From a virus, in the IMG/VR virus record IMGVR_UViG_3300031223_000906, positions 1-31,196 of that record: DNA of 31,196 bases; one strand, written 5' to 3'. The notes beneath the pieces are model-generated. The model made no database searches, was not told the DNA's origin, and saw nothing but the letters and a program-made list of their open reading frames with translations. Shown here piece after piece: positions 1-31,196 of this stretch; within the stretch, counting starts at the first letter, position 1; every line of letters begins with the position of its first letter. The position numbers and the translations under genes were made by a program.

Positions 1-189
1 GGCTGCTGAACAAGAAATTGGATAACCAACCCGGCGCTTGACGCGAAGCCTCTGGGCGTCGGCGTTCGGATCTGCAATTCTCCTGCACGGCTCAAGCAAC
101 CCGCCCCCTTGGCATGGTTCCTCCCTGGCCCTGAATGTATGCGGGGGGGCGCAGCGCGGCATTTCGCTAGCGACAGGCACTTTCACCGG

Positions 190-364
190 AGAATCCAGGC
201 GGAAGCCACCTCACGCTCCATCTCGGAAAAAGCGACTCATTATCAAAGGGTTGCGGAAGTGCGATCTTGGCGCGCTGGATTCTTTTGCGGAATCCAGGGA
301 ATCCAGTTTGCGGAAGCCACCCAGCCGGAAGCCAGCCACGGGAAGCCACCTGCCTGGAAGCCAT
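190..364. repeat. Cluster of short direct and inverted repeats
   Basis: GGAAGCCA occurs at 201, 312, 327, 341 and 356; the last four form a tandem run with a period of 14-15 nt. GAATCCAG occurs at 191, 290 and 299, and its exact reverse complement CTGGATTC at 275-282, so 275-297 can fold as a perfect 8-bp stem with a 7-nt loop. TTGCGGAA is also repeated three times between 250 and 315. Regular spacing of about one and a half helical turns suggests arrayed protein-binding sites, but a decayed repeat is equally possible. No function is shown by the sequence. Confidence 0.6.
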
Positions 365-386
365 TGAATCCAAGCCTGTTTTCCAA

Positions 387-432
387 TTGACAAAGCTGCC
401 CCCCTTGACCTACCTATTGATCATCGAAGAAT
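387..432 (+). promoter_or_regulatory. Weak candidate promoter for the methyltransferase gene
   Basis: TTGACA at 387-392 is a perfect -35 hexamer but has no good -10 at the right distance. TTGACC at 405-410 is followed after 16 nt by AAGAAT (427-432), four of six matches to TATAAT. Both lie about 120-160 nt before the gene at 552. This is only a pattern match. Confidence 0.2.
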
Positions 433-551
433 TGCGCCCAGAGGATAGCCCTCGCGGGCGCTTTCTTTTCCCCCCACATCGCGGATCCTGATCGTGTCTC
501 TGGCATTGCCCGGCGCGCTTCGGCACGTCCGCCTGCCCGAGAGAGCCACCC

Positions 552-1811
552 ATGGACCTGGTCTTTGCGCCGAGCCAGATCGAAACTTGGCCGATTGACC
601 GGCTGCGCCCCTATGTCCGAAATGCCAAGATCCACGGCACCGACCAAGTGGCCAAGATCGCCGCCAGCATGGCAAAGTTCGGGTGGACCGTGCCCTGCAT
701 GGTGGCCGACGATGGCGAGCTGATCGCCGGGCACGGCCGGGTGCTGGCCGCCGCCATGTTGGGGCTGACGGACGTGCCGGTGATCCGGTTGGGCCACCTC
801 GACGAAGCCGAGCGCCGTGCTTACCGGATTGCCGACAACAAGCTGACAGAGCTGGGCGAATGGGATGAGGCGATGCTGCGCGACGAGATCGCGGGCTTGC
901 TGGCCGAGGATTTCGACCTGTCGCTGCTGGGCATCACCGACGAAGATCTGGACGCGCTGCTGCGCGATCCAGATCAGCTGGAAGGTGGTGCTGTCGAGGG
1001 TGAGGATGACATTCCCGAACCGCCGGTTACGCCGGTTTCGATGGCGGGCGATCTGTGGCAGCTCGGATCGCATCGGCTGATCTGCGGCGACAGCACATCC
1101 GCCGATGTGGTCGGACGCCTGCTGGGCGATGTGCGGCCGCTGCTGATGGTGACCGACCCGCCTTATGGCGTGGAGTACGACCCGTCCTGGCGCAACCAGG
1201 CCGGGGCAGCCAAAACGAAGCGCACCGGCAAAGTGTTAAATGACGACCGGGCAGACTGGCGTGAGGCTTGGGCGCTGTTTCCCGGCGACGTCGCCTATGT
1301 CTGGCATGGTGCGCTGCATTCCTCGACTGTGGCCGAAAGCCTTGTGGCGGCTGGCTTCAATGTCCGGTCACAGATCATTTGGGCCAAGGACCGCCTCGTC
1401 CTCAGCCGGGGTGACTATCACTGGCAGCATGAGCCGTGCTGGTATGCGGTCAAAAGGACCGGCAAGGGCCACTGGGCCGGGGATCGCAAACAGACTACCC
1501 TGTGGCACATCTCGGGCAAGGACCAGGATGCAGCCACTGTCCACGGCACCCAGAAGCCAGTCGAATGCATGCGCCGTCCGATACTGAACAACTCCAGCCC
1601 CGGCCAAGCAGTATTTGAACCCTTCATGGGATCCGGCACCACGCTGATCGCGGCGGAAACCACAGGCCGGGTGTGCTTCGGGATCGAGTTGAACCCGGCC
1701 TATGTCGATGTGGCCGTTGAGCGTTGGCAGCAATTCACTGGCGCCAATGCCGTGCTGGCGGAAACGGGTGAAACCTTCGCCGACCTAAAGGCCAAGAGGC
1801 TAGCAGAATGA
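552..1811 (+). CDS. ParB-like nuclease domain / DNA (adenine or cytosine-N4) methyltransferase fusion
   Basis: The first ~115 residues of this 419-aa protein are a ParB/Srx-like domain (I-E-T-W-P-I-D-R-L-R-P-Y near the start, then the GHGR motif), as found fused to many phage methyltransferases. The rest is an N4/N6 amino-methyltransferase: catalytic DPPY at residues 202-205 and the S-adenosylmethionine-binding FMGSGT at 358-363. DPPY before FxGxG is the beta-class order. It should methylate an exocyclic amino group in a short DNA site; whether A or C cannot be read. No restriction partner lies beside it, so it is probably an orphan phage enzyme that protects or marks phage DNA. The ATG at 552 has only a weak purine-rich site (GAGAG) upstream. 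It is convergent with the DUF3489 gene and followed at once by a hairpin terminator. Confidence 0.93.
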   Translation: MDLVFAPSQIETWPIDRLRPYVRNAKIHGTDQVAKIAASMAKFGWTVPCMVADDGELIAGHGRVLAAAMLGLTDVPVIRLGHLDEAERRAYRIADNKLTELGEWDEAMLRDEIAGLLAEDFDLSLLGITDEDLDALLRDPDQLEGGAVEGEDDIPEPPVTPVSMAGDLWQLGSHRLICGDSTSADVVGRLLGDVRPLLMVTDPPYGVEYDPSWRNQAGAAKTKRTGKVLNDDRADWREAWALFPGDVAYVWHGALHSSTVAESLVAAGFNVRSQIIWAKDRLVLSRGDYHWQHEPCWYAVKRTGKGHWAGDRKQTTLWHISGKDQDAATVHGTQKPVECMRRPILNNSSPGQAVFEPFMGSGTTLIAAETTGRVCFGIELNPAYVDVAVERWQQFTGANAVLAETGETFADLKAKRLAE

Positions 1812-1814
1812 ACG

Positions 1815-1848
1815 CCGCCGCCCGGTTGGGGCGGCGGTTTGGTTTGTC
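1815..1848 (+). terminator. Hairpin terminator between convergent genes
   Basis: A perfect 9-bp GC stem (CCGCCGCCC at 1815-1823 with GGGCGGCGG at 1829-1837, 5-nt loop) begins 3 nt after the methyltransferase stop codon and is followed by TTTGGTTTGT. The T tract is interrupted, so efficiency is uncertain, but position and stem strength fit a rho-independent terminator for the rightward gene. Confidence 0.72.
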
Positions 1849-1869
1849 GTATGGGCCAAAGCTGGCGCA

Positions 1870-2424
1870 TCATGCGGCAGGGAGTTTGTAGACCCGCCCG
1901 CGAAGAGCGTCTTTCTCGGAAGTGACGATCAGCCCAAGTTTCTTGCCCAAGGCGCCCGACATTGCACCCCTTGCGGTATGCGCCAACCATCCTGTGGCCG
2001 TCATGATCTCCTCCATCGTAGCACCCTCGGGCGCACGCAGCATGGCGATCAGGCTGGCCTGTTTGGTCCCGGCGCGGAGCTTTGGCTGTGAACCACTGGC
2101 CTCCGTGGCAGCGGCCGCTTGAGCATCGTGATTGCGGATGGCAACAACCGTCTTGACGACCACCGGCTCGATCCCGATGGCCAGCAGGCCAGCCTCTGTC
2201 ACCACAAGCGTGGTCCCGTGGCCATCACCTGTCTCGCGCCAGAGCGGCTCATTCCTGCGCAGGTTCGCGTCGACCTCCTGCAACCAGCCGCATTCGGTCA
2301 TCTTGGTAATCACCATCTTCGCCGCCGCACCGGCCAGCCCCTTGGGCAACGGCAGGGCGATGTTGTCGGGGCGCTGGGCCCCGGCGCTGAGGATCAGGGT
2401 TTGGGTTTCTGTCAGTTTGATCAT
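1870..2424 (-). CDS. DUF3489 family protein
   Basis: This 184-aa protein matches the DUF3489 family, common in alphaproteobacterial genomes and prophages. Typical signs are the start (M-I-K-L-T-E-T-Q-T-L-I-L-S-A), a middle with W-R-E-T and V-V-T-E-A-G, and a C-terminal winged-helix-like stretch (L-I-A-M-L-R-A-P-E-G-A-T through T-G-W-L-A-H-T-A-R-G-A to the G-R-V-Y-K-L end). The C-terminal part looks like a DNA-binding fold, so a regulatory role is plausible, though the family has no established function. The frame is open upstream to 2577, but ATG at 2424 is preferred: it has an AGAGG site 6 nt upstream and matches the family's N terminus. It is transcribed leftward, probably with the 75-aa gene to its right (91-nt gap). 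Confidence 0.85.
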   Translation of the reverse strand: MIKLTETQTLILSAGAQRPDNIALPLPKGLAGAAAKMVITKMTECGWLQEVDANLRRNEPLWRETGDGHGTTLVVTEAGLLAIGIEPVVVKTVVAIRNHDAQAAAATEASGSQPKLRAGTKQASLIAMLRAPEGATMEEIMTATGWLAHTARGAMSGALGKKLGLIVTSEKDALRGRVYKLPAA

Positions 2425-2477
2425 GTTGGCCTCTGCGTTCACGGCGCGCGGAATGCGGCACGCTTCTACGAGGCCAA

Positions 2478-2495
2478 GCCCCGCCATCGCGGGGC
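2478..2495. other. Perfect GC hairpin between two minus-strand genes
   Basis: GCCCCGC and GCGGGGC pair as a 7-bp stem with a 4-nt loop (CATC). It lies in the 91-nt gap between the 75-aa gene and DUF3489. There is no T tract on either strand, so it is more likely an mRNA-processing or stability element than a terminator. Confidence 0.45.
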
Positions 2496-2515
2496 CGGGA
2501 CTGGGCGGGGTCGCC

Positions 2516-2743
2516 TCACTCGGCATATTCGCCCTCCTTGAAGGCGCTGTTGGTGATCTCGCGCAGGAGGCTGGCATAGTGGTTCAGGGTGCCCACGTCG
2601 CCCCAATTGATCTCGTCGGGTTGGGTGTTGAAGTGGTCGTCGCTCAGGCCCTGCAGCCGTTCCAGCATCGCGTCGATCTGGGCTTTGGTGGTCATGAAGG
2701 CTGCGAGGGCTTTGGCATTGTCGGTGGCGCGGCGGGTGGTCAT
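2516..2743 (-). CDS. Small conserved prophage protein, function unknown
   Basis: This is a 75-aa soluble, acidic protein. Residues ~10-30 form a probable helix (A-L-A-A-F-M-T-T-K-A-Q-I-D) and the second half carries a Trp-containing motif (N-W-G-D-V-G-T-L) ending in E-G-E-Y. I recall similar short proteins next to DUF3489 genes in Rhodobacterales, but no function is known to me. ATG at 2743 has AAGGA about 9 nt upstream, which decides the start against a longer open frame reaching 2935; that extension would cross the divergent intergenic region and overlap the small terminase gene. It is the first gene of a short leftward unit (75-aa gene, then DUF3489) opposite to the late operon. Confidence 0.75.
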   Translation of the reverse strand: MTTRRATDNAKALAAFMTTKAQIDAMLERLQGLSDDHFNTQPDEINWGDVGTLNHYASLLREITNSAFKEGEYAE

Positions 2744-2861
2744 GGCTTGGTCATCCTTGGGTGAGTTGCATCGTTTTCCTGCACCCAGATTCGCTCTAGT
2801 GGCGAGTGTAATCAACTGAATAACAAGCAATATCATTGCTTTAATCAAAGCGAACAAAGCC
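2744..2861. promoter_or_regulatory. Divergent intergenic region with palindrome (probable operator/promoter region)
   Basis: This AT-rich 118-nt gap separates the leftward small genes from the rightward packaging/structural operon, so at least one promoter is expected. It contains a perfect palindrome, AAGCAAT-ATC-ATTGCTT (2825-2841), flanked by two direct copies of TAATCAA (2809-2815 and 2842-2848). This looks like a dimer-binding operator next to the start of the late operon. I could not assign convincing -35/-10 boxes. Confidence 0.5.
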
Positions 2862-3398
2862 ATGGAGGGAATGAGCGAGCGCGAGTATTCCGCCCATTCC
2901 GGCATCTCGCGCGGGGCGATCCAGAAGGCACGCAAGGCCGGGCGTCTGGTGGTCTACAGTGATGGCTCAATCAATGCAGCCGCTTCTGATGTGCGCCGCG
3001 CGGATATGACCGACCCCGACCAGCAGCGGCGCAGCACCGGCGGCGATGCTGCGTTCAGCGGCCCCGCTGATAGCTCGTCCTACCTGAAAGCCCGAACCGC
3101 GCTAACCGTCTATCAGGCGCAGGAACGCCAACTGGCGATCCAAAAGAAAAAGGGCACGCTGGTCGATCGCGCCCGGGCGGAAACGCTGGTGTTTAGGCTT
3201 GCGCGACAGGAACGCGATGTCTGGGTCACCTGGCCCAGCAGAGTCGCGGCATTAATGGCAGCCGAAGTGGCAGCGGAGGTGGAAAAACAAACGGCCCAGC
3301 CAATGAATATCGAGGCCGCGATCCTGCAGAGGGTGCTGGAAACCCATGTCAGAGCGCAACTCGACGCACTTGCCGATCTCCGGGTCGACCTCGGATAG
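2862..3398 (+). CDS. Terminase small subunit (probable)
   Basis: Likely DNA-recognition subunit of the packaging motor. The 178-aa protein starts with a helix-turn-helix-like segment (E-Y-S-A-H-S-G-I-S-R-G-A-I-Q-K-A-R-K-A-G-R), the layout of Nu1-like small terminases, followed by a linker and a long, charged, helical C-terminal half (residues ~75-178) that could oligomerise and bind the large subunit. It lies directly before the large terminase gene and overlaps it by 53 nt. Two in-frame ATGs compete: 2862 and 2871. GGAGGGA sits immediately before 2871, too close for normal spacing, and 2862 has only a weak site, so the start may be either. It is the first gene of the rightward operon. Confidence 0.78.
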   Translation: MEGMSEREYSAHSGISRGAIQKARKAGRLVVYSDGSINAAASDVRRADMTDPDQQRRSTGGDAAFSGPADSSSYLKARTALTVYQAQERQLAIQKKKGTLVDRARAETLVFRLARQERDVWVTWPSRVAALMAAEVAAEVEKQTAQPMNIEAAILQRVLETHVRAQLDALADLRVDLG

Positions 3399-5412
3399 CG
3401 ACAACACGACAACCAGCGATCTGACCGATGATCAGCTGACAGACGGACTTGATCTCGGGTTTGACGGGGCCGAGGACATCCTGCGGTCCTGGCGTCGCGG
3501 GATGCGCCCCGATCCGGACCTGACGGTGTCGGAATGGGCAGATCAGCATCGCAAGCTGTCCTCGCGGGCCTCGGCCGAACCCGGTCAATACCGCACGGCA
3601 CGCACTCCATACCTGCGCGAAATCATGGACGCGCTGTCGCCGCGCCACCCGGCGCAGCGGATCAGCTTCATGAAGGCGGCGCAGGTGGGCGCGACGGAGG
3701 CGGGCAACAACTGGATTGGCTTTGTCATCCACCATGCGCCGGGCCCGATGCTGGCGGTATTACCGACAGTCGAGATGGCCAAGCGCACGTCGCGCGGGCG
3801 GCTGGATCCGCTGATTGCCGAGAGTCCTGCCCTGCGAGAACGGGTAAACCCGGCCCGGTCACGCGACGCGGGCAACTCGATGCTGTCCAAGGAATTCCCC
3901 GGCGGCATTCTGGTGTTGACGGGGGCCAACTCGGCCACCGGTCTGCGGTCGATGCCCGCGCGCTACATCTTTCTGGATGAGGTGGATGCCTATCCGGCCA
4001 GCGCCGACGAGGAAGGTGACCCGGTCACTCTGGCTGAAGCGCGCACCACCACCTTCTCGCATCGTCGCAAGGTGTTCATGGTCTCGACCCCAACGATCCG
4101 GGGCATCAGCCGGATCGAACGGGAATACGAGGCATCGGACCAGCGTCGGTACTTCGTGCCCTGTCCGCATTGCGGCGCGATGCAGTGGCTGCAGTTCGAG
4201 AGGCTGCGCTGGGACAAGGGACACCCAGACACGGCGGCCTATCACTGCGAGGCTTGTGAGCAGCCCATCGCCGAGCATCACAAGACGCAGATGCTGGAGC
4301 GGGGCGAATGGCGTGCGACGGCTGTGTCGCGCGATCCGCATTCGATCGGCTTCCACCTCTCAGCGCTCTATTCGCCGTTGGGTTGGAAAAGCTGGCAGCA
4401 AATCGCACGGGATTGGCTGGCGGCGCAGGGCTCCGAGGAAATGCTGCGCGCGGCCCGCAACACCCTGCTGGGCGAGACATGGGTGGAGTCGGGCGATGCC
4501 CCGGAATGGCAGAGGCTGGCCGAGCGGCGCGAAGCCTTCGGGACACAGATCCCCGAGGGCGGTCTGTTCCTGACAGCAGGCGTCGATGTGCAGAAGGACC
4601 GGATTGAGGTCGACGTCTGGGCATGGGGCCGTGGGTTGGAGTCCTGGCTGGTAGATCACATCGTCATAGCGGGCGGACCTGACGATCCGGCTTGCTGGGA
4701 CAAGCTCACGACACTACTCGGTCGGACTTGGGCCTGCTCCAATGGCGCGGTGATGGTGATCGGCAAGCTGGCCATCGACACGGGCTACGAGGCCCCGGCA
4801 GTTTACGCTTGGGCGCGCAAGCAAGGCTTCGATCAGGTTGCCCCAATCAAGGGCCTCGAAGGCTTCAACCGCGCGACGCCGGTATCAGGCCCAACCTTTG
4901 TCGACGCCACCATCGGCGGCAAACGTCTGCGCCGGGGCGCGCGGCTTTGGTCTGTGGCAACGGCGACGTTCAAAACCGAGACCTATCGCTTTCTGCGGTT
5001 GGAACGGCCCTCTGATGAAGACCGGGCGCTGGGCGTCTGTGACGCGCCTGGCACGGTCCATCTGCCCGATTGGATCGACACCGAATGGCTGAAGCAACTG
5101 GTGGCCGAACAGCTGGTTACCGTCCGCAACAAGCGCGGCTACAGCCACCCCGAATGGCAAAAAATGCGGGAGCGCAACGAGGCGCTGGACTGCCGGGTCT
5201 ATGCGCGGGCCGCCGCGTGGATCATGGGCGCCGATCGCTGGGACGAGGCGACATGGCGGCGGCTTGAAGAGCAGGCCGGGGTTGAGACCAAACCTCAGAT
5301 GCCAGCACCCGTGCCTGTCGCGGAAGACGCCACAGCTGCGCCAAAGGCTGGAACACCGACAACGCCACGGCGGAAACGCCGGGCTTACACACCGAACTTC
5401 ATGAGGGACTGA
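3346..5412 (+). CDS. Terminase large subunit, GpA family
   Basis: This is the ATPase and nuclease that drives DNA packaging (lambda GpA-like, 688 aa). A Walker-A-type motif deviating from GKS lies at residues ~110-118 (K-A-A-Q-V-G-A-T-E), normal for this family, and Walker B is at 207-212 (Y-I-F-L-D-E). A zinc-ribbon-like pair of CxxC motifs follows (C273/C276 and C301/C304). The C-terminal nuclease region includes G-V-D-V-Q-K-D-R, where acidic metal ligands are expected. The tail is Pro/Ala/Lys-rich. The ATG at 3346 overlaps the small terminase by 53 nt; no better downstream start with a ribosome site is seen. The gpW-like gene follows after 1 nt. Confidence 0.95.
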   Translation: MSERNSTHLPISGSTSDSDNTTTSDLTDDQLTDGLDLGFDGAEDILRSWRRGMRPDPDLTVSEWADQHRKLSSRASAEPGQYRTARTPYLREIMDALSPRHPAQRISFMKAAQVGATEAGNNWIGFVIHHAPGPMLAVLPTVEMAKRTSRGRLDPLIAESPALRERVNPARSRDAGNSMLSKEFPGGILVLTGANSATGLRSMPARYIFLDEVDAYPASADEEGDPVTLAEARTTTFSHRRKVFMVSTPTIRGISRIEREYEASDQRRYFVPCPHCGAMQWLQFERLRWDKGHPDTAAYHCEACEQPIAEHHKTQMLERGEWRATAVSRDPHSIGFHLSALYSPLGWKSWQQIARDWLAAQGSEEMLRAARNTLLGETWVESGDAPEWQRLAERREAFGTQIPEGGLFLTAGVDVQKDRIEVDVWAWGRGLESWLVDHIVIAGGPDDPACWDKLTTLLGRTWACSNGAVMVIGKLAIDTGYEAPAVYAWARKQGFDQVAPIKGLEGFNRATPVSGPTFVDATIGGKRLRRGARLWSVATATFKTETYRFLRLERPSDEDRALGVCDAPGTVHLPDWIDTEWLKQLVAEQLVTVRNKRGYSHPEWQKMRERNEALDCRVYARAAAWIMGADRWDEATWRRLEEQAGVETKPQMPAPVPVAEDATAAPKAGTPTTPRRKRRAYTPNFMRD

Positions 5413-5413
5413 G

Positions 5414-5629
5414 ATGGATCTGGAACGGATGCGCGCCCTGTTGGCAGCACTTCAGGAGGCTCGTTACGCGGGCGTCCGCTCGGTCAGCTATGACGGCAAG
5501 AGCATCAACTACGGGTCAGACGTGGAACTCGCGAATGCCATCAGCGATCTGGAAACCCGGATCGCCACGGCTACCTCCGGTACGCCACGTCGTCGGCGCT
5601 GGGGCACTGTGGCCTCAAAGGGTCTGTGA
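5414..5629 (+). CDS. Head-tail joining protein, gpW-like
   Basis: A 71-aa protein in lambda gpW position and size (gpW is 68 aa), between terminase and portal. It begins with a helix (M-D-L-E-R-M-R-A-L-L-A-A-L), has a short beta-like centre (S-V-S-Y-D-G-K-S-I-N-Y) and a second helix, then a basic tail (R-R-R-R), the alpha-beta-alpha plan of gpW. gpW stabilises filled heads and forms part of the connector to the tail. Its stop overlaps the portal start as TGATG, suggesting translational coupling. Confidence 0.87.
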   Translation: MDLERMRALLAALQEARYAGVRSVSYDGKSINYGSDVELANAISDLETRIATATSGTPRRRRWGTVASKGL

Positions 5630-7125
5630 TGGCATTTGAGGCATTTCGCCAGCGCATCGGATCGATCATCGGCGGATTTGACGCCGCACAAGCCCATCGC
5701 CGCCTGCGCGGGTTCCGGGCGAGCCGCGCGCATGTGAACACTCTGATCGCCGCCTCGGGCGACACGATCACCGCCCGCGCGCGCTGGCTGGTCCGCAACA
5801 ATGGCTATGCGGCGAACGCCGTGGAGAGTTTCGCCAGCAATGTCGTCGGTGACGGGATCAAGCCGTCGTCGACTATCGCCGACGCTGCAAAGAAGGAAGA
5901 ATTGCAGGCGCTGTGGCTCGCTTGGACCGACGATGCCGACTCGGAAGGCCTGACAGACTTCTACGGTTTGCAGCGCCGGGCCGCGCGCGAGGTGTTCTTA
6001 TCAGGCGAGGTCTTCATCCGCATCCGACCCCGCCGCGCCGAGGACGGTCTGACCGTGCCGTTGCAACTGCAGATGTTACCTGCCGAAATGCTGCCGCTGG
6101 ACATGAACCGCACCTTGCCCGGCGTGGGTCTGATCCGGCAGGGCATTGAGTTCGATGGCATCGGTCGCCGCGTGGCCTATCACTTCTTGCGTCGCCATCC
6201 CGGTGATTTGACCGATCCCGGGCTGTCTGGTGAAAGCGTCCGAGTTCCAGCGGCAGATGTGATCCATGTTCTTGACCCGGTCGAGGCTGGTCAGTTGCGC
6301 GGCGTGTCGCGGTTCGCGGCTGCCATCGTCAAGCTGTTCACGCTGGATCTCTATGACGACGCCGAGTTGGAGCGCAAAAAGATCGCGGCGATGTTCGCGA
6401 TGTTCATCACCTCCCCCGCGCCAGAAACCCCGCTGGACCCGACCGAGGAGGATCTGGAGGTTGAACCCGGCCAAGTGGTGCGCCTCGACCCGGGTGAAGA
6501 CGTGTCGACCCCCGCCACACCGGACTCTGGCGGCACATATGAGCCGTTCCAATATAGAACCCTGCTGCAAGTCGCGGCAGCGCTGGGCATTCCTTACGGC
6601 TATCTGACCGGCGATACGGCGAAGGGCAACTTCTCGAACACGCGGATCAGCCTGATCGAGTTCCGCCGCCGGATATCAGCCTGGCAACATGGCGTGCTGG
6701 TGTTCCAGCTGTGTCGTGCGGTTTGGACCCGCTGGATGGATGTCGCGGTGCTGTCCGGTGCCTTGGACCTGCCCGGCTATGATCAACAGCGCCGCCAATA
6801 TCAGGCCTGCGCATGGCTGCCGACCAAATGGGACTGGATCGATCCGATGAAGGATGCCTCGGCCGAGATCCTGCAGATCGAATCTGGGTTGAAATCCCGC
6901 ACGCAGGCAATCTCCGAGCGCGGTTATGACGCTGAGCAGGTCGACCGGGAAATCGCCGCTGAACGCAAACGCGAATTGGCGCTGGGCCTTGATTTCCGGC
7001 GTCCGGGATCCCCGGCGCAGGGGCCGGGTGCGGCCAGCGGCAAGGATGACAAGCAGGACGGCGCGGAAGGCGACGACACGCCCGAAGATGGTGAAGACGA
7101 AACTGTCCCCAAGGATGAAACGTGA
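5629..7125 (+). CDS. Portal protein, lambda gpB family
   Basis: 498-aa portal that forms the dodecameric ring at the head vertex through which DNA passes. Typical family features are the N-terminal W-L-V-R-N-N-G-Y-A-A-N-A segment, the A-A-R-E-V-F-L-S-G-E-V-F stretch, the F-N-F-S-N-T/S-like G-N-F-S-N-T-R motif near residue 330, and an acidic, charge-repeating C-terminal tail (D/E/G-rich). GTG at 5626 is also possible, but ATG at 5629, overlapping the gpW stop, gives the usual M-A-F-E start. Its own stop overlaps the next gene in the same TGATG way. Confidence 0.95.
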   Translation: MAFEAFRQRIGSIIGGFDAAQAHRRLRGFRASRAHVNTLIAASGDTITARARWLVRNNGYAANAVESFASNVVGDGIKPSSTIADAAKKEELQALWLAWTDDADSEGLTDFYGLQRRAAREVFLSGEVFIRIRPRRAEDGLTVPLQLQMLPAEMLPLDMNRTLPGVGLIRQGIEFDGIGRRVAYHFLRRHPGDLTDPGLSGESVRVPAADVIHVLDPVEAGQLRGVSRFAAAIVKLFTLDLYDDAELERKKIAAMFAMFITSPAPETPLDPTEEDLEVEPGQVVRLDPGEDVSTPATPDSGGTYEPFQYRTLLQVAAALGIPYGYLTGDTAKGNFSNTRISLIEFRRRISAWQHGVLVFQLCRAVWTRWMDVAVLSGALDLPGYDQQRRQYQACAWLPTKWDWIDPMKDASAEILQIESGLKSRTQAISERGYDAEQVDREIAAERKRELALGLDFRRPGSPAQGPGAASGKDDKQDGAEGDDTPEDGEDETVPKDET

Positions 7126-8462
7126 TGCACCACGCCCAGATCGCCCAGCGCGCTTTTAACACTCCCCTTATGGTTGACCCAGCGAAGGCGCTGGCCTTCC
7201 TGTCCGGGCTGGGGCCGCGCATCACCGGACAGGAAATCACCTTCCATGGCATTGATCTGCCGTCCGCTGGTGCTGAACAGGCGACCCCACCCGCCCGCGC
7301 GTCGCTGTTTGGCAATGACCTCGCCCAGCGCCATCAGCGCAATGGCAGCCAGCCCTACGCCGTGATTGATGGTATCGCGGTGATCGAAATCGCCGGGACG
7401 CTGGTTCACCGTGGCGCATGGATCGGACAATCGTCGGGGCTGACGTCCTACGAGGGGATCGCTGCTCAGCTTCAGGCGGCCGTCGCAGATCCGAGCGTGC
7501 GTGGTATCGCTCTTGATATCGACAGCTTCGGCGGCGAGGTCGCGGGTGCCTTCGATCTGGCCGACCGCATCCGCGCAGCGCGGGCGCAAAAGCCCGTCCA
7601 TGCTTTCGTGGCTGAACATGCGCTATCCGCTGGATACGTTCTGGCCAGCCAGGCCGACCGGATCATCCTACCGCGCACCGGAGCGGTCGGCAGCATTGGC
7701 GTCGTGGCGCTGCACACGGACATGAGCGGGGCGCTCGACCAGAAGGGCATTGCCGTCACCCTGATCCATGCAGGATCGCACAAGATCGACGCGAACCCAT
7801 ATCAGCCGCTGCCCGAAGCCGTGCACGACCAGATGCAGCGCGAGTTGGAGGTGGTCCGTTTCCTTTTCGCAGAAACTGTTGCTGCAGGGCGCGGGGATCG
7901 GCTGACCCATACGGCAGCGCTGGCCACAGAGGCCATCGTGTTCCGCGGGGCCGATGCCATTACCGCCGGTCTGGCCGATGATCTCGCCGATCCCGTCACT
8001 GCCTTCCGTTCCTTCGCCGCCGCCCCATGCGGCACCAATCTCACCAGCAGAAAGGGTCCACAGATGACCATCACGCCCACCGAAACTCCGAACCCGGCTC
8101 CGGTTGCCGCACCTCCTGCCGTAATTCCAGCGGTCGCAGCGGCACCAGAGCCGCCCGCCGCAGCTGTGGCTGTCGCACCCACACCTGACGCAGCCACCAT
8201 GATAGCAGACGCAGTTCGGATTGAAGCAGCAGAAGTTGCACAGGTTTGCGCGCAAGCCGCCCGGCTCGGAGTGACCATTGACGCCGCCGACGCCGTCACG
8301 CGCGGCTTAAAGCCTGAAGCCCTGCGCGCCCGCGTGCTGGCCGATCTGGCCGCCCGTAGCGATGCCGCTGGCATCATCGCCACCGCCCCGGCTGCGGCGA
8401 CTGCAAAAGATAGCCCGATCATCGTAGCTGCCAAAAAGGCGGCAACCGACGCTAAGCGCTGA
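7125..8462 (+). CDS. Head maturation protease of S49 family with C-terminal scaffold (lambda gpC-like)
   Basis: 445-aa capsid protease/scaffold. The S49 (SppA/ClpP-like) domain spans residues ~80-290. The nucleophile is Ser168 in H-A-L-S-A-G-Y, and the general base Lys220 in S-H-K-I-D-A-N-P; the 52-residue spacing matches SppA-type Ser-Lys peptidases. From ~residue 313 the protein turns into a Pro/Ala-rich linker and a helical, scaffold-like tail. As with lambda C/Nu3, that tail can also be made alone from an internal start (see 8064-8462). In assembly it would direct gpE-like capsid polymerisation, then cleave itself and other head proteins. GTG at 7122 is an alternative start. Confidence 0.93.
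   Translation: MHHAQIAQRAFNTPLMVDPAKALAFLSGLGPRITGQEITFHGIDLPSAGAEQATPPARASLFGNDLAQRHQRNGSQPYAVIDGIAVIEIAGTLVHRGAWIGQSSGLTSYEGIAAQLQAAVADPSVRGIALDIDSFGGEVAGAFDLADRIRAARAQKPVHAFVAEHALSAGYVLASQADRIILPRTGAVGSIGVVALHTDMSGALDQKGIAVTLIHAGSHKIDANPYQPLPEAVHDQMQRELEVVRFLFAETVAAGRGDRLTHTAALATEAIVFRGADAITAGLADDLADPVTAFRSFAAAPCGTNLTSRKGPQMTITPTETPNPAPVAAPPAVIPAVAAAPEPPAAAVAVAPTPDAATMIADAVRIEAAEVAQVCAQAARLGVTIDAADAVTRGLKPEALRARVLADLAARSDAAGIIATAPAAATAKDSPIIVAAKKAATDAKR
8064..8462 (+). CDS. Nested in-frame scaffold protein (Nu3-like)
   Basis: ATG at 8064 is in frame with the protease gene and is preceded by AAAGGG about 7 nt upstream, a usable ribosome site inside a coding region. The resulting 132-aa protein starts M-T-I-T-P-T-E-T, is Pro/Ala-rich for ~45 residues and then helical, and shares its C terminus with the protease. 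This is the arrangement of lambda Nu3 inside C. The role would be internal scaffold for procapsid assembly. The sequence shows the start and ribosome site; production of the protein is inferred. Confidence 0.72.
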   Translation: MTITPTETPNPAPVAAPPAVIPAVAAAPEPPAAAVAVAPTPDAATMIADAVRIEAAEVAQVCAQAARLGVTIDAADAVTRGLKPEALRARVLADLAARSDAAGIIATAPAAATAKDSPIIVAAKKAATDAKR

Positions 8463-8504
8463 ACCCGCGCCCCTTCCCATTTCACAACACATGGAGACTG
8501 ACCA

Positions 8505-8885
8505 ATGCCCGTCCTGACGGAACCGCCCAGCATGGGCGATGTCCTCAAATATGAGGTCAACCCGAACTACACTCGCGAGGTGATTACCTTGCTGACCGGC
8601 ACGCGCTATCCAACGGGCGCGGTCCTCGGCCGCATCACGGTCAATGGTAAATACAAGCTGGCCACCAGTGGCGGTACGGACGGCGCGCAGACAGCGACCG
8701 CGGTGCTGCTCTATCCCGTCGACGCCACGCTGGCGGACGCCACCGGCATTGTCGTCGTGCGCGGCCCCTCGATCGTATCGCGCGCAGGCCTTGCCTATGA
8801 CGCCACCGTCGATGACAGCGCGAAAATCACCACCAAGATCGGCCAGCTGGCCGCCGTCGGCATTATCGCCCGCGACGGCGTCTGA
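8505..8885 (+). CDS. Head decoration protein, lambda gpD family
   Basis: 126-aa protein in the gpD slot between protease/scaffold and major capsid. gpD-like proteins bind as trimers to the expanded capsid and stabilise it. Family signs include the N-terminal flexible arm (M-P-V-L-T-E-P-P) and the central L-T-G-T-R-Y-P-T-G-A-V-L-G segment followed by the Y-K-L-A-T-S-G-G-T-D-G loop. ATG at 8505 has GGAG upstream. The gene is separated from its neighbours by 42 and 32 nt. Confidence 0.92.
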   Translation: MPVLTEPPSMGDVLKYEVNPNYTREVITLLTGTRYPTGAVLGRITVNGKYKLATSGGTDGAQTATAVLLYPVDATLADATGIVVVRGPSIVSRAGLAYDATVDDSAKITTKIGQLAAVGIIARDGV

Positions 8886-8917
8886 ACTCACATCCCCTCA
8901 TTCCCCTGGAGCCCTCA

Positions 8918-9940
8918 ATGACCCTTGTCCGCAATCCCTTTGACGCTGGCGGTTATTCGCTGGCCGAGATGACGCAGGCCATCAATATCCTGCCCAACCT
9001 CTATACCCGCCTCGGCCAGATCGGTCTGTTCCGCTTTGAAGGCGTCAGCCAGCGGTCCGTCATCATCGAGCAATATGAGGGTGTGCTGAACCTGCTGCCC
9101 TCCGTCCCCCTCGGCGGCCCCGCCACTGTCGGCACCCGCGAGGGCCGGTCGATGCGCAGCTTTGCTTTGCCGTGGATCCCGCATGATGACGTCATTTTGC
9201 CGGGCGACATTCAGGGCCAGCCCGCGCTGGGCGTCTTTGATGGCGCCGACCCGCTGGTCGAGGTGATGAACCGCAAGCTGCAGCTGATGCGCCGCAAGCA
9301 TGCCCAGACCCGCGAATACATGGAGATGAATGCCCTGCGCGGCATCGTGAAGGACGGCGCGGGCACCACGCTCTACAATTACTTCACTGAGTTTGGACTG
9401 GCGCAAATCTCGGTCGACTTCCTGCTCGGCACCGCAGGCACCAATGTGCAGGGCAAGGTCCGTGAGGTCTTGCGCGCCGTGGAAGACAACCTGTTGGGCG
9501 AGGCCATGTCCTCAGTCCATGCGCTGGTCAGCCGGGAATTCTTCGACAAGCTGATTGCGCACCCCAAGACCGAGGAGGCCTACAAGTTCTATGCCGCCAC
9601 TGGTGCCCAGCCGCTGCGCGAGGATATGCGTCGCAACTTCCCTTTCGCGGGCATCGTGTTCGAGGAATACAGCGGCACCGTCACGCTTTCCACCAAGGCG
9701 ACCGAACGACTCGTCCCCGCCAGCGAGGGCATCGCCTTCCCGCTGGGCACCATGGACACGTTCACTACCTATGGCGGCCCGGCCAACCTGCTGGAGGCGG
9801 CCAACACCATGGGTCTGCCACTCTACGCACGCCAGCATCTCGACGAGAAAGGCCGCTGGATCGATCTGATGACGGAAGCCTCGATCCTGCCGGTGAACAA
9901 ACGCCCGCGAATTGCAATCCGCCTGCAGACCTCGAACTGA
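8918..9940 (+). CDS. Major capsid protein, lambda gpE family
   Basis: 340-aa HK97-fold capsid protein of the lambda gpE type, the same length as gpE (341 aa). It follows the decoration gene as in lambda. Recognisable segments are the start (L-V-R-N-P-F-D-A-G-G-Y), the R-S-V-I-I-E-Q-Y-E-G stretch, the H-D-D-V-I-L-P-G-D-I-Q-G loop, and the C-terminal S-I-L-P-V-N-K-R-P. CTGGAG precedes the ATG. It is the most abundant head protein and the main expected substrate of scaffold-directed assembly. Confidence 0.95.
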   Translation: MTLVRNPFDAGGYSLAEMTQAINILPNLYTRLGQIGLFRFEGVSQRSVIIEQYEGVLNLLPSVPLGGPATVGTREGRSMRSFALPWIPHDDVILPGDIQGQPALGVFDGADPLVEVMNRKLQLMRRKHAQTREYMEMNALRGIVKDGAGTTLYNYFTEFGLAQISVDFLLGTAGTNVQGKVREVLRAVEDNLLGEAMSSVHALVSREFFDKLIAHPKTEEAYKFYAATGAQPLREDMRRNFPFAGIVFEEYSGTVTLSTKATERLVPASEGIAFPLGTMDTFTTYGGPANLLEAANTMGLPLYARQHLDEKGRWIDLMTEASILPVNKRPRIAIRLQTSN

Positions 9941-9950
9941 CGAGCCCACC

Positions 9951-10265
9951 ATGAACGTCTTCGCCGCCGCCGTTGACCGGATTTATGCCAATCCATCCAT
10001 GGCGGTCGCCGCGCTCTGGATCTCGGCCACCACCTCCGAAGAACGGACGATCCGTGTGATCTGCCGTGCCCCGGATCGCATCGCCGAGTTCGGCGCGGGC
10101 CGCTTTGTCAGCGATACGATGATGGTGGACGTGCGTCTGTCCGATCTTCCCGATTGCCACTCCGGCGATCTGATCCTGATCGGTACCGACAGCTTCACCA
10201 TTCAGGGTGAGCCGATGCGTGACCGCGAACGCCTGATCTGGTCGCTGGACTTGCGGCCAACATGA
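9951..10265 (+). CDS. Head-tail joining protein, gpFII-like
   Basis: 104-aa protein directly after the capsid gene. The order (capsid, then a ~100-aa beta-rich protein) and the short V-Q/I-Q-G-E-P-x-R-D-R-E ending resemble phage attachment proteins of the gpFII type, which form the site where the tail docks. ATG at 9951 (M-N-V-F-A-A-A-V-D-R) is chosen over an open frame from 9912 because that would overlap the capsid gene and lacks family resemblance. Its stop overlaps the next start as ATGA. Confidence 0.78.
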   Translation: MNVFAAAVDRIYANPSMAVAALWISATTSEERTIRVICRAPDRIAEFGAGRFVSDTMMVDVRLSDLPDCHSGDLILIGTDSFTIQGEPMRDRERLIWSLDLRPT

Positions 10266-10894
10266 GGCTGCGGGTCGCGTTTAATCCCGACATCGCCGCC
10301 CTGATGCAGGCCGAAATCGCCGCTGGTGAAAAGGCGGTGTCGGCTGCCATGCGAGAGGCAGGCAGTAGTTTGAAATCGGCGTGGCGCACGCAGATCACCG
10401 GCGCTGGGCTGGGCACAAGAATGGGCAATAGCATCCGTCTGGCAACCTTCCCAAGGACCAGCAACAGCCTGAACGCCGCAGCGCTGGTCTGGTCCAAGGC
10501 TCCTGTCATTATCGGTGCGCATGATACCGGTCCCTTGATCCGGTCCAAGGATGGCTTCTGGCTGGCGATCCCCACCCCGGCAGCTGGCAAAAGCACTAAG
10601 GGCGGACGGATCACCCCCGGTGAATGGGAACGCCGCACCGGTCTGCGCCTGAAGTTCATCTATCGCCGACGGGGCCCAAGCCTGCTGGTGGCCGAGGGGC
10701 GGCTGAATACAAAAGGCCGCGCGGTGGCGAGCAGGTCCAAAACCGGACGCGGCGTGGCGACCGTGCCAATCTTCCTGCTGGTGCCGCAGGTCAAACTGCG
10801 CAAACGGCTCGATCTGGCGCAAGATGCGGAACGGGCGGTGGACAGCGTGCCGGGGTTGATTGTGGAGAGGTGGAGTAGCAGATTATCAGATTGA
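10262..10894 (+). CDS. DUF6441 family protein, probable tail completion protein
   Basis: 210-aa basic protein. The segments A-M-R-E-A-G, W-R-x-Q-I-T-G-A-G-L-G, A-A-A-L-V-W-S-K-A-P and I-T-P-G-E-W-E-R-R-T-G-L-R are those I associate with DUF6441 proteins in Rhodobacterales prophages. It occupies the slot of lambda gpZ, a tail completion protein acting at the head-proximal tail end, so a similar role is likely but not proven. The ATG overlaps the previous stop. In this window the following structural gene is displaced by a leftward two-gene cassette that begins only 4 nt after this stop codon. Confidence 0.82.
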   Translation: MRLRVAFNPDIAALMQAEIAAGEKAVSAAMREAGSSLKSAWRTQITGAGLGTRMGNSIRLATFPRTSNSLNAAALVWSKAPVIIGAHDTGPLIRSKDGFWLAIPTPAAGKSTKGGRITPGEWERRTGLRLKFIYRRRGPSLLVAEGRLNTKGRAVASRSKTGRGVATVPIFLLVPQVKLRKRLDLAQDAERAVDSVPGLIVERWSSRLSD

Positions 10895-10898
10895 TTCC

Positions 10899-11726
10899 TC
10901 AGGCAACACCAGCCAGCAGCGCGTCGAGCACTGTCGCGGTAACTGCTCCCACAGCCATGTCACCAAAGGCACTTCGGAATTGATCGGGCGAAACCGACCC
11001 TGCTCGCAGAACACGGCCTGCGGCCAAAGCGCCAGAAACGAGCGCCGAAGTTACGACAGCCTCGCCGACTTCATGAAGCAGTCCATCGCCGGGCAAACCG
11101 GAGAAGACGTGATCGACATTGGCTATAAGATGCTCGTTGGACAGCCCTGAGCTGGCTACTCCGTCGATCTTGTCCGCTACTTCTGTTGTAGCCAGGACCT
11201 CAATCTCGGGATATCGGGAAAGATGCTCGCGGATTGGCGCAACAGATGCGACGGCCTTCAGCTGGACTTCTCGGATGACGTCCCCCTCTACGAGGAACTG
11301 AACATCTGCACCCGGATGATTGGTCGCGCCAAAAACCTCGGCGGTAATCTCTCCCCCATCCGCGTTCACGCCATGAACATACAGCAGCTCGTGGTAGATG
11401 CCCTTGATGTTCGAAGCGACACCCCGAAGTTGTCCCGGGTCCAGTGCGGCAACATAGGCGGCGAGTTCACCAACATCTGCATCACGCAACGAGTCCGATG
11501 ACCGCCGGAGCGCGTCAAGCACCAGCCGCTCTTCAACCGACCAAAAGCGGCTGCTGTCATCAACCAGTCGCTGGAGGGTTACCGCAATAACAACGGCAGC
11601 GCTGCGCTGTCCGTCGCCTATTGCGGCGCAGCCAAGGCTGAGATCGCGATCCGGCCGATCTCTGTCCTGCAGTGATCGAGCTTGCGTTGATGCAGTAAGG
11701 CGAGCGTCTTGGTAAATGGCTGACAT
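10899..11726 (-). CDS. Accessory protein A of inserted cassette; possible PD-(D/E)xK-like core
   Basis: 275-aa protein I do not recognise. The N-terminal ~110 residues are helical. The centre (residues ~105-190) has G-I-Y-H-E-L-L (Glu113), H-P-G-A-D-V-Q-F (Asp141) and E-V-Q-L-K-A (Glu153, Gln155, Lys157), the order of acidic and lysine residues seen in PD-(D/E)xK nucleases and inactive relatives. The last ~60 residues are Ala/Gly/Val-rich and hydrophobic (A-L-V-S-G-A-L-A-A-G; A-V-G-A-V-T-A-T-V-L). Nuclease activity is inference only. ATG at 11726 has AAGGA upstream, but it overlaps cassette gene B by 109 nt, so the true start may be later. Transcribed against the late operon, it ends 4 nt from the DUF6441 stop. 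Base composition is less GC-rich than the flanking genes. Confidence 0.7.
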   Translation of the reverse strand: MSAIYQDARLTASTQARSLQDRDRPDRDLSLGCAAIGDGQRSAAVVIAVTLQRLVDDSSRFWSVEERLVLDALRRSSDSLRDADVGELAAYVAALDPGQLRGVASNIKGIYHELLYVHGVNADGGEITAEVFGATNHPGADVQFLVEGDVIREVQLKAVASVAPIREHLSRYPEIEVLATTEVADKIDGVASSGLSNEHLIANVDHVFSGLPGDGLLHEVGEAVVTSALVSGALAAGRVLRAGSVSPDQFRSAFGDMAVGAVTATVLDALLAGVA

Positions 11727-12544
11727 CCGGGAATTCCTTCTTCGTCCAGGCTCGCCTGGCTCCAATATTGGTTGATCTGATTGGCCAAAGGGATCAGCGC
11801 ATGCTCGGCGATGAGGCGCATTTCGGCATTGGTTGTGGGTGCGCCATTCTCGATCTGTTGCCGGATCGCCTTGATCAACGTGATGCAGGCAACGAGGATA
11901 GCCTTCTCGTGCTCGTGCAGATCACCTTCGGGTCTGGGCTTACCGAAGAGCCATCGCTTTGCGACAAGACCGCCGCCGACTCCAATGCCTATGCCGGTTC
12001 CCGCCAAGATCACTCCTCCAGCAGCGGTCCCGAGACCGATGATCGAGCCCACCCAATACAGCTGCGCCGTTGTTGCCGCTGCACCAGTGAGTGACCCTAT
12101 CGCGGCGCCGGTCCCAGCGGTACCGAAAGCTGTTATCAGGGTGGCAATACCGGTCACAGCGGCAATACCAGTTGTTTTGCCGATCACCGTGTTGACGAAT
12201 ATACGTGTTCGTTTTTCGGAGTCCTGTCGGATGGCCGCGACGACCGCGTTCAGGTTTTCTTCCAAGTGCTCAAGTGAGCTTGCTTTCGGCTTTTCATTCC
12301 ACCCGAACCTTGCCGCATTGTCCTTTGCCCAGATCTCAATTTGACTTTGGTTCGGGATATGCGGCGACAAGCGCTCATGCTGTCGCTTGCCCCAAGCGAG
12401 AGCTTTCTCAAAACGCGGCGCTGCCGCTTCGACCTCTGCTGCGCCGCGTTTCAATGCCTTCTTGGCGTATCCGTATGCATTCGCAAGATTTTCTTTCAAT
12501 TCAATCGCTTTCGGACCGCTGCAGTCTTCATCACTACATGTCAC
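11618..12544 (-). CDS. Accessory protein B of inserted cassette; glycine-zipper membrane protein
   Basis: 308-aa protein of unknown family. Residues ~1-115 are charged and helical (possible coiled coil). Residues ~118-200 are a long Gly/Ala/Ile/Thr-rich hydrophobic region with repeated G-x3-G spacing (G-I-G-I-G-V-G-G-G), probably two to four membrane helices of glycine-zipper type, ending in positive residues. Residues ~205-308 are again helical and cytosolic-looking. Such zippers occur in pore-forming and membrane-perturbing effectors, but no homologue was identified. The start is GTG at 12544; no in-frame ATG lies near the N terminus. It is the first gene of a leftward pair with protein A, and its start lies only 35 nt from the divergent gpU-like gene. 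Confidence 0.75.
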   Translation of the reverse strand: MTCSDEDCSGPKAIELKENLANAYGYAKKALKRGAAEVEAAAPRFEKALAWGKRQHERLSPHIPNQSQIEIWAKDNAARFGWNEKPKASSLEHLEENLNAVVAAIRQDSEKRTRIFVNTVIGKTTGIAAVTGIATLITAFGTAGTGAAIGSLTGAAATTAQLYWVGSIIGLGTAAGGVILAGTGIGIGVGGGLVAKRWLFGKPRPEGDLHEHEKAILVACITLIKAIRQQIENGAPTTNAEMRLIAEHALIPLANQINQYWSQASLDEEGIPGCQPFTKTLALLHQRKLDHCRTEIGRIAISALAAPQ

Positions 12545-12579
12545 TTTCCGTCAAGAGTCCACCAAACCCATCGGATACC

Positions 12580-13002
12580 ATGCCAACAACCCGAGAAACC
12601 GTCCTCGCAGCGCTTCATGCACGGCTGCAGCCGCTTGCCGCTCTCACCTTGCGTGACGAGGTGCTGCCCGAACGGATCCCAGCAGCCGGGCTGATCATAC
12701 TGCGCGACGGCCAACCCGGTGAGCCGGAGGTCACGCTGTCGCCGCTGCGCTATCACTATGAGCACCGGGCCGAACTGGAGGTTGTCGTACAGGCCCCGAA
12801 TGGCCGCGCCAGCGCATTCGACAACCTGATCGCCGATATTGGCACTGCATTGGAAGCCGACCGTACCCTCGGTGGTCTTTGCGACTGGATCGAACCCGAA
12901 GCCCCGGCCTCGGTCGATCTGCCGGTTGAGGGCGCTGTTACCCTGAAGGCGGCGGTGATCACCGTCGTGCTGCACTACACAACCACCGGCCCTTTGGCCT
13001 GA
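12580..13002 (+). CDS. Tail completion/terminator protein, gpU-like
   Basis: 140-aa protein. Relatives in this position are often misannotated as acyl-CoA transferase, but the place (after DUF6441, just before the tail tube) fits a gpU-like protein that caps the finished tail tube. It starts T-T-R-E-T-V-L-A-A-L-H-A-R-L and contains L-P-E-R-I-P-A-A-G-L-I-I-L-R-D-G and S-P-L-R-Y-H-Y-E-H-R-A-E-L-E. ATG at 12580 matches the expected N terminus; an in-frame ATG at 12538 would add 14 unlikely residues. The ribosome site is weak, perhaps because the leftward cassette has separated this gene from its natural upstream neighbour. Confidence 0.75.
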   Translation: MPTTRETVLAALHARLQPLAALTLRDEVLPERIPAAGLIILRDGQPGEPEVTLSPLRYHYEHRAELEVVVQAPNGRASAFDNLIADIGTALEADRTLGGLCDWIEPEAPASVDLPVEGAVTLKAAVITVVLHYTTTGPLA

Positions 13003-13026
13003 CACCCCGACAACAAGGAGAACGAT

Positions 13027-13965
13027 ATGGCACGAGCGCAGGGCGCCCGGGCGCAGATGGCGCTTGGCTTTGAGACGGTTTACGGCACCCCGCCGGTCAG
13101 TGGCTTCCGGCTAATGCCCTTTGCGCGGGCGACGCTGGGTGCGGAACAGCCGCTGCTGGAATCGGAACTGCTGGGCTATGGCCGCGATCCGCTGGCCCCA
13201 ATCAAGGATGCAGTGACGGCTGACGGTGAGGTGGTGATCCCGATCGACGTCGAGGCCTTTGGCTTTTGGCTGAAGGCAGCATTTGGGCAACCGACGACCA
13301 GCGGCACCACACCCAAGACCCACATGTTTCAATCTGGCAACTGGACGCTGCCCAGTATGTCCATCGAGACAGCGATGCCAGAGGTGCCACGGTTTGCGAT
13401 GTATTCCGGCTGCGTGCTGGATCAGCTGTCCTGGCAGATGCAGCGCTCCGGCCTGCTGACAGCGACGGCCCGTCTTATCGCCCAAGGTGAAACCATCGCA
13501 GCCACGACTGCGGCAGGCACACCCACCGCGCTCGCTCTTCAGCGGTTCGGCCATTTCAACGGCACCGTCAAACGCAACGGCACGGCGCTCGGGAACGTGG
13601 TCTCCGCCGAGATCACCTATTCCAACAACCTCGACCGCATCGAGACGATCCGGGGCGATGGCCGCATCGATGGGGCTGATCCGACCATGGCCGCACTCAC
13701 CGGCCGGATCGAAGTGCGATTTTCCGACACAACACTGGTGACGCAAGCCATCGACGGCAGCCCCTGCGAGCTGGAATTCAACTACAGCCTCGGGGCCAAT
13801 GCCAGCTTCACCTTCACTGCGTACGCCGTCTATCTGCCACGCCCGCGCATTGAGATTGCCGGGCCGCAAGGCGTGCAGGCCAGTTTTGACTGGCAGGCGG
13901 CGAAGGCCACCAGCCCGGCTCGTATGTGCACCGCCGTCCTTATCAACACACTGACAGGATACTGA
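13027..13965 (+). CDS. Phage tail tube protein
   Basis: 312-aa tail tube protein, the hexamer-forming subunit that polymerises around the tape measure. Signs are the start (G-A-R-A-Q-M-A-L-G-F-E-T-V-Y-G-T-P-P), the repeated beta-strand pattern, I-E-T-I-R-G-D-G-R-I-D-G in the middle and the C-terminal Ig-like stretch. It is the expected gene between gpU-like and the G/GT chaperone. AAGGAG (13015-13020) lies 6 nt before the ATG, a strong site for a highly expressed protein. Confidence 0.9.
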   Translation: MARAQGARAQMALGFETVYGTPPVSGFRLMPFARATLGAEQPLLESELLGYGRDPLAPIKDAVTADGEVVIPIDVEAFGFWLKAAFGQPTTSGTTPKTHMFQSGNWTLPSMSIETAMPEVPRFAMYSGCVLDQLSWQMQRSGLLTATARLIAQGETIAATTAAGTPTALALQRFGHFNGTVKRNGTALGNVVSAEITYSNNLDRIETIRGDGRIDGADPTMAALTGRIEVRFSDTTLVTQAIDGSPCELEFNYSLGANASFTFTAYAVYLPRPRIEIAGPQGVQASFDWQAAKATSPARMCTAVLINTLTGY

Positions 13966-13967
13966 TC

Positions 13968-14405
13968 ATGATCCGACTGAACCTGACCGTCACGCCTGAA
14001 TGGCTGAACCTCGCCCCTGGCCTGCGTTTGCTGGCGGCTCCTTTGACCACCGCGCTGATGGTGTCAGCCCGCGCCGATCCCGCCATCGAGGCCATGCCCG
14101 ATACGGCCACGACCGAGGAGTTGGCGCTCGCCATGGCGAAAGCCGTCGCCCGGCGCGCAGTGCTGGATTGGGAGGGCGTGGGCGATGACGCGGGCAATCT
14201 GCTGCCGGTCACACCCGAAGGCATCGACGCCCTGCTGGAAATCTGGCCGGTCTTTGAAGCGTTCCAGACCCAATACGTTGCGCGTGGGCTGATCATGGAC
14301 GCGGAAAAAAACGTCTCCGCGCCCTTGCCGAGTGGTCCTTCGGCGGGGGCGATCGCTACTGCGCCGCTTGCGCCAAAACCTGCCCGGACTGCCCGGCAAG
14401 GCTGA
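13968..14405 (+). CDS. Tail assembly chaperone, short form (gpG-like)
   Basis: 145-aa zero-frame product. It begins M-I-R-L-N-L-T-V-T-P-E-W, has a helical centre (T-T-E-E-L-A-L-A-M-A-K-A-V-A-R-R) and L-L-E-I-W-P-V-F-E-A-F, and ends in a low-complexity Ala/Pro/Ser tail after the frameshift site. In lambda-like phages gpG and its frameshifted form gpGT coat the tape measure and recruit tube subunits, then leave. The ATG at 13968 follows the tube stop by 2 nt. A longer open frame from 13926 would run back into the tube gene and is rejected. Confidence 0.85.
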   Translation: MIRLNLTVTPEWLNLAPGLRLLAAPLTTALMVSARADPAIEAMPDTATTEELALAMAKAVARRAVLDWEGVGDDAGNLLPVTPEGIDALLEIWPVFEAFQTQYVARGLIMDAEKNVSAPLPSGPSAGAIATAPLAPKPARTARQG

Positions 14406-14635
14406 ACCGGCCGCAAACGCGGGAGGGTTGGCAGGTCTGGGATCTGGTCGGTCGTCTTGGCGGGCAGCTGCGCGTCATCCCCGGCGCTGTGCTCGGCTGG
14501 GACATGGGTGCGGCCTTGGCCCTCGCATACGCGCTGGGCATCGACACCCTCATCGCCGCCGAACTACTGCCCGAGATTGAGGCCGTGATGGTCCGCAAAG
14601 TAAACGAACAGATGGAAGGAAGCCGTGATGGCTGA
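13968..14635 (+). CDS. Tail assembly chaperone, frameshifted form (gpGT-like)
   Basis: A -1 shift at A_AAA_AAC (14306-14312) moves ribosomes into an open frame ending at TGA 14633-14635, giving a fusion of about 222 aa. The T part reads K-K-R-L-R-A-L-A-E-W-S-F-G-G-G-D-R-Y, then a CxxCx3CxxC cluster (C-A-A-C-A-K-T-C-P-D-C), W-Q-V-W-D-L-V and a helical end. The Trp/Tyr/Cys content and helical pattern look like true protein, unlike the zero-frame tail. The T stop overlaps the tape-measure start by 8 nt, as expected for a real upstream gene. In lambda the T domain contacts tube subunits; the possible zinc-binding cluster here is unusual to note. Expression of the fusion is inferred from the signal, not observed. 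Confidence 0.9.
14306..14351 (+). promoter_or_regulatory. Programmed -1 ribosomal frameshift signal
   Basis: The heptamer A_AAA_AAC (14306-14312) is in the correct zero-frame phase (GAA AAA AAC). After a 7-nt spacer (14313-14319) comes a stem of 12 consecutive pairs: 14320-14331 with 14340-14351, two of them G-U, with an 8-nt loop. Slippery site, spacer and stem together are the textbook form. Confidence 0.93.
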
Positions 14636-17075
14636 AAAACGGGTATCCGTCCGCCTCGTCGCCGAGGGCGGCCGCCAAGTGCGCGCCGAGCTGGAAGGTG
14701 TCGGTGAGGCAGGCGCGCGCGGCTTCGGGCGTCTGTCGCGTGAGATGGACCTCGCGAACGCGCGCGTTGCTGCATTTGCCGGTCGTGCGACCCTTGCTGC
14801 GGCTGCGACCATCGCGGCACTGGCCGCAGCGGGTGCTGCAATGGTCGGTTCCGGCCTGCAGACGGTGGATGCGCAGGCAAAACTGGCGCAATCACTGGGC
14901 ACGACAGTTGCCTCGATCCAGACGCTGGAGCGCGCGGGTGAGTTGGCGGGCGTATCGATGTCGGGTATCGAACAGGCTACCAAGGATCTGACGCGGCGGC
15001 TGAGCCAGGCGGCTGCCGGGACTGGCCCGGCCGCCGATGCGCTTGATCGGCTGGGGCTTTCGGCGGCTGATCTGATCGCCCTGCCGCTCGATCAGCGTGT
15101 CGGTGCGATCAATGCCGCAATCGAGGCGTTCGTGCCTGCTGCTGAACGTGCGGCGGTTGCGGGGCAGTTGTTCGGCGAGGAAGGCTCCATCGCCATGTCG
15201 CGGATCGACACGGCGACACTGCGGCAGGCGACAGAGGATGTCCTTGCCTTTGGCGTCGTTGTTTCCGAGCAGGACGCTGATCAGATCGAGCGTACCAATG
15301 ATGCGATCTCCCGGCTTGGGCTGATCTGGCGCGGGGTTTCGAACCAACTGGCCGTGGCGGCGGCACCCGCGCTCGAGGCTGTGGCCAATGCGCTGGCCGC
15401 CGTCGCGCGCACCACCGGGCCGGTCGGTATCGCGATCACGGCACTGTTCGACAATATCGGACGGCTGACGACCTATGCCGCCACATTCGCGGGCCTCATG
15501 GCCGGGCGCTGGGTGGCAGGCATGGCCATGGCCGCGCTGTCGGTGCGGGGCCTCGCCACAGCGCTGGTGTTCCTGCGCGGGGCGCTCATCCGGACCGGCA
15601 TTGGCGCGCTGATCGTTGGCGCGGGTGAGTTGGTCTATCAGTTCACGCGGCTTGTGGCCGGTGCCGGTGGCTTTGGTAACGCGATGGGTTTGCTCTCCGA
15701 CCTCGTCTCCGAGGTATGGGGCCGCATTGGCCTTGCGCTTGATGCAGCACTGGCACGGATGGCCGCAGGTTGGGAAGGGATGAAAGCCACCGCGCTGACG
15801 GCTCTCGATGGTGCAGTGACGGGCGTGTTCAGCTTTGGCGACCGGTCGGTGGCGGTCTTCCAGGGCGCGTTCGATGCCATGAAGGCGATCTGGGGGCGTC
15901 TTCCCGGTGCCATTGGCGACTTCGCGTTTCAAGCGGCGAACGGGCTGATCAGCGGTGTAGAGTCGATGCTGAACGGTGTCGTCACCCGGATCAATGGCTT
16001 CATTACAACCCTGAACGCAGCGCTGGACCTGCTCCCCGAATGGGCAACCGGCGAAGGTGGCGTGCGGATCGGCACACTTGATCCGGTGACGCTCGGCGGG
16101 ATCGACAACCCCTTCGCAGGGGCGGCCGAGGCGGCCGGTGCTGCGGCAGCTGACGCATTCTCCGCGGCACTAGGGCGAACATACGTCGATGCGCCTGATA
16201 CGGGACTTGGTGCGGCGGCCGATGATGCCAGCGCCCGGGCCGAAGGCTACCGCGAGGCAGCAGGCATGCTGGCCGATGCTGCTGGTCGCCCGTTGGCGAG
16301 TTGGCAGGCATTGCGCGACGCGATGACCAACGCTGGAACCGAGGCCGAAACGACCCTCGCGGATGCTGCCACCTCGGCGGATGCTCTGGGGGTCGAACTC
16401 GATGAAACGGCTGCCGCCGCCGGTGGTGCTGGTGCCGCCGCACGCGCAGCCGGGGCAGCAGCTGCCGAGGGTGCGGAACAAGCCGCAACCGGCTGGGGCG
16501 CTGTCACCGTGGCTCTGGCCGACTATGCCACCAAAGCCCGCGATATCGGGGGCGATATCGGCCAGACGCTGGTCGGGGCGTTCCAAAGTGCCGAAAATGC
16601 CGTGGGCGACTTCGTCAAAACCGGCAAGTTGGACTTCAGAGGCCTCGTCACCTCGATGATTGCCGATCTGGCGAAACTGGCCGCGCGGCGCTTCATTCTC
16701 GGCCCCATCGCCGATGCCTTGTCGGGTGCGTTTGGCGGCGCGGGCGGGTTGTTCGCGAACATCCTGCATTCCGGTGGAACGGTTGGCATCGCGGGTAGCG
16801 GCCGGATGGTGCCCGCCATGGCCTTCGCCGGTGCCCCGCGCATGCATTCTGGGGGCTGGGCCGGGCTGAAACCTGACGAGGTGCCCGCAATCTTGCAACG
16901 CGGCGAGCGGGTTCTGTCGCGCAGGGAAGCGGCTGGCTATGGCCAAGGGCAATCCTCCGCCCCGACGGTCAACGTCACGATCATGTCCCGCGATGCCGAA
17001 AGCTTTCGGCAATCCCGCACACAGGTGGCAGCTGATATCGCTCGCGCCGTATCTCTCGGTCGGAGGGGCATGTGA
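14628..17075 (+). CDS. Tail tape measure protein
   Basis: 815-aa protein that sets tail length and is later ejected. It is strongly helical and Ala-rich, with a hydrophobic segment near residues 50-75, a long hydrophobic stretch around 250-340, and a C-terminal part (I-L-H-S-G-G-T-V-G then M-H-S-G-G-W-A-G-L-K-P-D-E-V-P-A-I-L-Q-R-G-E-R-V-L-S) found at the end of lambda-type tape measures. ATG at 14628 has GGAAGGA upstream; GTG at 14625 is an alternative. It overlaps the GT extension by 8 nt and its stop overlaps the DUF2460 start. If tape length scales at about 0.15 nm per residue, the tail would be near 120 nm. Confidence 0.92.
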   Translation: MAEKRVSVRLVAEGGRQVRAELEGVGEAGARGFGRLSREMDLANARVAAFAGRATLAAAATIAALAAAGAAMVGSGLQTVDAQAKLAQSLGTTVASIQTLERAGELAGVSMSGIEQATKDLTRRLSQAAAGTGPAADALDRLGLSAADLIALPLDQRVGAINAAIEAFVPAAERAAVAGQLFGEEGSIAMSRIDTATLRQATEDVLAFGVVVSEQDADQIERTNDAISRLGLIWRGVSNQLAVAAAPALEAVANALAAVARTTGPVGIAITALFDNIGRLTTYAATFAGLMAGRWVAGMAMAALSVRGLATALVFLRGALIRTGIGALIVGAGELVYQFTRLVAGAGGFGNAMGLLSDLVSEVWGRIGLALDAALARMAAGWEGMKATALTALDGAVTGVFSFGDRSVAVFQGAFDAMKAIWGRLPGAIGDFAFQAANGLISGVESMLNGVVTRINGFITTLNAALDLLPEWATGEGGVRIGTLDPVTLGGIDNPFAGAAEAAGAAAADAFSAALGRTYVDAPDTGLGAAADDASARAEGYREAAGMLADAAGRPLASWQALRDAMTNAGTEAETTLADAATSADALGVELDETAAAAGGAGAAARAAGAAAAEGAEQAATGWGAVTVALADYATKARDIGGDIGQTLVGAFQSAENAVGDFVKTGKLDFRGLVTSMIADLAKLAARRFILGPIADALSGAFGGAGGLFANILHSGGTVGIAGSGRMVPAMAFAGAPRMHSGGWAGLKPDEVPAILQRGERVLSRREAAGYGQGQSSAPTVNVTIMSRDAESFRQSRTQVAADIARAVSLGRRGM

Positions 17076-17701
17076 TGGCGTTTCATGAAGTGCGCTTCCC
17101 CGACAACATCAGCCGGGGTGCGCGCGGCGGGCCAGAGCGACGCACCCAGATCGTTGAACTGGCCTCTGGAGACGAGGAGCGGAACGCTAGCTGGGCCAAC
17201 TCCCGCCGCCGCTATGACGTGGCCTACGGCATTCGCCGCACAGACGATCTGGCAGCGGTCGTCGCCTTCTTTGAGGCCCGCAACGCTCGTCTGCATGGCT
17301 TCCGCTACAAGGATTGGGCCGACTACAAATCCTGCCTGCCGTCGCAGGCAGTCGCCCCCATCGACCAGCCCATTGGCACCGGGAATGGTGCCGTCACCAC
17401 CTTTGCGCTCCTGAAACGCTATACCTCCGGCGCACAAAGCTGGACCCGCGCCATTGCCAAACCTGTCGCGGGCACAATTCGGATGGCTTTGAACGGGGTC
17501 GAGCAAATGACCGGCTGGAGCGCAGACATCACGACCGGAAGTATCACGTTCAACGCCGCCCCGGGTGCGGGTGTCGCAATCACTTCAGGCTTCGAATTCG
17601 ATGTCCCAGTCCGCTTCGACACCGACACGCTCGACGTCACGCTCGACATTGAACGGCTGGGCTCAATCACGTCCATCCCGCTGCTGGAGATCCGCAGATG
17701 A
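17075..17701 (+). CDS. DUF2460 protein, RcGTA gp12-like distal tail protein
   Basis: 208-aa protein of the DUF2460 family. The start (M-A-F-H-E-V-R-F-P-D-N-I-S-R-G-A-R-G-G-P) and F-Y/R-Y-K-D-W-A-D-Y are hallmarks. In RcGTA the homologue forms the distal-tail ring joining tube and hub. The C-terminal P-V-R-F-D-T-D-T-L-D region is also typical. GTG at 17072 is possible, but ATG at 17075, overlapping the tape-measure stop, fits the family start. It is the first of four consecutive GTA-type tail-tip genes and overlaps the next by ATGA. Confidence 0.94.
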   Translation: MAFHEVRFPDNISRGARGGPERRTQIVELASGDEERNASWANSRRRYDVAYGIRRTDDLAAVVAFFEARNARLHGFRYKDWADYKSCLPSQAVAPIDQPIGTGNGAVTTFALLKRYTSGAQSWTRAIAKPVAGTIRMALNGVEQMTGWSADITTGSITFNAAPGAGVAITSGFEFDVPVRFDTDTLDVTLDIERLGSITSIPLLEIRR

Positions 17702-18582
17702 AATCGCTCTCACCCGCACTGCAGGCACATCTCGATGATGGCACCACAACCCTGTCCTGGTGCTGGCGGATTTCGCGGACGGATGGCGTGGCGCTGGGCT
17801 TTACCGACCATGATCGCGCCCTCAGCTTTGATAGCACCGAGTTTGAGCCCGAAAGCGGGTTTGCCGCCTCGGAAATCCGCTCCGGCTCTGATCTGGCCGT
17901 CGATGCGCAGGACGCGAGCGGCGTGCTGACGTCCGACCGGATTACTGAGACTGACATCCTCGACGGGCGCTGGGACAACGCCGGGGTGGAGCTGTGGCGG
18001 GTAAATTGGACGGACCCGAGCCAGCGAGTTCTGCTGCGACGGGGCGCTGTAGGTCAAATTCGGCGCGGACGTATGGCCTTTATCGCGGAAGTGCGGTCGC
18101 TGGCGCATGTGCTGGGCCAGACAGTCGGGCGAACGTTTCAGGCCGGGTGCGATGCCGCGCTGGGCGATGCGCGGTGCGGGATCAATCTGGAGAACGGCGT
18201 CTACAAGGGTGCGGGCGTGATCACCGACCTGTTGCGTGACCGCGCGTTCATGGCCTCGGGGCTGTCGGCCTTCGAGGCGGGCTGGTTCACCTCAGGCACC
18301 CTGACATGGACCAGCGGTGGCAATACCGGGCGCATCACCGAAGTGCTGGCCCATGGATTGGCAGATGCCATTGCGACCCTTACCCTGCTGGAAGGGCCGG
18401 TGTGTGCCATCGCCGAGGGCGACGCCTTCGTCGCACGGGCTGGTTGCGACAAGCGGATCGTGACGTGTGGCGCGAAGTTCGCCAATACCACCAACTTTCG
18501 GGGCTTTCCGAACATTCCCGGTCAGGATGCAGTGCTGCGTTATGCCAGCCAAGACGGCAGCCATGAAGGCGGCGTGCTTTGA
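17698..18582 (+). CDS. DUF2163 protein, RcGTA gp13-like hub with Fe-S-type cysteines
   Basis: 294-aa tail hub protein. N-terminal D-G-T-T-T-L-S-W-C-W-R-I and G-F-T-D-H-D-R are family signatures. Four cysteines in the C-terminal half, C151, C160, C250 and C257, are spaced Cx8C and Cx6C. As I recall it, lambda gpL coordinates its [4Fe-4S] cluster with cysteines of the same two spacings, so a cluster is likely here. In the particle this protein would sit under the distal tail ring and hold the fibre/megatron protein. The start overlaps DUF2460 (ATGA) and the stop overlaps the peptidase gene. Confidence 0.93.
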   Translation: MKSLSPALQAHLDDGTTTLSWCWRISRTDGVALGFTDHDRALSFDSTEFEPESGFAASEIRSGSDLAVDAQDASGVLTSDRITETDILDGRWDNAGVELWRVNWTDPSQRVLLRRGAVGQIRRGRMAFIAEVRSLAHVLGQTVGRTFQAGCDAALGDARCGINLENGVYKGAGVITDLLRDRAFMASGLSAFEAGWFTSGTLTWTSGGNTGRITEVLAHGLADAIATLTLLEGPVCAIAEGDAFVARAGCDKRIVTCGAKFANTTNFRGFPNIPGQDAVLRYASQDGSHEGGVL

Positions 18583-19025
18583 TTACCGCCGCCGATCCTT
18601 ATCTCGTCATCACTACCGCGCGCTTATGGCTCGGCACACCGTATCACGATCAGGCCAGCTTGCGCGGGGTCGGCTGCGATTGCCTTGGTCTCGCGCGTGG
18701 CGTCTGGCGCGAGGTGGTCGGAAGCGAACCGTTTCCGATCCCACCCTACAGCCGCGATTGGGGCGAGACCGGGCTACGCGAGCTGCTGGCGGACGGGGCA
18801 CGGGGCATGATGATCGAGGTTATTCCCTCCGAGGCCGGTCCCGGCGCACTGGTCCTATTCCGCATGGCACCGCGCGCCATCGCCAAGCATGTCGGGATCG
18901 TGACCGCGCCTGACCACTTCATCCATTCCTATGAGCGGCTGGGCGTCGTCGAGGAAGTCCTGACCCCTGTCTGGCGGCGGCGCATTGCCTTCGCCTTCCT
19001 GTTCCCACCCTCCGGCAGCATCTGA
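18579..19025 (+). CDS. NlpC/P60-type peptidase, RcGTA gp14-like
   Basis: 148-aa cell-wall peptidase carried on the tail tip, expected to open peptidoglycan during DNA entry. The catalytic cysteine is in G-C-D-C-L-G-L-A-R-G, the histidine in A-K-H-V-G-I-V, and a second conserved His follows in F-I-H-S-Y-E. W-L-G-T-P-Y-H-D-Q-A-S near the start is typical of the GTA/phage branch. The only start fitting the N terminus is TTG at 18579, overlapping the previous stop; translation probably depends on coupling. A short 10-nt gap leads to the megatron gene. Confidence 0.93.
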   Translation: MITAADPYLVITTARLWLGTPYHDQASLRGVGCDCLGLARGVWREVVGSEPFPIPPYSRDWGETGLRELLADGARGMMIEVIPSEAGPGALVLFRMAPRAIAKHVGIVTAPDHFIHSYERLGVVEEVLTPVWRRRIAFAFLFPPSGSI

Positions 19026-19035
19026 AAGTTCTGAA

Positions 19036-22000
19036 ATGGCAGCTATTGTGCTCGGCGCTGCTGGCGCTGCAATCGGTGGTTCCATTGGCGGCACTCTCCT
19101 TGGTGTCAGCGCTGTCACAATCGGTGGTTTCATCGGATCTAGCGTCGGGTCCTTGGTCGACGAGTGGATCGTGTCCTCCCTCGCGCCTGCCCAACGCATC
19201 GAAGGCGCGCGGCTCGACGGGCTGCGGATCACCTCTGCGACTGAAGGCGCTGTGATCCCGCGCCTCTTTGGCCGGATGCGGCTTGGTGGCAATATCATCT
19301 GGGCCACGGATTTTCGCGAGGAGGCCCGGACCACAACCACGACCCAAGGCGGCGGCAAGGGTGGCGGTGGGGGTGCGAAGGTCACAACGACCGAGTATTT
19401 GTATTATGCCAGCTTCGCTGTGGCGCTTTGTGAGGGCGAGATCACCGGCATTGGCCGCGTCTGGGTCGACGGCAAACCGATGGATATGACCGGCGTCACC
19501 TGGCGCTGGTATCCCGGCAATGAGACGCAGACCCCCGATCCGTTCATTTCGGCCAAGATGGGAGACGTCAACACTCCCGCCTATCGCGGCACGGCCTATG
19601 TCGTGTTTGAGGAACTGAACCTGAGCGGCTTCGGCAACCGCCTGCCGCAGATCAGCTTCGAGGTGTTCCGGCCGCTCGCGGATGCGGACACAGCTGAAGG
19701 TCTGGTCAAAGCGGTGACGCTGATCCCGGCTTCGGGCGAGTTCAGTTACGCAACAACTCCGGTCAAGCGGCCCTTCGGCGCGGGTGGTGCGACAGTTGCC
19801 GAGAACCTGAATGCGATCTCCGACACTGCCGATATCGTTGTGGCGCTGGACCGGCTGCAATCCATGGCACCGGCCGTGGAAAGCGTCAGCCTGGTCGTGG
19901 CGTGGTTCGGTGACGATCTGCGTGCAGGCAGCTGCAAGCTGCGCCCCGGCGTCGAGCTGGCGGTCAAGATGACGACACCCTCGTCTTGGGTCGTGAACGG
20001 CGTCAGCAGGGCCAGTGCGGTTCTTATCAGCAGCGACGCCGAGGGCCGCCCTGTCTACGGCGGCACCCCGGCAGATTTCGCGGTGGTGCAGGCGATCAGG
20101 GAGATAAAGGCACGCGGTCTGCGTGTGACCTTCTATCCGTTCATCCTGATGGATGTGCCGCCCGGCAATGCCAAGCCCAACCCTCACAGCGCCAACACTT
20201 CCGGAGTGGGCCAGCCCGCATTCCCTTGGCGCGGTCGGATTACATGTTCCCCCGCGGCAGGCTTTGCCGGATCGGTGGATAAAACTGCCGCGGCGGCCGC
20301 GCAAGTCTCGGCATTGTTTGGCACTGCGACACCTGCCAGTTTCAGCGTCTCTAGCGACAGCGTCAGCTGGACCGGCCCAGCTGGCGAATGGGGCCTGCGC
20401 CGCATGGTGCTGCACTATGCGCATCTTTGCAAAGCTGCAGGGGGTGTCGATGCCTTTCTGATCGGCACAGAGATGCCCGGCCTGACCACCATCCGCTCGG
20501 GGGCCAGTACCTATCCGGCGGTGCAAGCTTACCGCGATCTGGCAGCGGCCGTGCGCTCGATCCTCGGATCTGGCACCAAGATCAGCTACGCAGCCGACTG
20601 GTCGGAATATTTCGGCCACCAGCCGGGCGATGGCAGCGGCGATGTGTTCTTCCACCTCGACACACTCTGGGCCGACGCCAACATCAATTTCATCGGCATC
20701 GACAACTATATGCCTCTTTCGGATTGGCGCGACGGGTTTGATCATGCCGATGCCGATCTTGCGCCCGCGATCTATGACCGGACCTACCTGCAATCCAACA
20801 TCACCGGCGGCGAAGGATTTGACTGGTTCTATGCCAGCTTGGCCGACCGGGCGGCGCAGGTCCGCACGCCGATCACCGATGGTGCAGCCACTAAGCCGTG
20901 GGTCTACCGCTTGAAGGATCTGCGATCCTGGTGGCAAAACCCACATTTCAACCGGCTGGGTGGCGTGGAAAGCGGCATGCCGACAGCATGGATGCCGCAA
21001 TCAAAACCGATCTGGTTCACCGAGCTGGGCTGCCCGGCTATTGATCGCGGCACCAACCAGCCCAACGTGTTCTTCGACCCGAAGTCGTCCGAGAGTTTTG
21101 TGCCGCACTTTTCGCGGGGGTGGCGCGACGACGCGATCCAACGCGCCTATCTCGAGGCGACCTATCTGTTCTGGGGTGCCTCGGCCAACAACCCGGTCTC
21201 GGCGATGACCAGCACGCGGATGGTTCATCTGCCAGAATGCGCCGCTTGGACTTGGGATGCGCGGCCTTATCCGTTCTTCCCCGAACTGACCGATGTCTGG
21301 ACCGATGGTCCGAACTGGCGGCGCGGACACTGGCTTACGGGGCGGCTGGGTGCGGTGTCGTTGGCGGCGCTGGTGCGACACCTGTGCCTGCGCGCTGGAA
21401 TGCCGGAAGACCATATCGACGTCTCCGGCCTCTGGGGTGCAGTCGAGGGATATGTGATTTCGGCGCTGGAAGCTCCGCGCGCCTCGATCTCGACACTCGC
21501 ACGGCATTTCGGCTTCGATGCGGTGGAAAGCGAAGGTCGGATCCGCTTCCTGATGCGCGGTCGGATTCCCAGTCTGAACATCACGCCCGACAGCATGGTG
21601 GCCGCGTCATCATCACAAGGCGATGTGATGGAGCTCACCCGCGCGCAGGAAACCGAACTGCCGCAGGCCCTGAAATGGCAAGTCGCCCGCGCCGATGAGG
21701 ATTATGACGCAGCCTTGGTCGAGGCACGCCGCATAACCGTGGACACGACGCGCATCGCCTCCGAGGCCTTCCCGATGGCGGTGCCGCCGGAAGAAGCCGA
21801 ACGCCGCTGCCGCCGCGCGCTGATGGAGGCTTGGGTCGGTCGGGAAACTGCGGTGTTCCGTCTGCCACCCTCAAAGCTGGCGCTGGATCCCTGCGACGTG
21901 ATCCTGCTCGATCACGATGGCCGCCTGACGGAACTGCGGCTGGTCTCCATCGCGGACTCGGACCTGCGCAGCATCGATGCCGTGCGCCAGGACCGCGCCG

Positions 22001-23019
22001 TTTATGATCTGCCGCCCGGCGATCCTCGCCCGGCATCACTGTCGACGCCCATGGTATTCGGGTCGCCTGATGTGGTTTTGCTCGATCTGCCGCTGCTGCG
22101 CGAGGATCAGCCTGCCCATCGTCCGTTTGTCGCCGCCCATGCCAGGCCATGGCCGGGCGCAATCGCTGTGTACCGCAGTGCTGCGACGGATGGATTTGAG
22201 CTGCTGACCACATTTGGCACACGCGCGCGCATGGGTGTGTCGGCTGCGGACTTCTTTGCCGGTCCGGTATCGCGCTTCGATCTTGGCAACGTGCTGGAGG
22301 TCGATCTGTTCTCGGGCACGCTGGAAAGTGTCACAGACATCGCCTTGCTGGGCGGTGCAAATGCGCTGGCCATTGAGGCCGCCGCTGGGCAATGGGAGAT
22401 CGTCCAAGCGGGGAATGCCGAGCTGCTCGCGCCCGGACGCTATCGCCTGACACGTCTACTACGCGGCCAGCGTGGAACCGAAGGGGCGATTACAAGCATG
22501 GTGCCGACCGGCACACGGGTGGTTGTTCTGGATAACACGCTGGCATCACTGCCCATCGCTGAGGCTGATCTGGGCCTGCCATGGAACTGGCGCATCGGCC
22601 CAGCGTCGCGGCCGGTCAGCGATGACACCTTTGTCGCGATCAGCTTCACGCCCGAAGGCGCTGGGCTGCGGCCCTTCTCGGTGGCCCATATCGAACAGCC
22701 GTGGCGAACAGCGCGCAGCGCGGGCGACCTGACCATCCGCTGGACGCGTCGGTCGCGCTCCCTTGCAGCCGATAGCTGGGGCTTGGGCGATGCTCCTTTG
22801 GCAGAGGACGTGGAGGCATATGAGGTCGACGTTCTGGACGGGTCAGTTGTCAAGAGATCCTTGACGGCTCCAACGACCAGCACGCTCTACACCGCCGCTC
22901 AGCAGATCGCCGATTGGGGCGCACTGCTCGGCCCCGGCCAAACCCTCTCGATACGCATCTATCAGCTCTCGGCCCTGATCGGCCGGGGCGCGGCAAAATC
23001 CGTCACCCTCACATTCTGA
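19036..23019 (+). CDS. GTA gp15-like host-specificity/megatron tail protein
   Basis: 1327-aa protein, the largest in the window. The N terminus is a Gly/Ala/Ile-rich hydrophobic segment (residues ~1-45, G-A-A-G-A-A-I-G-G-S-I-G-G) that could insert in the host membrane. Around residues 350-700 lies a TIM-barrel-like domain of the GTA type (segments G-T-E-M-P-G-L, A-D-W-S-E-Y-F-G-H, I-G-I-D-N-Y-M-P-L-S-D-W, W-F-T-E-L-G-C-P-A-I-D). A phage tail-hub domain follows, then an FN3-like C-terminal region with R-L-L-R-G-Q-R-G-T-E-G. In RcGTA this protein forms the central tip and binds/penetrates the host. The frame is open from 18985, but ATG 19036 gives the family start. Confidence 0.93.
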   Translation: MAAIVLGAAGAAIGGSIGGTLLGVSAVTIGGFIGSSVGSLVDEWIVSSLAPAQRIEGARLDGLRITSATEGAVIPRLFGRMRLGGNIIWATDFREEARTTTTTQGGGKGGGGGAKVTTTEYLYYASFAVALCEGEITGIGRVWVDGKPMDMTGVTWRWYPGNETQTPDPFISAKMGDVNTPAYRGTAYVVFEELNLSGFGNRLPQISFEVFRPLADADTAEGLVKAVTLIPASGEFSYATTPVKRPFGAGGATVAENLNAISDTADIVVALDRLQSMAPAVESVSLVVAWFGDDLRAGSCKLRPGVELAVKMTTPSSWVVNGVSRASAVLISSDAEGRPVYGGTPADFAVVQAIREIKARGLRVTFYPFILMDVPPGNAKPNPHSANTSGVGQPAFPWRGRITCSPAAGFAGSVDKTAAAAAQVSALFGTATPASFSVSSDSVSWTGPAGEWGLRRMVLHYAHLCKAAGGVDAFLIGTEMPGLTTIRSGASTYPAVQAYRDLAAAVRSILGSGTKISYAADWSEYFGHQPGDGSGDVFFHLDTLWADANINFIGIDNYMPLSDWRDGFDHADADLAPAIYDRTYLQSNITGGEGFDWFYASLADRAAQVRTPITDGAATKPWVYRLKDLRSWWQNPHFNRLGGVESGMPTAWMPQSKPIWFTELGCPAIDRGTNQPNVFFDPKSSESFVPHFSRGWRDDAIQRAYLEATYLFWGASANNPVSAMTSTRMVHLPECAAWTWDARPYPFFPELTDVWTDGPNWRRGHWLTGRLGAVSLAALVRHLCLRAGMPEDHIDVSGLWGAVEGYVISALEAPRASISTLARHFGFDAVESEGRIRFLMRGRIPSLNITPDSMVAASSSQGDVMELTRAQETELPQALKWQVARADEDYDAALVEARRITVDTTRIASEAFPMAVPPEEAERRCRRALMEAWVGRETAVFRLPPSKLALDPCDVILLDHDGRLTELRLVSIADSDLRSIDAVRQDRAVYDLPPGDPRPASLSTPMVFGSPDVVLLDLPLLREDQPAHRPFVAAHARPWPGAIAVYRSAATDGFELLTTFGTRARMGVSAADFFAGPVSRFDLGNVLEVDLFSGTLESVTDIALLGGANALAIEAAAGQWEIVQAGNAELLAPGRYRLTRLLRGQRGTEGAITSMVPTGTRVVVLDNTLASLPIAEADLGLPWNWRIGPASRPVSDDTFVAISFTPEGAGLRPFSVAHIEQPWRTARSAGDLTIRWTRRSRSLAADSWGLGDAPLAEDVEAYEVDVLDGSVVKRSLTAPTTSTLYTAAQQIADWGALLGPGQTLSIRIYQLSALIGRGAAKSVTLTF

Positions 23020-23027
23020 AGGCCATC

Positions 23028-24953
23028 ATGTCCGACATCACCACCCATCTCCTGCTGCCCTATATCCTGGCATCGCAGGCGCAAAAGCACGTTACCCACA
23101 ATGAGGCGCTTCGGCTGCTGGACGCTATGGTGCAGCTGAGTGTGCTGGACCGCACGCGCACCACGCCGCCTGCAAGCCCGGCGGACGGCGACCGGCATGT
23201 CGTGGCTTCTGGTGCCACCGGTCTTTGGGCCGGTTGGGACTTGAACGTCGCCTTCTGGGTCGATGGCGTCTGGATGCGGCTGGTCCCGCGCCCGGGCTGG
23301 CTGGCCTGGATCGCAGCGGAACAAGCCTTCGTCGTTTGGGATGGTTCCGCCTGGGAGCCGGTCGGCGTACCACAGGATGTATCAGACGCGATCTTCAGTC
23401 TGGTGAATGCTGTTGATCCAACAAAGCGGGCGCTGTTCTCTCTTTCGGGGATCAGCACCGGCACATCCCGGACTTATACGCTGCCGAATACATCTTCAGA
23501 ACTGGCGATCCTAGCAGGCACCCAGACGTTTAGCGGCAACAAGACTTTCTCGGGCACACTAACGGCCTCGGGCACTGTCACGGTTTCGGCGGCGGCGGCA
23601 TCTATCGGCACGGCGACCACCACATCGACCTACGGGATTGGGACTGGTGCCACGACAACGGGGGTTGCCAAGACGGTAAACCTCGGGACCGGTGGCGCAT
23701 CGGGATCCACGACGGTCGTCAACATCGGATCAGCCAGCGCAGGGGCTGGCGGCTCCACGGTGGTGAATACGCCGACGGTCACCTTCGCAAATACCGTGAC
23801 CCAGGTTGGCATGCCGCAGGCGAACCTGACTGCACAATTTCTGGGCCTGGGTGGCGCCACCGCTGACAGTTTTAACCGGCTCTCAATCAACACCCCCGCC
23901 ATGCTGTTCAACAACGCAGGCGCTGGGATCGAGGCGACCTTCAACAAGGCGGCGCCAGCAAGTGATGCCGCTTTCGCCTTCAAGACCGGGTTCTCGGCGC
24001 GGGCGCTGATCGGCCTTCTCGGCAATGACGATTTCAGCTTCAAAGTCAGCCCGAATGGATCGTCCTTCTTTGATGCCATCCGGATCGACCGCAATTCCGG
24101 CCGGATCGAGCTGCCCGAACCGCTGCACATGCCAAGCCTCCCCACCGCTCCGGACCCGCCGCCTGCGGGCAAGCTCGCGGTCTACGCTCGTGACCGCGCT
24201 GGGGCCGGATGGCTGGACGTTCAGCGTCCCTCTGGCCGGTTCTTTCCATTGCAGCCCCACTTCGGGGTGAACCGGATCGCGACGTGGGCACCCTCAAGCA
24301 GTACGACCGTCAACACCAATGGCATGCCGCGCACCGCTGTGGGCACTGTGGCGACGCCAACGCTCACCACCGTCGGTTTGGCCGACAGCATGCGACGCTG
24401 GCGCGTCACCAGTGCCGCAACGGCCAATGCTTCTGCCGAAGAACGCTCCGCAGGTTGGGTCTGCTGGCGTGGCAATGCAGATGGCTTGGGCGGCTGGAAC
24501 TACGTCAACCGCTTGTCCCTGAATGCGCTGCAGCCCACCGGCATGGGCTTTTTCGGGCTTTATGGATCAACTGCGGCACTGGCCACCACGCTGACATTGG
24601 CGGCGGCTGCCAACTGTATCGGGATCGGCTTCCAACGCGGCACCCACACCAACTGGCAGCTGGTGCACAACGATGGCACCGGTGCACCAAGCCTGACCGA
24701 TCTGGGTGCGAGCTTCCCGGTCAACAGCCTGACCAACGTATTGACGCTTTACATCGTGGCGGCCCCGAACGGATCAGACATCGGCGTGCGGGTGGTCGAG
24801 GAGGTCAGTGGTGCTGCCGTCGAGTTCACCATCTCCAGCGACATGCCCGCCGCCACCCAGCTGCTGAGCCCGCGCAATTACATGAACAACGGCGCCACGG
24901 CGGCGGCGGTCGCCTACGACTGCTCGGGTGTCTACGTCGAGACCGATTTCTAA
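23028..24953 (+). CDS. DUF2793 tail fibre-like protein
   Basis: 641-aa protein. Residues ~1-115 are the DUF2793 domain (L-L-P-Y-I-L-A-S-Q-A-Q-K-H-V-T-H-N-E-A-L, then W-D-G-S-A-W), common behind GTA-type tail tips. The centre (~160-290) is a Gly/Thr/Ser/Val repeat (V-N-L-G-T-G-G, V-N-I-G-S-A) typical of trimeric fibre shafts. The C-terminal ~250 residues are a globular beta-rich domain likely to bind the host surface. ATG at 23028 has GAAGG upstream; an open frame from 22914 overlaps the megatron gene and is rejected. Receptor binding is inferred from position and architecture. Confidence 0.85.
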   Translation: MSDITTHLLLPYILASQAQKHVTHNEALRLLDAMVQLSVLDRTRTTPPASPADGDRHVVASGATGLWAGWDLNVAFWVDGVWMRLVPRPGWLAWIAAEQAFVVWDGSAWEPVGVPQDVSDAIFSLVNAVDPTKRALFSLSGISTGTSRTYTLPNTSSELAILAGTQTFSGNKTFSGTLTASGTVTVSAAAASIGTATTTSTYGIGTGATTTGVAKTVNLGTGGASGSTTVVNIGSASAGAGGSTVVNTPTVTFANTVTQVGMPQANLTAQFLGLGGATADSFNRLSINTPAMLFNNAGAGIEATFNKAAPASDAAFAFKTGFSARALIGLLGNDDFSFKVSPNGSSFFDAIRIDRNSGRIELPEPLHMPSLPTAPDPPPAGKLAVYARDRAGAGWLDVQRPSGRFFPLQPHFGVNRIATWAPSSSTTVNTNGMPRTAVGTVATPTLTTVGLADSMRRWRVTSAATANASAEERSAGWVCWRGNADGLGGWNYVNRLSLNALQPTGMGFFGLYGSTAALATTLTLAAAANCIGIGFQRGTHTNWQLVHNDGTGAPSLTDLGASFPVNSLTNVLTLYIVAAPNGSDIGVRVVEEVSGAAVEFTISSDMPAATQLLSPRNYMNNGATAAAVAYDCSGVYVETDF

Positions 24954-24964
24954 AGGATTGAGCC

Positions 24965-25273
24965 ATGACAGAACAAACCACACTGCTACAGGATGTTGGC
25001 GTAGCCTTTCGCGATCACGGCATCACCGCCGCCATCACTGCGCTGATCGGTGGCACCATCGCTCTGCTGGCCGCCGTCACGCGCAAAGCATTCACCAACG
25101 ACGCCATGCTCGCAAGGCTCGACCGCGAACTTCTGGCCGAGCGCGACCGCGTTGACCGACAGCGCGCCGAAGATCGTGAAACCGAAGCCGACCGGCTGGA
25201 ACGCATCGAGGCCGACATACGCGCCATGCGCGATCTGATGTTCGAGGCCTTCCAGCGCGGTCGCAGCAACTGA
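24965..25273 (+). CDS. Small membrane/coiled-coil protein, possible holin or lysis accessory
   Basis: 102-aa protein with one predicted membrane helix (residues ~18-38, I-T-A-A-I-T-A-L-I-G-G-T-I-A-L-L-A-A-V) followed by a highly charged helix (~45-98, Glu/Arg-rich heptad-like). AAAGGA precedes ATG 24965. It lies between the fibre gene and the endolysin, the usual place for lysis functions. One helix plus a long coiled coil is also compatible with a spanin-like or tail-associated protein. The gene ends ~30 nt before a strong terminator. Confidence 0.72.
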   Translation: MTEQTTLLQDVGVAFRDHGITAAITALIGGTIALLAAVTRKAFTNDAMLARLDRELLAERDRVDRQRAEDRETEADRLERIEADIRAMRDLMFEAFQRGRSN

Positions 25274-25305
25274 CCAACTCACACACATCAAACCGATCCA
25301 CCCCG

Positions 25306-25330
25306 ACCCGCCCGCAAGGCGGGTTTTTTT
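25306..25330 (+). terminator. Rho-independent terminator
   Basis: ACCCGCC (25306-25312), a 5-nt loop and GGCGGGT (25318-25324) form a 7-bp stem that runs into seven T residues (25324-25330). It ends the tail operon before the endolysin gene, so lysis genes would depend on read-through, antitermination or a separate promoter. Confidence 0.9.
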
Positions 25331-25362
25331 CATGCCCTGAGACGAGCGAAAGGAGCCTTCCC

Positions 25363-26016
25363 ATGAATGCCAACACCCGCGACCCCATCCAGCTGATCCA
25401 GAATGGTCTGGACCAGTTGGGCCATTCGCCCGGTGCAATCGACGGCCTCTGGGGCCTGCGCACAGCACGCGCGATAAAAGCGCTGTTGGCTGCGAACGGG
25501 CGCGCGGCAGCCGTCGCCCCGCCGGGCCCATTGCCTTGGATCACGGAGGCCAAATCTGCCTTGGGGCGTCATGAAGCCCGTGATCGCTCCTGGCTGATGG
25601 GCTGGTTGAAGCGTGATGGTCGCAGCCTAGGAGATCCATCGAAGAACCCGTGGTGCGGGGATTTCGTGGAGACCTGCATTCGTGTTGCTCTGCCCGACGA
25701 ACCGCTTTTGGGCGCGCTGGGCGCCAATCCCTACTGGGCGCGCAACTGGTTGCTGTTCGGGCAGGAGGTAAAGCCAACACCCGGTGCCGTGCTGGTGTTC
25801 TCGCGCGGCTCTGGTGGGCACGTTGGTTTCGCGATGGGGCAGGACGACACGCATTTCTACGTGCTCGGCGGCAACCAATCCGACGCCGTCACCATCGCCC
25901 GCATCGCCAAGTCCCGCCTCCTTGGCGCGCGCTGGCCCGCCACCGTCCCACCCCGTCAGCAACGCCTGCGGACGATGAAACCGGGCGAATTCCTCGCATC
26001 CACCAATGAAATCTGA
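25363..26016 (+). CDS. Endolysin: peptidoglycan-binding domain plus CHAP-like (TIGR02594-type) peptidase
   Basis: 217-aa lysis enzyme. Residues ~8-45 resemble a peptidoglycan-binding type 1 repeat (I-Q-N-G-L-D-Q-L-G-H-S-P-G-A-I-D-G-L-W-G). The catalytic domain (60-195) has Cys98 in N-P-W-C-G-D-F-V, His153 in G-G-H-V-G-F-A-M-G and Asn171 in G-G-N-Q-S-D, the triad of TIGR02594/CHAP-like amidase or endopeptidase. No signal peptide is seen, so it needs a holin. AAAGGAG lies upstream of ATG 25363. It follows a terminator and precedes a holin candidate by 13 nt. Confidence 0.92.
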   Translation: MNANTRDPIQLIQNGLDQLGHSPGAIDGLWGLRTARAIKALLAANGRAAAVAPPGPLPWITEAKSALGRHEARDRSWLMGWLKRDGRSLGDPSKNPWCGDFVETCIRVALPDEPLLGALGANPYWARNWLLFGQEVKPTPGAVLVFSRGSGGHVGFAMGQDDTHFYVLGGNQSDAVTIARIAKSRLLGARWPATVPPRQQRLRTMKPGEFLASTNEI

Positions 26017-26029
26017 ACAGGAGATAATC

Positions 26030-26197
26030 ATGCTGAAACCTGCAATCCTCGCGCTGATCCGACAAATTCTGACGGTCGCTGGCACCGCGTTGGTGGCCAA
26101 GGGCTATGTCCAAGCCTCCGATATTGAACCGGTGATCGGTGCACTCCTGACAATTGGATCGGTGGTCTGGTCGGTCGCGGACAAGCGGGCGAGGTAG
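26030..26197 (+). CDS. Short membrane protein, probable holin (Pam3-gp28-like)
   Basis: 55-aa protein with two short hydrophobic segments (L-I-R-Q-I-L-T-V-A-G-T-A-L-V-A and V-I-G-A-L-L-T-I-G-S-V-V-W-S-V-A) and a basic end (D-K-R-A-R). The A-K-G-Y-V-x-A-S-D-I-E-P turn between them resembles small alphaproteobacterial phage holin candidates. ATG 26030 has AGGAG about 8 nt upstream, preferred to an in-frame ATG at 26006 inside the endolysin gene. It is the last gene of the phage late region. Confidence 0.75.
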   Translation: MLKPAILALIRQILTVAGTALVAKGYVQASDIEPVIGALLTIGSVVWSVADKRAR

Positions 26198-26242
26198 GGC
26201 CAGCGGCTGCGGAGCGGTCAGTCGAGACGTTCATCTTGAGTG

Positions 26243-26277
26243 ACCGCAGTGCGAACGAAGCGAGCTTTCTCTGCGGT
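26243..26277. repeat. Inverted repeat at the right end of the phage late region
   Basis: ACCGCAG (26243-26249) and CTGCGGT (26271-26277) are exact inverted copies separated by 21 nt. They lie in the 175-nt gap between the holin candidate and the leftward LRR gene, at the point where base composition drops. A terminator, a dispersed host repeat or part of an attachment region are all possible; there is no T tract. Confidence 0.4.
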
Positions 26278-26372
26278 TGCGTGAATGGCCGGTTTTGCCA
26301 ACCGTTCAAGAAATGGTGGTTTTTTGGAACCAATATAGGTGTTCTATTCAAGCATTTTCCTAAACAAATATC

Positions 26373-28424
26373 TCAGATTTCCCGACTATTGCCGACAAGC
26401 TCTATTTCAACTGCTTTCAATAGCCTTGAATTCCGGAATGTTACATTTGCCAAGTAGAGTTTTTTTAGACTAGATGACCTCATGAGGGGCGCAAGGTCTA
26501 CCTCCTTCGCAATTGATATCTCGAGTTGCTTCAGGGCCTTGAGTTGGTGAACTCCTTCTAAGTTTACGTTATTCGCATTCACCGTCAGGTTGGTTAGGTT
26601 GGTCAGCCCAGCCATTTCAGAAAAGCCGCTCACTTTGTTTGCCTGTATTGATAAGCCAATTAGGTTTGGCAAACCTCCCAGCACTGAAAAATTGCTGGCA
26701 ATGTTTGTATTTAGCTTCAGGTTATTCACGTTCGTAAGCTGCCCCAGTGCCGTTAGGTCGGTGACCTTGTTTGCATGTAAGGACAAGTTGGTCAGGTTTG
26801 TGAGCTGCCCTAGGGCCGTAACGTCGATGGCCTCGCCTGCACGCACCGACAGGCTTGTTAGGTTGGTAAGCTGTCCCAGTGCCGTGAGGTCACTGGCCTC
26901 AGTTGCCTGCACTGTCAGGCTTGTCAGGTTCGAGAGCTTTCCCAGCGGCGCAAGGTCGCTGGCCTCGTTTGCATGCACTGACAGGCTTGTCAGTTTAGTG
27001 AGCTCTCCCAACGCCATAAGGTCGCTGGCCCCGTTTGTCTGCAACCTCAGCTTGGACAGGTTAGTGAGTTGTCCCAGCGCCGTAAGGTTGCTAGCCCTGT
27101 TTGTCTTCACAGACAGGCTTGTCAGGTTAGTGAGCTGTCCCAGTGCCGTAAGGTCGCTGGCCTCGTGTGCCCGCACTGACAGGCCGGTTAGGTTAGTTAA
27201 CTGCCCAAGCGCAGTAAGGTCACTAGCCTTGTTTGAAAAGACCCATAGGTTGGTCAGGTTGGTGAGACTATTTAGCGCCGCAAAATCGCGGGCCTCATTT
27301 ATATGCACGGACAGGCTGGTCAGGTTAGTGAGCTGCCCCACAGTTTTCGTCTCTTTGGGGCTTAAGCTAAAGTTACTCAATCGCAGAGTTTTCAGATTTT
27401 TTAGTAATAACAGGTCAGAATGACGTTTGATGCGACCGTCCCTATTATGAAAAGAGAGAAATTCAGCCTTTACCGCGAGATCAGGATGTAATTTGGCACC
27501 GGACAAAAGAATCTCTTTCACTCGGCGTTCCGCATCAAGAGTCTGTGGGTCTCTTTGCCTTTCGACAGCTACTATTGCGGGGCGACGGTTTATCTTGAGT
27601 CGCTCTCCCGTCGCCGCCAAAGCTACCGCAAGACTGCGTATTTGATCGTAAGCAAGATGCCGGAGACGTTTATTAAATCCACTCCATTCTTCCATCCAGA
27701 TTTGACCAACATCGACTCCGACATGAATCTTATTAGCGGTCTTAATCATCACATCCGGCAACTTTGACAAAGCGATGCTCGCAGATTCATACCACCGTGC
27801 TACAATCGGTCGAATACGAATTTGTGATTGAATAGAATGCGCAATGTTCGCGCTGTCTTGAACTTGTCGCCGTAGACTATCGGCGTGTATGGAACCCACT
27901 TCAGCCCACTTAGCTAGATTTTTGGACTCTTGCTCTGCGTTTTGAGCGATGTCGCGCGATTTGTTGCTGATATCAGCAAAAGTGCCGTCTTTACCGAATT
28001 CAAGAGTTTCTTCTGCACCGACGTGATCATCATATTTACCCTGTGCTTGTGAACGATACTCGTCAAGCGCCGTGCCGACAGCGACATAAAGCCGTGTTAT
28101 CGCGACGTCGAGCGGATGCTCACGAGTGAAGTATGTGTCATCTTCATCATTCAGTTCAGGTTCTTCACCTTCAATATGAAAATGGTCCCGCCGAACCAAT
28201 GGCAGCACATGCCGCGCGAAATTGAGGGGTTCTACACTGCCTTCCGCCGTGCCGTTCTTCAAATTGGAAAGAGAGATGCATATTTCTTGAAGTGCTTCGA
28301 CCGGAAACTTCTGTGGCATCAGATTGATACCACGCAAAGTGTCAGCTACCCGATCAGATTCTTTAGCAACTTGCTCTAATTCACGGGTTAAACGTGGATC
28401 TGGGGTTGCGTAATCCAATGCCAT
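26373..28424 (-). CDS. Large leucine-rich-repeat protein, accessory gene
   Basis: 683-aa protein. Residues 1-~335 are a helical, charged region I do not recognise (D-P-R-L-T-R-E-L-E-Q-V-A; W-Y-E-S-A-S-I-A-L-S-K-L-P). From ~341 to ~660 come about 14 internalin-type repeats of 22 residues, consensus L-T-N-L-T-S-L-S-V-x-x-N-x-A-S-D-L-T-A-L-G-Q. The varying positions fall on the predicted concave face, as in binding scaffolds. No signal peptide, membrane helix, NTPase or nuclease motif was seen. GAAGGG lies 8 nt upstream of ATG 28424; TTG 28427 is an alternative. It is opposite to the phage operon and clearly lower in GC, which suggests acquired cargo. A recognition role is plausible but unproven. 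Confidence 0.85.
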   Translation of the reverse strand: MALDYATPDPRLTRELEQVAKESDRVADTLRGINLMPQKFPVEALQEICISLSNLKNGTAEGSVEPLNFARHVLPLVRRDHFHIEGEEPELNDEDDTYFTREHPLDVAITRLYVAVGTALDEYRSQAQGKYDDHVGAEETLEFGKDGTFADISNKSRDIAQNAEQESKNLAKWAEVGSIHADSLRRQVQDSANIAHSIQSQIRIRPIVARWYESASIALSKLPDVMIKTANKIHVGVDVGQIWMEEWSGFNKRLRHLAYDQIRSLAVALAATGERLKINRRPAIVAVERQRDPQTLDAERRVKEILLSGAKLHPDLAVKAEFLSFHNRDGRIKRHSDLLLLKNLKTLRLSNFSLSPKETKTVGQLTNLTSLSVHINEARDFAALNSLTNLTNLWVFSNKASDLTALGQLTNLTGLSVRAHEASDLTALGQLTNLTSLSVKTNRASNLTALGQLTNLSKLRLQTNGASDLMALGELTKLTSLSVHANEASDLAPLGKLSNLTSLTVQATEASDLTALGQLTNLTSLSVRAGEAIDVTALGQLTNLTNLSLHANKVTDLTALGQLTNVNNLKLNTNIASNFSVLGGLPNLIGLSIQANKVSGFSEMAGLTNLTNLTVNANNVNLEGVHQLKALKQLEISIAKEVDLAPLMRSSSLKKLYLANVTFRNSRLLKAVEIELVGNSREI
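26739..27332 (-). repeat. Nine tandem 66-bp repeats coding for LRR units
   Basis: Repeats 2-10 of the LRR protein are exactly 66 nt long without insertions and are strongly alike at DNA level (for example AGGT-TGGT-AAGCTG-type blocks recur every 66 nt). The high DNA identity suggests recent duplication or gene conversion and would allow repeat number to change by recombination. Confidence 0.88.
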
Positions 28425-28816
28425 CAATACGACCCTTCTCTAGCTTCTAGCCTGCGGAATGAACAAGACTTTCCATGTTTGCCCTTAGGCTTCAACCCTT
28501 TCCAATAAGACTCGATATCGGTGAAAAACTCGACCCTCAGGTCCTTTGCGGCCATTTAGCAGAAAAAAGTTCCACTTCTGCCAAGAAAGTGCTGATATTC
28601 AGGTGGATTTGGATCGACTTGGCGGCGTTTTTTTTAATTTTTGCGACGTCTAAGCAAAAAGCGGGGTTTTGCACCAGTATAGCTCGTTTTTGGAACAGTT
28701 GGTTATGGGCCGTTTTCCACTGCCACAAACTTCGTTCAAAACCCAAGCAGTTGTTGAAGATTTCGGCCTGCTTTATGTTAGCCGCCTTTCGCGGCATTGC
28801 AGAAATCCGTCAAGGT
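28425..28816. other. AT-rich intergenic stretch between LRR gene and IS
   Basis: This contains the promoter region expected for the leftward LRR gene (its ribosome site is at ~28430-28440). Short open frames here (an 86-aa leftward one ending at 28537 and a 126-aa rightward one from 28475) have no ribosome site or recognisable protein. GCCGC and GCGGC form a short hairpin near 28781-28795, just outside the IS end. No gene is supported. Confidence 0.55.
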
Positions 28817-28838
28817 GGGCTTATTTTGTTGAAAAGTC
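28817..28838 (+). repeat. Left terminal inverted repeat of the IS
   Basis: Begins GGGCTTATTTTG and continues GTTGAAAAGTC. It pairs with 30393-30415 except for two mismatches and one missing A. Confidence 0.85.
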
Positions 28839-28868
28839 TTGTTGCTTTGAAGTAAGTCATTTGATTCA

Positions 28869-28887
28869 CTCGTTATTGTAGAACGAG
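28869..28887 (+). promoter_or_regulatory. Hairpin just before the transposase ribosome site
   Basis: CTCGTT (28869-28874) and AACGAG (28882-28887) form a perfect 6-bp stem with a 7-nt loop. It ends directly at GGGAGGA, the transposase ribosome site. It could limit translation of transcripts entering the IS from outside, a known protection strategy of insertion sequences; that is inference here. Confidence 0.45.
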
Positions 28888-28900
28888 GGAGGATTTTGCG

Positions 28901-30289
28901 ATGATGGGCACTCAAGAAGCTCCGGCGCTGCTGTTTTACGACTTTGACATGGAGGCGCATGTTCCGTCGGATCACTTGTTGCGCGAGATTGATAGGTTTC
29001 TGGACGTTGACACAATCCGCCAGCAGCTGAAGCAGTATTACAGCCACCTCGGGCGTCCCTCGATTGATCCTGAACTGATCATCCGGATGCTGGTGGTCGG
29101 ATATGTTATGGGCATTCGGTCGGAACGGCGGCTTTGTGACGAAGTTCATTTGAACCTGGCCTATCGCTGGTTCTGTCGCCTCGGCTTGAACCAAAAGGTG
29201 CCCGATCACAGCACTTTCTCAAAGTACCGTCACGGTAAATTCCGTGACAGCGATCTTCTCCGTATTGTGTTTGAGGCCACCGTTGCGCGCTGCATTTCTG
29301 AAGGCCTTGTTGGCGGCCATGGCTTTGCCGTTGATGCCAGCCTGATCGAAGCCGATGTCGATAGAATGAACTCCACGGCACAGTCGGAATGGGATGTATC
29401 GGCAATCAATCCAGACGATGCACCGCGAGCAGTCAGGGAATATCTCGACGTTCTTGATGACAAGGCCTTTGGCGCATCAACCCCTGTCAAACCCAAGTTC
29501 ACGTCTCACTCCGATCCGGCCAGCCAGTGGACTGCAGCGCGCAAGGGTCCGGCGATCTTTTGTTATTCAAACAATTATCTGATCGATACGGATCATTCCG
29601 TCATCGTTGATGTCGAGGCAACACGTTCCATCAGGCAGGCCGAAGTGGGTGCCGCGCAAACCATGATTGATCGTACGGAAGAGCGCTTCAGCATCAAGCC
29701 AGACTGGCTGGTTGCAGATACGGCTTACGGCTCAGCGGAGAATCTGGCGTGGTTGACAAAGAAGCGCAGCATCATTCCATTTATCCCCTTGATCGATAAA
29801 TCAGAGCGCACAGATGGCACATTCTCTCGTTCAGACTTCGAATGGGATGAAGACAATGACCGCTATACTTGCCCTGAAGGCCAGCACCTGTTGCAGTCTC
29901 GTCGGAACTATTCTGACCCGCGTAGGAAAGAACCCAAAACCGAGCGGCGCAGATACCGCGCCACCAAAGCCATCTGCGATGCGTGCCCGTCAAAACCAAA
30001 ATGCTGCCCAAACACAAACACCCGCTTCATTGGCCGCGAGGAACATGAGGACGCGCGTGACTTTGCCCGACTGGCCGCCAAGTCTTCCTTCAACCCCAAG
30101 GCCCAAGCCAAACGCAAAAAGGTCGAAATGCTCTTCGCCCACCTCAAACGCATTCTCGGCTTGGGACGGCTCCGGCTTCGAGGGCCCTGCGGTGTAAGGG
30201 ACGAATTTACGCTCGCTGCAATTGCCCAGAACCTTCGAAAACTCGCAAAACTAAGACCCAAGACTGGCGAAACAAGGATCGCAATATGA
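28901..30289 (+). CDS. IS1182 family transposase
   Basis: 462-aa DDE transposase. The N-terminal DUF772-type region carries H-V-P-S-D-H-L-L-R-E-I-D, G-R-P-S-I-D-P and P-D-H-S-T-F-S-K-Y-R. Catalytic residues are Asp145 (F-A-V-D-A-S-L-I), Asp273 (V-A-D-T-A-Y-G-S) and Glu409 (K-V-E-M-L-F-A-H-L-K-R). A Cys cluster (C-D-A-C-P-S-K-P-K-C-C) lies between the second Asp and the Glu, as usual in this family. The frame is intact from ATG 28901, with GGGAGGA upstream, so the element may be active. Two tandem ATGs leave the start uncertain by one codon. Confidence 0.95.
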   Translation: MMGTQEAPALLFYDFDMEAHVPSDHLLREIDRFLDVDTIRQQLKQYYSHLGRPSIDPELIIRMLVVGYVMGIRSERRLCDEVHLNLAYRWFCRLGLNQKVPDHSTFSKYRHGKFRDSDLLRIVFEATVARCISEGLVGGHGFAVDASLIEADVDRMNSTAQSEWDVSAINPDDAPRAVREYLDVLDDKAFGASTPVKPKFTSHSDPASQWTAARKGPAIFCYSNNYLIDTDHSVIVDVEATRSIRQAEVGAAQTMIDRTEERFSIKPDWLVADTAYGSAENLAWLTKKRSIIPFIPLIDKSERTDGTFSRSDFEWDEDNDRYTCPEGQHLLQSRRNYSDPRRKEPKTERRRYRATKAICDACPSKPKCCPNTNTRFIGREEHEDARDFARLAAKSSFNPKAQAKRKKVEMLFAHLKRILGLGRLRLRGPCGVRDEFTLAAIAQNLRKLAKLRPKTGETRIAI

Positions 30290-30392
30290 TCTGAACCGGC
30301 AATACGACAGACCAACAAGCCGCCCAGTAAAACGGGCGGAACGATAAGCCCGCGCCCTACGCCGAGAGGCCGCCATCCACCGAAATTACAGC

Positions 30393-30415
30393 GACTTTTT
30401 CAACAAAATAGGCTC
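30393..30415 (-). repeat. Right terminal inverted repeat of the IS
   Basis: Reads GACTTTTTCAACAAAATAGG followed by CTC on the plus strand, the inverse of the left end at 28817-28838. Confidence 0.85.
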
Positions 30416-30473
30416 GTTCCTGCCGTTAGCTGCGCGACGCATGAACGTCAGCTATACGAGTCTCGTGCTGTTT

Positions 30474-31196
30474 TCACTGCACTGATACGGGCCGCAACAT
30501 GTCATCGGTGTCCAGTTTCAGGCCGCTGCGCCACAACGGCGTCTTGAATACGTGGTGCACATGCCTGCCGTCGCGCTCTTCTCGGGTTTGGACAAGCAAT
30601 CCGGCCCATTCAAGCGGGCGCAAGACGCAGGAGGAGAACGCGGCCATTTCGCGCCATCCGGCATTATCCCAATCATGTTCCTCGCCATAGAACGCCGCAA
30701 ATAGCGCTCGCTCGTTTGTGCCCAGGTTGGCTTCGACATTGATCACGTTCATCCAGACATCCCACTTTCCAAATGGCCGCTCTTCAAAGCGCGCATAGGA
30801 CGCATGGTCGATCTGAAGAACAAAGAAGAGAACAAGTTCAGCGAACAACTTCCCCGGTGCCTGCGCCAGATCCGTACCGCGCTTGGTCAGCCGGAATTCA
30901 CCTTTGAAGTGCCGCCCCAAGCGCAAGGTGATTAAGAGGTAATGCAGGAGCTCGAGCGGCGGGAACTCGTATTCATTGATGACCTTGCTATAGCGGAACA
31001 TCTCCTCCGCGCTGCTGCCCGGCCAGTCGAAGTGCTCAACCGCCCAATGCACGAAGACGCGCTTGAACGCCTTCGTCTTGGTCAAACCGATAGCGCCGTG
31101 CTCCTGGGCGTACTGCAACGTCAACAGCGCCGCGCGCAGGAAGGGCGAATGCGCGAGATCAGGGTGATCATCGGAGAGAATACGGAACTCGATCAT
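30474..31196 (-). CDS. Conserved uncharacterised protein
   Basis: 240-aa soluble protein beginning exactly at the window edge (ATG 31194-31196), so a longer upstream start cannot be excluded. It is rich in aromatic residues and helical: A-F-K-R-V-F-V-H-W-A-V-E-H-F-D-W-P-G, then Y-E-F-P-P-L-E-L-L-H-Y-L-L-I-T-L-R-L-G-R-H, F-R-L-T-K-R-G and a C-terminal winged-helix-like region (L-R-P-L-E-W-A-G-L-L). I have an impression of similar proteins in alphaproteobacterial accessory regions but no function to assign. GC is back to the level of the phage genes. The 184 nt between it and the transposase hold the IS right end and no further gene. Confidence 0.75.
   Translation of the reverse strand: MIEFRILSDDHPDLAHSPFLRAALLTLQYAQEHGAIGLTKTKAFKRVFVHWAVEHFDWPGSSAEEMFRYSKVINEYEFPPLELLHYLLITLRLGRHFKGEFRLTKRGTDLAQAPGKLFAELVLFFVLQIDHASYARFEERPFGKWDVWMNVINVEANLGTNERALFAAFYGEEHDWDNAGWREMAAFSSCVLRPLEWAGLLVQTREERDGRHVHHVFKTPLWRSGLKLDTDDMLRPVSVQ

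Follow-up and report, generated by a model that had tools for sequence, protein, structure and literature searches.

A conserved palindrome beside the terminase genes of lambda-like prophages as a probable operator of the leftward 75-aa/DUF3489 operon

Introduction

The IMG/VR virus record IMGVR_UViG_3300031223_000906 (positions 1-31,196; this whole stretch of 31,196 bp is called the window) carries the genes for packaging, head, tail, and lysis of a lambda-like prophage; related prophages are found mostly in Rhodobacterales. A plus-strand gene encoding a ParB-like/DNA methylase fusion (552-1811; ParB-Tls locus) is followed by two minus-strand genes, encoding a DUF3489 protein (PF11994, phrog_10315; 1870-2424, with a provisional start codon in an open frame reaching 2577) and a 75-aa protein (phrog_14596; 2516-2743, the first gene of the leftward unit), and then by plus-strand genes for the small (phrog_57; 2862-3398) and large terminase subunits. 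Upstream of both the 75-aa gene and its divergent neighbor, the small terminase gene, lies a perfect palindrome, AAGCAAT-ATC-ATTGCTT, at 2825-2841 (arms 2825-2831 and 2835-2841), exactly as claimed by an earlier reading of the DNA made without database searches (the sequence-only reading), which took it for an operator of the packaging genes, the DUF3489 unit, or both. The question raised by this locus is which of the two units the palindrome controls. The region is not, as that reading held, the only divergent intergenic region in the window: a leucine-rich-repeat (LRR) gene (start 28427, minus) and a transposase gene (start 28901, plus) are also divergent. These genes, for an LRR protein and a DDE transposase, occupy 26373-30289, right of the lysis genes. 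Additionally, two minus-strand genes within the late operon (10899-12544) matched the PADLOC candidate-defence models PDC-M72B and PDC-M09A.

In Paracoccus prophages, the ParB-Tls locus also has a ParB-methylase fusion upstream of the terminase genes; the available text of that account (PMC6536676) describes the methylases, not a leftward operon or a control site. The control region was likewise undescribed in the available portions of the literature on DUF3489, terminase promoters of Rhodobacterales prophages, CcrM/GANTC with phage, and GcrA with terminase or prophage, where one paper on DUF3489 offered a fold-level link only.

Materials and methods

Relatives were found via the small terminase protein, taking the best 80 of 509 viral relatives and the best 80 of 189 in bacterial genomes. 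Near relatives dominate this sample and some contigs occur in both sets, hence de-duplicated counts are also given. The 160 loci and the window made 161 sequences, of which 159 were retained after removal of two with less than 115 bp upstream. Another 26 of the 159 had no 75-aa gene in the DNA examined, and their exclusion left 133 loci with both places visible. The seed 'PLDPA' used in mapping gene order was an open frame fused with DUF3489, and its matches are counted as DUF3489. The terminase-gene tree comprised 137 distinct taxa, 134 of them registered on the core AATCAACTGAATA, with the GANTC columns outside the registration.

Results and discussion

Conservation and gene context of the palindrome

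Within the window, AAGCAATNNNATTGCTT matched at one place only (up to 3 mismatches). The 31 kb contained 37 inverted repeats with 7-bp arms and gaps of 0-10 bp, two of them with a gap of exactly 3, and the palindrome is thus not rare by size alone. The sequence-only reading had proposed a search before homologous terminase operons and had counted absence from close relatives, together with the lack of a nearby start site, against an operator. In the search, 52 of 159 loci, the window among them, had the palindrome (up to 4 mismatches) immediately ahead of the gene for the small terminase subunit. This conservation sets it apart from chance. In viral contigs, the exact palindrome occurred at 80 or more loci among the matches listed. 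Of those listed 80, 44 had the core AATCAACTGAATA (up to 3 mismatches) directly upstream, and at least one of these 44 (L139) looks like a chance match. The remaining 36 comprise both variants of this core and phage sequence that appears unrelated.

Gene order varied among the 133 loci. The operon adjoined the terminase gene in 37, of which 32 had the palindrome, and was separated from it by extra leftward genes in 96. Among these 96 far loci, the palindrome was found at the operon in 78, at the terminase gene in 11 (one of them having it at both), and at neither in 8. The other ten of these 11 have one extra gene between the palindrome and the 75-aa gene, which is consistent with a longer operon. 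Seen from the other side, 77 of the 90 loci that lack a terminase-side palindrome and have a 75-aa gene carry the palindrome at the 75-aa gene. After removal of identical upstream sequences (n = 115), we counted 27 near loci with the palindrome, 67 far loci with it at the operon only, 9 far loci with it at the terminase gene only, one with both, and 11 with none. The palindrome lay 79-81 bp from the 75-aa start in 101 of the 105 loci having one within 110 bp. Thus, the site stays with the 75-aa/DUF3489 unit when the neighbors change (78 of 96 far loci, plus 10).

Internal palindromes (up to 4 mismatches) usually read AAGCAATATCAGTGCTT or GAGCAATATCAGTGCTT. They lie about 370-1280 bp left of the terminase gene within the leftward cluster, where the leader GAGTTGCATCGTT occurs a second time next to them, and small leftward genes of other kinds separate this inner copy from the terminase gene. 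Between the 75-aa and terminase genes, the set of small leftward genes differs from locus to locus (phrog_25001, phrog_2555-like, and unnamed), forming a cassette of possible accessory cargo.

Some loci depart from this pattern. Neither place had a palindrome with up to 4 mismatches in 13 of the 133 loci; four of these (L360, L369, L374, and L380) retain a degenerate one with 5-6 mismatches. In L359, the palindrome is at the terminase gene, yet a gene other than the 75-aa gene comes first there, which counts against an operator of the leftward unit.

A rival explanation, taken from the sequence-only reading, makes the palindrome the operator of the rightward packaging/late operon. In its favor, 52 of 159 loci have the palindrome some 37 bp ahead of the terminase start, where action in both directions is possible. 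A prophage structural operon of Brevundimonas subvibrioides with terminase GpA (Bresu_0058-0084), a likeness to the present locus, is reportedly GcrA-dependent (PMC7987155, in the part available), which bears on the neighboring GANTC and not on the palindrome. However, 77 of 133 loci carry the palindrome at the 75-aa gene inside the leftward cluster and none at the terminase gene, so the comparison upheld the claim for the DUF3489 unit and told against that for the packaging genes. In addition, terminase sides without the palindrome commonly carry another block, TTATTTCCGTTTAATTCCAATATCTTGA, which matched 97 times at terminase genes and once elsewhere (up to 8 substitutions). Control of the packaging operon through the palindrome therefore appears improbable. 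Most of the other loci indeed have this different conserved block before the terminase gene and no palindrome, and the block is likely a terminase-side control element. In palindrome-less loci, TTATTTCCGTTTAATTCCAATATCTTGA takes the place of the palindrome about 20-60 bp before the terminase gene.

Symmetry, spacing, and the leftward unit

On the terminase side, 26 distinct sites with up to 6 mismatches were compared; the three innermost pairs were kept in 25, 20, and 19 of them, and paired changes occurred at two pairs. The change of C:G to T:A, which gives AAGTAATTTCATTACTT, was seen in two loci (L058 and L335), and three distinct sites showed that of A:T to G:C. More variation is seen in the outer part of the right arm; the left half is steadier than the right, and a group whose terminase starts with MKGMS retains chiefly the left half. 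At internal copies (22 distinct sites), two pairs are regularly disrupted: one has A opposite G in 16 sites, and the outermost is intact in 7. The symmetry of the palindrome is not absolute, which counts against an operator.

The conserved leader GAGTTGCATCGTT (AACGATGCAACTC when read leftward) lies before the 75-aa gene at 2763-2775 on the minus strand. Among distinct copies with a palindrome of up to 4 mismatches, leader and palindrome were 62 bp apart in 37 of 40 on the terminase side and in 62 of 63 at internal positions. Identity between the two contexts was 37% over the 27 bp next to the palindrome, compared with 25% in column-shuffled sequences, and 26% against 24%, i.e., the random level, in the DNA beyond it. 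Because this spacing is fixed and the DNA beyond is unrelated, the alignments indicate that the palindrome marks the outer edge of a leader-box-palindrome unit tied to the operon and independent of the terminase gene. From a spacing fixed over diverged DNA we infer a bound protein that would contact the transcription complex.

The unit might instead be chiefly a boundary at which homologous recombination swaps cassettes of small leftward genes. As such swapping would produce, the small genes that separate the operon from the terminase gene differ between loci, and leader and box are repeated; homologous exchange alone leaves unexplained both the paired changes of the palindrome and the fixed spacing over diverged DNA, and we hold this explanation unlikely. 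On the comparison of these loci, the palindrome is probably an operator controlling the leftward 75-aa (phrog_14596)/DUF3489 operon in the ParB-terminase locus. A dimeric, probably phage-encoded regulator would bind it at about -52 relative to the start predicted from the candidate -10, and from this unvarying position would touch RNA polymerase at the promoter of the leftward operon. Such prophages are frequent in Rhodobacterales, and a conserved control site that can now be assigned with good probability to the DUF3489 operon makes this family directly testable.

Candidate leftward promoter

The sequence-only reading had described two TAATCAA copies flanking the palindrome. Both are present on the plus strand, at 2809-2815 and 2842-2848; as a conserved pair they did not hold up, the first being exact in 43 of the 52 palindrome loci and the second in 4 of 52. 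We therefore dropped the paired reading, the first copy being part of the conserved core and the second kept in those four loci only. The first copy is probably the leftward -35, as a minus-strand hexamer TTGATT (AATCAA on the plus strand) at 2810-2815, which was found in 153 of 156 loci, themselves registered on the TTGATT motif. A candidate -10 hexamer, GAATCT (GATTCT in most relatives), lies 17 bp from it at 2787-2792 on the minus strand and contains GANTC. A terminase-side promoter core TTGATT-N17-GANTCT is proposed, and on its sequence it would be a plausible leftward sigma-70 promoter with a methylation site in the -10. A sigma-70 consensus scan of 2600-3000 called no promoter.

Two motifs, AGANTCGCTC and AATCAAC, recur at an unchanged spacing in the terminase-side copies. 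No AATCAAC column changed more than once on the terminase-gene tree, where the registration of loci on AATCAACTGAATA favors those columns. Internal copies have no TTGATT -35. By eye, four distant relatives (L427, L429, L430, and L433) retain TTGATA and have neither the full palindrome nor GANTC, two of them with TTGATA 17 bp from GAACGT, and a half-palindrome CATTGCT is retained in L430 and L431. The IHF consensus is WATCAANNNNTTR. When 2810-2822 was compared with it, the first half of AATCAACTGAATA matched exactly and TTR read ATA.

A palindrome might also act in RNA, as a hairpin, terminator, or attenuator. The two strands fold at -4.7 and -5.2 kcal/mol, but the 7 pairs are mostly A-U without a U tract, a search for terminator-like sites (a G+C-rich stem followed by a T run) found none, and the palindrome lies upstream of the candidate leftward promoter. 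A role in RNA is thus very improbable, and an intrinsic terminator was rejected. In the Caulobacter gene transfer agent (GTA) promoter, with IHF, GafY, and a palindromic GafZ site (PMC11150451, as far as its available text goes), a palindrome is likewise located near phage-like late genes of an alphaproteobacterium. That palindrome lies between -35 and -10, whereas the present one is upstream of the candidate promoter.

Candidate binding proteins

Palindromes with up to one mismatch occurred at 23 places in 16 of 25 searched host genomes, and 22 of the 23 places were inside these prophages. The outlying place (L469) has one mismatch and none of the phage genes nearby. A host regulon was therefore rejected, and, on this distribution, a phage-encoded binder appears likelier than a host regulator.

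DUF3489 is a possible binder, conserved downstream of the palindrome, and its autoregulation would be the leading candidate for control through the site. In the predicted structure, the C-terminal part has a pLDDT of about 85 and the H-H-H-E-E order of a winged helix, within a whole model of low confidence (pTM 0.37). Foldseek with this model gave no match at E 0.001. The best matches were mostly of the MarR family and weak (E 0.012 and above, with unrelated proteins interspersed), and the first hits reached TM-scores of about 0.4 at most. Distant DUF3489 proteins at loci without the palindrome have a very similar C-terminal helix and a different N-terminal part. This likeness speaks against the C-terminal helix as reader of the palindrome.

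A single-sequence search of solved structures gave no DUF3489 relative, and PADLOC reported nothing for DUF3489 or the 75-aa protein. No clear binder emerged from the open frames left of the cos region in several prophage loci, where the two conserved frames encode a replication O-like protein and phrog_9306. In L328 and L335, the DUF3489 frame is interrupted at a single position (...HYAD...MPM end), which is occupied by three adjacent recombinase-like genes, and the cut end of the frame is the same in L346 and L013.

Probable cos region

In lambda, the packaging site lies next to the small terminase gene. The palindrome, adjoining that gene, might likewise be a packaging (cos or terminase-binding) site, but phage RcBaka, which has the same gene order, has cos ends with 11-base 5' overhangs (PMC8601537, Table 3 as available), and its record starts left of the ParB gene in a repeat-rich stretch. 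By eye, the stretch of the window matching the RcBaka start is at about 143-400, 2.4-2.7 kb away from the palindrome, and the N-terminal sequence of the terminase fails to separate loci with and without the palindrome. A packaging site at the palindrome is therefore scarcely credible; it was rejected on the indirect evidence of RcBaka ends mapping left of ParB. A partnership between the palindrome and the N-terminal part of the terminase was likewise rejected, by eye.

Judged by its sequence, window 143-400 is the probable cos region; by eye, it resembles the RcBaka genome start and carries GGAANCCA repeats. It also holds TATCAAAGGGTTG (241-253), an exact match to the IHF consensus, and six GANTC sites lie in 191-370. 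The 450 bp before the ParB-methylase gene had a median of 5 GANTC (0-8) in 57 loci, window included, compared with a median of 0.78 per kb elsewhere. This cluster may be explained by the repeat unit itself.

GANTC box and possible methylation control

The GANTC-GCTC box GATTCGCTC occupies 2788-2796, and its GANTC (2788-2792) is the CcrM recognition sequence with a free N. It was kept in 127 of 134 registered loci. On the terminase-gene tree, the columns of GANTCGCTC changed 3, 4, 33, 1, 3, 5, 1, 2, and 1 times in these 134 loci, so that the central N alone is free (33 inferred changes, 1-5 in its neighbors). The central base was A in 97, T in 13, G in 12, and C in 12 loci. Further sites with the TCGCTC box in register, obtained from 533 loose core matches after leaving out 493 without it, had GANTC in 37 of 40.

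GANTC is the CcrM target, and GcrA binds GANTC after methylation (PMC9836097); the extended GcrA motif is given as YGAKTCG (PMC7987155), both according to the available portions of these papers. All 17 hosts tested had GcrA domain genes and RAMA-domain genes, the latter taken as CcrM type. The present region resembles the CcrM/GcrA promoters of Alphaproteobacteria, as described in the same portions, in having GANTC within a promoter-like region, with the corresponding genes in the 17 hosts. It differs in being a phage region and in that YGAKTCG is not matched at the conserved GANTC, where the preceding base is A and the central base mostly A. Conservation in 127 of 134 and 37 of 40 sites fits what is expected of a CcrM/GcrA promoter, at a promoter that is itself a candidate.

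Alternatively, AGA-N-TCGCTC could be a protein-binding box that tolerates change at the free N and is no methylation site. This N is A in 97 of 134 loci, the extended GcrA motif (PMC7987155, as above) is unmatched, and internal copies and distant relatives retain TCGCTC-like boxes without GANTC. Against this, the column becomes fixed once GA is replaced, as it is in internal copies, being A in 80 of 81 (4 of 85 copies had no readable box) compared with 65 of 95 on the terminase side, and GANTC is otherwise about 3.5-fold depleted across the window (36, versus 128 ± 10 in shuffles). A tolerated base is possible, though we lean away from it. From the pattern of the GANTC columns we infer that the leftward region may be under methylation control: since the candidate -10 holds the conserved GANTC, a second input, linked to the cell cycle, may come from methylation by the host CcrM together with GcrA.

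More speculatively, and rather doubtfully, the terminase-side region could be a methylation-gated switch. A selected GANTC in the leftward promoter would be methylated by CcrM, its brief loss of methylation after replication would be read with GcrA, this promoter would also be the target of the palindrome-bound phage regulator, and packaging would sense the same signal through the GANTC cluster of the cos region. If so, the prophage would be told when its own DNA or the host chromosome had just been copied. The comparison also predicts that a phage control region is read via host cell-cycle methylation. Expression of the packaging locus would then be tied to replication, and this might bear on the GcrA dependence of the Brevundimonas prophage operon, whose regulation its authors call unclear in the available part of PMC7987155. 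By sequence, the ParB-methylase matched CcrM no better than other methylases; GANTC-specific phage methylases are known from sinorhizobial prophages, according to the accessible part of that literature.
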